Part shown: positions 1-64,000 of the stretch, piece after piece
Layout of the letters: the number at the start of each line of letters is the position of its first letter
How positions within the stretch are numbered: the stretch's first letter is position 1
NCBI RefSeq assembly: GCF_030160075.1
Contig: NZ_BSNQ01000009.1
Coordinates: 554,295-618,294, forward strand
Origin: Dyella lipolytica
GTDB lineage: Bacteria; Pseudomonadota; Gammaproteobacteria; Xanthomonadales; Rhodanobacteraceae
Length of the DNA stretch: 64,000 nucleotides
Direction of reading: 5' to 3'
The notes under the pieces: generated by a model
Database searches by the model: none
Told to the model about the DNA's origin: nothing
What the model saw: the letters and a program-made list of their open reading frames with translations, nothing else
Program-made: the position numbers and the translations under genes

Positions 1-2
1 TG

Positions 3-200
3 ATCGATAGCTTCTTCACTGCGGAAAGCTTGCTCGACGCCTGCATCGCCATCGAAAACGACAGCATGCACCTGCGCGCCATCCTCGCGCAGACAGAAAC
101 GTGCCTTAGTCGCCGTACCGAGGCACTGGAGCGGGCACGCAGCGTGATCGAAACGCTAAGTCGCCGAATTGCCGAATTGGAAAAGCAACCTGTGCATTAA
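3..200 (+). CDS. C-terminal end of a truncated unknown protein
   Basis: Only the last 65 codons lie in the window. The frame is open from position 3 to TAA at 198-200. The tail is helical and charged, with a heptad-like stretch (RRTEALERARS, then RRIAELEKQ) that suggests a C-terminal coiled coil. It converges with the polysaccharide operon to its right, so it could be another glycosyltransferase or methyltransferase of the same locus, but the visible part does not identify a family. The stop codon lies in the loop of a hairpin (187-209). Confidence 0.6.
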   Translation: MDSFFTAESLLDACIAIENDSMHLRAILAQTETCLSRRTEALERARSVIETLSRRIAELEKQPVH

Positions 201-209
201 GCACAGGTT
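187..209. terminator. Hairpin terminator shared by convergent genes, with a stop codon in its loop
   Basis: A perfect 9-bp stem (AACCTGTGC / GCACAGGTT) closes a 5-nt loop that contains part of the TAA stop of the plus-strand gene. On the minus strand the hairpin is followed by GCTTTTCC, on the plus strand by a weaker T run. It sits between the convergent ends of the partial gene and the dioxygenase (stop at 243), so it probably works in both directions. Confidence 0.6.
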
Positions 210-242
210 TGCGATCTTTCGACAGATTGCTCTCAATTCCGT

Positions 243-1301
243 TTAGAGCCAGAGCGGCACTTGCTGGCTCGGATACGCGGAGGGCGCGAAAAACCAGGAC
301 TCGATGGCATAACGGTCCTTGGCAATCGCTGCTGGGATGCCGGTGCGATGCAAAAAGAAGTGATCGAAGAGCATCACGTCGCCCGGGGCAAACACTGGGC
401 TTACCGTAGCCATGCCTTCGCCAGCCAAGTCCACCATGCCCGGGCCAACGGACCAGTCAAAATTGGCGCCGTGTGTTCCTGTCGGCAATACCGTCGGCAA
501 TCGTCGTGGCAACACCTCCAGACCCGACGCGTCTTCGCCGCAATGCGAAAGACTCAGCCACACATTGACGCTGCGGATGTCGCCCCCCATAAACGCACCA
601 TCCTGATGCCAGTCGGCCACGCGTATCGTGCTCGGAACACAGCGTAGCGTCGATTTGCCCACCGAAAGTAACGGACGTTCACCAAAGTACTGAGCAATCG
701 CGTCAATGACACCACGCTGATCGAAAACCTCGGAGAGTTCGAAAAGCATCCGCGGTGAATCAGCCGTCCATACGCCGCCCGCTCCTTCGACCCAAAGCCG
801 CGCCGGCGCCAATTCGCAATCGTCAGGCAGAGGCAGTCGCCAATACCAGGGGGAATCAAACGTCGGTTGGTTTTTTTGATGCCATTGCCCGCAGGCGTCC
901 AATGCACGCTGGACACCAGCGGCCATCTCCATCGCCTTCGGCTCGCTAAGCAATCCGCGGACAATCAGCGCGCCGTGGTATCGAATACCTGCTGCAAGCG
1001 TATGTGCATTCAACTGACCTGCGTGAATCTCGGGCAAGCCCGAAGATCCCGCAAATACATCATCCACCTCTACAGGCCATGCCGATGTGTTGCTGGCCTG
1101 TGGCGGATTCGCCACATACGCCTCATATTGCCATTGTGCGAGCAGTTGCTCATAACGCACATCTTGAAACCGCTTATTGCAGCGGCGCAGTGAAGCGATC
1201 GCCTCAGCGAAGCGCCCTTCGCTTGCCCATGCGCGTGCCTGCAAGACATCCTTTTCAATGGTCTCGTACTGCAACATCACACCCTCATCGCTCAATGACA
1301 T
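243..1301 (-). CDS. Phytanoyl-CoA dioxygenase (PhyH) family Fe(II)/2-oxoglutarate oxygenase
   Basis: The protein has about 352 residues. The C-terminal two thirds show the Fe(II)/2OG double-stranded beta-helix signature: HQD at about residues 232-234 (two metal ligands), the distal histidine in FFLHRTG at about 318, and an arginine about 12 residues later (RYAIESWF) suited to binding 2-oxoglutarate. The first ~70 residues look like a short helical (TPR-like) extension. It is the last gene of the polysaccharide operon, 61 bp after the glycosyltransferase, so its substrate may be a sugar, a sugar-linked acyl chain or the lipid carrier; that is inference. The ATG at 1301 follows a GTG at 1304, and a GGGG element lies upstream. 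Confidence 0.85.
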   Translation of the reverse strand: MSLSDEGVMLQYETIEKDVLQARAWASEGRFAEAIASLRRCNKRFQDVRYEQLLAQWQYEAYVANPPQASNTSAWPVEVDDVFAGSSGLPEIHAGQLNAHTLAAGIRYHGALIVRGLLSEPKAMEMAAGVQRALDACGQWHQKNQPTFDSPWYWRLPLPDDCELAPARLWVEGAGGVWTADSPRMLFELSEVFDQRGVIDAIAQYFGERPLLSVGKSTLRCVPSTIRVADWHQDGAFMGGDIRSVNVWLSLSHCGEDASGLEVLPRRLPTVLPTGTHGANFDWSVGPGMVDLAGEGMATVSPVFAPGDVMLFDHFFLHRTGIPAAIAKDRYAIESWFFAPSAYPSQQVPLWL

Positions 1302-1362
1302 CACGTTGCGCCCCTATCAGCAGCGCCGAACCATACCGTGGCAATACTAAGCAACTTACTCA

Positions 1363-3741
1363 TTATGCACCCGAGATCATTGCCAACTGCCCCGTGAACT
1401 GTTCGTCATCCAATGGCACCCAAGGCTCCGAGGTACTGGCAAATCCTTCCCGTGGAGGAAAAGCCAGCGAAAATGGTTCGCCGGAAAGTGTCAGATTGGG
1501 ATTGTAATAAGGGTCTGTGCTCAGTTGCATGGACCAACGCCTCACCATGAAATCGACTTCCCCTTTGAAGCGCTCATGTTTTTCGGGCGTATCTTCGTGT
1601 CCACGTGAGGCAGATTCCCAGTGGTATAGCTCTGCGAACGGAGTCCATATATTGATATAGCCCTGTTGCCGAAGGCGCAGGCAAAAATCGATGTCGTTAA
1701 ACGCCACCTGGAGCGAGACATCCAGCCCACCCACTTTTTCGAAGACATCCCGACGCACCAGCATGCAAGCAGCAGTCACAGCGCTTATCGCCTGAGTCAA
1801 TCGCGCCCGAGACATTTGGCCGTGATAACCACGCGGCATGCCCGAGTAGGCATGTGCTGCCACACCATGCACTCCGGTGATCACGCCAGCGTGCTGAATG
1901 GTGTTGTTCGGGTAATAGAGCATCGCTCCCACTGCACCCACGTTCGGGCGTAGAGCGTGGCTGACCAATTCCTCCAGCCAGTCTGGCGTAATGACTTCGA
2001 TATCATTGTTAAGCAGACAAACAAGATTACCCCAGCAATGACGCACAGCCTCATTGTTGATGCGCGAGTAGTTAAAAGGATGATCATGCCGCAGTACCCG
2101 CACCCGTGAATGTTGCGCAATGCTTTCGAGATATTGAAGGGTGGGTGACTCTGTCGACTGGTTGTCTACAATGACAATTTCATAGGATTTATAAGTGGTC
2201 CGCTCGAGGATGGATTCGACACATCTGCGCAGCAAATCAACTTTGTTTTTCGTAGGTACCACGATGCTGACCAAGGGATGATTGTCAGGTAGCGGATGGC
2301 GCACGCGAAAGGCGCCCATCATCCCATCTATCTCCAACACTTCGGCGTTCGTACCAAGCCGTTGGAAATGCTCACGCAGGGCACGCAAACCGGCATGGTG
2401 GGCATACCCCTTTTGATCCACGCCCCGAGCAGTCGATCCGGGAATCGCTCGCCAGTGATAGAGCACCTTGGGGATGTGACCAATCTGTTCTGCACTCAAT
2501 CGTTCGGAGCAACGCAGCGCAAGATCCCAGTCCTGACTACCTTCCAAACCCTCCCTGAGGCCTCCAACCGCCTCGACCAATGCTCGCGCGTAAACGCCGA
2601 GATGACTGAAACAGTTCTGCCCATGAAGGAGATCGAGGTTCCAATCGGGCTTGAAATACGGATCGTAGCGGCGCCCCTGCTCGTCGATCTTGTCCTCATC
2701 GGAATACACTATTTGCCATTGCGGGTTTTGCTGCAATGCAAAGACGATGGTGGACAAAGCTTGTGCGTGCAGCTCGTCGTCATGATCCAGTAGCGCCACG
2801 TAACTGCCGCGAGCCATGGCCAACGCAGTATTTGTCGCCGCCGAAATGTGGCCGTTGCGATCCCGCCATTGCACGCGAATACGCGAATCGCGACGGGCGT
2901 AAGCTTCGAGCACCTCACGCACGTGCGGTAACGTCGATGCGTCATCGGCGATGCACAACTCCCAGTTCGGGTACGACTGCGCAAGAACACTATCAAGGCA
3001 GTTGCGTAACCACTTCTCCGCCGTGTTGTAGGTCGGCAGCAAGATCGAGACGAGCACGGTCGCCTCAACCGGATTCACCAAGTACGTCTTGTCGTAAAGC
3101 TCAAGCCACATTTCGTAAGGTGGTTTCGCCCCTCTCCGCCACGTATACAACTCGTACAACCATGTGGCAAAAGAACGCCTGCCATTGGGCCCGCAAAGGC
3201 GCCGTACGGACTCCATGAATATTTTGTCGGCATAGCCGACACCAGCCTCGACTTGCCTCAATTTCAACGCACGCAACATCTGCCAGGCGGCTCTAGCCCG
3301 CGTGATGGGCCTCAGGATCAGTTTGTTCACGCGAAACGTGCAGGGCGCATCCGCAGGATCAAATCGCACGCTATGAACATCGTGCGACAGCAGCACCACG
3401 CCTTCGTGATGCTTCGACCCAAGCCGAACAAAATTCAGGTCACGCGACCAGGCTTCGTGCATCCCGTGGCCAAAGTCGAAATACAACATCGGCAGAAGCC
3501 GCTCGCCCTCAAGAATTTCCAGATCGATGGAAAACTTATACCAACCAGCCCGTAGCGGGTATCCCTCCGATACGCATACAAACTTAGGATCGTTACCTGT
3601 CGACCGCCAGATATCGCCAGAAGGCGATAGCAGACGCAGCTGCCCAAGTGGCTGTAAAACAAATGCGCCACCTCTTAGCCGTCGGTACCAGGACCGGAGT
3701 CGGAAATGTATCCGCCTCAGAAGGCTTACATGCAATGACAT
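1363..3741 (-). CDS. Bifunctional family 2 glycosyltransferase with N-terminal accessory domain
   Basis: The predicted protein has 792 residues. Two GT-A domains are visible: the first opens with VSILLPTYNTAEKWL and carries LLDHDDE and the EDKID motif, the second opens with VSIVVPTKNKVDLL and carries LLNNDIEV. This architecture is typical of O-antigen and rhamnan-type synthases that add two linkages. About 150 N-terminal residues form a beta-rich module with GNDPKF (about 49-54) and VRFDPADAP (about 125-133), motifs also found in the neighbouring methyltransferase. An ATG at 3777 is possible but lies inside the upstream gene; the ATG at 3741 follows that gene's TAA by 5 nt, with GGGGG about 10 nt upstream, and is preferred. 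It is cytoplasmic and supplies the chain exported by Wzm/Wzt. Confidence 0.85.
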   Translation of the reverse strand: MSLHVSLLRRIHFRLRSWYRRLRGGAFVLQPLGQLRLLSPSGDIWRSTGNDPKFVCVSEGYPLRAGWYKFSIDLEILEGERLLPMLYFDFGHGMHEAWSRDLNFVRLGSKHHEGVVLLSHDVHSVRFDPADAPCTFRVNKLILRPITRARAAWQMLRALKLRQVEAGVGYADKIFMESVRRLCGPNGRRSFATWLYELYTWRRGAKPPYEMWLELYDKTYLVNPVEATVLVSILLPTYNTAEKWLRNCLDSVLAQSYPNWELCIADDASTLPHVREVLEAYARRDSRIRVQWRDRNGHISAATNTALAMARGSYVALLDHDDELHAQALSTIVFALQQNPQWQIVYSDEDKIDEQGRRYDPYFKPDWNLDLLHGQNCFSHLGVYARALVEAVGGLREGLEGSQDWDLALRCSERLSAEQIGHIPKVLYHWRAIPGSTARGVDQKGYAHHAGLRALREHFQRLGTNAEVLEIDGMMGAFRVRHPLPDNHPLVSIVVPTKNKVDLLRRCVESILERTTYKSYEIVIVDNQSTESPTLQYLESIAQHSRVRVLRHDHPFNYSRINNEAVRHCWGNLVCLLNNDIEVITPDWLEELVSHALRPNVGAVGAMLYYPNNTIQHAGVITGVHGVAAHAYSGMPRGYHGQMSRARLTQAISAVTAACMLVRRDVFEKVGGLDVSLQVAFNDIDFCLRLRQQGYINIWTPFAELYHWESASRGHEDTPEKHERFKGEVDFMVRRWSMQLSTDPYYNPNLTLSGEPFSLAFPPREGFASTSEPWVPLDDEQFTGQLAMISGA

Positions 3742-3746
3742 GATCG

Positions 3747-5087
3747 TTAACGCCCCCAGCGTCGCAACCAATACCATAGGCTGCGTTTGGCAAGCCCTTC
3801 GATAGACTTGTCTATCCCGGCCAATCGCGTTGTCAGCTCGCGAGCCATATTCTGTATCTCAACTCTCGTTTGAGAGAGCGCACGCATATCTACCAATGCC
3901 TGCCGCTCCATCAGCCGATGCATAGATGGCTCAGTAATTACTATTTCATACTCAACCCGCGCAGTGACGTCCACAGCGGCTCCACCGACGGTGTCGTCCA
4001 GCGCGCTGCCTACTTCAAATTCGATATATGGATCGTTGCCGAAGCTCGCGAAGCGTACGCATTGCGAGCCTATGCGCGGCAGCAATTCACCCTCTACATG
4101 ACCAAGGCGCTCTTCTAATCGCTCCAACCGTTTGGATGGACCGGCATCGCCTACCTGCAAGCGAACTTGCTGCAAGCCGTACACACCGGGGAAGTCGGCT
4201 GGGTCAATCCGCAAATATGCTGGAGAAATGCCGGGCGGCAGTTGAAATTGAACGTCCAATAGACCCTCGGAGGCATCTACTTCGGCGGAGACCCTGCGCG
4301 CATCATCGTATGACTCATCGCTGCCGCGATAATAAAGATGACAAACCACCGGCTGCGGCTCGTGGATACCACCTCGTGCATGACCATTCGCGTCCACTAG
4401 ATTGGAAGCTAGCGCCTCAAAAAATGCACGCAGCGCAGCTGGATTCGTCTGACCTTGCTGCAGGAAAGCCATGAAAGGTTCAGGCACATTCGCGCCTACC
4501 GCGACCACTCCGAGCCCATTGCTGTGCACAAATTCAAAGCATGGATAGCGCTGCGATAGTTCTTCGAAAAATCCTCGGACACCGAACCCGCGCTCTACCA
4601 CGGCTGTGTCATGCAACAACACAACAGCCTTGTCACTGAGTTTCGGCAGCCATGTTTCGAAGTCGTGTTTGACCGCTTCATACGTATGCAGGCCGTCGAT
4701 ATGAAGTAAATCGACGCTGTGATCGGCGAAATGTTCAAGCGCGTCATCGAAACGGCTTCTGAGCAGCTGCGAGAAGTCCCCGTAGCGTGGATCGTGCCGA
4801 GCACGAAGCGATTGATACACTTGATCGGTGTAATGGCTCGCATGCGAATCGCCCTGCCAGGTATCGATGGCGAAACACCGCGAGGGCAACGCCAACATGC
4901 GCACCGCCTGACACATGGCCAGATACGAATTGCCCGAATGAGTACCCAACTCAACGATGCAAGCGGGCCTCAGGAGGTCCACCGCCAGATAAGCAAACGG
5001 GATATGACCCACCCAACCGAACGGAGGGACCACACTGGGTGTCATCAGCACAACAGGGTGTTCTTCCAGACGGAAATCACGACTCAT
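3747..5087 (-). CDS. SAM-dependent methyltransferase with coiled-coil tail, possible chain terminator
   Basis: The protein has 446 residues. A class I (Methyltransf_24-like) domain occupies about 1-200, with SAM motif I IVELGTHSGNSY at 44-55, LLHIDGLHTYE at 127-137 and VVLLHDT at 155-161. A beta-rich module follows (LRIDPADFPG at about 292-301), then a short coiled coil (about 318-336), GNDPYIEFEV (about 350-359), a second coiled coil (about 388-432) and a basic aromatic tail, RSLWYWLRRWGR. Methyltransferase, coiled coil and amphipathic C-terminus next to Wzm/Wzt recall WbdD, which caps ABC-exported O-antigens and sets chain length; no kinase domain is evident, so methylation alone would be the cap. 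The start at 5087 lies in an 11-nt overlap with wzt; a longer start at 5126 is less likely. Confidence 0.8.
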   Translation of the reverse strand: MSRDFRLEEHPVVLMTPSVVPPFGWVGHIPFAYLAVDLLRPACIVELGTHSGNSYLAMCQAVRMLALPSRCFAIDTWQGDSHASHYTDQVYQSLRARHDPRYGDFSQLLRSRFDDALEHFADHSVDLLHIDGLHTYEAVKHDFETWLPKLSDKAVVLLHDTAVVERGFGVRGFFEELSQRYPCFEFVHSNGLGVVAVGANVPEPFMAFLQQGQTNPAALRAFFEALASNLVDANGHARGGIHEPQPVVCHLYYRGSDESYDDARRVSAEVDASEGLLDVQFQLPPGISPAYLRIDPADFPGVYGLQQVRLQVGDAGPSKRLERLEERLGHVEGELLPRIGSQCVRFASFGNDPYIEFEVGSALDDTVGGAAVDVTARVEYEIVITEPSMHRLMERQALVDMRALSQTRVEIQNMARELTTRLAGIDKSIEGLAKRSLWYWLRRWGR

Positions 5088-6447
5088 CGTTGATTCGCTC
5101 CAGCGTGATCTCATGCATCGGGACACCGACTAGGCCCGTCGCGTATCCGCCACCGCTCGCGGTAATCCGAAGCGCTTCGTGCAGCCAGTGCTGTATCACG
5201 TGCTGCTCCTGTGTTCCTTCCGCCACACCGACCGTGACGAAATAATCGGCCGCGCCAAGGCGCGGCATCTCGAAGCGAAATCGCGCCTGGAATGTCTCCC
5301 CTGCAGAAACGGCGAAATCGTCCGTATGACTCAGAACGGTGTTGTCGCCGAATAGCAACTGACCAAGCCGGTCCTTGATGTAAAAGCCGACAATGACATT
5401 GTCCATATCCTGCTCAGCCAGAAGTTCGATCTCCAAGGTCACCTGCTCCCCTGCCAGCACCATGGCTACGGCCTGCCTCGACTCGTCGCAAAAAGCGACG
5501 TGAGTAACCCGCGCCTTGTATTCGCCGAAGCTTTCAACATCGGGCTTGAAAGGAAAAAGCAGAATATCGTTGCGCAGTATCGAACGGTCCAGCAGCTCCT
5601 GTCGTGGATTGATGTGCCGCTCTATCTTTCTTGGTTGCCATCGTGTTTTGGCACCATTGCGCGCTCCGACCCCGCCTTGGCGTTCGATCAAGGAAGCTTC
5701 CAGATATGCATCCATGACCACGCGCGCCTCGCCGATACGCTGTACACAACCGCGCTCCAGCCAGATGGCGCGATCACAAAGACTGGTCACGGCTCCGCCG
5801 TCGTGGCTGACGAAAAGCATCGTGCCGCGTTTTTTGAAGTCGCGCAGGTAACGCATGCATTTCTGCATGAAAAAAGCGTCGCCAACAGCCAGCGCCTCGT
5901 CGACGATCAGGATGTCCGCATCGACATGGGTCACCACCGCAAATGCGAGTCGCATGACCATGCCAGTGGAATAGTTGCGAGTCGGCTGATCGACGAAATC
6001 ACCAATTTCCGCGTAGGCGAGAATGTCATCGATACGAGCGTCGATTTCGTTGCGGGTAAGTCCAAGGATGGACGCATTCAGGTAGACGTTCTGGCGACCG
6101 GTGAATTCCGGATTGAAGCCGCTACCCAACTCCAACAAGGCAGCGACACGGCCATGGGTCGTTGCCTTACCCTCGCTCGGCTTGAGCGTGCCGGCGATCA
6201 GCTGCAGTAAGGTGGATTTGCCGGCACCGTTGCGGCCGACGATGCCTAGCGTCTCACCACGCCTTACTTCAAAGCCGACATCGCGGAGTGCCCAAAATTC
6301 TCGATAGAACCGATGTCGATCACCGATCAGACTCTGCAGCATGCGATGAATCGGCTTGTCGTATAGCTGGTAGCACTTGCCCAGGTTTCTGACGCTTATC
6401 GCGGTCTCTCCGGCAGTCGCTCCGGACATGATCGGCTCAGAGGACAT
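5077..6447 (-). CDS. wzt: ABC transporter ATP-binding protein Wzt for polysaccharide export
   Basis: The protein has 456 residues. The N-terminal nucleotide-binding domain has Walker A GRNGAGKST, the signature YSTGMVMRLAF and Walker B ILIVDEALAVGD followed by SHDGG. The C-terminal ~180 residues form the beta-sandwich seen in Wzt proteins that recognise the modified end of the glycan before export. Its ATG at 6447 overlaps the end of the permease gene by 11 nt, and the methyltransferase gene overlaps its own end, so the three are translationally coupled. The extended C-terminal domain fits a system that exports a finished, capped chain, with the adjacent methyltransferase as candidate capping enzyme. 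Confidence 0.9.
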   Translation of the reverse strand: MSSEPIMSGATAGETAISVRNLGKCYQLYDKPIHRMLQSLIGDRHRFYREFWALRDVGFEVRRGETLGIVGRNGAGKSTLLQLIAGTLKPSEGKATTHGRVAALLELGSGFNPEFTGRQNVYLNASILGLTRNEIDARIDDILAYAEIGDFVDQPTRNYSTGMVMRLAFAVVTHVDADILIVDEALAVGDAFFMQKCMRYLRDFKKRGTMLFVSHDGGAVTSLCDRAIWLERGCVQRIGEARVVMDAYLEASLIERQGGVGARNGAKTRWQPRKIERHINPRQELLDRSILRNDILLFPFKPDVESFGEYKARVTHVAFCDESRQAVAMVLAGEQVTLEIELLAEQDMDNVIVGFYIKDRLGQLLFGDNTVLSHTDDFAVSAGETFQARFRFEMPRLGAADYFVTVGVAEGTQEQHVIQHWLHEALRITASGGGYATGLVGVPMHEITLERINDES

Positions 6448-7243
6448 CAGCGAACCCGTCCTGCGTTCGGTGGAACCAGCCGTATCCGAACAACAACGCA
6501 GCCAGCGCGATCACGGTATAGAGACTCAAGGCATGCCAGTCAGGTGCGCGACCGAACAGCACCACACCTCGAGTCTGCTCGATGATCAAAGTCAGCGGGT
6601 TATACCGCAACCACGTGCTATAGGGCTCGTGAAGCGATGAGGCCGGATAGAAGACCGGACTCAGGAACATCAGCATCGTGGTGATGATGCCCGCCAGCTG
6701 CGCGATATCGCGAACGAAAACGCCCAGCGAGGCCATCAACCAGCTCACTCCGCATAACAACAAAGCGTAAGGCGCAAACAGGAACGGCAAATACAAGAGA
6801 TTGGGCGAAAGCGAATGATGCGAAACCAATACGAACAGCAACAGCACCGACATGCTGAGCCCTGCATTGAATAGTGCCGAAACAACCGTGACGCACGGCA
6901 ACAGTGCGACGGGAAACACGACGCGCTTTACCAGATTCACGTTGCCGACAATGCTCGTGGGTGCTCGTGCAATGCATTCGGCCATCAACGTATGGACGAT
7001 CATGCCTGCAAAAATCATCAGCGAGAAATCCGCCCCCGTGGCCATGTCGGGCCAACGCATGCCCAGAAATTCGCGAAATGCCAGGGTGTACACCGCGAGC
7101 ATCAGCAAAGGATTCAGGAACGACCATAGCAAGCCGAGAAACGAACCGCTGTAACGCCCGGCAATATCACGTTTGATGAGTTCCCAGAAAACACCCCGTC
7201 TTATCCACACACGCCCCAAAAACGAAATTCCAGCATTCTGCAT
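6437..7243 (-). CDS. wzm: ABC-2 type polysaccharide/O-antigen export permease Wzm
   Basis: The protein has 268 residues, the usual size for Wzm/KpsM-type permeases. An N-terminal amphipathic segment (RRGVFWELIKRDIAGRYSG) is followed by about six hydrophobic segments. The ABC-2 family pattern is clear, including SFLGLLWSFLNPLLMLAVY and LSPVFYPASSL. It is the first gene of the minus-strand operon; AGGGGA lies about 8 nt before the ATG. It forms the inner-membrane channel with Wzt and moves the lipid-linked glycan to the periplasm. Confidence 0.9.
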   Translation of the reverse strand: MQNAGISFLGRVWIRRGVFWELIKRDIAGRYSGSFLGLLWSFLNPLLMLAVYTLAFREFLGMRWPDMATGADFSLMIFAGMIVHTLMAECIARAPTSIVGNVNLVKRVVFPVALLPCVTVVSALFNAGLSMSVLLLFVLVSHHSLSPNLLYLPFLFAPYALLLCGVSWLMASLGVFVRDIAQLAGIITTMLMFLSPVFYPASSLHEPYSTWLRYNPLTLIIEQTRGVVLFGRAPDWHALSLYTVIALAALLFGYGWFHRTQDGFADVL

Positions 7244-7662
7244 ATTTATTCCCCTATCGGGATTGCCGGCATCTCCGTGCCGCTACCCGTTACGTCAACC
7301 GCATCTCACGCCATACTCACCGATCAATGGCAAACTATCTACCGACTTGAACCGCCCCCACTGTCTCCATCTTTGTGGCGTCCATATGGCGCAAAAGCAG
7401 GATTTGTAGATCGCAGTCTCTCGTCGCCGGCAGTCATATAGCGCTGTGCGGCCTTGCCGGCTCGATCGTCCACGAGCCCGATTGCAGGGATACCACAGAC
7501 CGGCATCCATCACTACGTCCGAGTTACCGACACCGGCCCACCGTATGGTCTGGCTCGCACCCGGCAACTCCGGCTTACAGCAGCAATTCGGCTATGCTTA
7601 TCGGGATTGGCACACGATCTGAGCCACATCCTCGGGCACTCTGCGCACTGGTCCCTTAAGAC
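7244..7662. other. Divergent intergenic region between wzm and manC
   Basis: This 419-bp gene-free stretch separates the divergent polysaccharide-export operon and manC and should hold both promoters. I find no convincing -35/-10 pair, no JUMPstart-like element and no strong hairpin. Short ORFs inside it lack codon bias and ribosome binding sites. Confidence 0.5.
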
Positions 7663-9075
7663 ATGTTGATCCCCCTTATTCTCAGCGGTGGTAGTGGCAC
7701 TCGCCTTTGGCCTGTCTCGCGCCGGAACTTACCCAAGCAGTTTCTTTCCATTAGCGGTGACGGCACGCTTTTCCAGCAGACGGTAGTCCGTACGCAACAG
7801 CTGCCGGACGTAGCCGCCCCCATCGTGGTCGCCAGCGAGGACCATCGATTCCTGGCGGCGGACCAGTTACTGGACCTGCACGTGCAGGGCGCCACCATCG
7901 TGCTGGAACCGTTACCCCGCAATACAGCGCCGGCGATTGCTCTTGGTGCACTGAAGGCTCTGGAGCACGATGCCGAGGCCTTGCTGTTGGTATTGCCGGC
8001 CGACCATTTGATTGGTGATGCAGAGAGCTTTACTGCTGCAGTGCAACAGGCATTGCCTGCCGCTCGCCAAGGCTGGCTAGTGACGTTCGGCATTCGGCCG
8101 GACCGGCCCGAGACCGGTTTCGGCTACATCCGCCGGGCCGAGTCGATCGGCGGCGCGGCTTTCCGGGTCGAGCAGTTTGTCGAGAAGCCGGACCAGCCCA
8201 CGGCTCAGAGCTATCTGAAGGACGGTGGCTACGATTGGAACTCGGGCATGTTCCTGTTCAAGGCCGCCCGTTACCTGGAAGAACTTGGCCAGCACGCCCC
8301 CGACATGCTTGCCGCGGTGCGCGAAGCCTATGCCACTGGACGCAGCGACCTGGATTTCGTGCGCGTGGACAAGGAGGCTTTCGTCAAGGTGCCGGACAAC
8401 TCCATCGACTACGCCGTGATGGAAAAAACTACCCGCGCCGCGGTGATCCCGGTCAGCTGCGCGTGGAGCGATATCGGCTCGTGGTCAGCCTTGTGGTTAT
8501 CCGGTAAGCACGACGAGCAAGGCAACCAACGCGAAGGCGACACCTTGGCGATCAATACGCGCAATTCTCTGCTCCGTTCGCACGACCGCCACATGATCGC
8601 CACCGTCGGCGTGGACGATCTGATCGTGGTCAGCACGCCGGATGCCACGCTGGTCGCGCACCGCGATGCCGCGCAGGACGTCAAGAAAGTGGTTGACCAA
8701 TTGAAGGCCTCCGGTCGCACCGAACATTCCTTCCATCGCGTGGTGCATCGCCCGTGGGGCAGCTACGACTCGCTCGAGGCCGGCAGCCGCTTCCAGGTAA
8801 AGCGCATCGTGGTGAAGCCGGGTGCCAGCCTTAGCCTGCAGAAGCACCATCACCGCGCCGAGCACTGGATCGTCGTGTCGGGCACCGCCGAGGTTACCTG
8901 CGACGACAAGGTGTTCTTGTTGGGTGAAAACCAGAGCACCTATATCCCGCTGGGTAGCGTCCATCGCCTGCGCAACCCGGGCAAAGTGCCTTTGGAGCTG
9001 ATCGAAGTGCAATCCGGCAGCTATCTGGGCGAGGACGATATCGTCCGCTTCGACGACGTCTACGGGCGTGCCTGA
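7663..9075 (+). CDS. manC: Mannose-1-phosphate guanylyltransferase / mannose-6-phosphate isomerase
   Basis: The protein has 470 residues, as expected for bifunctional type II PMI/GMP (ManC/XanB/AlgA). The nucleotidyltransferase signature LSGGSGTRLWPVSR lies at the N-terminus with FVEKP near residue 175, and the C-terminal third is a cupin isomerase domain (VVKPGASLSLQKHHHRAEHW, then GSVHRLRNPG). It interconverts fructose-6-P and mannose-6-P and makes GDP-mannose, precursor of mannose, rhamnose or fucose units, which fits supply of the adjacent polysaccharide locus. The ATG at 7663 has only a weak ribosome binding site, but the protein begins at the family's usual position. Confidence 0.95.
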   Translation: MLIPLILSGGSGTRLWPVSRRNLPKQFLSISGDGTLFQQTVVRTQQLPDVAAPIVVASEDHRFLAADQLLDLHVQGATIVLEPLPRNTAPAIALGALKALEHDAEALLLVLPADHLIGDAESFTAAVQQALPAARQGWLVTFGIRPDRPETGFGYIRRAESIGGAAFRVEQFVEKPDQPTAQSYLKDGGYDWNSGMFLFKAARYLEELGQHAPDMLAAVREAYATGRSDLDFVRVDKEAFVKVPDNSIDYAVMEKTTRAAVIPVSCAWSDIGSWSALWLSGKHDEQGNQREGDTLAINTRNSLLRSHDRHMIATVGVDDLIVVSTPDATLVAHRDAAQDVKKVVDQLKASGRTEHSFHRVVHRPWGSYDSLEAGSRFQVKRIVVKPGASLSLQKHHHRAEHWIVVSGTAEVTCDDKVFLLGENQSTYIPLGSVHRLRNPGKVPLELIEVQSGSYLGEDDIVRFDDVYGRA

Positions 9076-9147
9076 TCCGCGCCGTCTTACACTGACATCC
9101 ATGCGACTTGATCCTGTCGCGAAGCAAGGCTGCAATAGCCGGACAAC

Positions 9148-9175
9148 ACTGCCGCGCATCACGCACGGCAGTTCT
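9148..9175 (+). terminator. Possible weak terminator after manC
   Basis: A 7-bp stem (ACTGCCG / CGGCAGT, 9148-9154 with 9166-9172) is followed by TCTTGC. It lies 73 nt after the manC stop and just before the phosphoesterase gene. The U tract is poor, so termination would be weak. Confidence 0.35.
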
Positions 9176-9193
9176 TGCTAAAGGAACCCGCGG

Positions 9194-10351
9194 ATGTTTT
9201 CTTACGTCTCCACCGATACCGGTTCACGCCATGCGCTGGCGCGAATCATTCCCCGCCTCGTCGCCCTGGTCGTGATGCTGTGCGTATCGACCGCATGTCT
9301 GGCCGCATCGACGTCCGGTACCGCTCCAGTGCGTCACGTCTTCATCATCGTGCTCGAGAACGAATCGTATGCGGTGACCTTCGGCCAGAACTCGCTCGCA
9401 CCCTATCTGGCACATGAGCTTCCCAAGCAAGGCGCTCTGCTGCCCCACTATTACGGTATCGGCCATTACAGCCTGGACAACTACGTTGCGATGATCAGCG
9501 GGCAGGCACCCAATGCCGCCACGCAGAACGACTGCACCATCTACAGCGAGTTTGTGGCCACGGCGACCAAGCCCGATGCGAACGGACAATGGCCGGGCTC
9601 GGGCTGCGTTTACCCCAAGAATGTGCCGACCATCGCCGATCAACTCACCACCGCCGGCCTGAGCTGGAAGGCTTACATGGAGGACATGGGAGCTGATCCT
9701 TCGCGCGAATCGGCCACCTGCGGGCATGTAGCCATTGGCGCTGACGATCCGACACGCCATGCCACTCCAAAAGATCAGTACGCCGCCAAGCACAACCCAT
9801 TCGTCTACTTTCATTCGATCATCGACGATACGAACTACTGCGGTACCCACGTCGTGAATTTGGACGCGCTGACGAATGATCTCGCACACATCGATACCAC
9901 GCCGAACTACGTCTACATCACGCCAAATCTTTGCCACGACGGCCATGACGCCCCGTGCCAGAACGGTGAACAAGGCGGCCTGATTTCTGCCGATGCCTTC
10001 CTGCGCACCTGGGTGCCGCGCATTCTCAATTCACCCGCGTTCCAGAAAGACGGCTTGCTGGTCATCACGTTCGACGAAGGCACCGACGCCGTAGCCTGCT
10101 GCAACGAGAAGGGGCTGCCTGGCGGTCCGCAACCGGGTCAGTACGGTCCGGGCGGTGGGCAGATCGGCGCAGTACTGATTTCGCCGTTCATCGCACCCGG
10201 CACAACGTCTACCGTGCCCTATAACCATTACAACCTGTTGCGCAGTATCGAAGACTTCTTCGGACTGGAGCACCTTGGCTACGCAGGTGCCAAGCACCTG
10301 CGCACCTTCGGCAGTGACGTCTTCACCGCGCATCCATCGCTGTCGAAGTAA
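9194..10351 (+). CDS. Secreted phosphoesterase (acid phosphatase / phospholipase C superfamily)
   Basis: The protein has 385 residues. A basic N-terminus and hydrophobic stretch (LVALVVMLCVSTACLAAS) form a signal peptide, with cleavage probable after LAA; a short lipobox-like TAC is also present, so a lipoprotein cannot be excluded. The mature part matches the PF04185 phosphoesterase family: metal-site motif VLENESYAVTFG near the N-terminus, GIGHYSLDNYVAMISGQ, and a C-terminal VITFDEG. Such enzymes hydrolyse phosphomonoesters or phospholipids in the periplasm or outside the cell; the substrate cannot be told from sequence. It stands alone, transcribed in the same direction as manC and the porin. 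Confidence 0.85.
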   Translation: MFSYVSTDTGSRHALARIIPRLVALVVMLCVSTACLAASTSGTAPVRHVFIIVLENESYAVTFGQNSLAPYLAHELPKQGALLPHYYGIGHYSLDNYVAMISGQAPNAATQNDCTIYSEFVATATKPDANGQWPGSGCVYPKNVPTIADQLTTAGLSWKAYMEDMGADPSRESATCGHVAIGADDPTRHATPKDQYAAKHNPFVYFHSIIDDTNYCGTHVVNLDALTNDLAHIDTTPNYVYITPNLCHDGHDAPCQNGEQGGLISADAFLRTWVPRILNSPAFQKDGLLVITFDEGTDAVACCNEKGLPGGPQPGQYGPGGGQIGAVLISPFIAPGTTSTVPYNHYNLLRSIEDFFGLEHLGYAGAKHLRTFGSDVFTAHPSLSK

Positions 10352-10788
10352 TACACGTAACACCGTTCAAAAAAGGCGCCTCCTGGAAAACCAGGAGGCG
10401 CCTTCGTGCTGTTGCAACGCACACCGAAACAGCTCGCACAGCGGCAGCACGTTTTGCTGCAAATACTCCGATCCAAATGACGCGCGCATCGTTTGCATCC
10501 CCATTTGCATCGATCAAAAGCGCGTGAATGGATTCCATACGGCGATTTAGCGTCGATGACCTGCAAAAACAACGGAGGGGACCCCTCGCAGCCCTTGCCA
10601 CACCCTCTACTTACCAATCCCTGCCGGGTGGCTTCGGGTGGCGAGGTAACCTGCTTTCTTCGTGCGTCTGTGATGCTATCGTTAAGACAGATGTCAGATT
10701 CATGGCCATCGGCATCTACATTTCCATCACGTCCTTTACAGAAACTTCGCGTCGTGTCCGTTTACCGCCGTCAGAGGAGAAGAAAAAC
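10352..10788. other. Intergenic region upstream of the FadL-type porin gene
   Basis: This 437-bp gap holds the hairpin at 10371-10404 and then the leader of the porin gene. TTTGCATC occurs twice 12 nt apart (10492-10499, 10504-10511), and a short GC palindrome (GAGGGGACCCCTC) lies near 10576. The porin frame stays open back to 10528, but that stretch lacks signal-peptide character. No clear promoter was identified. Confidence 0.5.
10371..10404. terminator. Strong palindromic terminator after the phosphoesterase gene
   Basis: A perfect 14-bp stem (AAGGCGCCTCCTGG / CCAGGAGGCGCCTT) closes an AAAA loop. On the plus strand only CCTTCG follows. On the minus strand the hairpin is followed by six T, so the classic intrinsic-terminator layout faces transcripts entering from the right. 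It can end phosphoesterase transcripts and also block antisense ones. Confidence 0.75.
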
Positions 10789-12165
10789 GTGAATCATTAT
10801 TCCAAGCCCCGCATGACCCGCTATGGCGCCCGTGCCGCCCTGGCTCTGGCCGTGGTATCCGCCTTTGCAGTCCCCGTCGTGGCCCAGGCTGGCGCCTTTC
10901 AGCTTCCGACCGACAACGCGGCCGGCTGGGCGCGCGCCAACGCAGGCGGCTCGCTGTTCCTCGACGACCCCACCGCGGCCTATAACAATCCCGCGGCCAT
11001 GTCCTTCTTTACCGGTCCGTTGCTGCAGGCGACCGCCACCGATATCCGGCCCCAAGCCCAGTTCCACGGCCAGACCCTCGATGTGGACGGCAATCCGACC
11101 ACCGGCGGCAATCCCAACGGGTTTGGCAAGTTCGTTCCGTTCCCCAACCTCGCCTGGGCGTTTCCGATCAACGACCGCTTCGCGGTCGGTGGCAGCCTGA
11201 CCGTGCCCTTCGGCCTGGAAAGCAAATACAACTCACAGTGGCAAGGGCGTTACTTCGGCACCGAGACCAAACTCGAATCCATCGCGGTAAGCCTGTCGGG
11301 GGCGTTCAAGGTCAACGACAAGTTCTCCGTGGGCGCGGGCATACTCGGCCAGCGCACCAAGGCCGAACTCAATACCATGCTCGATCCCAACGGCGCGGCG
11401 AAGGCACTGTTCGGCTTGCCGCTTCCGCCGCAACAGGATGACGTGCAGCTCAACGTCAACGTCAAACGGAAATTTTCGTTCGGCTACTTCGGCGGCTTCG
11501 TATTCAAGCCGACCGATCAGGACACCTTCGGCATGAGCTACCACTCGCGCGTGCAGAACACGCTGAGCGGCAGCTACGCGCTTTATGGCAGCCAGAGCGG
11601 CAAGCAGCTGTTGGCCCTGGCGCCAGCGCTGAATCCCAGCCTGCCTAACATCAGTCCGAACGGCGGCCCGGCGAGTGCCCAATTCAACACGCCGGCGTTC
11701 GCCAGCGCCGATTGGCTGCATGCCTTCAACGATCGCCTGTCGATCGCCGGTACGATCAAGTGGACCGACTGGTCCAGCTTCAAGGATCTAACGCTAACGT
11801 CGAACGGCCAGACCATGGTCGCACTAACCGAAGACTTCAAGGACAGCTTCCTGTACGCCGTCGGCGGTGATTACAAACTCACCGATGCGTGGACCCTGCA
11901 TGCCGGCATCGGCTACGACGAAACACCTACCAACATCATCAGCCGCGACCCGCGCGTGCCGGACGGTGCCCGTAAACTGGTAGGCATCGGCGTGGGTTAC
12001 AAACTCAGCAATCACATGAGCTTCGATCTCGGCTACCAGCATCAATTCGTCAGCAACACGCCGGTGCATCTGACCAATCAGCCGATCCTCGGCGCAGGCA
12101 CGATGAACGGTTACTTCGCCGATTCTGGCGACGTTGTCAGCGTAACCGGCACGTATCACTTCTGA
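10789..12165 (+). CDS. FadL/OmpP1 family outer-membrane transporter for hydrophobic compounds
   Basis: The predicted protein has 458 residues. A GTG start at 10789 is chosen because AGAGGAGA lies 8 nt upstream and a signal peptide follows at once (ALALAVVSAFAVPVVAQA, cut before GAFQLP). The open frame extends further upstream but without any family match. The mature N-terminus, GAFQLPTDNAAGWARANAG, is the FadL hatch hallmark, NNPAAMSFF is the conserved NPA element, and the C-terminus ends in aromatic F (GTYHF) for barrel assembly. Family members carry long-chain fatty acids or aromatic hydrocarbons across the outer membrane. A terminator follows 20 nt after the stop. Confidence 0.9.
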   Translation: MNHYSKPRMTRYGARAALALAVVSAFAVPVVAQAGAFQLPTDNAAGWARANAGGSLFLDDPTAAYNNPAAMSFFTGPLLQATATDIRPQAQFHGQTLDVDGNPTTGGNPNGFGKFVPFPNLAWAFPINDRFAVGGSLTVPFGLESKYNSQWQGRYFGTETKLESIAVSLSGAFKVNDKFSVGAGILGQRTKAELNTMLDPNGAAKALFGLPLPPQQDDVQLNVNVKRKFSFGYFGGFVFKPTDQDTFGMSYHSRVQNTLSGSYALYGSQSGKQLLALAPALNPSLPNISPNGGPASAQFNTPAFASADWLHAFNDRLSIAGTIKWTDWSSFKDLTLTSNGQTMVALTEDFKDSFLYAVGGDYKLTDAWTLHAGIGYDETPTNIISRDPRVPDGARKLVGIGVGYKLSNHMSFDLGYQHQFVSNTPVHLTNQPILGAGTMNGYFADSGDVVSVTGTYHF

Positions 12166-12184
12166 CGAGCGAATCGAACGACGC

Positions 12185-12214
12185 ACCCCGAGTCCCACCG
12201 GACTCGGGGTCTTG
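12185..12214 (+). terminator. Intrinsic terminator of the FadL-type gene
   Basis: A perfect 11-bp stem (ACCCCGAGTCC / GGACTCGGGGT) with loop CACC is followed by CTTGCGCATT. It starts 20 nt after the porin stop and faces the end of the convergent TonB receptor gene. The U tract is short. Confidence 0.7.
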
Positions 12215-12228
12215 CGCATTAAGTGACG

Positions 12229-14637
12229 TCAAAAATCGACGGTGCCGCTCAAGAGATAGGTGCGCCGGTTGCGCAATGGCACGAAAGTTTCGTCGAAGTA
12301 GCTGCCGTACAGATTGCGATCGAGCAAATTCTTTACGCCGAAGGTCATGCTCCAACGCTTCGTTCGATAAAAGACATTGGCCGCCACGCTGGCTTGCCCG
12401 GGAATCGGAATATAAGCGCTGAAGTCGGAGGTTTCGCCCAGGCTGCGGCTGCGGGCGAGCACACCGCCAGCCACGCCCCAGCCACGCAGGAAGCTGCCTT
12501 GAAAAGCGTAACTCGCCCACAGATTGAAGCGTTGCCGCGGCGCGCTGTTGGCCAGCGAGCCATCGTGGTTGTGGATCAAGGCATCGGTGTAGCTGGCACT
12601 GAGATTGGTGCCGGTTGCGATTTGCCCGTTGAACTCGACCTCCACGCCTTTGTTCGTCTGGCCAGGCCCGCTGACGAGGAAATACGGTGGTTGCAAGGAA
12701 ATCAGGTCGTAACTGTGATCGAGCATGATGCGATACGCAGCAACGGTCAGACGCGCGCGATCCTGAAACAAATCGAACTTGGTACCGAATTCGATCTGGC
12801 GCGAGAGGGACAGCGGCAAGGGGCGTCCATTCTTGCCTAACAAGGTATCGGGTTGGAAACCGTTGGTCGTGTTGCCGTAAATCGAAATGTCGGGTGTGAG
12901 TTTGTAGAGCAGCCCGTAGTTGGGTACCCAATGCACCTTGTGCTGATTCCAAGGTGCGCCGTCGGGGTAGTTGGTTTGCAACTCGTAAGCAGCACGACGC
13001 CATGCCAACAGCGCTTCCCAATGTGTACCGAGAGCGATCTGGTCCTGAATGAATACACCGCTTTGCGTAGCCCAAGGGCTGCCCGGCACCCGGCTGTCGG
13101 TGTAATCACTGGGTACAAGCACGGTCGCTGGCGGAGGCAATGGTGTACCGGTGAAGATGTTGTATGGCATGCCGCTGCCGCCGTTGCTCAACGCATCGGT
13201 ATAGCTACCTTCTTGCACACGCGAATAGTCGAAGCCCACCACTAGCGAATGCTGCATCCAGCCCGGACCGAACGTGGCGGTGATGTCGTTCTGCATGGCG
13301 TAGTACGAATCGGACGTCCAATAGTCTTCCGCCGTGGCGACAACATCACCGGTGGGCTGTATGCCGCTCATCGACCAATCTTGCAGGTTGGCCGATTCGC
13401 GCACGTACTGCGCTTTGCTGCGAAACGTCCAGATGTCGTTGAAGCGATGCTCGAACAGGTAAAACAGCCGGCGCGTTTCGATCGCAGTGTGATCGTTTGG
13501 GTTTTCGAGCCGGATGCCCGGTGGCGATGCAGACGACACCGTGCCATCCAGCAACAAGCTGTGATCGGGAATCGGCATGTGATTCATCATCCAGGACAGC
13601 CCGGCGATGAAGGTCGTATTGGGTGTCGACCAACCGATGGATGGTGCGATATAGCGATTACGCTGACCGCGCATGCCTTGCGCGGTGCCATCGGCGTAGT
13701 CGCCATTCAGCACCAGTCGATAGCTGAGCGACTTGCTGTCGTTCAAGGGTCCGGCGAGATCCAGCCCTGCCTGCTTTTCGCCGTGTTCTCCGATGGAAAA
13801 AGTGAACTGGTGAAGCGGTTCGCTCTGCGGCTTTTTCAGCACGATATCGATCAGGCCGCCGAAGTTATTGTTGGCCGAGGTGTCGCCAAGAATGGCTTGC
13901 GGCCCCTTCAATACTTCGACGCGTTCCACGCCGATCAGCGGAGGAAAATCGCCGATACCGTTAACGCTGTTGGGCATGCCGTCGGTCATGCCATTGCCGG
14001 TAAAGAATCCGCGAATCTGAAAAATCGGCAGACCGCTTGAGCCGTCGAAATATTGCGCCCCGGCCACGTTCTGGATAGCGTCCGCCACCGTTTGAATCTG
14101 CTGCGATTGAAGCAAGCCACCGGTCACGATGCCTACCGATTGCGGCACGTCGATCGGGTCGGACACGGTGCGCGTCGGGCCGCTGCTTACATCGGCCATA
14201 AAACCCACGTCGCGTCCGACCAGGCCGATAGCTTGTATCGGAGGCAGCAACGTCGCCGTTGCGGAAGCGGTTGCGGATTTGGCCTTTGCCGGCTGCGAAG
14301 ATTCCGCGGCACGCGGCTTGACGATCACCGTGCGCGCGTCGACAAACGCGTAGGTCATGCCGGTGCCTAGCAGCAATCGGGTTAGCGCCGACTCGGCGGT
14401 AAACTCGCCGGTCACGTCACTCGAACGCAGGGCTTCCACGGTTTGGCCAGCCGTAAGCACTTGTACGTTGGCTTGCTTGCCGAATGCGATCAGCGCGGTG
14501 GAAAGCGCTTGGGCGGGGATGACGAAACGCGTGCCGGCCGGCTGCTCCGCCGCATACGCCGGTGTCATTGCAGCGCCCCCTGCGGCAAACAAAAATGTCA
14601 GGCTGCCGTAAGCGGGCAGCCAGGCAAGCCGACTCAT
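12229..14637 (-). CDS. TonB-dependent siderophore receptor with signalling (STN) domain
   Basis: The protein has 802 residues. A signal peptide ends near AYAA (about 29-30). A secretin/TonB short N-terminal signalling domain follows at about 33-107 (FVIPAQALSTALIAFGKQANVQVL ... YAFVDARTVIVK is its span), then a plug with VGIVTGGLLQSQQIQTVADA and a 22-strand barrel ending in aromatic F (LLSGTVDF). The STN domain marks transducers of the FpvA/FecA type that contact a FecR-like protein in the periplasm. It lies 98 bp downstream of fecR and the ECF sigma gene on the same strand. It probably imports an Fe(III)-siderophore; the ligand is unknown, and no siderophore synthesis genes are in view. Confidence 0.93.
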   Translation of the reverse strand: MSRLAWLPAYGSLTFLFAAGGAAMTPAYAAEQPAGTRFVIPAQALSTALIAFGKQANVQVLTAGQTVEALRSSDVTGEFTAESALTRLLLGTGMTYAFVDARTVIVKPRAAESSQPAKAKSATASATATLLPPIQAIGLVGRDVGFMADVSSGPTRTVSDPIDVPQSVGIVTGGLLQSQQIQTVADAIQNVAGAQYFDGSSGLPIFQIRGFFTGNGMTDGMPNSVNGIGDFPPLIGVERVEVLKGPQAILGDTSANNNFGGLIDIVLKKPQSEPLHQFTFSIGEHGEKQAGLDLAGPLNDSKSLSYRLVLNGDYADGTAQGMRGQRNRYIAPSIGWSTPNTTFIAGLSWMMNHMPIPDHSLLLDGTVSSASPPGIRLENPNDHTAIETRRLFYLFEHRFNDIWTFRSKAQYVRESANLQDWSMSGIQPTGDVVATAEDYWTSDSYYAMQNDITATFGPGWMQHSLVVGFDYSRVQEGSYTDALSNGGSGMPYNIFTGTPLPPPATVLVPSDYTDSRVPGSPWATQSGVFIQDQIALGTHWEALLAWRRAAYELQTNYPDGAPWNQHKVHWVPNYGLLYKLTPDISIYGNTTNGFQPDTLLGKNGRPLPLSLSRQIEFGTKFDLFQDRARLTVAAYRIMLDHSYDLISLQPPYFLVSGPGQTNKGVEVEFNGQIATGTNLSASYTDALIHNHDGSLANSAPRQRFNLWASYAFQGSFLRGWGVAGGVLARSRSLGETSDFSAYIPIPGQASVAANVFYRTKRWSMTFGVKNLLDRNLYGSYFDETFVPLRNRRTYLLSGTVDF

Positions 14638-14735
14638 GAAATGCGGTTATCCAGGACCAAATCATGAGTCTGACATGCGACGTGCTCGTTGGCACCTGGA
14701 ACGTGATGGCGCATGCATCGGCATACTTCTTAAAT

Positions 14736-15737
14736 TCAGCGACGCGGCGGGTGCTCCGCATCGGAAAGGATCACCTGATCGGCCTCGGTGTTTACGCGCA
14801 AAGGAAACACCTGCGGCAATGCGCCCAGCCAGCTGTCGATGGCGTCGGTACGAATGGTGCCGGTGTAGCTGAGTTTGTCGAGATCGGCATCGGCAATGTG
14901 CAGCGGCCGCGCACTGTACCGATTGAGATTGGCGATCACTACGCTCAACGGTTCGTCGATAAATTCCAGGCGGTCGTTGCGCCACGCTGTCGCTTGCTCG
15001 GGCGCAATGCTACCGATCGTCATGCTCGACATATTCGGATCGTAGGAAACCAGCTGTCCAGCGGAGACCTCCAGCGTGCCGCTCTGTGCTTTGCCCGGCG
15101 TCTGGTTGGTATCGGCGATCTGCACGCGCCCTTGTGTAACGGCAATCGTTACGCGCTGGCCGGTGCGACGCACGTCGAACGCCGTGCCGATATCGCGGAT
15201 GGATACATCGCCTGCCGCCACCACGAAGGGACGGCTATTGTCGTGAATGACCTGGAAGAACGCCTCACCGCCGCTCAAGTCAACGCGACGCTGGCCGTGA
15301 CTGAAGTGTGTAGTAAGCGTCGACGCAGCACCCAACGCCACCTGGGTGCCATCCGGCAAGGTGATATCCCGGTTTTGCGCCACGGCGCTTGCGTAGACCT
15401 GCGAGCTGATGCCCGATGCAAAACGAGTCCAGGCGACGTAAGCACCTGCCAGCACGACCACCGCGAAAGCTGCTGCTGCAGCGAGAGGTAGCCAGCGCGG
15501 CGACGGCGTAGCAGCACGCGCGAAGGCTTTGATCAAGCCTTGCCGCGACACATTATCGAGTGAACCGAGCCGACTAGCCAGCTCATTGACGCGTTCGAAG
15601 GTTTCGAGGTGGCGCACGTCTTCACTGGTCCATGCCAGCCACCGTTCGACCGTTTCGCCTTCGGCATCGGGCTCGCGCAAACGCACCCACCAATCGGCGG
15701 CGACCTGCACGATTTCGTCCTGTTTCATCTTGGTCAT
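14736..15737 (-). CDS. fecR: FecR family anti-sigma factor / sigma regulator
   Basis: The predicted protein has 333 residues. The N-terminal cytoplasmic domain carries the DUF4880 pattern (AADWWVRLREPDAEGETVERWLAW), a single transmembrane segment lies at about 84-103, and the periplasmic FecR domain follows (LPDGTQVALGAASTL, VDLSGGEAFFQVIHD, FVVAAGDVSIRDIGTAFDVR). The chosen start, ATG at 15737, shares one base with the sigma gene's TGA and has AAAGGAG upstream, so translation is coupled. FecR holds or activates the ECF sigma in response to the loaded TonB receptor. Confidence 0.92.
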   Translation of the reverse strand: MTKMKQDEIVQVAADWWVRLREPDAEGETVERWLAWTSEDVRHLETFERVNELASRLGSLDNVSRQGLIKAFARAATPSPRWLPLAAAAAFAVVVLAGAYVAWTRFASGISSQVYASAVAQNRDITLPDGTQVALGAASTLTTHFSHGQRRVDLSGGEAFFQVIHDNSRPFVVAAGDVSIRDIGTAFDVRRTGQRVTIAVTQGRVQIADTNQTPGKAQSGTLEVSAGQLVSYDPNMSSMTIGSIAPEQATAWRNDRLEFIDEPLSVVIANLNRYSARPLHIADADLDKLSYTGTIRTDAIDSWLGALPQVFPLRVNTEADQVILSDAEHPPRR

Positions 15738-16261
15738 CACGACATCTCCTTTCCGTCTACCCACGCGCGGCAATGCGCCAGCGCGTTGGCGACGTGGTAG
15801 CGCACCATGCGCTCACTGAGTTTCATGGTTTGCGCGACGGTTCCGAAGTCGCGTCCTTCGATCACATGCATCACAAAAGCCTGGCTTGCCTTGGGCGGCA
15901 GCTCGCGCAGGGCTCGACGGATGCCGACTACTTGCTCTACGGCCATGGCGTGGCGGTCGGGCGTGGCTTCTCCCACCGGCTCGTCATGCGCTTGTGCGGC
16001 GACAAAATCGCTGCGCACCTTGCGCTTACGCAAGCGATCGATGGCGAGGTTGCCTGCGATCTTGAACAGGTAGCCGCGCAAGGAATCGACTTCTTCGCGG
16101 TTATCCAGGGTAAGCATGCGCAGGTAAGCTTCTTGAGCAACTTCCTGTGCGTCGGAAAGCGAATTGAGGCGACACTGAAGAAACGCGATCAAGGCACGAT
16201 TGTGCTCGCGAAACAGCTTTTCGATGTCGCCTATGTGCTCCGACAGCGTCACTGTCGCCAT
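15737..16261 (-). CDS. fecI: ECF sigma factor of the FecI type
   Basis: The protein has about 174 residues from the ATG at 16261; an earlier start at 16294 would overlap the VirK-like gene. Sigma-70 region 2 is visible (LIAFLQCRLNSLSDAQEVAQEAYLRML ... GYLFKIAGNLAIDRLRKRK spans it) and region 4 includes LRELPPKASQAFVMHVIEGRDFGTVAQTMKLS. It is immediately followed by fecR and the TonB receptor, the standard cell-surface signalling order. It starts only 20 nt after the VirK-like stop, so the two may be cotranscribed. Confidence 0.9.
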   Translation of the reverse strand: MATVTLSEHIGDIEKLFREHNRALIAFLQCRLNSLSDAQEVAQEAYLRMLTLDNREEVDSLRGYLFKIAGNLAIDRLRKRKVRSDFVAAQAHDEPVGEATPDRHAMAVEQVVGIRRALRELPPKASQAFVMHVIEGRDFGTVAQTMKLSERMVRYHVANALAHCRAWVDGKEMS

Positions 16262-16281
16262 CCCCTCATTAACCAATGTGT

Positions 16282-17427
16282 TTAGCTTACCCACAATGTT
16301 TCACGGAAGTTCTGCATGGGCCTGTATGCCGCTTGCCGCTCCGGTGCCAGGGACTCGGGGACCCGGCAAGCGGGCTGCCCGAGCGCATTGGCCAGCAGTT
16401 GTTCGGCCTGCAGCCTGAGCGCTTCGCGACGGCGGAAAGCAGAACGATGGTTGCTCGGCACGTCCGCTTCCGACTTATGCGTCTGCGATGACGGTAGCGC
16501 ATACCAGCCGCCGTCGACGGGCTTGCCCTGTTGTTCCTCCCAGAACGCATCGTAGTCGGAATGCAGCGGGCGTCCAGCGCGCCGCAGGGGATGCTGCGCA
16601 TTGCTGATCGCTACGATCTGCTCGATGCCGTAGCGCCGTGCGAACGCATAGACCAGCGACAGCATCAGCTGCTTAGGACGCATGCCATGCAGGTTGCGGG
16701 TCAGAACACGAACAACTTCTCTGGCGTTTTCACCATTGGGTCCTTGCAGGCATCCGATCACGATGCGCGGACGATGCTCGTCAACGATCGAGAACACGAT
16801 GCGGTAAAGCGGATGACCGTTAGCGTCATTGAGCTGCAGGCATAGCTCACCTTCGCAGCCCATGAAAATAGGTGGGCGCAGGCATAGCGCCAGCAACGTG
16901 CCATCCTTGGCGACAAGCATTCCCAAACTAGCGTGGCCTTGCGCATAAATCGCGTTGAACAACGACCTAGGCAACTGCGCCAACGTAAATCGATAGTGCT
17001 GACTCAGACTTTCCAGGCGCTGTCGCCGGCGCCATGCGGCGTTCACATAACGGTGCATGTGACGCTCCAGCATGCGTGGATCGCGTTGCCGATAGGCACG
17101 CATGCTTGCATGACCGTACACCAAATTGAGGAAGTGCCCATGCCGCCGCGGCATGCAAGCACTACGCGCAATGTACTTCAGCGCAGACGCGGCGCGCTTG
17201 TACCAGGCACCACGCCAATCCTGACGATCGCGTAGCGAATGCAGCATGGGGGCCAGTGAAATTCTGGCGAGAGCATGCCTCAGCCGTGTCACGACGATGC
17301 GGCACTTTCCGAGGAACGATGAGGATCGGCCGAAGCGTTGCGATTCCGACGGCGATGCACCCGGGGGCAGGAAGGCTTCGATGCCGACGCCCAGAACGCC
17401 GGCAGGTGGATGATTGGGTTTGTTCAA
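16282..17427 (-). CDS. VirK/YbjX family protein (DUF535)
   Basis: The protein has 381 residues. It shows the DUF535 pattern: HYRFTLAQLPRSLFNAIY, a region with EGELCLQLND and LYRIVFSIVD, IGCLQGPNG, and the C-terminal HSDYDAFWEEQQG. VirK and YbjX proteins are linked to virulence-factor production, lipid A or peptide resistance in enterobacteria, but the biochemical role is unsettled. It has no signal peptide. Its position 20 nt upstream of fecI on the same strand suggests shared transcription, unusual for a FecIR locus, and hints at an envelope response tied to iron. The gene upstream is unrelated efflux. Confidence 0.85.
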   Translation of the reverse strand: MNKPNHPPAGVLGVGIEAFLPPGASPSESQRFGRSSSFLGKCRIVVTRLRHALARISLAPMLHSLRDRQDWRGAWYKRAASALKYIARSACMPRRHGHFLNLVYGHASMRAYRQRDPRMLERHMHRYVNAAWRRRQRLESLSQHYRFTLAQLPRSLFNAIYAQGHASLGMLVAKDGTLLALCLRPPIFMGCEGELCLQLNDANGHPLYRIVFSIVDEHRPRIVIGCLQGPNGENAREVVRVLTRNLHGMRPKQLMLSLVYAFARRYGIEQIVAISNAQHPLRRAGRPLHSDYDAFWEEQQGKPVDGGWYALPSSQTHKSEADVPSNHRSAFRRREALRLQAEQLLANALGQPACRVPESLAPERQAAYRPMQNFRETLWVS

Positions 17428-17508
17428 GGCAATCGCCCCAAGAGACAGTCACAGTTCTCTCAAGACGTTTCAGGGCCGCGATTTTGAAATGCTGAGGCGG
17501 GGGCGAGC

Positions 17509-17535
17509 TTCTCCCCCTGCAAGCAGGGGGGAGAA
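17509..17535 (-). terminator. Hairpin directly after the RND operon
   Basis: TTCTCCCCCTGC and GCAGGGGGGAGAA pair with one bulged G, and the structure abuts the outer-membrane-factor stop (17536). It has no T tract, so it may be a 3'-end stabiliser, a Rho-assisted terminator or a repeat remnant. Confidence 0.5.
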
Positions 17536-18996
17536 TCAGCGGGCAAGCATGGTCGCAGGGGGCTCGCCCATCGCCTGGAACAAGGCTGCGGTATCGGTCA
17601 TGCGGGCGGCTTTGGCCTGGATTTCCGTCAACCTCGCGCTCTGCCAATGCTGCTCGCTAAGTACCGCCGTCGGGTAGGAAACCGCACCCAAGCGATAACG
17701 CGCACCGGTATCGGTGAAGGATTGCTCCGCCGCCGTGGCGGCGTCCTGTGCGGCTTGCAGCGCCAACGCGTCCTGATTCAGCGCTGTCAGGGTATCGGCA
17801 ACGTTTTGGAACGCGTTGAGCACCGCCTGCTGGTACTGCGCCAGCGCCGCGTCGTAGCTGTCGATAGCGGCTCTGCGCTGCGCCATCAACGCCCCGCCGT
17901 GAAAGATCGGCTGCGTGAGCGAAGCGCCCACGCTCCAGATCGAGGCGGCGCCGGTGAACAAGGTCGATGGTTTGAAAGCCGCCGAACCCAACGAGGCGGA
18001 CAACGAGATATGCGGAAACAGATTGGCCGTGGCAACACCGACCTGCGCGGACGCCGCATGCACCGCCGCCTCTGCCGCTAGCACGTCCGGCCGCTGTTGC
18101 AGCAGTTCGGAAGGCACGCTGACTGGCACGTCCGTCGGCAGATGCAGCTGCGCCAGCGTCAGGTTCGACGGCGCCTGGTCTGGCGTGCGGCCCATCAGTA
18201 CCGCCAGCGCATGGCTCGCGCGCATGGCTTGCGCACGCAACGGCGGAAGCGACGTATCGACGCTCGCCGCCGCTTGTTGCGCGGCCAGCAGATCGTCATG
18301 CGATGCCGCACCAAGCCGGTAGGCGCGCTCCGTTAGATCGGACTGCTCGTGCGCCAACACAGACAGCCGCTCGCTGGCGCTCACTTGTTCGGCGAGCGAG
18401 GCTGCGTTGACGGCGGCGATAACGATATTGGCTGCCAATGCTCGTTGAGCAGCATCGAATTCGTAGGACTGCTGATCGACCTTTGCGGTGACTTGTTCGA
18501 TGTCGTGGCGTGTCGCGCCAAACAGATCGAAGTTGTAGTTCAGCTCGAGCTGGCCGGCATAGACGTCATAGAGGTTGGTCTGTGGCCCAAATTCCGGCAC
18601 ACCCAAGGCGCGCTGTCGACTCGCCTGCCCGCCGGCGTCGAGGGACGGCAGCATGCTGGCACCGATCTGCGCGCGCAGTAGTTGATGCGCCGCTTCAAGC
18701 GTGTGTTTCGTCGCGGCCAGCGATGGATTGTTGCGCAGCCCCTCGTCGACCCATGCATTGAGCGTGTCGTTACCATACAAGCGCCACCATGCCGGCACCG
18801 CACGCGCACCTAGACTGAAATGCTGCGCAACGCTGTCCGCCTTGGCGCTGTCGGCGGGAATCGGCTGCACGGCATAGTGGTCAGGCGAAGGCGGTGCCGG
18901 CGGCCTGGACGGCGGCGCGAAGGCACATCCGGCCAGCCCCATCGCTGCAAACAGCATGGTCACGCGCGTTGATCGAATGATATGTCCAGGTTTCAT
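17536..18996 (-). CDS. Outer-membrane factor lipoprotein of RND efflux system (NodT/OprM family)
   Basis: The protein has 486 residues. A lipobox (MGLAGC, Cys about 25) ends the signal peptide, so the mature protein is probably lipid-anchored. Two OEP repeats are present; the family pattern PAWWRLYGNDTLNAWVDEGLRNNPSLAATKHTLEAA (only its span is given) is at about 65-105, and the second repeat carries LLQQRPDVLAAEA. It forms the TolC-like exit duct. The ATG overlaps the permease stop by 4 nt (ATGA), making the third gene of an adaptor-pump-duct operon. Confidence 0.93.
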   Translation of the reverse strand: MKPGHIIRSTRVTMLFAAMGLAGCAFAPPSRPPAPPSPDHYAVQPIPADSAKADSVAQHFSLGARAVPAWWRLYGNDTLNAWVDEGLRNNPSLAATKHTLEAAHQLLRAQIGASMLPSLDAGGQASRQRALGVPEFGPQTNLYDVYAGQLELNYNFDLFGATRHDIEQVTAKVDQQSYEFDAAQRALAANIVIAAVNAASLAEQVSASERLSVLAHEQSDLTERAYRLGAASHDDLLAAQQAAASVDTSLPPLRAQAMRASHALAVLMGRTPDQAPSNLTLAQLHLPTDVPVSVPSELLQQRPDVLAAEAAVHAASAQVGVATANLFPHISLSASLGSAAFKPSTLFTGAASIWSVGASLTQPIFHGGALMAQRRAAIDSYDAALAQYQQAVLNAFQNVADTLTALNQDALALQAAQDAATAAEQSFTDTGARYRLGAVSYPTAVLSEQHWQSARLTEIQAKAARMTDTAALFQAMGEPPATMLAR

Positions 18997-21900
18997 GCGG
19001 CAGCCTCCGGTTCCTGCGCCGGCTCATCGGCGCGCACGCGGAACCACACGGCGTAGAGCGCCGGCAGATAAAACAACGTCAGCACCGTCGCGATGGTGAT
19101 TCCGCCCATCAAAGCGGTGGCCATCGGTCCGAAGAAGTTGCTGCGCAATAACGGGATCAGTGCGAGCACGGCCGCGGCAGCCGTCAAGGTAATCGGCCGG
19201 AAACGCCGCACCGTGGCACCGACGATGGCCTCCCAACGCGGATGGCCGGCACGGATATCCTGTTCGATCTGGTCGACCAGGATCACCGAGTTGCGCATGA
19301 TGATGCCGAACATCGCAATGGTGCCGAGCATGGCGACGAAACCGAACGGCTGACCGAACAGCAACAACGCGGCAATCACACCGATCAGACCGAGCGGCGC
19401 CGTCAGCACCACCATGAACGTGCGACTGACGCTTTGCAGCTGGATCATCAGCAAGGTCAGCACAGCGATCACCATCAAGGGCATCTGCGCATTGATCGAA
19501 CTTTGCGCCTTCTCGTTTTGTTCCACTGCACCGCCTATTTCGACGCGATAGCCGACCGGCAAATGGCTGCGGATATCGGCGAGCTTTTTGTCGACGGCGT
19601 TCGTGACGTCGAGACCCTGCGCACCGCCACGCGTATCCGACTGCACGGTGATCGACGGTTGCCGATCGCGCTCCCAGATCACGCCATACTCGAGCCCGTA
19701 TGTAACGTGTCCGAGTTGCGCGAGCGGTATCGCGGTTCCGCTGGGTGTCGGTATCGCCAGCCGTTCGATCTCATCGGGATGGATGCGGTCGCCATGCATG
19801 CTGCGCAGGTCTACTGCGATCAATTTGTCGCGCTCGCGGAACTGCGTCACCGTGGTTCCCGACAGCGTCATCGCGAGGAAATTGGCCACGTCCTGCGAGC
19901 TGATACCTAGCTGACGCGCCTTCACCTGATCGACTTCGAAACGCACCGAGCGTTCGGCGGGCTCGTCCCAATCGAACTGCACATTGGTGGTGTTCGGGTC
20001 GGCGCGCATCACTGTGGCGACTTGTTCGGCGATTCCGCGCACCGTCGCGATATCGTCGCCGTTGACCCGGAACGCTACCGGGAAGCCCACCGGCGGACCG
20101 TTCTCCAAGCGACTGACGCGGCTGCGCACGGCGCTGAAATCCTGCTTCAACTCGCCATCCAGAAATGCCGCCAGTTGTTCGCGCTGCTTGACGTCCTTGG
20201 CGGTGATCACGAACTGGGCAAAGTTGGGCTGCGCCAACTGCTGATCCAGCGGCAGATAGAAACGCGGCGCGCCGCTGCCCACAAAACTGACGTAGCTGGC
20301 GATTTCCTTGCGTCCTTGAATAGCTGCTTCGAAACGCTTTGTTTCGCGCAACGTTGCCGCATAAGACGCCCCTTCCGGCAGACGCAGATCGACCAGCAAC
20401 TCAGGGCGATCGGAACTCGGAAAGAACTGCTTGGGCACTAGGCCAAAACCCGCCAGCGAAATTACGAACAGCGCCACCGTCGAGGCTAGCACCAGCCATC
20501 GATTGCGCAGGCAGAAATCCAGCCAGCGGCGGAAGCGACGATAAAAGGCGGTGTCGTAGATCTCGATGTCTTCGCCGTTATGCACCGGCTGCGAAGCTTT
20601 CGCGCTGCGCGCTGCGCGTAAACGCTGCGGCAAGAAGCGGGCCCACCATTCCTGCCCCACCTTCGCGCGCTCATGATGCTCCGGCAGCATGTGATAGCCC
20701 AGCAGCGGAATCACGATCACCGCGGCCAACCAGGACACCAGCAAAGCGATCGCCGACACTTCGAAAATCGACCGCGTGTATTCGCCGGTGCCCGACTTCG
20801 CCAAGGCAATAGGCAAGAAACCGGACACCGTCACCAAGGTGCCCGTCAACATCGGAAAGGCGGTGCTGGTATAGGCAAACGCAGCGGCGCGCATGCGGCC
20901 CCAACCCTGCTCCAGCTTCACCGACATCATCTCGACGGCGATGATCGCATCGTCCACCAGCAGGCCCAACGCGAGCACCAGGGTACCCAGGGATACTTTG
21001 TGCAGGCCTATGCCGAAGATATCCATGCATAGTGCCGTAGCGGCCAGCACGAACGGAATCGAGATCACCACCACCATGCCCGTGCGAAAACCCAGGCTCA
21101 ACAAACTCACCAACAGAACGATGGTGACCGCTTCGGCCACCGATTCCAGAAAGTCGTCCACCGAATGCGAGACGGCGTGCGGCATGCTGGTAACTTCCGA
21201 CAGCTTCAAACCGGCCGGGAGACGCTTCTGCAATGCGACCGTCGTCTGATCCAACGCTTTGCCGAGCTGGATCACATCGCCGCCAGGTTGCATGGTGACA
21301 CCGATGCCTAGCACCGGCTGTCCCATAAACCGCACTTGCTGGGTCGGCGGATCATCGTAGCCGCGGCGAATGGTGGCGATATCGCCAAGCCGGATGCTTT
21401 TGCCGTTGATGTGCAGCAACGTGTCCGCCAGCGCATTCATATCGTCGAACTGTCCGCTCGGTCGTACGAACATGCGATCGTCGGCAGTCGTCAGCACGCC
21501 GACCGACGCCACCGCGTTCTGCTGATCGATCGCCTGTGCGATCTGTTGCGGGCTGATGCCCAACTTAGCCAGCTGCACGTTGGGAATGTCGATATAGATG
21601 TGCTGGTTCTGGTCGCCAAAGTAATCGACCTTGCCTACCCCAGGTACGCGCAGCAGTTCGGCGCGCAACTGGTCGGCGTAGTCGTGCAATTGCGCCGGTG
21701 TATAGCCGTCGCCTTCCAGCGCATAGATGTTGGTGTAGACGTCGCCGAATTCGTCGTTGAAGAACGGCCCCTGCACGCCCTGCGGCAGCTGCGTGCCGAT
21801 ATCGCCCACTTTCTTGCGTACTTGATACCAGGTCTCCGGCACGATGGAGGCGGGTGCCGAGTCCTTGATGTTGAAGAAGATCAGCGACTCGCCGGGACGC

Positions 21901-22169
21901 GAATAACTGCGCAGAAAATCGATCGACGGCGTTTCCTGCAGCTTGCGGGAAATGCGGTCGGTCACTTCTTCTTGCACTTGTTGCGCGCTGGCGCCGGGCC
22001 AGAAGGTTTGGATAACCATCACCTTGAAGGTGAACGGCGGGTCTTCCGACTGCGACAGATGCTTGTACGACAGCATGCCGAACAACGCGATCATGCCCAT
22101 CAGAAAAAATACCAACGACTGATGGCGCAGTGTCCACGCCGAAAGATTGAAGCGTTCGCTACTGCTCAT
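18993..22169 (-). CDS. RND family inner-membrane efflux pump
   Basis: The protein has 1058 residues, the family's usual length, with about 12 transmembrane segments in two halves and large periplasmic loops. The proton-relay motif in TM4, LALGLLVDDAIIAVEMM, has both aspartates. The N-terminal SEDPPFTFKVMVIQTFWPGAS and the C-terminal half LVDQIEQDIRAGHPRWEA are typical of AcrB/TriC-like multidrug pumps rather than heavy-metal pumps. It overlaps the adaptor gene by 4 nt and the duct gene by 4 nt. Substrates cannot be read from sequence. Confidence 0.93.
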   Translation of the reverse strand: MSSSERFNLSAWTLRHQSLVFFLMGMIALFGMLSYKHLSQSEDPPFTFKVMVIQTFWPGASAQQVQEEVTDRISRKLQETPSIDFLRSYSRPGESLIFFNIKDSAPASIVPETWYQVRKKVGDIGTQLPQGVQGPFFNDEFGDVYTNIYALEGDGYTPAQLHDYADQLRAELLRVPGVGKVDYFGDQNQHIYIDIPNVQLAKLGISPQQIAQAIDQQNAVASVGVLTTADDRMFVRPSGQFDDMNALADTLLHINGKSIRLGDIATIRRGYDDPPTQQVRFMGQPVLGIGVTMQPGGDVIQLGKALDQTTVALQKRLPAGLKLSEVTSMPHAVSHSVDDFLESVAEAVTIVLLVSLLSLGFRTGMVVVISIPFVLAATALCMDIFGIGLHKVSLGTLVLALGLLVDDAIIAVEMMSVKLEQGWGRMRAAAFAYTSTAFPMLTGTLVTVSGFLPIALAKSGTGEYTRSIFEVSAIALLVSWLAAVIVIPLLGYHMLPEHHERAKVGQEWWARFLPQRLRAARSAKASQPVHNGEDIEIYDTAFYRRFRRWLDFCLRNRWLVLASTVALFVISLAGFGLVPKQFFPSSDRPELLVDLRLPEGASYAATLRETKRFEAAIQGRKEIASYVSFVGSGAPRFYLPLDQQLAQPNFAQFVITAKDVKQREQLAAFLDGELKQDFSAVRSRVSRLENGPPVGFPVAFRVNGDDIATVRGIAEQVATVMRADPNTTNVQFDWDEPAERSVRFEVDQVKARQLGISSQDVANFLAMTLSGTTVTQFRERDKLIAVDLRSMHGDRIHPDEIERLAIPTPSGTAIPLAQLGHVTYGLEYGVIWERDRQPSITVQSDTRGGAQGLDVTNAVDKKLADIRSHLPVGYRVEIGGAVEQNEKAQSSINAQMPLMVIAVLTLLMIQLQSVSRTFMVVLTAPLGLIGVIAALLLFGQPFGFVAMLGTIAMFGIIMRNSVILVDQIEQDIRAGHPRWEAIVGATVRRFRPITLTAAAAVLALIPLLRSNFFGPMATALMGGITIATVLTLFYLPALYAVWFRVRADEPAQEPEAAA

Positions 22170-23305
22170 TGCGGCGCATCCTCAGGATGCGGCGGCGCTA
22201 TCGGCGTCACCTTTTCGCCCGCCGTGACGGTGTGCACACCCTGCATCACCACCCGTTCGCCTGCCTTCAATCCATCGGCGATCAACACATCGCGCTCGCC
22301 GTAGCGGACGATGGTGACGGGTCGCAGTTCCAGTGTCGCATCGGCAGGACGTACCACCCACACGGCCGGATGCTCGCCCTGGTGGAACAACGCAGTGGCC
22401 GGGATGCTTACCGTTGCGCCGGATGGCTTGCTGCTCTGGAGCGCTACATCGGCGGTCATGCCGAGTTGCAGCAGCGTCCCGGGCTGGTCGATAGTGAGTT
22501 TGACGAGATAAGTGCGCGACTGCGGATCGGCTGCTGGTGCGATTTCCCGCACATGCGCAGCGAAGACGCGACCCGGCAATGCGGGCAAGGTCACCGTGGC
22601 TGTTTGTCCGATGACGATGCCGTCGACTCGGCTTTCCGGCACATCGAGATCCACATCGCGGTCGCCCGACCATGCAAAGCCGAACACCGCCTGCCCCGCG
22701 GCAAGCACTTGGCCCACATCCGCCTGCCGGCTGGTGATGGCGCCGTCGTGATCGGCGACCAGCATGGTGTAGCGCGATTGATTCTGCGCCAGCTCGACCT
22801 GCTGCTTTGCCTGATCGCGTGCGGCAAGCGCGGAGGCGTAGGCATCCTGCGTCTGTTCCAGCTGTAGCTGGCTGATGAGGTTCTGTTTGGACTGCGCTTC
22901 GTCCCGGTCGCGTTGCTGCGTGGCGAAAAGCAGGCGATGTTCGGCCGCCTCCAGCGCCGCCTTGGCTGCGGCGAGCTGGTTGCCCGCATCGGCTGGATCG
23001 AGCTGGGCCAAGGCCTGCCCTTTCTTCACGACATCGCCCGCGGTGACATAGCGCGCGGTCAATTGGCCGCTCACTCGGAACGACAGTGGCATCTCATAGC
23101 GCGCATGAATTTCGCCAGGGAAGCGACCGTAGGACAGACCGTCGACTGCCTGCACCGGCAATGCGATGACCGGCAAGGCCGCCTCTGATTCCGGCGCTTT
23201 CCTGCCGCATGCCGCCAGCAGGATCAGCGGCACGGCCACGGCATATGGCAGCCAGGCGCGCCGCCGCATCCGTTGGCGTGGCTGGGGAAATTCTCGGACG
23301 TTCAC
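22166..23305 (-). CDS. RND efflux periplasmic adaptor (membrane fusion protein)
   Basis: The protein has 379 residues. A GTG start at 23305 is preferred because AGGAG lies 8 nt upstream; an internal ATG at 23269 is an alternative. The signal peptide ends in a lipobox (ILLAAC, Cys33). The rest shows the HlyD/AcrA order: beta-barrel and lipoyl half-motifs (YVTAGDVVKKGQALAQLDPADA and VLAAGQAVFGFA), an alpha-helical hairpin rich in Q and A at about 95-165, and a C-terminal barrel. It bridges the pump and the outer-membrane factor and is first in the operon, with a tetR-type gene divergent to it. Confidence 0.93.
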   Translation of the reverse strand: MNVREFPQPRQRMRRRAWLPYAVAVPLILLAACGRKAPESEAALPVIALPVQAVDGLSYGRFPGEIHARYEMPLSFRVSGQLTARYVTAGDVVKKGQALAQLDPADAGNQLAAAKAALEAAEHRLLFATQQRDRDEAQSKQNLISQLQLEQTQDAYASALAARDQAKQQVELAQNQSRYTMLVADHDGAITSRQADVGQVLAAGQAVFGFAWSGDRDVDLDVPESRVDGIVIGQTATVTLPALPGRVFAAHVREIAPAADPQSRTYLVKLTIDQPGTLLQLGMTADVALQSSKPSGATVSIPATALFHQGEHPAVWVVRPADATLELRPVTIVRYGERDVLIADGLKAGERVVMQGVHTVTAGEKVTPIAPPHPEDAPQ

Positions 23306-23333
23306 GGGCCGCTCCTGGGGATGGAAGGGGTTT

Positions 23334-23349
23334 GGCGGTCGCGACCGCC
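23334..23349. promoter_or_regulatory. Perfect 16-bp palindrome, candidate TetR operator
   Basis: GGCGGTCGCGACCGCC is fully self-complementary and lies 29 nt upstream of the adaptor GTG start, between the divergent efflux operon and tetR gene. TetR-family repressors commonly bind such palindromes in the intergenic region of the pump they control. Its binding is inferred from position and symmetry only. Confidence 0.5.
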
Positions 23350-23441
23350 GGAAATACGATAATGAACTCTAATACACAACTGTATCTGAATTCAAATGGG
23401 TATCGAAATACATGTGCCAGAGGTCGTGGTAATATGGCGCC

Positions 23442-24059
23442 ATGCCACGTAAACGACTGACCCGCGAAGAAAGCCGAGAACAGACGCGAGTACGCCTGCT
23501 CGATGCGGCTGCGGTCGCGATTGCCAAGAAAGGCTTGACCGCGACCAGCGTGGAAGACATCACCGGCCACGCCGGCTACACCCGCGGCGCGTTCTACTCG
23601 AACTTCAAAAGCAAGACCGACTTGTTCATCGAGCTGCTCAAGCGCGATCACGTGGACGTACAGGAAGGCTTGCAGCAGCTGCTCGACACCGATCTTTCCG
23701 GCAAGGATCTGCAGCGACAACTCGCGCTGTTCTACAGCCAGTGTTACGGCGATAACACCAGTTATGTACTGTGGGCCGAAGCACGGCTGCATTCGGTGCG
23801 CGACGCGAAATTTCGTCAACGCCTGAACGCCTTGTGCCTGGAAAAGCGCGATGTGATCGCTTACTTCATCACGCAATTCTGCAAGCGGATGGAAATGCCC
23901 TTGCCCGCTTCGGCGGCCGATCTTGCACTGGCAATGATGGGGCTGTGCGACGGCGTGAAGTATTTCAACATGAGCATGCCCGGCGAGCTACCGGACAACG
24001 CCGCCGAGTCGGTGCTCAGCGCGATCTTTAGCGCGACGTTCTTCGGTTCTCGCGCCTGA
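23442..24059 (+). CDS. TetR/AcrR family transcriptional regulator
   Basis: The protein has 205 residues. The N-terminal TetR helix-turn-helix spans about 14-60: TRVRLLDAAAVAIAKKGLTATSVEDI, with the recognition region GYTRGAFYSNFKSKTDLF. The C-terminal two thirds form the helical ligand-binding and dimer domain. It is divergent from the RND operon with 136 bp between starts, so it is probably the local repressor of that operon and of itself. It converges with surf1, leaving only 15 bp between stops. Confidence 0.9.
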   Translation: MPRKRLTREESREQTRVRLLDAAAVAIAKKGLTATSVEDITGHAGYTRGAFYSNFKSKTDLFIELLKRDHVDVQEGLQQLLDTDLSGKDLQRQLALFYSQCYGDNTSYVLWAEARLHSVRDAKFRQRLNALCLEKRDVIAYFITQFCKRMEMPLPASAADLALAMMGLCDGVKYFNMSMPGELPDNAAESVLSAIFSATFFGSRA

Positions 24060-24074
24060 AGCCACTGCGCTTGT

Positions 24075-24848
24075 TCACGCAGAACGACGAAGCCGATATT
24101 CGTCGTAGCCCACGTAAAGGCTGGCAGCGAGCACCATCAAGGCAAGCAGATACCAGGTGATCAGGTAGCTGAGATGGTTGTTGGGAAAGCTGATGACGGT
24201 CTTGCCACCATGAGGCCATGACGGCTGACCCGCATCAGCTGGTGCAGCATCGGCGTCCACGAAATAAGGCGCCACACCGGTGAGGCCGCGGGCGGCGGCA
24301 ATCGCCTGCACATCGCGCGTATACCAGCTGTTGCGTGCAGGATCGTTGTGACGCAGGAAAACCGACGGTTCGGACATGCGCAGCAACCCGGTCACGGTGG
24401 TTTCGCCGCTGGGGCCGGCTGCGCAATGCCCATCACGGCCGCACCAGTCGGAAGGCGCATACCCCCGATTGATCAACACGATGGAACCATCGGCCATGCG
24501 CAACGGCGTCATGACCCAGTAGCCGCTGCCTTCGTCCGTGGCGGCCCAGATCAGCGTCTGACGATCGTTGAGGAAGACACCGCGCAGAAGCACATGCCGG
24601 TACTCATCGTCTTCGGCATTTACATGGCTCCATTGACCGGGCGCAGGCGGCGCAACAGGCGGCGCGTGCACGCGTTGATCGACACGCGCGATGAGATCGC
24701 GCTTCCAGGCAAGGCGGTGAACTTGCCAGTTGCCCAGGGCGACAAAGCCGCTGAACAAGCACAACGCGAAGATGGCGAGCAGCGTCAGCCCCAGCGGACC
24801 GCGCGGGCCGCGCACAACGTCTTCAGTGGAAGTATCAGCGGGAGGCAT
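24075..24848 (-). CDS. SURF1 family cytochrome oxidase assembly protein
   Basis: The protein has 257 residues from ATG at 24848. Two transmembrane segments flank a periplasmic domain: about 19-38 (LTLLAIFALCLFSGFVALGNW) and near the C-terminus (LITWYLLALMVLAASLYVGY). SURF1 landmarks are GNWQVHRLAWKRDLI, RHVLLRGVF and VLINRGYAP. SURF1 aids heme insertion into subunit I of heme-copper oxidases. It begins 33 nt after cyoD, so it appears to be the fifth gene of the cyo operon in the place often taken by cyoE. Confidence 0.88.
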   Translation of the reverse strand: MPPADTSTEDVVRGPRGPLGLTLLAIFALCLFSGFVALGNWQVHRLAWKRDLIARVDQRVHAPPVAPPAPGQWSHVNAEDDEYRHVLLRGVFLNDRQTLIWAATDEGSGYWVMTPLRMADGSIVLINRGYAPSDWCGRDGHCAAGPSGETTVTGLLRMSEPSVFLRHNDPARNSWYTRDVQAIAAARGLTGVAPYFVDADAAPADAGQPSWPHGGKTVISFPNNHLSYLITWYLLALMVLAASLYVGYDEYRLRRSA

Positions 24849-24881
24849 GATCGGGAATGATCGCATGCCTCCGATGTTTGG

Positions 24882-25280
24882 TCACGGCTGGTTGCGCGCG
24901 TCCTGCATTGTCCACGGCATCATGTTGCTGTTGAGGTGGTACATGATCCAGATGGAACCGCTCAACGTGATGACCACCAGTACGATCGTGAAGACCAGCG
25001 CGAGCATGTTCCAGCCGCCCTCGGACTTCGTGTTCATATGCAGGAAGTAGACCATGTGCACGATGATCTGGATGCCCGCCAGCAAGAGTATCAAGGCGTC
25101 GGCCGGGCCGGTTTTCGCGAACGCACCGCTCATCACCAACCAGAACGGAATGGCCGTCAGAATCGCCGCGAGCGCAAAACCCGTCATGTAACCTTTCAGG
25201 GTGGCATGGATGGCGCCGACGCCGCTGTCATCGTGCTCATGCGCATCGTCGCCGTGAACGGGCTGGGTGTGTTCGCTCAT
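24882..25280 (-). CDS. cyoD: Cytochrome bo3 ubiquinol oxidase subunit IV
   Basis: The protein has 132 residues with three transmembrane segments. Family hallmarks are GYMTGFALAAILTAIPFWLVM, IIVHMVYFLHMNTKSEGGWN and GSIWIMYHLNSNMM. The histidine- and aspartate-rich N-terminus is normal for the family. The ATG at 25280 overlaps the cyoC stop (ATGA). A longer frame runs upstream inside cyoC but is out of frame with it and not coding. CyoD helps assemble the copper-heme centre of subunit I. Confidence 0.93.
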   Translation of the reverse strand: MSEHTQPVHGDDAHEHDDSGVGAIHATLKGYMTGFALAAILTAIPFWLVMSGAFAKTGPADALILLLAGIQIIVHMVYFLHMNTKSEGGWNMLALVFTIVLVVITLSGSIWIMYHLNSNMMPWTMQDARNQP

Positions 25281-25906
25281 GGCAGCACTCCCATCAGATA
25301 GACAAAGCTGAAAACACCCACCCACACCACGTCCAGGAAGTGCCAGAACATGGACAGGCACATCAGCCGGCGCTTGTTGGCAGGAATCAAACCTTTCTTG
25401 CCGACCTGCACCATCAGCGTAATCAGCCAGATGATGCCGCAGGTGACGTGCAGGCCGTGCGTACCGACCAAGGTGAAGAACGACGAAAGAAACGCGCTGC
25501 GCTGCGGACCGGCGCCGATGGAGATGAGGTGGGCAAACTCCGTCAATTCCAAGCCGATAAAGCCCGCACCAAGCAGGCCGGTGACCGTCAACCACGCCAT
25601 CATCGGAGCACGCCGGTTTTGCTGCATTTCGAGCACCGCAAAGCCATACGTGATCGATGAGAGCAACAACAGCGTGGTGTTGACTGCTACCACGGGCAGC
25701 TCGAGCACCTGCGCCGCTGTGGGCCCGCCCGCATAGTTCCGACCTAGCACGCCGTAGGCCGCAAACAGGCAGGCGAAGACGAGGCAGTCGCTCATCAGAT
25801 ACAGCCAGAAACCGAGCAGCGTGCCGTTTTCGACGTGATGCTCGCCCTCCACATGGAAGCGCAGCGGTTCCGACGGACTGCCCATGGCGATCGAGGTATC
25901 AGACAT
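25277..25906 (-). CDS. cyoC: Cytochrome bo3 ubiquinol oxidase subunit III
   Basis: The protein has 209 residues with five transmembrane segments, the quinol-oxidase form of subunit III. Typical segments are [52 protein letters not shown] and [21 protein letters not shown]. The ATG at 25906 lies within the end of cyoB (8-nt overlap). It stabilises the complex and the oxygen path; it carries no redox centre. Confidence 0.95.
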
Positions 25907-27899
25907 GGCCAAGCAGCTCCGTACGTGACGACTCGACGCGCGCCACTTCGTCCGCCGGTATGTAGTAGTCGCGGTGGTAGTTGAAGGTATGGCCGATCGC
26001 GGTGGCGATCAGCGCGGCGAAAGAGATGATCGCCAACGGCCACATGTACCAGATCATCGCAAAGCCGAACACAGTGGCGATGCCCGCAAGAATGATCCCT
26101 GCGCCCGTATTCTTCGGCATGTGAATGGGCTGGAAGCCTTGCAGCGGCCGCTGGTAGCGATGTTGCTTCATCTGCCACCACGCATCGATGTCGTGGATGC
26201 ACGGCGTAAAAGCAAAGTTGTATTTCGGCGGCGGCGACGAAGTGGACCATTCCAGCGTGCGCCCGCCCCAGGGATCACCGGTGACGTCGCGCAGTCTCTC
26301 GCGGTCGCGGAAGCTGACGTAAAACTGCATCAGCATGCTGAGGATGCCCAGCAAAATCAGGAAGGCGCCGAACGCCGCGATCTCGAACCAGATCTGCAGC
26401 GAAGGATCGTCGAAGTGACTGAGCCGGCGCGTGACACCCATGAAGCCAAGCACGTAAAGCGGCATGAAAGCGAAATAGAACCCGGCCACCCAGAACCAGA
26501 ACGAGCACTTGCCCCAGAACGGATCGAGCCTGAAGCCGAAGGCCTTGGGGAACCAGTAATTGACACCCGCGAACATGCCGAACAGCACACCGCCAATGAT
26601 CACGTTGTGGAAGTGAGCGACCAGAAACAGGCTGTTGTGCAGCGAGAAATCCGCCGGCGGCACGGCGAGCATCACGCCGGTCATGCCACCGAGGACGAAG
26701 GTCACCATGAAGGCCACCGTCCACAGCATCGGCACTTCGAACGTGATGCGCCCGCGATACATGGTGAACAACCAGTTGAAGATCTTCGCGCCCGTGGGAA
26801 TCGAGATGATCATCGTGGTGATGCCGAAGAACGAATTGACGCTGGCACCCGACCCCATCGTAAAGAAGTGGTGCAGCCACACGAGGTAGGACAGCACCGT
26901 GATCACCACCGTGGCGTACACCATCGACGCATAGCCGAACAGTCGCTTGCGGCAGAACGTGGCGGTTACCTCGGAGAAGACACCGAACGCCGGCAAGATC
27001 AGGATGTAAACCTCCGGATGGCCCCAGATCCAGATCAGGTTGATGTACATCATGGCGTTGCCGCCAAGCATGGTGGTGAAGAAGTTCGTGCCGGCGTACC
27101 GGTCGAGCGCCAGCATCGCCAGCGCCGCGGTGAGTACGGGGAATGCCGCCACGATCAGCACGTTGGTGCATAGCGCCGTCCAGGTAAAAATCGGCATCCG
27201 CATCAGCGTCATGCCGGGCGCACGCATCTTGATGATGGTCGTGAGCAGATTCACGCCCGATAACAAAGTTCCGACACCGGCGATCTGCAAGGCCCAGATG
27301 TAGTAATCCACCCCGGCATCCGGGCTGGCCGCAATATCGGAAAGCGGTGGATACGCCAGCCATCCCGTACGCGCGAATTCGCCGACGAACAACGACATCA
27401 TCACCAGCACGGCACCGGAAATGGTCATCCAGAGACTGAAATTGTTGAGGAAGGGAAATGCCACGTCGCGTGCGCCGATCTGCAGCGGCATCACGAAGTT
27501 CATGATGCCCGTCACCATCGGCATGGCGACGAAGAAAATCATGATCACGCCGTGCGCAGTAAATATCTGGTCGTAGTGGAACGGCGGCAGATAGCCCGTC
27601 GAATGGCCGAACGAAATGGCCTGCTGCGCGCGCATCATGATCGCGTCGGAAAAACCGCGCAGCAGCATCACCAGCGACAGAATGATGTACATCACACCGA
27701 TCTTCTTGTGATCGATGCTGGTAAACCACTCGTGCCAGAGATAACCCCACAGGCGGAAATACGTGACCGCCCCCAGCAACGCTGCCCCAAGCAGCGCCAC
27801 GACAATGAACGTGCCCACCACGATCGGCTCATGGAGTGGCAGTTGATCGATGGTGAGTCGACCGAAAATCAGTTGAGTCAGGTCGGGATGAGCAAGCAT
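25899..27899 (-). CDS. cyoB: Cytochrome bo3 ubiquinol oxidase subunit I
   Basis: The protein has 666 residues, matching E. coli CyoB. Metal ligands are visible: the histidine of [11 protein letters not shown] (low-spin heme), GHPEVY (CuB histidine and the cross-linked tyrosine), LHHFF (two CuB histidines) and AHFHN (both hemes). The quinol-site residues known from E. coli are kept: R and D in LLRGFSDA, H and Q in HYDQ. It oxidises ubiquinol, reduces oxygen to water and pumps protons across the inner membrane. ATG at 27899 is preferred; an in-frame upstream extension lies inside the cyoA coding region. Confidence 0.97.
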
Positions 27900-27930
27900 C
27901 TTTTGCACCCGTACGCGGTCTGGCAGGTCA

Positions 27931-28893
27931 CTATGGATGGGCCGTCGGCATGGCGGCCATGCCGGTCGAATCGTTGCTGGATCGCATAGCGCCGGCATCC
28001 GATGCTTTCATGTTGCGCATGCATGACATGCTGTCTGGTTGAATACAGTTGGTCAGAATGTCCTCGTAAAGCCCCGCGTCCACGGTCGCGTAACGGTGTA
28101 CTGGCTCGTCCTGGCTCGGCTGTTGGAGCTTCACATAAGCATCGCGACTCAACGCGTTGCCACTGGTCTTCGCTTGCTGGACCCACTGCGCGAAGGCGTC
28201 CTCGCTTACGGCGTGGAAGGTGAAGTGCATCCCGGAAAAGCCTGCGCCGCTGTAATTGGCCGAAAACCCCTCAAAATCGCCGGGTTTGTTCATCACCGCC
28301 TGCAACTGCGTCTCCATGTTCGGCATGGCGTAGATCTGGCCGGCCAGCGCTGGAATGAAGAACGAGTTCATCACTGTCGAGGCAGTTATCTTGAACTGGA
28401 TGGGCCGATTCACTGGTGCGGCCAAGTCGTTCACGGTGGCAATGCCCTGTTCGGGGTAAATGAACAGCCATTTCCAGTCGAGCGCGACCACCTCCACCGT
28501 CAACGGCTTTACATCGGCGGGAACCGAGTGCCCGGCCGCTATACGGTCCAAGGGACGATAGGGATCCAGCTTATGCGTGCTGACCCAAGTCAGTGCGCCC
28601 AGCGCGATGATGATCAGCAACGGAGCCGACCAGATCAGCAGCTCGAGCATGGTGGAGTGATCCCAATCCGGGTCGTAGTCGGCCTCTTTGTTCGACGCAC
28701 GGAAGTGCCAGGCGAACAGCAAGGTCAACGCGATCACCGGCACGATGATCAACAGCATGAGCAACACGGAGTCGATGATCAGATTGCGCTGCTGCAGCGC
28801 CAAGTCGCCGGAAGGCGACATGAGTACCGTATGGCACCCGGCTAGCAGGGCAACGGGAATCAGGAGCAGTCCTCGGAGAGCCTTGATGGACAT
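27931..28893 (-). CDS. cyoA: Cytochrome bo3 ubiquinol oxidase subunit II
   Basis: The protein has 320 residues. A lipobox (VALLAGC) ends the signal sequence, two transmembrane helices follow (about 38-60 and 80-105), then a cupredoxin-like periplasmic domain ([21 protein letters not shown]). The CuA cysteines and histidines of cytochrome c oxidases are absent around [14 protein letters not shown], which marks a quinol oxidase. It is first in cyoABCD-surf1. The start is ATG at 28893; a TTG at 28911 is less likely, and neither has a strong ribosome binding site. Confidence 0.95.
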
Positions 28894-29261
28894 AACCGGC
28901 GACTTAACCAAGAGGGAAAGGGTGTGCTGCTCTGAAAAGGTACGCCGATCGGCGGGTCACAAGCAAATGATGTGGATACTTTGTTCGATTCTGCCTAGTT
29001 TTGTACGATTCTGCCTATGCGCTGTGCCACCAAACGAAGCCCGTGGAGCGTGCAGACCGACCTACCGTATTGAAACGTCGTGACAAGCTGATGCTAAAAA
29101 GGCTACCGATCGCGCCTGGCTAAGTCACCACCCGTTTGGGGGTTAACGGCGAACGCAGTCGCCTCATACACTCCGCGAGAAATTGAACGCCTATCCCTAG
29201 CCTTGACGCTAAGACGGTGCCATGCTGTAGCTGCCGCACCTCCCTTTTCCGGGTAACGACG
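28894..29261. other. Divergent regulatory region between cyoA and the MFS transporter gene
   Basis: This 368-bp gene-free stretch holds the control region of the cyo operon (leftward) and of the MFS gene (rightward). It contains a 20-nt tandem repeat at 28980-29019. A TTGACG at 29203-29208 could be a weak -35 for the MFS gene, but the matching -10 (TGTAGC) is poor. Confidence 0.5.
28980..29019. repeat. Two tandem 20-nt direct repeats upstream of cyoA
   Basis: TTTGTTCGATTCTGCCTAGT (28980-28999) is followed at once by TTTGTACGATTCTGCCTATG (29000-29019); 17 of 20 positions agree, including 12 in a row. The copies start 87 nt upstream of the cyoA ATG and are two helical turns apart, so a regulator could bind both on one DNA face. 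I know no regulator with this site. Confidence 0.75.
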
Positions 29262-30593
29262 ATGTCAGGTACGTTTCAGGATCAGCGCGAACCCGCCGGC
29301 TTCACCGAGGAAGAACTCGGGCGCATCCACGCCCACGCGAAAGTGGCGCCGGGCGAGATTGCCATCGGCGTGGTGATTGGGCGAACTTCCGAATACTTCG
29401 ATTTCTTCGTGTTCGGCATCGCATGCGTATTGGTGTTTCCGTCGGTGTTCTTCCCGTTCGAAAACCGATTGGACGGCATGCTGCTGTCCTTCATGGTTTT
29501 CTCGCTCGCATTTATCGCGCGCCCGATCGGCACCACGCTGTTCATGTCGTTTCAGCGGCGCTGGAGCCGCGGCACCAAGCTGACGATCGCGCTTTTTTTG
29601 CTCGGCAGCGCGACGGCGGGCATGGCTTTCCTGCCCAGCTACACCACGATTGGCGGCTGGGCGATCGGTCTGTTGGCGTTCTTCCGTTTCCTGCAAGGCA
29701 TCGCATTGGGCGGTTCGTGGGACGGCCTGCCTTCCCTGCTCGCGCTCAACACGCCGCCGGAACGCCGTGGCTGGTACGCGATGCTAGGTCAGCTCAGCGC
29801 CCCCATCGGCTTCATGATCGCTAGCGCGCTGTTCCTTTTTCTGCACTCGCAGTTGTCCCACGACGACTTCATCGACTGGGGTTGGCGCTATCCGTTCTTC
29901 GTCGCGTTCACCATCAACGTGGTCGCTCTGTTCGCGCGCTTGCGACTCGTGGTGACCCAGGAATACACGCACGCGATGGAAGAACGCGAGCTGGATCCGA
30001 TCGGCATCATCGACATGCTGCGCAAGCAAGGCTACAACATTTTTGTCGGCGCATTCGCGGCGCTCGCGAGCTATGCGCTGTTCCACCTGGTCTCGATCTT
30101 CCCGCTCTCGTGGATCGTGCTGGGTTCGGTGCAGTCGGTGAATTCCGTGCTGGCCGTGCAGATCTTTGGCGCTATGGCGGGCATCCTCGGCATCATCGCA
30201 TCGGGCATCATCGCCGACCGCATCGGCCGACGGACGACGCTCGGCACAGCAGCCGTGCTCATCGGCATCTTTGCGCTGTTCGCGCCATGGCTGCTCGGTG
30301 GAGGCAAAGCCGCCCAGGACGCTTTCATCGTAGTGGGCTTCACCTTGCTCGGCCTGTCGTATGGCCAGGCGGCAGGTAGCGTCACATCGAATTTCGAAAT
30401 TCGACTGCGCTACACCGGCGCGGCACTCACTTCCGACTTCGCGTGGCTGATTGGCGCCGGGTTCGCACCGCTCGTCGCGCTGGGCCTATCTACACGCTTT
30501 GGCTTGGGCGCCGTGAGCGTGTATCTGCTTTCCGGTGTTGCATGCACGTTGATTGCGCTGCGGGTCAACCGCGCACTCGCAGCTCGCGAGTGA
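29262..30593 (+). CDS. MFS transporter, metabolite:H+ symporter type
   Basis: The protein has 443 residues and about 12 transmembrane segments. The first helix motif, GRTSEYFDFFVFGIACVLVF, resembles the GNALEWYDF element of the metabolite:H+ symporter family (ProP, KgtP, ShiA). An MFS loop motif follows (RPIGTTLFMSFQRRWSRGTKL) and the second half has IIADRIGRRTTLG. It probably imports a small organic acid, amino acid or osmolyte. ATG at 29262 is preferred to one at 29217. It converges with glmS, leaving 30 bp between stops. Confidence 0.85.
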   Translation: MSGTFQDQREPAGFTEEELGRIHAHAKVAPGEIAIGVVIGRTSEYFDFFVFGIACVLVFPSVFFPFENRLDGMLLSFMVFSLAFIARPIGTTLFMSFQRRWSRGTKLTIALFLLGSATAGMAFLPSYTTIGGWAIGLLAFFRFLQGIALGGSWDGLPSLLALNTPPERRGWYAMLGQLSAPIGFMIASALFLFLHSQLSHDDFIDWGWRYPFFVAFTINVVALFARLRLVVTQEYTHAMEERELDPIGIIDMLRKQGYNIFVGAFAALASYALFHLVSIFPLSWIVLGSVQSVNSVLAVQIFGAMAGILGIIASGIIADRIGRRTTLGTAAVLIGIFALFAPWLLGGGKAAQDAFIVVGFTLLGLSYGQAAGSVTSNFEIRLRYTGAALTSDFAWLIGAGFAPLVALGLSTRFGLGAVSVYLLSGVACTLIALRVNRALAARE

Positions 30594-30623
30594 CTGCACA
30601 GAAGCCGCGCGATCTCGGCCAAA

Positions 30624-32453
30624 TCACTCCACTGTCACGGATTTCGCCAAATTGCGCGGCTGATCGACGTCAGTGCCGCGCAACACAGCGACGTGATAAG
30701 CGAGCAGTTGCAGCGGCACCGTGAACACCGCAGGCGCAATGAAGTCGCCGCCGGCATCGATGCGCAGGATGCTGCCGCGCGTAGCACCGCCGTCGATATG
30801 CGCAGCCGAGTCGGCGAACACGATCAGTTCACCGCCGCGAGCACGCACTTCCTGCAAGTTGGATTTGAGTTTATCGAGCAACGGACCGTTGGGTGCTACG
30901 GCAACCACCGGCATATCTTCGTCCACCAAGGCTAGCGGCCCGTGCTTGAGTTCGCCGGCGGGATAAGCCTCGGCGTGGATGTATGAGATTTCCTTGAGCT
31001 TAAGCGAACCTTCCAGGGCGACCGGAAAGTGTGCACCTCGACCCAGGAACAGCGCGTGGTGGCGCGGAATGAAGCTGGCGGCGAGCTCGATGATCTGCGG
31101 CTCGAGCTTCAACGCTTCGTCGATGGCGCGTGGAAGGCGATGCAGTTGCGCGCACAAGTCGTTGTAGCGCGCGCTATCGAGCCCTTGTTGCTTGGCCAGA
31201 TGCAGCGTCAGCAAGGCCAGTGCGGCGAGCTGAGTGGTGAAGGCCTTGGTAGAGGCGACGCCGATTTCGGGGCCGGCGCGCGTCATCAATTTCAGATCGG
31301 CTTCGCGCACGGCGGACGATTCGGGCACGTTGCAGATGGCGAGTGTGCCCAGATAGCCGCGACGACGCGATTCGCGCATGGCGGCCAACGTGTCGGCCGT
31401 TTCGCCGGATTGCGAGATGGCGATGAACAGTGTGCCTTCCGGCACCACGGCTTCGCGATAACGATATTCGCTGGCGACTTCCACGCTGACCGGCAGGCGT
31501 GCGTATTCTTCGATCCAGTATTTGGCGACCATGCCGGCGTGATAGCTGGTGCCGCAGGCGATGATGTGCACGCCTTTTACTTTCGCCAACAGTTCGTCGC
31601 CGCCGATACCGAAGACGTTGGGCAGCACGCCGCCGGCGCCGATGCGCGCTTCGAGCGTGTTGGCGACAGCGCGCGGCTGCTCGAAGATTTCCTTCTGCAT
31701 GTAGTGGCGGTATTCGCCACGCTCGACGGCGTCGGCGGAAAGCTCGCTTTCATGCGTGGCACGTTCGACGGGCTTGCCGTCGAGCGTGTAGATACGTGCG
31801 CCTTCGCGGCTAATCTCGACGACGTCGTCTTCCTCGAGATAGATGATCTTGTTGGTGACCTGGACCAGTGCCTGCGCATCCGAACCAAGAAAGTTTTCGC
31901 CGATGCCCACGCCGATCAGCAGCGGTGCGCCGCGGCGTGCGCCGACCACGCGACCGGGTTCGTCGCGGCTGATCACGGCGATGGCATAAGCGCCCTCGAG
32001 TTCGCGCACGGTGGCGAGTACGGCCTCGCGCAGACTCATGCCCTTGGAGATATTCACATCGACCAGGGCGGCCATCACTTCAGTATCGGTTTCAGACGTG
32101 AAGACGTAGCCCTTCGCCTGCAGCTCCGTGCGCAACGATACGTAGTTTTCAATGATGCCGTTATGCACCAGGGTCACACGGCCGACCATATGCGGGTGCG
32201 CGTTTGCTTCGTTGGGTACGCCGTGCGTGGCCCAGCGGGTGTGTGCGATGCCGGTGCCGCCCGGAAAGGGATCGGCGAGATACAGGGCTTCCATCTCGCG
32301 CACTTTGCCCTTGGCGCGCACACGGTGGACCTGCCCTGCCTCCAGCACGGCGAGACCTGCCGAATCGTAACCGCGGTATTCGAGCGCCTTGAGACCGGCG
32401 ATCAAGAGTGGTGCCACATCACGTTGGGCGGCGGCAGCGACGATTCCACACAT
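30624..32453 (-). CDS. glmS: Glutamine-fructose-6-phosphate aminotransferase (isomerizing)
   Basis: The protein has 609 residues. The catalytic Cys2 starts the N-terminal glutaminase domain (MCGIVAAAAQRDV; THNG-like LVHNGIIENY). Two SIS domains follow, with IACGTSYHAGMVAKYWIE and ISQSGETADTLAAM, and the C-terminus DQPRNLAKSVTVE is family-typical. It makes glucosamine-6-phosphate for peptidoglycan and LPS. TAGGAG lies 9 nt before the ATG. No glmS riboswitch is apparent in the 97-bp upstream gap, as expected for gammaproteobacteria. Confidence 0.97.
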   Translation of the reverse strand: MCGIVAAAAQRDVAPLLIAGLKALEYRGYDSAGLAVLEAGQVHRVRAKGKVREMEALYLADPFPGGTGIAHTRWATHGVPNEANAHPHMVGRVTLVHNGIIENYVSLRTELQAKGYVFTSETDTEVMAALVDVNISKGMSLREAVLATVRELEGAYAIAVISRDEPGRVVGARRGAPLLIGVGIGENFLGSDAQALVQVTNKIIYLEEDDVVEISREGARIYTLDGKPVERATHESELSADAVERGEYRHYMQKEIFEQPRAVANTLEARIGAGGVLPNVFGIGGDELLAKVKGVHIIACGTSYHAGMVAKYWIEEYARLPVSVEVASEYRYREAVVPEGTLFIAISQSGETADTLAAMRESRRRGYLGTLAICNVPESSAVREADLKLMTRAGPEIGVASTKAFTTQLAALALLTLHLAKQQGLDSARYNDLCAQLHRLPRAIDEALKLEPQIIELAASFIPRHHALFLGRGAHFPVALEGSLKLKEISYIHAEAYPAGELKHGPLALVDEDMPVVAVAPNGPLLDKLKSNLQEVRARGGELIVFADSAAHIDGGATRGSILRIDAGGDFIAPAVFTVPLQLLAYHVAVLRGTDVDQPRNLAKSVTVE

Positions 32454-32550
32454 GGCGGCGACTCCTAAGACGGGTAATGCGAGGCCGTGGCCCCAATGTA
32501 GCCGGCGACTTTGCCGGCATCCCGTTTCGACAAGCTTTCGGTCTGGAAAT

Positions 32551-33921
32551 TCAGTGCACTCGGCGACGCAGATAGTTCAATAGATCGATGCGCGTAATCA
32601 GGCCCAGGAACTGATCGCCATCGATCACGATGGCAACGTGGCCGCGTTCGAATACCGGTAGCAAGGACTGGATCGGCGAGCGCACGTCCAGCATCTGCAG
32701 GTCGCTGATCATGGCAGTGGCGACGGAGTCGCGGAAACGCGCTTCGTCCACGTGCACGTGCATCAGCACATCCGATTCGTCGAGGATACCGACGATGCGG
32801 GCACCGTCCATCACCGGCAGCTGCGACACATCGTAGAGTTTCATGCGCGTGTAGGCAGTCATCAGCAATTCGTTTGGGCCGACCACCACGGTGTCGCGCT
32901 GCGCGAACGGACGCATCAGCAGATCGCGCAGGTCGCCATGCTTTTCGCGCTCGATGAAGCCGTTGTCGAGCATCCAGTAGTCGTTGTACATCTTCGACAA
33001 GTATTTGTTGCCGGTGTCGCAAACGAGTGTGACCACACGCTTCGGCTCGGTCTGCTCGCGGCAGTATTTCAGTGCGGCGGCGAGCAAGGTGCCGGTGGAG
33101 GATCCGCCCAGCACGCCTTCCTTAGCCAACAGTTCGCGCGCAGCGAGGAAGCTTTCCTTGTCGGAAATCGCGTAAGCCTTTTTCACGCGCGTGAAGTCGC
33201 TGATGCTCGGCAGAAAATCTTCGCCGATGCCTTCCACCATCCAGCTGCCCGACTTGGTCGAGAGCACACCTTCATTGATGTATTGCGCGAGGATGGAGCC
33301 CACCGGATCGGCCAGTACGAACGCGGTGTGCGGCGACGCTTCGGCGAAGTATTTCGACAGGCCGCTGAGCGTGCCGGATGAACCGCAGCCGACCACGATC
33401 GCATCGACCTTGCCATCCATCTGCCGCAGAATTTCCGGGCCGGTGGTCTGGATGTGCGCCAGCGGGTTGTCGGGATTGCCGAACTGGTTAATGAAATACG
33501 CACCGGGCGTTTCGCGTGCGATGCGCTCGGCCATGTCCTGGTAATACTCCGGATGGCCCTTGGCGACATCCGAACGCGTTAGCACCACTTCGGCGCCCAT
33601 CGCCTTGAGATTGAAGATCTTCTCGCGGCTCATCTTGTCCGGCACGACGAGGATCAAGCGATAGCCTTTCTGCTGCGCCACCAGCGCCAGCCCCAGGCCG
33701 GTGTTGCCGGCGGTGCCTTCCACCAGGGTCGCGCCGGGCTTGATCTTGCCGGCTTTTTCGGCGCCTTCGATCATCGACAGGCCGATGCGGTCTTTGATCG
33801 ATCCACCCGGATTCGCGCTTTCCAGTTTCAGGAACAGCTCGCAACGCCCCGTGTCCAGCCGCTGGGCGCGCACCAAGGGGGTGTTTCCGATCAGCTCGAG
33901 GACGCTTGCGTTGACCGACAT
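32551..33921 (-). CDS. cbs: Cystathionine beta-synthase with C-terminal CBS domains
   Basis: The protein has 456 residues. The N-terminal ~320 residues are a fold-type II PLP enzyme: IGNTPLVRAQRL, the PLP lysine in NPGGSIKDR, the substrate loop EGTAGNTG and the phosphate loop GCGSSGTLSG. Two CBS domains follow (about 335-456; DVSQLPVMDGARIVGILDESDVL and FLGLITRIDLLNYL). This layout matches cystathionine beta-synthase, which joins homocysteine and serine; a cysteine synthase with CBS domains is possible. It lies upstream of glmS on the same strand, with a 97-bp gap. A Fur-box-like sequence and a short pentamer repeat lie in its leader. Confidence 0.88.
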   Translation of the reverse strand: MSVNASVLELIGNTPLVRAQRLDTGRCELFLKLESANPGGSIKDRIGLSMIEGAEKAGKIKPGATLVEGTAGNTGLGLALVAQQKGYRLILVVPDKMSREKIFNLKAMGAEVVLTRSDVAKGHPEYYQDMAERIARETPGAYFINQFGNPDNPLAHIQTTGPEILRQMDGKVDAIVVGCGSSGTLSGLSKYFAEASPHTAFVLADPVGSILAQYINEGVLSTKSGSWMVEGIGEDFLPSISDFTRVKKAYAISDKESFLAARELLAKEGVLGGSSTGTLLAAALKYCREQTEPKRVVTLVCDTGNKYLSKMYNDYWMLDNGFIEREKHGDLRDLLMRPFAQRDTVVVGPNELLMTAYTRMKLYDVSQLPVMDGARIVGILDESDVLMHVHVDEARFRDSVATAMISDLQMLDVRSPIQSLLPVFERGHVAIVIDGDQFLGLITRIDLLNYLRRRVH

Positions 33922-33938
33922 GAAAACTCCGTGCGCGC

Positions 33939-33953
33939 GGTGTGGTGTGGTGT
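33939..33953. repeat. Triple GGTGT pentamer repeat in the cbs leader
   Basis: Three consecutive GGTGT units lie 17-32 nt upstream of the cbs ATG. Such a microsatellite could vary by slippage and alter the leader spacing, but with three units variation would be rare. Confidence 0.6.
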
Positions 33954-33958
33954 GCGAT

Positions 33959-33977
33959 ATGAATGGTAATCATAACG
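33959..33977 (-). promoter_or_regulatory. Fur-box-like sequence upstream of cbs
   Basis: ATGAATGGTAATCATAACG matches the 19-bp Fur consensus GATAATGATAATCATTATC at about 13 positions, with a good central and right half. It lies 38-56 nt upstream of the cbs start. A Zur-type site is possible. Moderate match only. Confidence 0.3.
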
Positions 33978-34031
33978 GGGAACTGCGCGAGTTATGCATG
34001 CCGATGCTTTTGTTCCCTGCCCCCCTCGTTC

Positions 34032-34073
34032 CAAAAACAGAACGGCCCCGGCAGCGTTCCGCTCCGAGGCCGT
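34032..34073 (-). terminator. Intrinsic terminator of the DUF465 gene
   Basis: Read on the minus strand, ACGGCCTCGG pairs with CCGGGGCCGT (one T-G wobble) around an inner AGCG/CGCT stem, followed by TTCTGTTTTT. It begins 22 nt after the stop of the DUF465 gene and ends its transcript before cbs. Confidence 0.75.
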
Positions 34074-34095
34074 ATGTCACGTGAAAACGCGCAGA

Positions 34096-34326
34096 TCAGT
34101 TGACGTGGTGCTGTTGTCGGCTATCCCACATTCGCTGCAATCGTTCCTTGGCGTATAACTTTTCCTTCTTCATCCCTGCCAAGGTCACATCATCGATGGG
34201 AAGCACGCCGATTTCGGCGTCGTGCACCTTGCTGTCGAGTTCCCTGTGATGCTGGTAAAGCCGACGAAACTCCGCATCGGCCTTCATCAAGGCTTCGACA
34301 TCGTCATGCTGCTGGTTTTCAAACAT
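34096..34326 (-). CDS. DUF465 (YdcH-like) small protein
   Basis: The protein has 76 residues and is charged and all-helical, with the DUF465 pattern: FRRLYQHHRELDSKVHDAE, a central turn near the residues VLPIDD, then MKKEKLYAKERLQRMW. It probably forms a helical hairpin or coiled coil in the cytoplasm; function is unknown. The ATG at 34326 is chosen because homologous-looking sequence starts there. It is monocistronic, with its own terminator. Confidence 0.85.
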   Translation of the reverse strand: MFENQQHDDVEALMKADAEFRRLYQHHRELDSKVHDAEIGVLPIDDVTLAGMKKEKLYAKERLQRMWDSRQQHHVN

Positions 34327-34475
34327 GATCCAACCTCCTCGCGGTAAGACGGCGGGCACCCAACGACTGCGCCCGCGAACAGATTTGAATCACGCGCATA
34401 ACCAAGACCCAGGCCCTTGATGCAGGACACGGGTGAAGTGACGTTGAAGGGTAGGCGCATGATTCGGGTCAGTAA

Positions 34476-34500
34476 GCCGCGGAAGCTGGAGGTCCGCGGC
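34476..34500. other. GC-rich hairpin in a gene-free gap
   Basis: GCCGCGGA and TCCGCGGC form a perfect 8-bp stem around a 9-nt loop. It lies in the 292-bp gap between the DUF465 gene and the coiled-coil pair, where I see no ORF with coding character. It may be a transcript end or part of a small RNA. Confidence 0.4.
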
Positions 34501-34581
34501 AATTCGACCCTACTCCCCGTTCGGAAGAGGCGCAAGAACCCCTCCGAAAGGCGCATGGCAGCGTGGTTTGTAGTCGAAAGC

Positions 34582-34616
34582 CGATAAACCGGCGCGATAT
34601 TTTCGCGCCGGTATCG
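34582..34616 (-). terminator. Terminator hairpin after the coiled-coil gene pair
   Basis: ACCGGCGCGA (34588-34597) pairs perfectly with TCGCGCCGGT (34603-34612), and flanking CGATA/TATCG can extend the stem. It lies directly downstream of the stop at 34619 on the minus strand. The T tract is short. Confidence 0.6.
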
Positions 34617-34618
34617 GG

Positions 34619-35236
34619 TCAGTTACCGCCGCTGGGCGCGGTGCTGTCTTGCATCTGCGAGCGCAATGCCTTGGCTGCTTTGGCAGCCAGTTCGGCCTGG
34701 CGCTTGGCGGCCTGGGCGACCTTGCTTTGCGCTGCGGCGAGCCGGCGGGCCTGGTCGGCCTCGGCACGAGCCTGCGCGGCTTGATCGGCGGCTTCCTGGC
34801 CTTGCGCCTGCAGGCGTGCGGTTTCCTGCTGTGACAGCTGGTATTGCATGCGCTGGACATCCAGCTGCTGCTGCGCCGCCGTAGCGTCGATGCGGCTGCG
34901 GTCGAGCTGCAGTTGCGCGTTTTCCTGATCGAGCTGGTTGAGCTGGCGCTGCGCGACCTGCAATTGCGCTTCTGCTCGCGCCTGATCGACGCGGCGCTCT
35001 GCGATGTAAAGCGCGTGCGGCCGCTCGCGCGAACTGGCCTGGGTCAGTTGGCTGATCGCGTCGCGCGCCAGCGCCTGATCCGCCTGAGCGTAGATCCCCA
35101 GGTTGGGATCGCTGGCCAGCTGGTTAAGGCTATTGTTGAGACGATCGACGTCCAGATCGTCCTTGCGCGCCTGGGCGGCGGTGCTGGCGAGCAAGGCCAG
35201 CAACGAAACGGCAATGATCGATGCGAAGCGCTTCAT
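34619..35236 (-). CDS. Periplasmic alanine/glutamine-rich coiled-coil protein (DUF4398-associated)
   Basis: The protein has 205 residues. A signal peptide (SLLALLASTAAQA, cut before RKDD) is followed by a helical domain (about 25-75) and a long coiled coil rich in Q, A, R and L (about 80-195), ending in a short disordered tail. Its ATG overlaps the stop of the upstream lipoprotein gene by 4 nt, so the two products are probably made together and may bind each other in the periplasm. Resemblance to TolA- or OmpA-linked helical proteins is only general. Function unknown. Confidence 0.75.
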   Translation of the reverse strand: MKRFASIIAVSLLALLASTAAQARKDDLDVDRLNNSLNQLASDPNLGIYAQADQALARDAISQLTQASSRERPHALYIAERRVDQARAEAQLQVAQRQLNQLDQENAQLQLDRSRIDATAAQQQLDVQRMQYQLSQQETARLQAQGQEAADQAAQARAEADQARRLAAAQSKVAQAAKRQAELAAKAAKALRSQMQDSTAPSGGN

Positions 35237-35913
35237 AGCTGGCCTCCCTGGTTCTGCTGGCCAGTATTATCAGGCAGAGTCTGGAAACCTTGCCCTTGCT
35301 GCTGTGGTTGTTGCGACTGAGGATTGCCGAGCACCGAGGACGACGGCGCGGGCATATCCTGCTGCATGGGCGCCTGGGTTGGCAGCGCGGGGCTTGATGC
35401 AGGCGCAGGCGCGGTCGAGGAGGAGGCAGGATTGCCATTATCGCCGGCCGGCTGCGCCGCCGCCTGCTGGGCGGCTAGCTGGGCTTTCTGTTGCTGATAG
35501 TGCTGATCGTTCTCGGACTGCGCTTCGGCGTTTTGTGCGCGCAACTGACTGTTTGCGTCCGTTTTGGACTTAATTTGGGCACGTGCCGCGCCCAGCATGG
35601 CCTTGGTGCGTGCCAGCGTGGCATCCGCGCGCGATTCGTCGGCCAGATCGGCGGCGAGGGCGTATTTGCGGTCGGCCACGGCCACCTGGGCCTGCTGGAA
35701 TTTATCCTGCGCGAAGCCGAAATCGACCGGGTCGTAGTCCGCCGCACCCGCGTCGCGGGCGGATTGCAGCTGGGCCTGGGCCTGGTTCATTGCGCTATCC
35801 GGCGGGGGTACGCTGGCACAGCCGCCAAGCAGCGACATGGTCAACAGTAACGCCGGAACCACCGCACAAATGCGCCCGCGGCGCGTCTGCAGCGGGGAAA
35901 ATGTGTGCACCAT
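35233..35913 (-). CDS. DUF4398-type lipoprotein
   Basis: The protein has 226 residues. The lipobox LLGGC (about residue 32) makes it a lipoprotein. A DUF4398-like helical domain follows: ARDAGAADYDPVDFGFAQDKFQQAQ and a segment rich in alanine and aspartate (ALAADLADESRADATLARTK). The C-terminal 80 residues are disordered and rich in P, Q, S and A. The ATG at 35913 has AGAGGAA upstream. It is divergent from pilU and coupled to the coiled-coil gene downstream. No enzyme motif is visible; an envelope structural role is likely. Confidence 0.75.
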   Translation of the reverse strand: MVHTFSPLQTRRGRICAVVPALLLTMSLLGGCASVPPPDSAMNQAQAQLQSARDAGAADYDPVDFGFAQDKFQQAQVAVADRKYALAADLADESRADATLARTKAMLGAARAQIKSKTDANSQLRAQNAEAQSENDQHYQQQKAQLAAQQAAAQPAGDNGNPASSSTAPAPASSPALPTQAPMQQDMPAPSSSVLGNPQSQQPQQQGQGFQTLPDNTGQQNQGGQL

Positions 35914-35942
35914 CACTCATTCCTCTCGGAGGATCACGGCGT

Positions 35943-35982
35943 ATTGTGAGCGGGCACAATCCTTGAATGCAATGCGTAAAAT
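35943..35982 (+). promoter_or_regulatory. Putative pilU promoter: sigma-54-like element and inverted repeat
   Basis: GGGCAC-N5-TTGAA (35952-35967) resembles the sigma-54 consensus TGGCAC-N5-TTGCA, though the invariant GC of the -12 element is GA here. It overlaps a perfect inverted repeat, ATTGTG-N6-CACAAT (35943-35960). A sigma-70 -10-like TAAAAT lies at 35977-35982 without a good -35. Confidence 0.35.
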
Positions 35983-35997
35983 TTTAGGATCTTTAAA

Positions 35998-37113
35998 GTG
36001 GATATCGGTTACTTCCTCAAGCTGATGGTGGACAAGGGCGCGTCGGACATGTTTCTGACGACCGGAGCCCCGGTGAATATCAAGGTGGAGGGCAAACTCT
36101 ACCCCTTGGGCAACACCGGCCTCCCCAGTGGCATGGTGAAGAAGATCGCCTATTCGCTGATGGACGAAGGCCAGGTGCCGCAGTTCGAGCGCGATCTGGA
36201 GCTCAACATGGCGCTGGCGGTGAAAGAAGCCGGCCGATTCCGTATCAACGTGTTCAAGCAGCGCGGCGAAGTAGGCATGGTGATCCGCGCGATCAAGAGC
36301 GAGATCCCCAGCATCAACCAGCTACAGCTGCCGGCGATTTTCAGCGAGCTGATCATGGAGCCGCGCGGACTGATCCTGGTGGTCGGTGCGACAGGTTCAG
36401 GCAAGTCGACCACGCTGGCGGCGATGCTCGACCATCGCAATTCCAATACGCCCGGTCACATCCTCACCATCGAGGACCCGATCGAGTATCTGCATCGCCA
36501 CAAGAAATCGATCGTCAACCAGCGCGAAGTGGGCTTGGACACGCACACGTATCACGAGGCCTTGCGCAACGCGATGCGCGAAGCGCCGGATGTGATCATG
36601 ATCGGCGAGATTCGCGACACCGACACGATGGAAGCGGCGATCGCGTTCTCCGAAACCGGTCACCTGTGCCTGGCCACGCTGCACTCCAACAATGCCGACC
36701 AGACGCTTGAGCGCATTCTCAACTTCTTCCCCGAGTCGGCGCACAAGAACGTATTGATGAACCTTGCTCTGAACTTGCGCGCGGTGATCAGCCAGCGACT
36801 GGTGAGCGGCAAGGATGGCCGTCGCATACCCGCAGTAGAAGTGCTGCTCAATTCGCCCTTCATTCGCGACATGATTCGACGCGGCCAGATCCATGAGGTG
36901 AAGGAAGCGATGGATCGCAGTCTGCAGGACGGTATGCAGACGTTCGATCAGTCGTTGTACCGGCTATATAAGAGTGGCCGTATCGACCTGGAAGAGGCGT
37001 TGGCGAAGGCGGACTCGCGTGACGGTCTGGCGCTGAAGATTCGCCTTGCCGAGGGCGGCAATGCGGAGAACACGGAGTTGGCGGGCAACGATCCGTACGG
37101 GTTGGGATTTTAA
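35998..37113 (+). CDS. pilU: Type IV pilus retraction ATPase PilU
   Basis: The protein has 371 residues. A PAS-like N-terminal domain (about 1-100) precedes a RecA-like ATPase core with Walker A GATGSGKST (about 131-139), Asp box ILTIEDPIEYLH, Walker B PDVIMIGEIRD and the His box GHLCLATLHSNNA. Length and C-terminus fit PilU better than PilT. It is a cytoplasmic motor ATPase that assists pilus retraction and twitching. The start is GTG, with AGGAT upstream. pilT, usually next to pilU, is not in this window, so pilU stands apart. Confidence 0.92.
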   Translation: MDIGYFLKLMVDKGASDMFLTTGAPVNIKVEGKLYPLGNTGLPSGMVKKIAYSLMDEGQVPQFERDLELNMALAVKEAGRFRINVFKQRGEVGMVIRAIKSEIPSINQLQLPAIFSELIMEPRGLILVVGATGSGKSTTLAAMLDHRNSNTPGHILTIEDPIEYLHRHKKSIVNQREVGLDTHTYHEALRNAMREAPDVIMIGEIRDTDTMEAAIAFSETGHLCLATLHSNNADQTLERILNFFPESAHKNVLMNLALNLRAVISQRLVSGKDGRRIPAVEVLLNSPFIRDMIRRGQIHEVKEAMDRSLQDGMQTFDQSLYRLYKSGRIDLEEALAKADSRDGLALKIRLAEGGNAENTELAGNDPYGLGF

Positions 37114-37114
37114 A

Positions 37115-37135
37115 AGCGTGGCCAACGGCCACTCT
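37115..37135 (+). terminator. Small hairpin after pilU
   Basis: GTGGCC-AAC-GGCCAC forms a perfect 6-bp stem just after the pilU TAA, followed by TCTGATTAACTTCT. It may terminate pilU weakly; the repeat cluster to the right could add to the effect. Confidence 0.4.
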
Positions 37136-37144
37136 GATTAACTT

Positions 37145-37346
37145 CTCCCCTTCGGGGAGCACGCGGAGAGTGACCATGGATGGTCACGGCTTTGGGGAGC
37201 GAGGAAGGTGGCCCGAAGGGTCGGATGAGGGGCCAGCCTCGCGAGGTGCTGATCTGCGAAAAAGATCAGCGGCAAAACCTTTCCGACAAACAAACTCCAT
37301 CGCAAGAATGACCCCTCACCCCAACCCTCTCCCCGAAGGGGAGAGG
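37145..37346. repeat. Palindromic intergenic repeat cluster (REP/BIME-like)
   Basis: This stretch holds hairpins CTCCCC-TTC-GGGGAG (37145-37159), GTGACCAT-GG-ATGGTCAC (37170-37187) and CCTCTCCCC-GAA-GGGGAGAGG (37326-37346). The 35-nt unit at 37312-37346 agrees at 34 of 35 bases with 55784-55818 inside lpd. A degenerate inverted copy (GGGTCGGATGAGGGG) lies near 37219. It fills the gap between convergent pilU and maiA and may act as a terminator or RNA-end stabiliser. Confidence 0.8.
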
Positions 37347-37361
37347 TAGAAATGCGAGTAT

Positions 37362-38024
37362 TCACGCCTTCGGCGCATCCGGCTGGTGTTCCGGCATCGC
37401 ATCGCGGAACGCATCCAGCCCATCACACGTCGCATCGATACGCAGAATCGTCGGATAGTCTCCCAACGGCACCTTCCAGCGTCGTGCGTTGTATACCTGC
37501 GGCACCAGGCACGCGTCGGCCATACCCGGCGTATCGCCATGACAGTAGCGACCCGTCTCCTTGCTGCCGGCCAGCATCGTTTCCAGTGCCCGGAGACCGG
37601 TGGCCATCCAATGCCGTGCCCACACGCCCTTTTGCTCGTCGTTCGCACCGAACTGACTTTCTATCCACTGCAGCATGCGCAGGTTGCCGATCGGGTGGAT
37701 ATCGCAGGCGATGACCTGCGACAGCGCGCGCGCACGTGCTCGACCTGCGGCATCCGCCGGCAGCAATGCCGGCGGCGGATGGGTTTCGTCCAGGTATTCG
37801 AGGATCGCCAGCGACTGGGTCAGCACCCGCTGACCGTCAACCAGGGTGGGCACCAGCTCCTGGGGGTTGAGCGCGGCGTAGGCTGCCGTATGTTGCTCAC
37901 CACCTTCACGAAGTAGATGGATTGCCCGCGTTTCGTAACGCAATCCCTTTAGATTCAGCGCAATGCGTACACGGAAGGCCGCGCTGGAACGCCAGTAGCT
38001 GTAAAGAACCAGATCGGACGCCAT
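37362..38024 (-). CDS. maiA: Maleylacetoacetate isomerase (zeta-class GST)
   Basis: The protein has 220 residues. The zeta-class active-site motif [20 protein letters not shown] (serines and cysteine-region) is at the N-terminus, with [13 protein letters not shown] and the [11 protein letters not shown] glutathione-binding element, then the all-helical C-terminal domain. It isomerises maleylacetoacetate to fumarylacetoacetate in tyrosine/homogentisate breakdown, using glutathione. The pathway's other genes are not in view. ATG at 38024 is chosen from family start; an upstream ATG at 38087 adds a non-conserved tail. Confidence 0.88.
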
Positions 38025-38177
38025 AGCACACCACTCCATGGAAGGGACGTTGGGCACAGTGTAGTTGCCTTCTCTCACGCTCCGCATAGCCCGCCGTTTG
38101 CATCGCCGCGAGGCGGGCGGGAAAATATGCGGTTCCGGCCTCCAAGGCCGACTTCCTCAGTTGCCAGGAGTTCCCAC

Positions 38178-39356
38178 GTGACCGTCACCCGCATGAGCGA
38201 CCTCGATCTGCACGGCAAGCGCGTACTGATCCGCGAAGACTTGAATGTGCCGATCGAAAACGGCCGTATCACCTCCACTCAGCGTCTTGATGCCGCGCTG
38301 CCCACCATCAAAGCGGCGCGCGATGCCGGCGCCAAGGTGATGGTGATCTCGCACCTGGGCCGGCCGAAGGAAGGTCAGTTCGACGCCGAGTCTTCGCTGG
38401 CACCCGTGGCGAAGTGGCTGGGCGAGCAGCTCGGCAAGCCGGTACGTCTCGTGGCCGATTACCTCGATGGCGTCGACGTCGCCGAAGGCGAGGTGGTAGT
38501 GCTGGAAAACTGCCGCATGAATGTCGGCGAAGGCAAGGACGACGAAGCGCTCTCGAAGAAATATGCCGCCCTGTGCGACGTGTTTGTGATGGACGCGTTC
38601 GGCACCGCACATCGCGCGCAGGCCTCGACCCACGGCGTGATCAAATTCGCCCCGGTCGCCGCCGCCGGTCCGCTGCTGTGCGATGAGCTGGATGCACTCG
38701 GCAAGGCGCTGGAACATCCGGCGCATCCGTTACTGGCGATCGTGGCCGGTTCGAAGGTGTCCACCAAGCTCACCCTGCTCGAAAACCTGATCGGCAAAGT
38801 CGATCAGCTGATCGTAGGCGGCGGCATCGCCAACACGTTTATCGCCGCCATGGGTCACTCGGTGGGAAACTCGCTGTACGAACCGGATCTGCTGTCGGCC
38901 GCCAAGAAAGTGCTTGCCGACGCCAAGCGCCGCGGCGCCGACGTGCCGATGCCGGTGGATGTGGTGGTGGCGCCCGAGTTTTCTGCGCATGCCTCGGCTA
39001 CGGTCAAGGCGGTGGACGAGGTGAAGGACGACGAAATGATCCTCGACATCGGCCCGGAAACCGCCAAACGCTACGCCGAACTAATCGCCAAGGCTGGTAC
39101 CGTGGTGTGGAACGGTCCGGTGGGCGTGTTCGAGTTCGACGCCTTCGGCAAGGGCACGGAAGCGCTGGCCCATGCCATCGCCGATTCCAAAGCATTTTCG
39201 ATCGCTGGCGGCGGCGACACGCTGGCCGCTGTCGACAAGTACGGCATCGCCGAAAAGATTTCCTACATTTCCACTGGCGGCGGCGCGTTTCTGGAATTCC
39301 TGGAAGGCAAGGAACTGCCGGCCGTTACTGCACTGAAAGCGCGCGCGACGAAATAA
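38178..39356 (+). CDS. pgk: Phosphoglycerate kinase
   Basis: The protein has 392 residues. The N-terminal signature [17 protein letters not shown] and the HLGRPK substrate loop are present, and the C-terminal nucleotide domain has [17 protein letters not shown] and GGGDTLAAV with the final [17 protein letters not shown]. It transfers phosphate between 1,3-bisphosphoglycerate and ADP in glycolysis. A GTG start at 38178 is chosen because AGGAG ends 7 nt upstream; the ATG at 38193 would sit 22 nt away. The HAD gene that follows overlaps the stop by one base. Confidence 0.96.
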
Positions 39357-39991
39357 TGCTCTGTTTGTTCGACCTCGACGGCACACTGATCGATTCCGAG
39401 CCAGGCATCACCGCATGCATCCGGCATGCGCTGGCGAAGCTGGCGGTGCCCGCGCCGGTTGATTTGCGTTCGTGGATCGGCCCACCGCTGCGGCACAGTT
39501 TTGCGCCGCTGCTGGACCACGATGCGACACGTATCGAAGCCGCGGTGGATTATTACCACGAGCGCTTCGCCACGCTCGGTTGGCGCGAACACGCGATCTA
39601 TCCGGGCATCGCAGACATGATCGCCACCCTGCAAGGTGCCGGCCATCAACTTGCCGTGGTTACCAGCAAGCCGCATCGGCATGCGGCCCCCATCATCGAA
39701 GCGCTACCGTTCGGCGACAGTTTCGAGAAGCTTTACGGGCCGGATCCCTCCAGCCCGCACAGCGAAAAAGCGTCGATGATCGCCGCCGCCCTGGCTGACT
39801 TCGGCGCGTCGCCGCAAGACACCGTCATGGTTGGCGACCGCCGCTTCGATATCGAAGGTGCCGTTGCCAATGGTGTGGCGGGCATCGGCGTGTTGTGGGG
39901 CTTCGGCAGCCGCGAAGAATTGGAAGCTGCCGGCGCCCGCGCTGTTGTCATGCATCCGGAGCATTTGAGCGCGCTGCTGCAAACAGCCTGA
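39356..39991 (+). CDS. HAD-family phosphatase (phosphoglycolate-phosphatase-like)
   Basis: The protein has 211 residues. HAD motif I is LFDLDGTLIDSE at the N-terminus, motif II is VVTSKP, the motif III lysine lies in SEKASMI and motif IV is MVGDRRFDIEGA. A cap domain lies between motifs I and II. The ATG shares its first base with the pgk TAA (TAATG), so it is translationally coupled to pgk, which suggests a role near glycolysis such as removal of phosphoglycolate or a side product. Specificity is not readable from sequence. Confidence 0.85.
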   Translation: MLCLFDLDGTLIDSEPGITACIRHALAKLAVPAPVDLRSWIGPPLRHSFAPLLDHDATRIEAAVDYYHERFATLGWREHAIYPGIADMIATLQGAGHQLAVVTSKPHRHAAPIIEALPFGDSFEKLYGPDPSSPHSEKASMIAAALADFGASPQDTVMVGDRRFDIEGAVANGVAGIGVLWGFGSREELEAAGARAVVMHPEHLSALLQTA

Positions 39992-40009
39992 CACACGGCT
40001 CCGATGCGG

Positions 40010-40627
40010 CTACTTGTCCGAGCCTTCAGCGCGGACACCCCAGCTCCCGGTAGCGTGGGGTCGCACACGAAACGCCAGACTGATCCTCGGTCCCACAGGT
40101 TGCTGCAGCTTGGGAATGCCATGGTCGTAATGAAGCTGCGCATTCCATCCCATCAACAACAAGCTACCCGCTTCCAGCGCCAGCTCCGTCTTTAGATGCG
40201 GGGGCATCTTGCGACGAATGATCATGGTGCGCGTGGCGCCTAGCGATAGCAGGACGATGGGTTGATGAACGACTAGTTCATGCAGTTTGTCGTTATGCGG
40301 CGCAACGCTGTCGTGCTCGTCGCGATACAGGTTCAGATCGATGCTGTTGAACGGCGCCTGGACTTGCTCCTTGACGACAGCAAGCGCAGTGCCCAGCACA
40401 GCAGGAAGCAAGGGGTCGTCGATCGCGTAATGGCTGTACAAACGCGGCACATCCACCATGCGTTCGTACATCATCCGGGTGCCTCCGTGCCAGGCAACCT
40501 GTTCATGCAACGCCGTAAACCAGCGCGCTGCCAGCGCGGGCGATATCACATCGGGCTGGTAGGTAATCGGTCCGGTCGTTTCATCGGCAATCCTTTGCAC
40601 GCTTTGGTCAAAGAGCAGTGCTTGCAT
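40010..40627 (-). CDS. alkB: AlkB-type 2-oxoglutarate dioxygenase for DNA alkylation repair
   Basis: The protein has 205 residues. The Fe(II) triad is visible as HND (VAPHNDKLHE) plus the distal histidine in LHYDHGI, and the 2OG pair RISLAFRVR follows at the usual spacing; NLYRDEHDSV is the nucleotide-recognition region. AlkB proteins remove methyl groups from N1-methyladenine and N3-methylcytosine. It begins 49 nt after dnaE2 on the same strand, so it may be the last gene of the lexA2-imuAB-dnaE2 operon. It converges with the HAD gene, only 18 bp away. Confidence 0.88.
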   Translation of the reverse strand: MQALLFDQSVQRIADETTGPITYQPDVISPALAARWFTALHEQVAWHGGTRMMYERMVDVPRLYSHYAIDDPLLPAVLGTALAVVKEQVQAPFNSIDLNLYRDEHDSVAPHNDKLHELVVHQPIVLLSLGATRTMIIRRKMPPHLKTELALEAGSLLLMGWNAQLHYDHGIPKLQQPVGPRISLAFRVRPHATGSWGVRAEGSDK

Positions 40628-40676
40628 GATGGTCACCGCGAATGAAGATGTTTTTGCGTGGAAGCGATAAGCGGGC

Positions 40677-43600
40677 TCAATGGAAATCTCGTGAACGTGC
40701 ATCCAGATCGCCGAGCATGCTGCTGACATCCTGCAATCGCCGCGCGATCAGATGGCTCACACCATCGACCGCCTCCCATCGACCTTCGATCGCCAGCAGG
40801 CGCGCCTCCAGATAAGGCCTGCGCTGGTTTTGCGCCACGTGATTCCAGACCACGACATTCACGTAGCCGAATTCGTCTTCGATAGTGATGAAGGTGACGC
40901 CGCTGGCGGTTTGCGGCCGCTGGCGCTGCGTCACCAGCCCCACCGTCCGCACCTGTGTTTCGTGCGGCTGCTTCTGCAGGCTGCGCGAATCTATGAAACG
41001 CGCGGCGCGCAGACGCTTGCGCAACAATTTCAGCGGATGCGGCCCAAGAGTCAGGCCACTGTGCGCGTAATCGGCGTCCAGATTTTCCTTGAGCGTAGGT
41101 AACGGCAGCACGATGTCCTGCTCGCGCGGACTTTCGCGACCGAACAGCGGGAGTTGCGCTTCTACGCCGGACATCAACCATAACGCCCGATGACGGTGCC
41201 CGGCCAGGCCGCGCAATGCGCCCGCATCGGCCAGCAGGTCCTGATGCCGCGCATCCAAGGCGCTGCGCGCGCAAAAATCGACGACATCGCGAAAAGCATG
41301 CTCTTGGCGTGCCATCGAGATGCGTTTCGCCACATCCTCACTGCAACCGCGCAATTGGCGCAGCCCAAGGCGAAGGGTCAATCCTCCTTGGCTGCGCGAG
41401 TCGGCTTCCAGCGTGCAATCCCAGTCGCTGTAGCGCACATCCATGGGCCGCACGCAGATACCGTGCCGCTGCGCGTCCTGCACGATCTGGCTTGCGTTGT
41501 AGAAACCCATCGGTTGCGCATTGAGCAACGCACAAACGAAAGCCGCCGGTTCGTGACATTTCAGCCAGCTGCTGACATAGGCGAGATTGGCGAAACTGGC
41601 CGCGTGGCTTTCCGGAAAACCGTAGCTGCCGAAACCCTTGATCTGCTCGAAGATCTGTTCGGCGAAAGCTTGTGTGTAGCCTCTTTCCAACATCCCGTGG
41701 GTGATGCGCTCGCGATGCACTTCCATGTCGCCGTGGCGTCGCCACGCCGCCATCGAGCGACGTAGTTGATCAGCCTGCCCGGGCGTATAGCCGGCGGCCA
41801 CCACCGCCAGCTTCATCACCTGTTCCTGGAACAACGGCACGCCCTTGGTGCGTTCGAGCACCGGTCGCAGCGCTTCCGACGGATAGTCGATCGGCTCTTC
41901 GCCCTTCCGCCGCCGCAGATAGGGATGCACCATGCCGCCCTGGATCGGCCCTGGTCGCACGATGGCAATTTGAACCACCAGGTCGTAGTAATCGGCCGGC
42001 TTCAATCGCGGCAGCATCGACATCTGCGCGCGGCTTTCGATCTGGAACACGCCGATGGTGTCGGCGCGCTGGATCATCGCGTAAGTGTCCTTGTCGTCGT
42101 GCTCGATCGTCGCGATCGCCCACGCCTTGCCGCGATGCTTGTGGACGATGTCGAAGCATTTGCGCAGGCATGTCAGCATGCCCAGCGCAAGGCAATCGAC
42201 CTTGAGCAGCCCCATGGCGTCGAGATCATCCTTGTCCCATTGGATGATGGTGCGATCGGGCATCGCTGCGTTTTCCACCGGGACAAGTTCGTGCAGCGGC
42301 GCGTCGGCAATAATGAAACCGCCCACGTGCTGGCTCAGGTGACGCGGCATATCGATCAACTGCGAGGTCAGCGACAGCACTTTGTGCAGTAACGGCGCAT
42401 CCGGATCGAAACCCTGCTCGCGCAGGCGCGCGTACAGCGAGGCATCGCCATCCCACCATGCCAGGATGCGACTGAGCTTGTCGATCTGGTCATCGGGCAT
42501 GTCCATGGCCTTGGCCACATCGCGCACCGCACTCTTGCCGCGATAGCTGATCACCGTCGCCGCCAGCGCGGCGCGCTCGCGCCCGTATTTGCGATAGATG
42601 TACTGGATGACTTCCTCGCGCCGTTCGTGTTCGAAATCGATATCGATGTCCGGCGGCTCGTTACGCTCTTCGGAGATGAAACGCTCCACCAGCAGGTCGA
42701 CTTTCTCCGGATCGGCATGCATCACACCCAGCGCGTAGCAGACGATGGAGTTGGCGGCCGAACCGCGCCCCTGGCATAAAATGCTCTGGCTTTGCGCGAA
42801 GCGCACGATGTCGTTCACGGTAAGAAAATAGGCGGCGTAGTTTTTCTTTTCGATCAGGCACAGCTCGGTTTCGAGCTTTACCTGGATATCCGCCCGAATG
42901 CCGTGCGGCCACCGCCATGCCACGCCCTTGTCGACCAGATGCCGCAGCCACTGCATGGGCGTATAGCCATCCGGCACCAGTTCGGCGGGATAGGCGTATC
43001 TCAGTTCGCCCAGGTCGAACGTGCAGCGTTTGGCGATGCGCACGCTTTCGGCCAGCCATGCTTCCGGATAGATTTTTTGCAGCACGGCGCGGCGGCGCAG
43101 ATGGCGCTCGCCATTGCGAAAAAGCACGGCACCTGCTTGGGCAATGGTCAAGTGATGACGAATCGCGGTCATCGTGTGCTGCAACGGTAGACGCCCGCGC
43201 ACGTGCATGTGCACGTCGCCGGCCGCGACGCGCGGGAGCTGCAGACGTTCGCCCAACGCATCCAGTTCGGCCATGCGAGCGTCATCGTCTGCATCGCGAT
43301 GCAACTCCACCGCCAACCATGCGCGCACCTCGAACGTATGCTTCACCCATGCGCCATGTTCCGGATCCGGTTCGCGGCCGGGAATCCACAACGCCAGCGT
43401 GCCGGGAGCGCCATCATCGAGGTCTGCCATCGACAGGCGATAGGTGCCTTTGGCAGAGGCACGGCGTCCCTGCGTGATCAGGCGGCACAGCGAGACATAA
43501 CCCTGCTTGGTTTCTGCCAGCAACACCAGCTTGGGACCGTCGTTGAGCTGGATTTCGGTGCCGACGATCAACGGCACCTTGGTTTCGCGCGAAGCCTCCC

Positions 43601-43754
43601 ATGCGCGCACGATGCCGGCGAACGAACACTCGTCGGTGATCGCCAGCGCGGCATAGCCGCACACCGCAGCGCGTTCGAACAATTCGCGCGCACTGGATGC
43701 ACCGCGCTGGAATGAGAAATCGGAGAGGCAATGCAATTCGGCGTAATCGCTCAT
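40677..43754 (-). CDS. dnaE2: Error-prone DNA polymerase DnaE2 (ImuC)
   Basis: The protein has 1025 residues. The PHP domain is N-terminal ([17 protein letters not shown]); the C-family catalytic region has [16 protein letters not shown] (about 367-382) and [15 protein letters not shown]; a C-terminal OB fold follows. The size and shortened C-terminus fit DnaE2, not the replicative DnaE1. It copies damaged DNA with ImuA and ImuB. A QLPLF pentapeptide at 867-871 matches the beta-clamp motif. The ATG at 43754 overlaps the imuB stop (ATGA). Confidence 0.95.
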
Positions 43755-45151
43755 GCGAACCACCCGTGCAACATCCAACCCGATCGTTCGCCCGGAGCAC
43801 AGAATGCCCATGCACGCTGACCCATCTCGGTTTCGACGACGTAGTAATCGCGACGCGTGTCACCGCCGTCCCACCAGCCGGTTTCCAATCGCTCAGGGCC
43901 GGCAATGACACGCAATGCGCCGCGCAGTGGAATCGGCCGTTGCAACAACCATGTCGGACGCGGGCGCGGTTCGAGCGGCGTGTCGTCCTGCGCGGCGATG
44001 CGCTGCGAATGTTCCGGACGTGGATCGATCGTCGTGCCCCATTGATACACCGCATCATCGCCGAGCCGCGCGCGCAGGCGTTCGCGCAATTGCTCGAACG
44101 GCAAGGCATGGGCGGGACGCTCGTCGAAAAGGTCGCGGCCGGCCGGTACGAAACCGGGCAAGTCGGCGGCGATCAAGCGTAAAACAAGTACCGGCGCGGG
44201 CAACTGCACCTGTTCGAGACGGCCGCGCGCGGCGTCGAACAACACATCGGCACTGCGTTCCGGCGAGAGCATGCCGATGGGCACGTCGGTCGCGGCGCGA
44301 TCGCGATGTTCCAGTTTCAACACGAAGCGTTGCACACCGCCGTCGCGTCCGGACAGGTACGCAGCGAGATCGCTCGTCATACGGCGCAGTGGAAAAACCA
44401 GCGCGGCGATATTTTCCACTTCGTGCGACAACTCGATCGACCAATCGACGGTATCGGGCGGCGTGTACAGTTCGAGTCCGGCGGGCAGATCGCCGATCAG
44501 ACGATCCATCGCCCGGAGCAGCTCGGCGCCAAAGCGCCGCTGCAAACCATCGCGCGGCATCCGCAACAGTTGCCCCAAACGGCGCACGCCCATACGCGGC
44601 AGTGCATCCATCGCTGGCGTCGGCAAGCGGCTCTTGCTCAGCGGTACGTGGTCGAGCAGGTGCTGCATGCCTTCGTGGCTGAGCGCTGTCTGTCCATCGC
44701 TCACACCTGCCAGCACATACGCGCCATGCGGCGTCGGCGCGGCGGCGATGCGATAACGAAAGCCAAGCGCGGAAAAATCCTCACGCAGACGGCGCTCCAT
44801 CACCGACCATGAGCCGAATAGACTCTGGCTCTTGCTCACTTCGAGCACGATGGCATGCGGCAGCAAAGCCACTTGCGAGCTGTAGCGATAGGCCACGCCA
44901 GCAAGAAACTGCTGCCAGCGCGCAACATCGGCCGCGTCGTACTGCACCGCTTCGAAACGCGCCAGCAATGCCTGGGCGGCCGTCAGGCGTTGACCGATAC
45001 GCAAACCTGCCGCACGTGCGGACGCATTGACGGCCACCACCGTGCGCGCATTGACTGCACCGTCCACCAGCACCAGCGGCGTGTCATCGGCGCGGCGACG
45101 GAGGACTCCATCCAGCGCCAACTGCGGCAGCAACAGGCAGGCCCACAGCAT
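43751..45151 (-). CDS. imuB: ImuB, catalytically inactive Y-family polymerase homologue
   Basis: The protein has 466 residues. The Y-family fold is recognisable (helix-hairpin-helix region [25 protein letters not shown]), but the acidic catalytic residues are missing: the first motif reads [12 protein letters not shown] where active enzymes have VDMDAF, and the SLDEAYLD site reads [13 protein letters not shown]. ImuB is thus an adaptor that recruits DnaE2 to the clamp. The C-terminus ([10 protein letters not shown]) is typical. It lies between imuA (9-nt gap) and dnaE2 (4-nt overlap). Confidence 0.93.
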
Positions 45152-45160
45152 CGGTCGGCC

Positions 45161-45898
45161 TCACGCGTCGGACTTCTTGCGGATGTGGTTCCCGCGGGGG
45201 CCTGAATCGGCAGCGCCATGCACGTGCTGATGAACCACGTACGTTGTCGCCACCGCATTCCGGCCCCCGCGAGGAAAACCTTGAACGTGCTCGAACGGAA
45301 TCGCCTGCGCCGGCACGTTGCCGCCGCGGCATTTGCAAACCCGGATCGCCGTGCGCGGCGCACCATCGAGTTCCAGGCGCAACGATGCAGGCGATGCATT
45401 CGCCAGATGCTTGCGGTCGCGAAACACGAACGCCAGCGCACGTCCCGTATCGGCTGCCACCTGCAAGCGGCGCAGGCTGCGGTCGTCCGCCTGATACGGC
45501 CACGCCAGTACTGCCGCACAACTGCCCGAGCGCAGGCATTGCTCGGCCGCCCACAACACTTCTTTCTCGCTGGCGTCGACGATTTCCACGCGACGCAGGT
45601 TCACGCCTTGCTGGCGCCACCCCATCGCACATGGCGCATACGGCGGTGCCACCAGCACCACGGGGCGATCGCCCTGGGTAAGCCTCGCCAAGACGGGCAA
45701 CACCAGACGCAACTCGCCGACGCCATCCGCCGGCATCAGAATTTCCGACAGCGAAGCTTGCGGCCAGCCACGCGACGGCAACGCCGCATCGAGCAGCGGC
45801 CAACCGGTGGGTTGTTCGCCCTCCAGCAAGGGCGCCGCGCGCCCGCGCCAGACTTGCCGGGCATCCAGCAAGCTCGACAAGGCCACCACTGCGCTCAT
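45161..45898 (-). CDS. imuA: ImuA, RecA-like accessory protein of the mutagenesis cassette
   Basis: The protein has 245 residues. It shows the ImuA/SulA-like pattern of a degenerate RecA core: TGWPLLDAALPSRGWPQASLSEIL, VVLVAPPYAPCAMGW and VLAWPYQADDRSLRRLQVAA. There is no intact Walker A. The basic tail (GPRGNHIRKKSDA) is not conserved-looking. Its ATG overlaps the lexA2 TGA by one base. It acts with ImuB and DnaE2 in translesion synthesis. Confidence 0.9.
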   Translation of the reverse strand: MSAVVALSSLLDARQVWRGRAAPLLEGEQPTGWPLLDAALPSRGWPQASLSEILMPADGVGELRLVLPVLARLTQGDRPVVLVAPPYAPCAMGWRQQGVNLRRVEIVDASEKEVLWAAEQCLRSGSCAAVLAWPYQADDRSLRRLQVAADTGRALAFVFRDRKHLANASPASLRLELDGAPRTAIRVCKCRGGNVPAQAIPFEHVQGFPRGGRNAVATTYVVHQHVHGAADSGPRGNHIRKKSDA

Positions 45899-46518
45899 CA
45901 GACGCCCCTCACGAGACCTGCAAACAATCCCTCGATGGCAAAGTCTTCGGTGGGATCGGGATCGATCGGTTGATAGCCGGGGCTGTTGGGCAGCAAGCGA
46001 ATCACATCGCCCTGCCAGTACAGACGCTTGATGGTGAAGCGTTCGCCCTCCACGCGCGCGGCCACCACTTGGCCGTGCCGGGCCACGGGTGTGGCGTGCA
46101 CGGCGACGAGGTCGCCATCGAGAATGCCTTCATCGCGCATCGAATCGCCGACTACGCGCACCAGATAATCCGGCTGCAGGCGGAACAACCAGCGCGATAC
46201 GCGCAAGCTGCGTTCCACGCGCGACTCGGAAAAGATCGGCTCACCCGCTGCGATGCGACCGATCAGCGGCAGCTCCATGGTGTCGGCGGCCAGCGGGTCG
46301 GCCTCCTCCACCAATCGGATGCCGCGCGCACGATTCGGTTCGATCACCAGCCGCCCTTTCGCTTCCAGTGAGCGCACGTGCTTGAGCACGGCGCTGACGT
46401 TGGGCAAACCCATCGCCTGGCCGATTTCCTCCAGCGTGGGTGCCTCCCCGCCATGCTCCAGACGGGTGCGGATAAAGGCGAGGATGTTGAACTGACGGCT
46501 GGTGAGCTGGAGGGTCAT
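45898..46518 (-). CDS. lexA2: LexA-family repressor heading the imu cassette (LexA2)
   Basis: The protein has 206 residues. An N-terminal winged helix-turn-helix (TSRQFNILAFIRTRLEHGG, APTLEEIGQAMGLPNVSAVLKHV) is followed by an S24 protease domain: cleavage site Ala91-Gly92 in RIAAGEP, Ser126 in GDSMRDEG and Lys164 in FTIKRLY, with normal spacing. It should self-cleave on activated RecA and derepress the operon. The DNA-contact helix (LEEIGQAMGLPNVSAV) differs from E. coli LexA, which fits a different operator. ATG at 46518 is chosen; an ATG at 46527 is also possible. A perfect inverted repeat lies 11 nt upstream. Confidence 0.92.
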   Translation of the reverse strand: MTLQLTSRQFNILAFIRTRLEHGGEAPTLEEIGQAMGLPNVSAVLKHVRSLEAKGRLVIEPNRARGIRLVEEADPLAADTMELPLIGRIAAGEPIFSESRVERSLRVSRWLFRLQPDYLVRVVGDSMRDEGILDGDLVAVHATPVARHGQVVAARVEGERFTIKRLYWQGDVIRLLPNSPGYQPIDPDPTEDFAIEGLFAGLVRGV

Positions 46519-46528
46519 GCCTGGCATC

Positions 46529-46550
46529 TTTTCACCTTTTTTGGTGAAAA
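46529..46550. promoter_or_regulatory. Candidate LexA2 operator, perfect inverted repeat
   Basis: TTTTCACC-N6-GGTGAAAA, with an all-T spacer on the plus strand, ends 11 nt before the lexA2 start. Two perfect 8-nt half-sites in the leader of a repressor gene suggest autoregulation of the whole imu operon. The half-site differs from the E. coli CTGT-N8-ACAG and the Xanthomonas TTAGTA-N6-TACTAA boxes. Confidence 0.65.
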
Positions 46551-46659
46551 TAAAGCGAAACAGGTGCCCGCCCGGGCGAATCTTTATATCCCTCGGATAA
46601 TCAAGTACTTGCCGGTGCCCGGGCGAATGATTTAGCCCACAAGGTGCCGCTTGGCGATG

Positions 46660-48810
46660 TCAGGGGTTGAGACCGCCCTGCTCGATGCCGAGATGGGTTT
46701 TGCGCACCGCCTCCACGAAGCCGCCGAAAGGGAGGTCGGTGATGCCGACCAGACCGATATGGCTGTTCTCGCCATCGATTAGGCGGCCGGTTACCGGCTG
46801 GTCGATGTATTCGAACCAGTGCGTGCCCACGATGGCCGGATCGTGCGCGGCGGCCTGCACGAAGCGCGCATAGGCTTCACCGCGCTGCGCTTCGTTCCAC
46901 ACCGACACCACGCCCTTGCCGAACGGGCCGCGGTCGTCGGAGCCGAAATGGAATTCGCTGATCAGCACGGGCTTGTCCAGCTTATGCACGGCATCGAGAT
47001 CGACACCATGCTGCGGAAGATCGGCATACACGTTGAAACTGATCACATCGCAATACTGCGCACACGAAGCCACGGCTTCCGGCGTGTTCGCCGCGAAACG
47101 TCCGCCGAGGAACAGGTGATGCGGATCGTGGCGATGAATCGCCGCCGCGACGAGGCCAAAATACGCATCGGCATATGCACGCAACCACGCGCTGTAATCG
47201 TCGGCTATGGCCGGATGCGCTTCGTTCGGCTCAGGAGCGGCGAAATTCGTGGCGTTCAAACCCGACCAATCGATGAATGCGATGCCCCATGCCGCCGCCA
47301 GCTTCGCAGGCTCGCCATATTTCTTTTTCAACATGGCGATGAACGCTTGCTTCGCATCGCTGCGCGCTTCGCCACGCAAGGTGCCGATCGCCAATCCCCA
47401 GCGCCCCTGCGGCCCCTGCCCGGCCCACGCCAGTTCGTTGTCGGCGAAATAGCCCAGCAGCCACGGATCGTTATGCGACGGTGCCGTTGCTTTCGTCACT
47501 GCACGTTCGACGGCCTGCGCAAAGCGTGGATCGAAGGGGTCGGGCATGCGGCCCCAGTAGTCGAAACCGCTGGAGACATTGCCGAAGTTGCCGTTGATAT
47601 AAATCGGCAAGGTGTACGGCACGCGATGCAACTTGCCCAGCGCATCGTCGCTCCAGTTGCCGATGGTGTTGAAACCCCATGCTTGCAGACGATCGAGCGT
47701 GCGTTTGCGCCACACGGTCAACCAATCGGCGCTCTCGACGCGATAGAGATTGGCTTCATAGAAATCGAACCAGCGCCCGCGATTGGCACCGATGCCTGCG
47801 CTTGCGCCACGTTCGGCATCGCGGCTATCGCTGATACCGTAGAAGGTATGCCATGGCGATTGATCTGGCGGCAGATCGACGAACATGAATTCGCGACCTT
47901 GCACATAGGTGCGCGAGTTATCGGCAGCCACCGCATTGATGCCAAGAGAGAAAAACGCGTGGCCATCCGGCGTGACCAGCCACCAGCGCCCATTGGCTTT
48001 CTGCGTATGAAACCAGCCGGTGCGTTTGAGCGCGATAGCCTGACGACCACCGTAGGTGTCCAATCCATGCCGCTCCGCCAGTTGTGCGTCGAGCGTGCGG
48101 CGTTCCTGCATATGAGCTGTGCGTAAAGCGGTGTCGCTATCGATCTTCTCCGGCCACGTGCCGCGCGTGTACTGTCCCCACCGATCGACGATGCCGCGAT
48201 AGGCATGCTGCAGCGCCATGTCACCCGTCGCCGTATCCACGTTGCCAAGCAGCAGTTGCTGTGCAGCTTGCGGCGCCGGCATGCTCAAACGAATGGCGCG
48301 CACCTGTGCCAAATCGATGGAGCCTTCGACTGTCGTCGCTACGAAGACAGCATGACCTTGGTCATCAAAAGGCATCGACGGCCCCACCTGCATGCCGAAG
48401 GCGCGTGGTGAAGTCGCATGCAGCGGAAGCACCAAGGTTTGTGCCGGACCCGCAGGCAACCCGACAACGGCATGCAGATGTTGTTCCGGCGCAGCACCAT
48501 CGATATCGATGGTGAGCGTGAGCGCCCACGGCATGGCGTTCTGCACCTGTATCCGCAACGCGCCCTGTCCTGACCAATGCCACACGCCAGCAGCAGGTGT
48601 GATGATCAATTGCGGCTGACTGGATGGTTGGAACGCGTAACGTTGCAGCGGCGTGCCGTGGCTGTCGTGCTCCACGTTGCCGACGCGTTGCACTTGCTGC
48701 AGCTGCACGCCCGTCGACGAAACCGCGAGATCGGCCACGTCGGTTGCCATAGCGCGGCCGACGGGCAGCGCGCATAGCGCCGCGCTTGCGAGTAGCGCGA
48801 CCCGCTTCAT
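46660..48810 (-). CDS. GH50-like (beta-agarase type) glycoside hydrolase
   Basis: The protein has 716 residues. A signal peptide ends near GRAMA; residues about 30-190 form a beta-sandwich, and about 260-700 a TIM barrel. The clan GH-A acid/base lies in LLGYFADNELAWAG (Glu459) and the nucleophile in VLISEFHFG (Glu619), 160 apart as in GH50 agarases. The order sandwich then barrel also matches GH50. Agar is not a likely soil or plant substrate, so a different beta-galactan or oligosaccharide is possible. Secreted or periplasmic. Its ATG overlaps the permease stop (ATGA). Confidence 0.75.
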   Translation of the reverse strand: MKRVALLASAALCALPVGRAMATDVADLAVSSTGVQLQQVQRVGNVEHDSHGTPLQRYAFQPSSQPQLIITPAAGVWHWSGQGALRIQVQNAMPWALTLTIDIDGAAPEQHLHAVVGLPAGPAQTLVLPLHATSPRAFGMQVGPSMPFDDQGHAVFVATTVEGSIDLAQVRAIRLSMPAPQAAQQLLLGNVDTATGDMALQHAYRGIVDRWGQYTRGTWPEKIDSDTALRTAHMQERRTLDAQLAERHGLDTYGGRQAIALKRTGWFHTQKANGRWWLVTPDGHAFFSLGINAVAADNSRTYVQGREFMFVDLPPDQSPWHTFYGISDSRDAERGASAGIGANRGRWFDFYEANLYRVESADWLTVWRKRTLDRLQAWGFNTIGNWSDDALGKLHRVPYTLPIYINGNFGNVSSGFDYWGRMPDPFDPRFAQAVERAVTKATAPSHNDPWLLGYFADNELAWAGQGPQGRWGLAIGTLRGEARSDAKQAFIAMLKKKYGEPAKLAAAWGIAFIDWSGLNATNFAAPEPNEAHPAIADDYSAWLRAYADAYFGLVAAAIHRHDPHHLFLGGRFAANTPEAVASCAQYCDVISFNVYADLPQHGVDLDAVHKLDKPVLISEFHFGSDDRGPFGKGVVSVWNEAQRGEAYARFVQAAAHDPAIVGTHWFEYIDQPVTGRLIDGENSHIGLVGITDLPFGGFVEAVRKTHLGIEQGGLNP

Positions 48811-50150
48811 CTGACCTGCCGCCTCTGCCGATAACGCCAGACCGCATACACCGGCACACCGAGCGCAATAATCAGCAGACTCATGCCGGCATCGTGTGGC
48901 TTATCGATCGCCGTAGCCACGATGACACCCAACACGGTAGTGACGAATACAAACGGCAACAGGGGATACAAGGGCACGCGATACGGAGACGGTTGATCGG
49001 CAAAGCGGCGCCGATACCAGAACAACGTGGCGATGCCGAACGCATGGCCGAGCCATTCGCCCACCGTGGTGTAATCCAGCAATTGACCGAACGTACCCAT
49101 CAAGGTCAGCACGATGGCCCATCCGCCCAGCACCGCCAGTGCGATCTGCGGTGCATGCCAGCGCGAGTCGATGCGACCCACCGAACGAAAGAACATGCCG
49201 TCCGCGCCCATGGTCTGCAGCACGCGCGCACCACCGGCAATGGCGATGCTGCAATAACCGAAGGTGGAGCAAGCGATGCCGACGGCCATGATCGTTGCGC
49301 CGCGCGCGCCAAAGATATGGCTCATCACATCTGCGGCCGGCGCAATGCTAGCGGCCAGACCGGCATGTCCAAGTCCCGTCAGATAGGCGATATTGACCAG
49401 CAGATAACACACCACGACACCGACCATGCCCATCGCCAGCGCGCGCGGCAGTGTGCGCTGCGGGTCACGGACCTCGCCGGCCAGATCGTTGAGATAGTGA
49501 AAACCGCCATAGGCGAACAGCACCGGCAGCAGTGCGCCGATCCACGCTCCGCTCGGCACCTGATGCGTGGTGTCCACGGCAAGCACACTATCGACATGTC
49601 CGTGCGCCAGCGCCAGCCCCACCACCACCAGCATCGCGATGGCTGCCACCTTGAGTATGGTGAACAAGTTCTGCATCCACGCGCCGGCGCGAATGCCGAA
49701 CAGATTCACGCCGACGATGAAGGCAATCGCGCCCACAGCCACCGGCTTCACCCACCAACCGGGTAAGCCACCTGCGCGACAGAAATAATCGGCGAAGGTG
49801 GTCGCCACCGCCGCCACGCTGCCTGGATAGTTGATCAATGCCATGGTCCAGCCGAACAGGAAAGCCGGCAGTGACCCGAAGGCTTCACGCAAATAGATGT
49901 AGATGCCACCTGCCTGTGGGCGTCGCGCACCGAGCTCGGCGTAACACAACACACCGGCGAGGGTGAGCAAGCCGCCCACTGCCCATAGCGCCAGCAGTGG
50001 CAACCCGGAGGCCGTGCGCTCGGCCACCGTCGCTGGCGTGCGGAAGATGCCTCCGCCGATCACACCACCGACGACGATAGCGGCACCGTCCCAGACGCCA
50101 AGCCGCCGCACATAGGAATTGGAAGTTTCATCAGTCATAGGTGTCGACAT
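48807..50150 (-). CDS. APC superfamily amino-acid permease
   Basis: The protein has 447 residues and about 12 transmembrane segments. The APC motif in TM1, AAIVVGGVIGGGIFRTP, contains the glycine-rich substrate loop, and TM6 has ALLPVLFAYGGFHYLNDLAGEVRDPQRTLPRAL (span only), the family's second hallmark. It imports an amino acid or polyamine with H+; the substrate is unclear, serine/threonine-like carriers being closest in pattern. ATG at 50150 is used, with 50138 possible. It is coupled by 4 nt to the glycoside hydrolase and divergent from the ATP-grasp gene. Confidence 0.9.
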   Translation of the reverse strand: MSTPMTDETSNSYVRRLGVWDGAAIVVGGVIGGGIFRTPATVAERTASGLPLLALWAVGGLLTLAGVLCYAELGARRPQAGGIYIYLREAFGSLPAFLFGWTMALINYPGSVAAVATTFADYFCRAGGLPGWWVKPVAVGAIAFIVGVNLFGIRAGAWMQNLFTILKVAAIAMLVVVGLALAHGHVDSVLAVDTTHQVPSGAWIGALLPVLFAYGGFHYLNDLAGEVRDPQRTLPRALAMGMVGVVVCYLLVNIAYLTGLGHAGLAASIAPAADVMSHIFGARGATIMAVGIACSTFGYCSIAIAGGARVLQTMGADGMFFRSVGRIDSRWHAPQIALAVLGGWAIVLTLMGTFGQLLDYTTVGEWLGHAFGIATLFWYRRRFADQPSPYRVPLYPLLPFVFVTTVLGVIVATAIDKPHDAGMSLLIIALGVPVYAVWRYRQRRQVR

Positions 50151-50276
50151 TAACCTGAGTCGGCATCAAAAATCCGATGACCTCTGCCCTATGTACTGTC
50201 GTCCTTGACGGATCGGGCGCACCTCATGGGTACCGCCGTCAACGCAAAGTTGCATTGCCACTCGACAAAAGTCACG

Positions 50277-50306
50277 TTGACAGCCTCGATACAGGGCCCG
50301 GATACT
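50277..50306 (+). promoter_or_regulatory. Sigma-70-like promoter of the ATP-grasp gene
   Basis: TTGACA (50277-50282) is a perfect -35, followed after 18 nt by GATACT (50301-50306), 4 of 6 to the -10 consensus. It would give a leader of about 130 nt before the ATG at 50446. This 295-bp divergent gap holds nothing else clear. Confidence 0.5.
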
Positions 50307-50445
50307 TACGAGGTCACGCGCCATGACAGCTTTGCTGGCGCTTCGGCCCCGAGGGGTGCTGCGACGGACGCCAGTCCGCTACGCTCGGCCGGCCGACCAT
50401 ACAAAACGTTCAAGGGCGCCCACCCCAGTCAATGGAGGTGTACCC

Positions 50446-51384
50446 ATGTCCGTGTCTCTTTCCGGCTATCGTCTAGCCATCGCTACATGTTCGCTATTTC
50501 CGACGGTCCATCCGGACGATGTTTATTTTGTCGACGTGCTGGAACGTCTTGGCGTGCAGACTACGTTCTGCATTTGGAACGATCCTGCGGTGGATTGGGC
50601 AGCGTTCGATGCTGTGCTGATCCGCACCATGTGGGATTATTTTCAGCATTACTCGGCATTTCTCTCGTGGGTGGAGTCGCTCGACCGACTTGGCGTTCCG
50701 GCGATCAACGACACTCGCCTGATTCGCTGGAACAGCGAGAAGCGCTATCTGCTCGATCTGGAACGACAAGGCGTCCCCATCATCCCAACCCGTATCGGAC
50801 GTGGCGGACATCTATCGGAAGTATTGCCATCGATGTCTGGGCAAGATGTCGTCATCAAGCCCACGGTGAGCGGCGGTGCATGGCACACCTTGCGCGGTAC
50901 GGTCGGCAGTGCGGATTTTCAACAGGCACTCGCGCTGCTTCCCACGCACCTCGATTACCTGGTGCAACCGTTCGTGCCGGAAATTGCGAGCCATGGCGAG
51001 TGGTCCTTGCTCCACTTCGCCGGGATCTACAGCCACGCGGTCATCAAATATCCCGCGGCCGGCGACTACCGCGTACAGCAGCAACACGGCGGCAGCGCCA
51101 CCCAGGCCGTTCCTGATGCGGCCATCGTGAACGCGGCGGACAAGGCACTGGCTGCCGTGGCGGCACTGGGTCACCGCGAGCAAGCTTATGTCCGCGTCGA
51201 CGGCGTGATGGTGGACGGTCAATTCCGCATCATGGAACTGGAGTTCATCGAACCGTTCTTGCATCTGGCGATACGTCCCGACGCCGCCGAACGTTTTGCG
51301 GAGTACATCATTGATCGGCTTCGCCGCTTGAAGAACGGTAGCGATAACCAGATAGCTTCTGCGAATGCCGGCGGTACGTCCTAG
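50446..51384 (+). CDS. ATP-grasp domain protein
   Basis: The protein has 312 residues. The ATP-grasp fold is seen in VVIKPTVSGGAWHTLRG (about 142-158, lysine for ATP), LVQPFVPEIASHGEWSLLHF and the Mg-binding AYVRVDGVMVDGQFRIMELEFIEP (about 247-270). ATP-grasp enzymes ligate a carboxylate to an amine or thiol through an acyl-phosphate; RimK-, glutathione-synthase- or DcsG-like reactions are possible. TGGAGGTG lies 5 nt upstream of the ATG at 50446. It is upstream of dinB with a 32-nt gap, though a shared role is not obvious. Confidence 0.85.
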   Translation: MSVSLSGYRLAIATCSLFPTVHPDDVYFVDVLERLGVQTTFCIWNDPAVDWAAFDAVLIRTMWDYFQHYSAFLSWVESLDRLGVPAINDTRLIRWNSEKRYLLDLERQGVPIIPTRIGRGGHLSEVLPSMSGQDVVIKPTVSGGAWHTLRGTVGSADFQQALALLPTHLDYLVQPFVPEIASHGEWSLLHFAGIYSHAVIKYPAAGDYRVQQQHGGSATQAVPDAAIVNAADKALAAVAALGHREQAYVRVDGVMVDGQFRIMELEFIEPFLHLAIRPDAAERFAEYIIDRLRRLKNGSDNQIASANAGGTS

Positions 51385-51416
51385 AATCGCACTTATCGTC
51401 CTCCGCCCGTACTTTT

Positions 51417-52517
51417 GTGCCCAACCTGCCGCCACGCAAGATTCTTCACGTCGACATGGACGCGTTCTACGCGTCGGTGGAACAGCGTGACGATCCTGCG
51501 CTGCGCGGCAAGCCGGTGGTCGTGGCATGGCGCGGCGCACGCTCGGTGGTGTGCGCCGCGAGTTATGAAGCACGCACGTTCGGCGTGCGCTCGGCGATGC
51601 CGGCGGTACGCGCCGAGCGGCTTTGCCCGCAGGCGATTTTCGTGCCGCCGGATTTTGTTCGTTACAAAGCCGTGTCGCGGCAAGTGCGCGAGATCTTTGC
51701 GCGGCATACGGATCTGATCGAGCCGCTGTCGTTGGACGAAGCCTATCTCGACGTCACCATTACCAAGACCGGATTGCCCTCGGCCACCGCAACGGCCGAG
51801 GCCATTCGCGCATCGATTCGCGAAGAAACACAGCTCACCGCATCGGCCGGTGTGGCGCCCAACAAATTCCTGGCGAAGATCGCTTCGGACTTCCGCAAAC
51901 CCGATGGGCTGTTTGTAGTACGCCCGCATCAGATCGAAGCTTTCCTTGCGCCGTTGTCAGTGAGTCGCCTGCCCGGCGTAGGCAAAGTGATGGAGGCGAA
52001 GCTCGAGGCACTCGGCATAAAGACGGTGAGCGATTTGCGTGAATTGCCGCTAGCCGACATCGAGATGCGTTTCGGTCGCTGGGGCCGGCGTCTGCACGAG
52101 CTTTCGCTGGGTATCGATGAACATCCTGTGCAACCGAACCAACTCACACTGCAAGTTTCGGCCGAAGACACGTTCGAGCAGGATCTCACTTTGGACCAAC
52201 TCGAGCCGCACATCCGCCGCCTGGCAGAGAAAACCTGGGCTGCGCATCAACGCGAAGCACTGGGCGGACGCATCGCGCGCACCATCGTGCTCAAGCTCAA
52301 GACCGCCGACTTTCACACGCTCACGCGCAGCTTCACGCCATCCATCCCCCCGCAAACAGCGAGCGAGCTGGCCGATGTGGCATGTGCCTTGCGCGATCGC
52401 GTGGAACGCCCCGCCGATAGCCGCTATCGCCTCGTCGGCGTGGGGTTATCGGGTTTTGTGGATAGGGACAACTTTATGGCTCAGAGCGATCTGTTCGCCA
52501 ACGAGCGCGAGCGATGA
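51417..52517 (+). CDS. dinB: DNA polymerase IV (Y-family, DinB)
   Basis: The protein has 366 residues. The GTG at 51417 starts the family's usual N-terminus. The catalytic motifs are intact: HVDMDAFYASVEQRD and LSLDEAYLDVT. The helix-hairpin-helix (LPGVGKVMEAKLEALGIKTVSDLRELP) and little-finger domains follow, and the C-terminus (FMAQSDLFANERER) may include a clamp-binding segment (QSDLF). It makes error-prone synthesis past lesions. No operator resembling that of lexA2 lies in its short upstream gap. Confidence 0.95.
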   Translation: MPNLPPRKILHVDMDAFYASVEQRDDPALRGKPVVVAWRGARSVVCAASYEARTFGVRSAMPAVRAERLCPQAIFVPPDFVRYKAVSRQVREIFARHTDLIEPLSLDEAYLDVTITKTGLPSATATAEAIRASIREETQLTASAGVAPNKFLAKIASDFRKPDGLFVVRPHQIEAFLAPLSVSRLPGVGKVMEAKLEALGIKTVSDLRELPLADIEMRFGRWGRRLHELSLGIDEHPVQPNQLTLQVSAEDTFEQDLTLDQLEPHIRRLAEKTWAAHQREALGGRIARTIVLKLKTADFHTLTRSFTPSIPPQTASELADVACALRDRVERPADSRYRLVGVGLSGFVDRDNFMAQSDLFANERER

Positions 52518-52554
52518 CCTACGCTGTTGATCGAAAGTGCAATCACAACGTCGT

Positions 52555-53898
52555 TCAATGATCCGCCGCTTGCGGCACGGGTTGATTGTCTGAGGCAACT
52601 GGCTGCACAGCCGCTGCTTTCGCTATCTCGATATTCCAGCCCGGTTCGAGCGGCGCCAAACGTTCTCTCAATGCACGCATATCCCCGGCGTCGGCACCGC
52701 TCGTAGCGGGAAGCGTGACGGTGATCTTGCGCCTGTTCATGTCGACAGCGACATCGCATGGCTGCTGCAAGAGATTCTTCACGTGCAAAGCGATCCAGGG
52801 TTCTGCTTGTCTTTTCAGTTCTTCTACCTGCAAATTCAAATCATCGACTTGGACGCGAAGCGCGTCTACCGTGGCTCTATCTCGCGTTATGCTGTCGCTC
52901 GCTTCCAAGGTCTGACGAACCTTCACTATCGGCGCGTGTTTGAGTTTTTGGCCGATCAGTGTCTGAATTTCTTCCTGCGCACCATTGAGATAGGAAGGCA
53001 CCAGCAGAACCAGGTTGACCGCGAATCGCTCACCTCGGCGTTCCACCTTCATCTGCTCAATACTCCCGCCATGCTCGTGCAGATAGCCATCGACCGCTGC
53101 AGTCGCTTCTTTGGCCGCCCAGGACTGCTCGCCGATATTGCGTAGCGCGAGGCCCAAGGGAATGACCAGCACGGCAAACGTCACGACGATAACCGTAGCC
53201 TGCCAAGCGGTGTGCTGTGGTGAGTTGCCGGTGCCGAATCCGTACCATTTCGCAATCAGGGTGACGGAAAGTGCTATCACCAGCAGGTTGGTCATGAACA
53301 GGAAGGACGCGCCACCGGCGATACCCATGTCGCCGACAGCCAAACCATAGGCCACTACCGCAAGCGGCGGCATCAACGCCGTGGCAATGGCGACACCGAC
53401 GATGGTTTCTCCCTTGCGAGTGATAACGGCGTAACCGCCAGCGAGACCGGAGAACAGCGCGACCAGAAGATCGAAGAGCGTGGGCTGCGTTCGCGCGAGA
53501 ATTTCGCTGGTGGCTTCGCGCAACGGGGAAAGCCAAACAATGCACATTGCTGTCAGCAACGCTAGCGCGATGCCCGCCAGCAGCGCCACCAACGCGCGTC
53601 CCATCATGCGGAAGTCGACCACGCATAGCGAGAAGCCCAATTGAACAATCGGCCCCATCAGCGGCGAAATAAGCATCGCGCCGATGACCACGGCAGCGGA
53701 CGATTGCAGAAGACCAAGGATAGCGATGCCGCAGGACATGATCGCCATGAAGGTGTAGCGCGGCGTCAGAACGCCACCATCCATGACGTTTGCCATAACG
53801 GCCGCATGATCGACGCCGCGAATCAAGTAGGCATTTCGCCAACGCCAAAAACGATTCACGCGGGATTGACCCGACGGCGTGGAACGGTCCGTATTCAT
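52555..53898 (-). CDS. DUF389 membrane protein (TIGR00341-like)
   Basis: The protein has 447 residues. The DUF389 core spans about 35-275, with several transmembrane segments (MAIMSCGIAILGLLQSSAAVVIGAMLISPLMGPI is its first hydrophobic span, then MCIVWLSPLREA, AIATALMPPLAVVAYGLAVG and LLVIALSVTLIAKWYGFG). The C-terminal third is soluble, with a helical region (about 350-395) and a small alpha/beta domain. Function is unknown; the family is widespread in bacteria. ATG at 53898 has CAGGA upstream. It converges with dinB. Confidence 0.85.
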   Translation of the reverse strand: MNTDRSTPSGQSRVNRFWRWRNAYLIRGVDHAAVMANVMDGGVLTPRYTFMAIMSCGIAILGLLQSSAAVVIGAMLISPLMGPIVQLGFSLCVVDFRMMGRALVALLAGIALALLTAMCIVWLSPLREATSEILARTQPTLFDLLVALFSGLAGGYAVITRKGETIVGVAIATALMPPLAVVAYGLAVGDMGIAGGASFLFMTNLLVIALSVTLIAKWYGFGTGNSPQHTAWQATVIVVTFAVLVIPLGLALRNIGEQSWAAKEATAAVDGYLHEHGGSIEQMKVERRGERFAVNLVLLVPSYLNGAQEEIQTLIGQKLKHAPIVKVRQTLEASDSITRDRATVDALRVQVDDLNLQVEELKRQAEPWIALHVKNLLQQPCDVAVDMNRRKITVTLPATSGADAGDMRALRERLAPLEPGWNIEIAKAAAVQPVASDNQPVPQAADH

Positions 53899-54232
53899 GG
53901 GGAAGTCCTGAAATTCATCAAAATCGGAACAGTGCCGGTTCGCGAGCGAATGCCCTGGCATGTCCGCTGCACACGCAACCAAATCGTATTCATACCAAGC
54001 ACCACGATGGCACCCGCATAAAACGCCGAAAAACCGTTGGCCAGCGATTCCTTGCGCGCAACTATATCCGCGAATCGCGCGGCTGTCTTGGAGTATATAC
54101 GTCCATCAAAGTTCCGACTCACGCTGACCCGCAATGCACTCCGTGCACATTGGACGGCTAAATTGTCGCTCGGATTTGGGCAAAAAAAGACCCGGATCGC
54201 TCCGGGTCTCTTCGCTCGCACTGTGAGGAACG
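53899..54232. other. Gap between the DUF389 gene and lpd
   Basis: This 334-bp stretch holds the leader of the DUF389 gene (leftward) and the lpd terminator at 54181-54209. The 250 bp between them show no ORF with coding character and no clear promoter. Confidence 0.5.
54181..54209 (-). terminator. Intrinsic terminator of the aceF-lpd operon
   Basis: Read on the minus strand, AGACCCGGA pairs with TCCGGGTCT around a 4-nt loop, followed by a run of seven T. It starts 24 nt after the lpd stop. Stem, loop and U tract are all canonical. Confidence 0.88.
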
Positions 54233-56074
54233 TTATTTTTTCTTGGGCATGTACAGATCGGTGATCGTGCCTTCGTAGACTTCGGCCGCCATGCCCACCG
54301 ATTCGCTCAGCGTCGGATGCGGATGGATGGTCATGCCGATATCGGCGGCTTCGCTACCCATCTCGATGGCGAGCGCGATCTCGGAAATCAGATCGCCTGC
54401 ATGTGGACCGATGATCGCACCGCCGACCACCCGATGGGTTTCTTCGTCGAACAGCAGCTTGGTGAAGCCTTCGGTGCGGTCGATGCCGATGGCGCGGCCG
54501 CTGGCCACCCACGGGAATTTGCCGACGCCGATCTTCAGACCCTTTTCCTTCGCTTCGCGCTCGGTTACGCCAACCCATGCCACTTCCGGATCGGTGAAGG
54601 CGACAGACGGAATGACGCGCGCATCGAAGTAGCTCTTCATGCCGGCGACGACTTCCGCCGCGACGCGTGCTTCGTGCGTGGCCTTATGCGCCAGCATCGG
54701 CTGACCGACCAGGTCGCCGATGGCAAAAATGTGAGGCACATTGGTGCGCATCTGCGTGTCGACGTTGATGAACCCGCGTTCGGTCACTGCTACACCGGCC
54801 TTGTCTGCGCCAATCTTGTTGCCGTTGGGCGAGCGGCCCACGGACACCAGTACGCGATCAAACACATTTGTGGCGGGAATGCTGTCGCCTTCGTAGCTGA
54901 CTTCGATGCCTTTCTTGGTGGCCTTCGCGTCGACCACTTTGGTCTTGAGGTGCGCACCCTTGAGCTTGCCGCCCAGGCGCTTGGCCAGCGGTTTGATCAG
55001 ATCGGCGTCGGCGCCGGGGATCAACTGGTCCATGAATTCGACGACAGTCACTTCGCTGCCGAGCGCGGAATACACGGTGGCCATTTCCAGGCCGATGATG
55101 CCGCCGCCCACGACCAGCAGCTTGGCCGGCACGTCCTTCAATTCAAGTGCTCCGGTGGAATCGACGATGCGCTCGTCGTCCCACGGGAATGCGGGCAGTT
55201 TCACCGATTGCGAACCCGCGGCGATGATGGCGTATTCGAAGCGGATCAGCTTCTTGCCTTCGGCCGTTTCGACTTCCATCTCGTTCGGCGAGACGAATGT
55301 ACCGACGCCCTGCACAGTGCGCACTTTGCGCTGCTTGGCCATGCTGGCGAGGCCGCCGGTGAGCTGGCCGACCACCTTGGTCTTGAAGCTGCGTAGCTTG
55401 TCGATATCGATCTTGGGTTTGCCGAAGCTGACGCCGTGCGCAGCCATGGCTTCGGCTTCGTCGATCACTGCCGCCGCATGCAGCAGCGCTTTCGACGGAA
55501 TGCAGCCGACATTGAGGCAGACACCACCGAGTGCGGCGTAACGTTCCACCAGCACGGTATCGACACCGAGATCGGCAGCGCGGAAGGCGGCGGTATAGCC
55601 ACCCGGACCGGAACCAAGCACGACGAGTTTGCACTCGATATCGGCGGCTCTTCCAGATAGAGCCGCCGCTTGCGGCACCTTCGTTTCCTCTCCCCTCCGG
55701 GGAGAGGATTGAGTTGAGGGGGCGGGGCTCGCGGGTGATTGGCTAGTGCCACTCGCAATAGCGGGAGCACCTGGCGAGGTTGCCCCCTCACCCCGACCCT
55801 CTCCCCGAAGGGGAGAGGGAGTATCGGCTTCGGCGGAAGTTTCGAGTACGGCGATCACCGCACCTTCGGAAACCTCATCGCCCACTTTGAGCTTGAACTC
55901 TTTGATCACGCCGGCAGCGCTGGAGGGAATCTCCATCGTCGCCTTATCCGATTCCAGTGTGATCAGGCTTTGTTCTTTTTCGACTTTGTCGCCGACTTTC
56001 ACCAGCACTTCGATCACCGGCACATGGTCGTGACCGCCGATGTCGGGGACTTTCACTTCGATCGTGTTCGCCAT
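54233..56074 (-). CDS. lpd: Dihydrolipoamide dehydrogenase (E3) with N-terminal lipoyl domain
   Basis: The protein has 613 residues. A lipoyl domain covers about 1-80 (lipoyl Lys44 in ESDKATME). A linker (about 81-145) follows, then the FAD/NAD disulfide oxidoreductase: GSGPGGYTAAFRAADLG, redox pair GGVCLNVGCIPSKAL, the NAD site VVGGGIIGLEMA and the catalytic His-Glu of HPHPTLSE near the C-terminus. It reoxidises dihydrolipoamide of pyruvate dehydrogenase. Linker residues 86-130 are encoded by a palindromic repeat (55687-55818). The gene follows aceF by 12 nt. Confidence 0.95.
   Translation of the reverse strand: MANTIEVKVPDIGGHDHVPVIEVLVKVGDKVEKEQSLITLESDKATMEIPSSAAGVIKEFKLKVGDEVSEGAVIAVLETSAEADTPSPLRGEGRGEGATSPGAPAIASGTSQSPASPAPSTQSSPRRGEETKVPQAAALSGRAADIECKLVVLGSGPGGYTAAFRAADLGVDTVLVERYAALGGVCLNVGCIPSKALLHAAAVIDEAEAMAAHGVSFGKPKIDIDKLRSFKTKVVGQLTGGLASMAKQRKVRTVQGVGTFVSPNEMEVETAEGKKLIRFEYAIIAAGSQSVKLPAFPWDDERIVDSTGALELKDVPAKLLVVGGGIIGLEMATVYSALGSEVTVVEFMDQLIPGADADLIKPLAKRLGGKLKGAHLKTKVVDAKATKKGIEVSYEGDSIPATNVFDRVLVSVGRSPNGNKIGADKAGVAVTERGFINVDTQMRTNVPHIFAIGDLVGQPMLAHKATHEARVAAEVVAGMKSYFDARVIPSVAFTDPEVAWVGVTEREAKEKGLKIGVGKFPWVASGRAIGIDRTEGFTKLLFDEETHRVVGGAIIGPHAGDLISEIALAIEMGSEAADIGMTIHPHPTLSESVGMAAEVYEGTITDLYMPKKK
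55687..55818. repeat. REP-like palindromic repeat pair inside lpd
   Basis: Two hairpins in inverted orientation, CCTCTCCCC-TCC-GGGGAGAGG (55687-55707) and CCTCTCCCC-GAA-GGGGAGAGG (55798-55818), flank a 90-nt core. The right unit (55784-55818) differs from 37312-37346 by one base in 35. The whole is 132 nt, a multiple of three, so the lpd frame stays open and encodes a linker. Confidence 0.85.
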
Positions 56075-56086
56075 GATCGTTCCCCG

Positions 56087-57442
56087 TCAGAGCAGCAGGC
56101 GACGGATGTCGCCGAGCTGGGTGGCAAGGAAGGAGGCGAAGCGCGCGGCGAGTGCGCCGTCGATTACGCGATGGTCGTAGCTGAGCGACAGCGGCAGGAT
56201 CAGCCGCGGCGCGAATTCCTTGCCGTTCCACACCGGCTTGGTCTGCGCCTTGGAGACGCCGAGGATCGCCACTTCCGGCGCGTTGACGATCGGCGTAAAC
56301 GCGGTGCCGCCGATGCCGCCGAGCGAGGAGATCGAGAAGCAGCCGCCGGACATATCGTTCGGACCGAGCTTTTTGTCGCGCGCCTTCTTGGAGATTTCGC
56401 CCAGTTCGACAGCAAGATCCAGCAAACCTTTCTTGTCGCAGTCGCGAATCACCGGCACCACCAGGCCATCGGGCGTATCCACCGCGATGCCGATGTGGAA
56501 GTACTTCTTGAGAATCAGCTTCTCGGTGCTCTCATCCAACGATGCATTGAATTGCGGGAATTTCTTCAGCGCCGCGACCACCGCCTTGATCTGGAACACC
56601 AGCGGGGTGATCTTGAGGTCCTTGTTCTCTTCGCCGAGCTTCTTGCGGAAGGCTTCCAACTCGGTGATGTCGGCATCTTCGTGCTGGGTGACGTGCGGAA
56701 TCATCGCCCAGTTGCGCGCGAGGTTGGCGCCGGAAATTTTCTGGATGCGCGACAGCGGCTTCTCTTCGATCTCGCCGAACTTGGCGAAATCGACCTTGGG
56801 CCACGGCAGCAGATTGAGGCCACCCGCCGAGGCAGCGGCACCCGACACGGGGCGTGCACCGGAAGCGAGCGCATGCTTGACGTAAGCCGTGACGTCCTCG
56901 CGCACGATGCGGCCACCGCGGCTGCTGCCCTTCACCTGCTGGATATCCACACCCAGCTCGCGCGCGAAGGCACGGATGGCGGGGCTGGCATACGGTGCAT
57001 CGCCCGGCATGACGAGCTTGGCGTCGAACGGCGGGCGTGCCTGGGGCGACGCATCGCCTTCCGGCGCATTGCCGGGAAGCACGCTGCGGCCGCCCAGCGG
57101 GATCGGCTCTTCCTTTACCTCGGGTACCTTTGCGGGTGCCGGTGCCGGCGCGGGAGCTGTCGCGGCCGGAGCCGGGCTGGGCGCTGCAGCTACTGCGCCA
57201 TCGGCCGCCTCGATAGTGGCAATGAGGGCGCCTTCCGATACTTCGTCGCCCACTTTGAGCTTCACTTCCTTGACCACACCGGCGAAGGGCGCGGGCACTT
57301 CCATCGTGGCCTTGTCCGACTCCAGGGTGATCAGGCTCTGGTCCTTTTCGACCCTGTCACCGGGTTTGATGAGCACCTCGATGACGGGCACATCGGCGTT
57401 GCCGCCGATATCAGGGACGCGGGCTTCTTTGAGGTCGGCCAT
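56087..57442 (-). CDS. aceF: Pyruvate dehydrogenase E2, dihydrolipoyl acetyltransferase
   Basis: The protein has 451 residues. One lipoyl domain is at the N-terminus (lipoyl Lys in [12 protein letters not shown]), then a Pro/Ala linker (about 85-125), a peripheral-subunit binding domain ([28 protein letters not shown]) and the catalytic domain with [15 protein letters not shown]. It transfers the acetyl group to CoA. The start is ATG at 57442, with AGGAGA upstream. E. coli E2 has three lipoyl domains; here one is on E2 and one on E3. aceE (E1) is not in the window. Confidence 0.95.
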
Positions 57443-57559
57443 GATTTCTCCTGCAGAGCGAAGGGCGGCCACGCTGGGGAGGCGGAGGCGGCCGCAAGGC
57501 TTCCATCATAGCAACCGGCACCCGCTACGGACATGCCGAATGGGCCCGAAAAGGCCATG

Positions 57560-57573
57560 CGCATACGTATGCG
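57560..57573. promoter_or_regulatory. Perfect 14-bp palindrome between aceF and the MscS gene
   Basis: CGCATACGTATGCG is fully self-complementary and lies 118 nt upstream of the aceF ATG and 9 nt past the MscS stop. It may be an operator for the PDH operon or part of the MscS transcript end. It does not resemble a PdhR site. Confidence 0.35.
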
Positions 57574-57581
57574 AAGATTTC

Positions 57582-58412
57582 CTACTCCGCAGCTCCCCTG
57601 ACGATGTGCACTTCGCGCTGTGGGTACGGAATGTGGATGCCTTCGGCGTCAAAACCTTCCTTCACCGCACGCAACAGATCGGTCTGCGCCGGCCAGAAGT
57701 CGTTATTGCGTGTATAGGCGCGCAGCAACAGGTTCACCGAGCTCTCACCGAGGCTATCGGTCCAGGCGGTCGGCGCGGGATCTTTCAGGATGCGCGGATC
57801 GGCTTCGAACAAACGCTGCACGATACCGATGGCCTTGCCGATGTCATCGCCGTAGCCAATACCGACACGCAATTCGAAGCGCCGCGTACCGCGTCGGTTG
57901 AAATTGATGATGGCTTCGGCACCAATTTTCGAATTGGGTACGACAGCTTCGCGGTTGTCGGCCAGCACTAGTTGGGTGTGCATGAGATTGATGCTTTCCA
58001 CCGTGCCATCGATGCCGCCGGCATGGATGAAATCACCCACCTTGAACGGGCGGAATATGATCAGCAACACACCCCATGCGAGATTGCTTAGCGAACCTTG
58101 CAGAGCCAGGCCGATGGCCAGACCGCCGGCGCCGAGTGCGGCAAGCAACGGTGCGCTGGGAACACCCGCCGTCTGCAGCGCAATCACGATCAGCACGGCA
58201 ATCAGCACGCCGTAGAGCAGATTGCGCAGGAAGCCGCTCAGCGTGGGATCGATCGACGCGCGGTTCATCGCGCGCCGCAAAAAGTTCGCCAACCGCGCCG
58301 CCAGCCAGCTTCCTACCAGCAGAATCAACAACGCACCGATCAGTGCCGGACCGTGCCGGGTGAAAAAGCCGGTCAGATCGTCGAGCGAAAGTTGCAGGAG
58401 GTAATCGAACAT
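57582..58412 (-). CDS. mscS: Small-conductance mechanosensitive channel (MscS family)
   Basis: The protein has 276 residues, near E. coli MscS (286). Three transmembrane segments are followed by the pore-lining helix, rich in Gly and Ala (APLLAALGAGGLAIGLALQGSLSNLAWGVLLI is its span), then the beta domain with GDFIHAGGIDGTVESI and LVLADNREAVVPNSKI. The C-terminus is IPYPQREVHIVRG. It opens under membrane tension to release solutes on hypo-osmotic shock. It stands alone between aceF and the DUF2884 gene. Confidence 0.92.
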   Translation of the reverse strand: MFDYLLQLSLDDLTGFFTRHGPALIGALLILLVGSWLAARLANFLRRAMNRASIDPTLSGFLRNLLYGVLIAVLIVIALQTAGVPSAPLLAALGAGGLAIGLALQGSLSNLAWGVLLIIFRPFKVGDFIHAGGIDGTVESINLMHTQLVLADNREAVVPNSKIGAEAIINFNRRGTRRFELRVGIGYGDDIGKAIGIVQRLFEADPRILKDPAPTAWTDSLGESSVNLLLRAYTRNNDFWPAQTDLLRAVKEGFDAEGIHIPYPQREVHIVRGAAE

Positions 58413-58477
58413 GGCGCAATCCTTGGCAAAGCTGCTTGGAGCCTAGCAGCCGAGGTATGAATTGGCGTAGAGCCTGC

Positions 58478-58505
58478 AAAAAAAAGCCCGGTGGGGACCG
58501 GGCTT
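58478..58505 (-). terminator. Intrinsic terminator of the DUF2884 gene
   Basis: Read on the minus strand, AAGCCCGGT pairs with ACCGGGCTT around a CCCC loop and is followed by a run of eight T. It lies 45 nt after the stop at 58551 and before the MscS gene. All parts are canonical. Confidence 0.88.
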
Positions 58506-58550
58506 GCGACTGTCCCATGCCGGGGAAGCATGGCGTTTCGTGGGGAGTTA

Positions 58551-59357
58551 CTAACGTTCGGCGTATTGGCTCGCCTTGTTGGAACCATCCATGTCGGTGG
58601 TCAGAAGCTGCAGGCGCCCGCCATCGGAAAGACGGAACTGGAATTGCTGCTGCAGTCGTTCGAGTTCGCCGAATTGCGGGCATAACGCTTCAGCGCGCTG
58701 CGCAAGCTTGTTGGCAGGTGCGTCGACGGCTTTGTCGATGGTGGCATCCAATGCATCCGTTCGCGCCTGCAGTGCAGCCAGCTTGTTCGGATCGCCGCTG
58801 AGTGCGTCTCGCACTACATCGCGCGTGACGTTACCGACCAGATCGGCCACCGTCCGCTGCATGTTGTCGCCAAACGCTTCGCCATCGTCGCCGGCTTTCC
58901 AGAAGCCGTGACCGAGCGAACCGTCGATCTGCTGCAGCGCATCGGTATGCCTGTCACGCAACTCCTGCAACATGCGTGTGCGCTCGTCGCCGTTGTCGGC
59001 CAGCGTGGCGACGACGGTCGTGAGTGCGGAATAGCCGATATCGACGCCATCGCGCGCAATCAACGCCATCGCCGGCAGTAACTCGCGCACGTGCTGCTCG
59101 TACTCGCGCAAGCGAGCCGCATCCTCTGCAGAAACAGGCGTCGCGCGGCCATCCACGCGCAATTGGCCGTCGTGTATGAAGACGTCGCCCGGATGGCCGT
59201 GATCGCGAGTGAACGCGATGCCATCCGGTTTGATCTGCACGTCGTAATCACTGTTGTAATTGCACTGGAGGTGATGCGTATGACTATCCGCGGCCTGCGC
59301 TCCGCCAGCGGCGGCGAGGCCAAGGACAATCGCGGTCACGATGGCATGACGAAGCAT
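58551..59357 (-). CDS. DUF2884 (YggN-like) periplasmic protein
   Basis: The protein has 268 residues. A signal peptide ends at GGAQA (about 22), after which the DUF2884 pattern follows: an N-terminal beta part (VQIKPDGIAFTRDHG ... LRVDGRATPVSAEDAARLREYEQ spans it) and a helical C-terminal part (EALCPQFGELERLQQQFQFRL). YggN has no known activity and is periplasmic. A second copy, seen only in part, is encoded at 63781 onward. It is monocistronic, with its own terminator. Confidence 0.85.
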   Translation of the reverse strand: MLRHAIVTAIVLGLAAAGGAQAADSHTHHLQCNYNSDYDVQIKPDGIAFTRDHGHPGDVFIHDGQLRVDGRATPVSAEDAARLREYEQHVRELLPAMALIARDGVDIGYSALTTVVATLADNGDERTRMLQELRDRHTDALQQIDGSLGHGFWKAGDDGEAFGDNMQRTVADLVGNVTRDVVRDALSGDPNKLAALQARTDALDATIDKAVDAPANKLAQRAEALCPQFGELERLQQQFQFRLSDGGRLQLLTTDMDGSNKASQYAER

Positions 59358-59569
59358 GAGCGGTTCCCTCCCAGGGACACGGACCGGAACGGCCGTTATG
59401 GGCTTTGATGCAATCCGTTGTGCATAGGGTTTAACACCAAGCCACTCGCCGGCATGGGCCGTACGTCATCCCGTGCCATCGGTCATGGACACGATGGCGC
59501 AGCGCACATAGGCAAACAGGCGAGTGCGCGATAAGTTGAGGCTTCAAAGCACACCCAGGGGCACCGTTT

Positions 59570-61225
59570 ATGCAATCCACCGATGTCATTGTGGTCGGCG
59601 GCGGCCTGGCCGGCCTAGTCGCCGCCACCGAGCTGACCGATGCCGGCCGGCGGGTGCTGGTAGTCGAGCAGGAGCCGGAGCAGAGCCTCGGCGGACAAGC
59701 GTTCTGGTCCTTCGGCGGTCTGTTTTTCGTGGATTCGCCGGAACAGCGCCGCATGGGCGTTCGCGATTCGCACGCGCTGGCCCTGGCCGACTGGATGGGT
59801 ACCGCCGCATTCGATCGCGCTGAAGATCATTGGCCGCGCCAGTGGGCCGAGGCTTACGTCGATTTTGCGGCGGGGGAGAAGCGCGCGTGGTTGCATGGCA
59901 TGGGCATGCGCTGGTTCCCGGTCGTAGGCTGGGCCGAACGCGGTGGCTACGGCGCGATCGGTCACGGCAATTCGGTGCCGCGCTTCCATGTGACATGGGG
60001 CACTGGGCCGGGTGTTCTGGAACCCTTTCTGCGTCGTGCACGCGACGCGCAGAGCAAAGGTTTGCTGCAGTTCGCTTTCCGTCATCGCGTCGATGGATTG
60101 ATGGTGGAAAACGGTAGCGTAGTCGGCGTGCATGGAGCGCAACTGGCAAACGATGTCGTCGAACGCGGTAAGCCGAGTTCGCGCGACGCAATCGGTGATT
60201 TCGAGTTTCGCGCGCAAGCCGTCATCGTTGCTTCCGGCGGTATCGGCGGCAATCACGAACTGGTGCGCAAGAACTGGCCCGGACGACTGGGGCCGCCACC
60301 TTCACACATGCTGTGCGGCGTACCCGCCCATGTAGACGGCCGCATGCTCGGCATCAGCGAAACGGCCGGCGCACGACTGATTAACCGCGACCGCATGTGG
60401 CATTACGTAGAAGGCATCGAGAATTGGAATCCGATCTGGCCGATGCATGCGATTCGCATTCTGCCCGGTCCTTCGTCGCTGTGGTTCGATGCGCGCGGCC
60501 AACGTCTTCCCGGTCCGCTGTGGCCCGGCTTCGACACCATGGGCACGCTCGAATACCTGCGACGCACCGGCTATGACTACAGCTGGTTTGTGCTGGATCA
60601 GCAAATCATCCGGCGCGAATTCGCACTTTCCGGCTCCGAACAGAACCCGGATCTCACCGGCAAGAGTTGGCGACAGGTGGCGAAACGCGCTGTCGGCAAG
60701 CTTGCACCCGGGCCGGTGGAAGCCTTCAAGCAGCACGGCCGCGACTTTATCGTGCGCGATAATCTGGATGATCTGGTCGCGGGCATGAATGCGCTGGCCG
60801 GCAATCAGCTGCTCGATGCGGCGCACGTACGCGCGGAGATCGAGGCGCGCGACCGCCAGTTCGACAATCCCTATGCGAAAGACAGCCAGGTGATGGCCAT
60901 CCATAATGCGCGTCGTTATCGCGGTGATCGCCTGGTGCGTGTCGCGAAACCGCATCGCATGCTCGATCCGGCCAACGGCCCGCTGATCGCGGTACGACTG
61001 AACATTCTTACGCGCAAAACGCTGGGCGGATTGGAAACGGATCTGCAGGCGCGCGTATTGGGACACGACGGCCAGCCGCTGCGCGGACTTTACGCCGTTG
61101 GCGAAGCCGCGGGTTTTGGCGGCGGCGGATTGCACGGTTACCGCGCGCTGGAAGGTAGCTTCCTCGGCGGCTGTCTGTTTTCAGGGCGTGTCGCAGGACG
61201 CTCCGCCGCGTCCGCCATCGCATGA
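59570..61225 (+). CDS. FAD-binding dehydrogenase (FAD_binding_2, flavocytochrome/KstD-like)
   Basis: The protein has 551 residues. The FAD dinucleotide motif VIVVGGGLAGLVAATELTDAG and VLVVEQE are at the N-terminus, VIVASGGIGGN lies in the middle, and YAVGEAAGFGGGGLHGYRALEG closes the FAD site near the C-terminus. It belongs to the family of 3-ketosteroid dehydrogenase, fumarate reductase and urocanate reductase flavoproteins, in the soluble subgroup of about 550 residues of unassigned substrate. The next gene overlaps by 4 nt (ATGA), so the two form a unit. No signal peptide. Confidence 0.85.
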   Translation: MQSTDVIVVGGGLAGLVAATELTDAGRRVLVVEQEPEQSLGGQAFWSFGGLFFVDSPEQRRMGVRDSHALALADWMGTAAFDRAEDHWPRQWAEAYVDFAAGEKRAWLHGMGMRWFPVVGWAERGGYGAIGHGNSVPRFHVTWGTGPGVLEPFLRRARDAQSKGLLQFAFRHRVDGLMVENGSVVGVHGAQLANDVVERGKPSSRDAIGDFEFRAQAVIVASGGIGGNHELVRKNWPGRLGPPPSHMLCGVPAHVDGRMLGISETAGARLINRDRMWHYVEGIENWNPIWPMHAIRILPGPSSLWFDARGQRLPGPLWPGFDTMGTLEYLRRTGYDYSWFVLDQQIIRREFALSGSEQNPDLTGKSWRQVAKRAVGKLAPGPVEAFKQHGRDFIVRDNLDDLVAGMNALAGNQLLDAAHVRAEIEARDRQFDNPYAKDSQVMAIHNARRYRGDRLVRVAKPHRMLDPANGPLIAVRLNILTRKTLGGLETDLQARVLGHDGQPLRGLYAVGEAAGFGGGGLHGYRALEGSFLGGCLFSGRVAGRSAASAIA

Positions 61226-62235
61226 TTTATCGGCCGCGCATCGCGATCTATGGTGCCGGCATGGTCGGCAACTATCTGGGCGGTCGACTGCACGAGCATG
61301 CACGCGTGCGATTCATTGCCCGGCCACGCATCGCCGCCACATTGAAAGAGCACGGACTAAAAATCAGCGACCTGCACGGACATCGGCAATACATCGCACC
61401 GGATGCATTGGACGTGCAGACAGGACCCGAGGCGGCGCACGATGCCGAGCTGGTGCTTGTCACGGTGAAATCCGCGGCGACGATGGAGGTGGCGCACGAA
61501 CTGTCCAGCGTGATCGCTTCGGGCGTCCCCGTGATCAGCTTTCAGAACGGCGTGCGCAATGCCGCAGAGCTGCGCGCATCACTGCCCGGCCACACCGTCT
61601 TGGCCGGCATGGTGCCGTTCAATGTCACCCAGCCCGAACCCGGCCATTTCCACCAAGGCTCCTCCGGCGAGCTAACAGTGGAACGTTCTACTGCCATCGA
61701 CGCTTTTTTGCCCGCCTTTGCAGCAAGCGGCACAGCGCTGCAGCTACAGGACAACATGCAAGCGGTGCTGTGGGCGAAATTGCTGATCAATCTCAACAAT
61801 CCCCTGAACGCACTGAGCGGCTTGCCGCTGCGAGAAGAGTTGGCGCTACGACCGTGGCGGCGCTGTCTTGCACTGTTACAGCGCGAAGGTTTACGGGCAT
61901 TGGATGCGGCCGGCATTTACCCTGCTCAACTCACCACCCTGCCCGCTCGCTGGCTGCCAAACGTGTTGTCCTTGCCGGATGCGCTGTTCAACCGTATGGC
62001 CGCACGCATGCTGGCGATCGATCCGCTGGCGCGCTCGTCGACCTGGGAAGATCTGCAGGCGGGGCGACGCACCGAGGTCGATTACATCAATGGTGAGATC
62101 GTCGCGCTTGCAGGATCAAATGGGTTACGTGCCCCCGCCAATGCGCGCATCGTTGCCTTGATACGCGAGGCGGAACGGTCATACGTTCGATGGGATGCAA
62201 TGACCCTGCTGAACGAGTTGCGCAGCGCACGCTAA
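61222..62235 (+). CDS. Ketopantoate reductase (PanE/ApbA)-like NAD(P)H oxidoreductase
   Basis: The protein has 337 residues. The Rossmann motif IAIYGAGMVGNYLGGRL is N-terminal. Catalytic-site elements match PanE: LVTVKSAATM, VISFQNGVRNA, the lysine in LWAKLLINLNNPLNAL, and STWEDLQAGRRTEVDYINGEIV. E. coli PanE reduces 2-dehydropantoate to pantoate for CoA; this protein is longer and coupled to a flavin dehydrogenase, so it may act on another 2-oxo acid. Whether a dedicated panE exists elsewhere decides this. Confidence 0.85.
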   Translation: MIYRPRIAIYGAGMVGNYLGGRLHEHARVRFIARPRIAATLKEHGLKISDLHGHRQYIAPDALDVQTGPEAAHDAELVLVTVKSAATMEVAHELSSVIASGVPVISFQNGVRNAAELRASLPGHTVLAGMVPFNVTQPEPGHFHQGSSGELTVERSTAIDAFLPAFAASGTALQLQDNMQAVLWAKLLINLNNPLNALSGLPLREELALRPWRRCLALLQREGLRALDAAGIYPAQLTTLPARWLPNVLSLPDALFNRMAARMLAIDPLARSSTWEDLQAGRRTEVDYINGEIVALAGSNGLRAPANARIVALIREAERSYVRWDAMTLLNELRSAR

Positions 62236-62241
62236 CGAAGA

Positions 62242-62586
62242 TCAGCGTCGCACATCTTCGATATGCGCAACCTTACCGTCCACGATGGTAACGGTGGTGA
62301 TGTGACCGTCACGCAAGTATTGCCATTTCTCGCCCTTGTCTGTCTTGGCGGATGAGGCCTGCTTTCCCTTGCGATGACTGGAAGCCTTGGACGACGTCTT
62401 GTGCGAGCTGCTGCTTTTGCCTGATGTCGCACTCTTTGCACGCCCGGAAGGGTTGCCCAGCAACGCCTTCACTCGCGCAGCGCTGTCGCCGACCACCAGC
62501 AACTGACTCCCAACGCGCAAACTTTCCAGCGCCTGCGCGGAGAAAGTGCACGTCAGCAAAACCAACAAAATAAGAAAACGTCGCAT
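62242..62586 (-). CDS. DUF2845-like small secreted protein
   Basis: The protein has 114 residues. A signal peptide (FLILLVLLTCTFSAQA) is followed by ESLRVGSQLLVVGDSAARVKALLG, a Ser/Lys-rich low-complexity spacer (about 50-85) and WQYLRDGHITTVTIVDGKVAHIED. This resembles DUF2845 and SmpA/OmlA-like folds: two half-domains joined by a linker. Function unknown. ATG at 62586 is used; 62598 also possible. It converges with the PanE-like gene (6-bp gap). Confidence 0.7.
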   Translation of the reverse strand: MRRFLILLVLLTCTFSAQALESLRVGSQLLVVGDSAARVKALLGNPSGRAKSATSGKSSSSHKTSSKASSHRKGKQASSAKTDKGEKWQYLRDGHITTVTIVDGKVAHIEDVRR

Positions 62587-62640
62587 GACATGCTCCATGT
62601 CGTAGTGAGGCCAGGTTCCATGGCCGAATCGGGTGCGTTG

Positions 62641-63231
62641 TCAGAAGCCGGCGTCGGGCTCTGCGAGGTAGGCCAGTTCGTCTGGCGTACTGACGCGACC
62701 GAGCACGGCGTTCCGATGCGGGAAGCGACCGAAACGCGCAATCACCTCCCGATGCTGCCGAGCATAATCGAGAAAACCGGCGTAGCGATCACGCTCATTC
62801 GGCGGAACGCCGTTGCACAATGCCTCGAACAACGTGACGGAACGCTGCTGCAATGCGCTGTTCTCGGCGTGCTCCAGTGGCATGTAGGCGAACACACGCT
62901 GGATCGCTGGCAGTTGGCGGTCGAAACCTTCCTCGATACCCCACAACGCCAGTTGCTGTGCGAGAAGGTCCTGCGCCCAAGCGCGCGGATCGTGGCGATA
63001 GAGATTGCGCGGAAACTGGTCCAGTACGATCAGCAAGGCCAGCCATCCCGATGGCGTTGCTGACCAGTCGCTAAGCTTTCCTGCCGCGGCAGATTCAGTC
63101 GTTTTCGCGAAATGCTCGCGGATCAAGGCATCGAAGTGCGAGTTGGTGGCGTACCACTCGCTGTGGTTTGCAGGGTCGAACCAGAACGCCAGTACCGCCA
63201 AGGCCTCGGGCGGCGGATTCGCCACACTCAA
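62641..63231 (-). CDS. DUF924 family protein
   Basis: The protein has 196 residues. The DUF924 pattern is clear: VLAFWFDPANHSEWYATNSHFDALIREHF, LIVLDQFPRNLYRHDPRAWAQD, FAYMPLEHAENSALQQRSV and FGRFPHRNAVLGR. It is an all-helical (TPR-like) cytoplasmic protein without known activity. Its ATG overlaps the stop of the upstream gene by 4 nt. The DUF2845-like gene follows 54 bp downstream on the same strand. Confidence 0.88.
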   Translation of the reverse strand: MSVANPPPEALAVLAFWFDPANHSEWYATNSHFDALIREHFAKTTESAAAGKLSDWSATPSGWLALLIVLDQFPRNLYRHDPRAWAQDLLAQQLALWGIEEGFDRQLPAIQRVFAYMPLEHAENSALQQRSVTLFEALCNGVPPNERDRYAGFLDYARQHREVIARFGRFPHRNAVLGRVSTPDELAYLAEPDAGF

Positions 63232-63671
63232 TGCCCGACGGCCTTGGCCAAACTGTGCATATCCAGATGGATCGACCGCAGGCGCGGAAGCTGGCGATGC
63301 AGCGCGGTCGTCACGTCGCCAGGCGCTACCCGGGTCAAGACGCGCTCGAATGCACGCAGCAGGCTTTGTTCGTGGTGCGCGAGCAGGCGAATCCAGGCGT
63401 CGTCACTGCGCGGTATGCCGCGTACCAACCATGCATCGAGTCGCTGACGTGCAGCGCCGATCATGCCGCTGCGCGTGGCAGGCGCATTGGCGTTGCTGCG
63501 CATCTGGGCTTGCAATTCGGCGATCACTTCGGTCAGTGACTGCGCTTCTTCATCCAGCACGGTGCGCAAACCCGGCTCACTCACCTGTGCGGCGGCATGA
63601 CGATACAACGCGCACAGCTCGATGCTGCGGCGTATCAGGTCATTGCACAGATGTCGGGGTTCAAGCGACAC
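63228..63671 (-). CDS. Small helical protein, probable four-helix bundle
   Basis: The protein has 147 residues, without signal peptide or membrane segment. Several amphipathic helices are predicted: HLCNDLIRRSIELCALYRHAA, LDEEAQSLTEVIAELQAQM and IRLLAHHEQSLLRAFERVL. The pattern is like DUF2383/PA2169-type bundles (ferritin-like fold), but no metal motif is clear. It is translationally coupled to the DUF924 gene. Function unknown. Confidence 0.65.
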   Translation of the reverse strand: MSLEPRHLCNDLIRRSIELCALYRHAAAQVSEPGLRTVLDEEAQSLTEVIAELQAQMRSNANAPATRSGMIGAARQRLDAWLVRGIPRSDDAWIRLLAHHEQSLLRAFERVLTRVAPGDVTTALHRQLPRLRSIHLDMHSLAKAVGH

Positions 63672-63780
63672 GGTGTCGCCTCCTGCCTAGTCTCGAATCA
63701 AGAACGACCCCATGGTGCAGGACCGGCACTTAGCGGCGGATAAACCCGCCTGCTCCGCCGCGAACCCGCTCAGCGACGTT

Positions 63781-64000
63781 TCATCGACCGATCAGGACAA
63801 GGTTCAAAGGCCGGCCGTTGCTGGCTCGAACGCCTTGCTGGAGCTCGGACAGGCGCTGGATATCCGGGCAAAGCGCCTGGATTTCGGGTCGCAGGGCCTG
63901 CAAGCGTTGCTGCAGGCGAGGCTGAAAACCAGCGGTGAGGTTGGTAGCGCGATCGCGCAGCTCGGCCGCTTGCTGCAGATCTCCGCTCAGGGCCGCATTG
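63781..64000 (-). CDS. Second DUF2884-like protein, cut by the window end
   Basis: Only the last 72 codons are in the window; the stop TGA is at 63781-63783 and the 5' part lies beyond 64000. The tail reads ALSGDLQQAAELRDRATNLT, then ALCPDIQRLSELQQGVR, matching the end of the DUF2884 protein at 58551 (ALSGDPNKLAALQARTDALD; ALCPQFGELERLQQQFQFR). It is thus a paralog 4.4 kb away on the same strand. Confidence 0.7.
   Translation of the reverse strand, partial: NAALSGDLQQAAELRDRATNLTAGFQPRLQQRLQALRPEIQALCPDIQRLSELQQGVRASNGRPLNLVLIGR

Follow-up and report, generated by a model that had tools for sequence, protein, structure and literature searches.

An in-frame REPIN-like element in the interdomain linker of dihydrolipoyl dehydrogenase in Dyella lipolytica and its relatives

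The window analyzed here is a 64,000-nt stretch of contig C9 (NZ_BSNQ01000009.1) in the 4.05-Mb genome of the soil bacterium Dyella lipolytica. It contains lpd (54233..56074, minus strand), which encodes a 613-residue dihydrolipoyl dehydrogenase (E3) that scores above the family cut-off of TIGR01350. The protein has the layout of the lipoyl-domain dihydrolipoyl dehydrogenases, with an N-terminal lipoyl domain (Biotin_lipoyl, residues 6-77), a linker and the E3 domain (Pyr_redox_2, 149-469; Pyr_redox_dim, 488-596); its nearest full-length chain of known structure is 5u25, and p64K (1ojt/1bhy) matches the flavin part. Upstream of lpd lies aceF (E2; 56087..57448, minus strand; Pfam 2-oxoacid_dh, E3_binding and Biotin_lipoyl), which has an ordinary linker in this genome. 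Among the named matches listed, lpd is closest to its counterparts in a MAG labelled Lysobacterales (96%) and in Dyella dinghuensis (90%). The Lpd linker is predicted to be flexible from its composition and from a poor AlphaFold model (21-row alignment, mean pLDDT 56), in which residues 81-135 have pLDDT values below 50 and no secondary structure.

A two-armed palindromic (REPIN-like) element of 138 nt, located by covariance-model hits at 55684..55821 (minus strand), occupies this linker in frame and encodes approximately residues 85-130. On the lpd transcript, the first arm (55783..55821, plus strand; 64.9 bits, E = 6.6e-14) is of the C-type, with a C-G outer stem pair, and encodes PSPLRGEGRGEG, and the second arm (55684..55722, minus strand; 59.5 bits, E = 1.9e-12) is of the T-type, with a T-A outer stem pair, and encodes STQSSPRRGEE. 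These E-values come from a one-genome search in which both arms, found at 610077-610115(+) and 609978-610016(-) of the contig, were themselves among the 12 arms, all from this genome, used to build the model. The 60-nt middle that separates them (55723..55782, minus strand) consists of Ala, Ser and Pro codons and has diverged from the middles of the intergenic two-armed copies. The palindrome is no chance product. The coding-strand fold of 55680-55830 has an energy of -97.5 kcal/mol vs -60.2 +/- 4.7 for shuffled sequences (z -7.9, with 0 of 200 shuffles as stable), and the left arm is the inverted partner of the 35-mer at 55784-55818, with mismatches at 5 of 35 positions. An earlier note on this DNA had described a block at 55687-55818 as 132 nt long, frame-keeping and coding for Lpd residues 86-130, and had claimed that the 35-mer differs by one base from 37312-37346; we verified the coordinates and found exactly one difference, and its core observation, that a REP-type element encodes the linker between the lipoyl and flavin domains in frame, stands. 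The intergenic counterpart is a C-type arm of the same repeat family (37311..37349, plus strand; 63.9 bits with the covariance model), and a probable degenerate long-form partner arm with an extra inner hairpin, recognized by eye and missed by the model, lies at 37140..37240 (minus strand).

A genome-wide count, proposed in the earlier note, revealed that the repeat is abundant and that the lpd copy is a standard one. The covariance model (39 positions) gave 128 hits in the window genome at E <= 0.01, from which eleven opposite-strand overlaps were dropped by hand. The remaining 117 arms form 80 clusters, namely 36 inverted pairs (all -+, and no +-), one ++ pair and 43 single arms. The lengths of the 36 pairs are 134-139 nt in 22, 179-185 nt in 10 and 146-157 nt in four, and their outer-stem types are C/T in 23, C/C in 11, T/T in none and other combinations in two; with its 138 nt and C/T arms, the lpd copy is typical of the family. 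Of the 10 long pairs, 8 matched a 45-nt inner hairpin module within one of their arms, as did the UvrD copy described below. The stem sequence of this inner hairpin varies within the window genome while remaining largely complementary, and its loop is ATGGAT-like. The family shares with REPs and REPINs a short palindrome in many, mostly extragenic copies (four clusters were recognized within conserved genes, and the others were called by ORF length and by eye) and inverted doublets with a preferred spacing, the 134-139-nt class. The element is also frequent in many genomes of Dyella and Rhodanobacter. At a permissive threshold, Rfam returned only seven matches, all to microRNA or snoRNA families and far under the gathering scores.

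A repeat-flanked RAYT (Y1) gene, as in REP/REPIN systems, was not found for this family: none of the 30 Y1-transposase loci scanned, out of 44 PF01797 matches in 16 genomes, is flanked by the lpd-type repeat; the mobilising enzyme may be encoded at a distance or be of another kind. By eye, two near-identical Y1-type transposase genes of the window genome (on contigs C6 and C9) adjoin GGGGTCAG-type repeats, which are different from the lpd repeat. On one contig of another member of the genus there are 18 Y1-transposase matches, 16 of them with 152-residue frames of near-equal score, a picture suggestive of a recently expanded insertion sequence. A GTAG/CGTC tag at the stem end was absent, by eye, among the conserved columns of two arm alignments; in one of these, the two rows from the window are shifted by one base and have gaps at their ends.

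We listed the ORFs across every cluster and examined eleven selected ones. In the window genome, in-frame element pairs are present in three further conserved genes, encoding HrpA (assigned by TIGR01967), UvrD (NF008743 and TIGR01075) and a helicase matching NF010338/NF007284, which we take to be Lhr-type; the helicase fragments of ~310-320 residues submitted to NCBIfam scored below the whole-protein cut-offs. Judged from the open frames of Lpd, HrpA, the Lhr-type helicase and UvrD, the palindrome appears to be kept within conserved ORFs, in the manner of the Rickettsia palindromes discussed below (RPEs). Many other repeat-spanning ORFs were judged by eye to be antisense or spurious, and an ORF with a single arm at C9:1063390 is possibly PhnH-like. 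Among 16 genomes of the genus, at least two arm words are found at the Lhr-type site in 10, at the HrpA site in 9 and at the UvrD site in 8, with one more UvrD site N-masked and one unresolved. The genome nearest to that of the window shares its UvrD and Lhr-type copies and lacks the HrpA copy. At the repeat site, the Lhr-type gene of a distant genome has a short loop of 29 residues between motifs, and the HrpA loop is 38 residues long in one genome of the same family and in one of the same order. Long HrpA loops of 107, 117 and 108 residues without the repeat were found in three other genomes; therefore this loop varies in length, and the repeat is one of the sequences that can fill it. Motif-based loop reading gave no result for 8 of 28 HrpA loci and for 7 of 25 Lhr-type loci (five without any hit, one misread). 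Long arms occur at the Lpd site in one genome, at the Lhr-type site in four and at the UvrD site in two, the window genome and its nearest relative being among the four and making up the two, and at the HrpA site in one; short and long arms at the same coding site differ by 45 nt, that is, 15 codons.

Related arms were also observed elsewhere. In one genome, the HrpA loop contains tandem arm-derived peptides, with SPSPLRGELPH repeated, suggesting from the sequence an amplification within the coding region. A pattern search of 80 loci found four Rhodanobacter loci whose aceF (E2) linker contains a related in-frame arm at the post-lipoyl position (at ~1500-1900 of each locus); two of them also match the covariance model. 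At twelve loci of relatives, an arm belonging to the lpd repeat family lies in the aceF-lpd spacer, ~80-90 nt before the lpd start.

To compare linkers across relatives, lpd loci were drawn with six peptide patterns, and since one of these sits within the window genome's own linker, repeat linkers may be over-represented in the sample. It was built from 80 named loci, of at least 566 confirmed, minus six Xanthomonas loci, one fragment and two loci whose linker was not excisable (one of them with model hits), and from 30 loci of 41 further genomes, of which 8 were used, twelve duplicated named-locus genomes and ten, all plain, were left out. A linker was scored as repeat-type if it contained a covariance-model match at E <= 0.05, and the lpd tree was computed without the linker for 79 genes, two of which were then excluded because they were decayed or unclear. 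The protein tree of 77 rows (33 repeat, 44 plain) has 24 state changes, a number without shuffle control. The DNA tree omits 16 distant rows and comprises 63 (Rhodanobacteraceae and close MAGs); the 62 scored among them (29 repeat, 33 plain) show at least 22 changes, compared with a mean of 20.8 (range 15-26) over 200 label shuffles. Because the observed changes are no fewer than the shuffled ones, there is no detectable phylogenetic signal in the lpd state in this sample. Opposite states are found in the sister species R. fulvus and Rhodanobacter sp. Root480, D. japonica and D. kyungheensis, and D. acidisoli and D. nitratireducens. Model hits, with their own arm flavour, are also present in the linkers of four distant Lysobacterales MAGs.

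Measured from the lipoyl GDxV to GxGPGGY, the median linker is 85 residues in the 29 repeat rows and 66 in the 33 plain rows, and in 22 disjoint repeat/plain pairs the median excess of the repeat linker is 14 residues (range -1 to 34). The clean presence or absence of a 132-nt block that the earlier note had envisaged is not borne out by this median, as a clean insertion of 135-138 nt would add 45-46 residues. Dyella sp. C9 retains a plain-like stretch beside the element, and R. spathiphylli and FW104-R8, scored as repeat-type, have a plain linker with one weak arm. These lengths would fit insertion followed by trimming. No empty target site or target duplication could be defined, since at lpd the element stands in for a portion of the original linker. 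Repeat linkers are rich in Ala, Pro, Ser and Gly and almost devoid of aromatic residues. The arm peptides in the Lpd frame, PSPxRGEGxGEG and PSPQxSPxRGEE, are hydrophilic and appear unlikely to fold.

Repeat linkers tend to favour repeat-rich genomes. Arms were counted with strict filters in 69 genomes, including one duplicate record, and the load test used 62 of them (six genomes and the duplicate were left out); the highest counts are at least 96, and up to two of the arms in a count are those of lpd itself. The median number of arms per genome is 74 with a repeat linker (n = 29) vs 23 with a plain one (n = 33), a difference with a one-sided Mann-Whitney p of 0.001 when kinship is ignored. 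Of 22 nearest repeat/plain pairs on disjoint tree paths, 17 have the higher arm count on the repeat-linker side and 5 on the plain side (one-sided sign test, p 0.008). With load divided into two classes at its median, an independent-pairs test was not significant, and cannot reach significance with these pairs: over 15 starred pairs, an average of 2.4 point in the same direction, 0 in the opposite one and 12.6 have no load-class difference.

Several explanations for these linkers have to be weighed. In 17 species with the commonest arrangement, differences at fourfold degenerate sites amount to 10.9% in the first arm (123/1126) and 19.0% in the second (133/701, the second arm of one locus being probably misplaced), vs 30.3% in the flavin domain (9733/32169) and 33.7% in the lipoyl domain (1639/4857). 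The first-arm value is below the 5th percentile (13.6%) of 152 flavin-domain windows of 12 codons and inside their range (minimum 4.7%). Together with the very stable fold and with C-G to T-A double changes at one stem pair in 9 of 32 rows, the only covarying pair of the arms, the contrast between first arm and flavin domain would suit selection on the hairpin itself, as an mRNA or DNA structure (attenuation, mRNA stability or a gyrase site) with the peptide as a by-product. However, low first-arm divergence is predicted alike by hairpin selection, by recent arrival and by overwriting by genomic copies, some flavin-domain windows are equally conserved, and the double change concerns one pair and could represent two inherited arm types. 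Furthermore, 33 of the 62 rows do not have the element and D. flava has kept the linker while its hairpin decayed, and we regard selection on the hairpin as quite improbable. The finding of both short and long arms at one and the same coding site would favour overwriting, the 45-nt step preserving the frame.

It is likewise unlikely that a single old insertion in the ancestor of Dyella and Rhodanobacter was domesticated and inherited vertically, with the plain linkers as later losses: several repeat linkers do have a common ADTASPSP-like junction and a KAPQAAASSGK-like right flank, and the stem-to-stem span is 132, 117 or 102 nt in 15 of 22 two-stem Rhodanobacteraceae linkers, but the state changes are no fewer than with shuffled labels, sister species differ, and there are repeat linkers whose flanks are plain-type, whose arms use other frames or which, in Dyella sp. 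C9, retain a plain remnant. Spread between species by homologous replacement, through a short lpd stretch or the aceF lipoyl domain, seems rather doubtful. The lipoyl domains of lpd and aceF are 73% identical over 228 nt in the window genome, and the aceF arms of the four Rhodanobacter loci occupy the corresponding place in the same frame; against this, in 13 windows covering both flanks of the linker, lpd genes of the same state have no excess similarity (smallest p 0.17), and as flank distances carry no state-linked signal, lpd allele exchange is not demonstrable. Repeats are error-prone in assembly and some copies in these genomes are represented by N, and the earlier note had named an assembly error as a possible refutation. 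Such an error is unlikely because separate genome records of other species hold the element at the same lpd site, and with an intact frame of ~600 residues there, an assembly or annotation artefact or a pseudogene is extremely improbable.

The explanation that we consider probable is that a REPIN-like element is tolerated in disordered protein segments and turns over with its genomic population, rather than having been domesticated once. The lpd block would be a copy of a non-autonomous element of two inverted ~39-nt arms, ~60 nt apart, that is tolerated where the protein is already disordered or variable in length, as in the Lpd lipoyl/flavin linker and the HrpA, Lhr-type and UvrD loops. Since the hydrophilic arm peptides are unlikely to fold, an in-frame copy would do little harm in such a stretch. 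Copies may come and go by insertion and deletion, and their arms may be overwritten by conversion from genomic copies. The linker would remain a working flexible tether throughout, so that selection would mainly maintain frame and disorder. The architecture of the element, its in-frame place in four conserved genes, the lpd state changes, the load association and the 45-nt arm differences are direct observations. A stronger form, which we offer tentatively, is that genomic repeats continually rewrite protein sequence: elements would enter disordered parts of conserved enzymes and then have their arms overwritten from other copies, the frame-neutral 45-nt switch included, with linkers evolving in concert with the non-coding repeats and following copy number and not the species tree.

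The earlier note had read the block as a REP domesticated as a swinging-arm linker. The REP-type nature, the reading frame and the linker location hold, but a special event in lpd is not supported, as three helicases share the element; the flips of lpd state between sister species and the tendency of this state to go with genomic repeat load also count against domestication. Nothing in the analysis points to an advantage of the repeat peptide over an Ala/Pro linker, and the repeat linker may have a fixed function in some lineages. The system amounts to a natural replicated experiment in which non-coding mobile repeats turn into protein: in dozens of related species, the same linker of an otherwise conserved enzyme is made either of Ala/Pro codons or of a palindromic repeat. 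Comparing these two versions allows one to examine if the sequence of the linker has any importance apart from its disorder, and if copying from one genomic site to another maintains the repeats.

In the extracts of Bertels and Rainey 2011 (PMC3116915), a REPIN is an inverted REP doublet with fixed spacing that forms a hairpin and replicates as a non-autonomous unit. The lpd element resembles it as a hairpin-forming inverted doublet at a preferred spacing (PMC3116915), and differs in that no RAYT gene adjoins the repeat at the scanned loci, some copies lie in conserved genes and there is also an arm form longer by 45 nt. The parts of Di Nocera 2013 (PMC3733652) on intragenic REPs describe REP dimers within ORFs, often in DNA repair and helicase genes, including UvrD/REP and RNA helicases, and, for two Xanthomonas species, different REPs at nearly matching positions in recB. 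Those REP dimers in UvrD/REP and RNA helicase ORFs are close to our helicase copies; by contrast, the tags of the GTAG/CGTC super-families, as given in those parts, are not seen in the lpd repeat family. The same parts name no lipoyl-dehydrogenase linkers and do not treat turnover or load. In our searches of open-access papers we recognized no REP in a lipoyl-dehydrogenase linker, although Additional file 3 of PMC3733652 may hold one, and found no report of recurrent turnover of a repeat within one enzyme's linker. These intragenic REPs, including those in UvrD/REP helicase genes (PMC3733652), weaken the earlier note's suggestion that an in-frame REP would be novel, whereas its comparison with Rickettsia is supported. 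As described in extracts of PMC10969869 and PMC3733652, RPEs are palindromes of ~150 bp, found in frame in genes of unrelated function and presumably tolerated by the protein. As in lpd and the helicases, in-frame palindromes there lie within unrelated genes (PMC10969869, PMC3733652); on these descriptions, the likeness is one of in-frame placement. The Dyella element belongs to another host lineage, its sites flip across a family and its presence tends to go with repeat load. The class of phenomenon is known, and what we consider new is that a repeat element has repeatedly taken the place of one enzyme's linker, in association with genomic repeat load.
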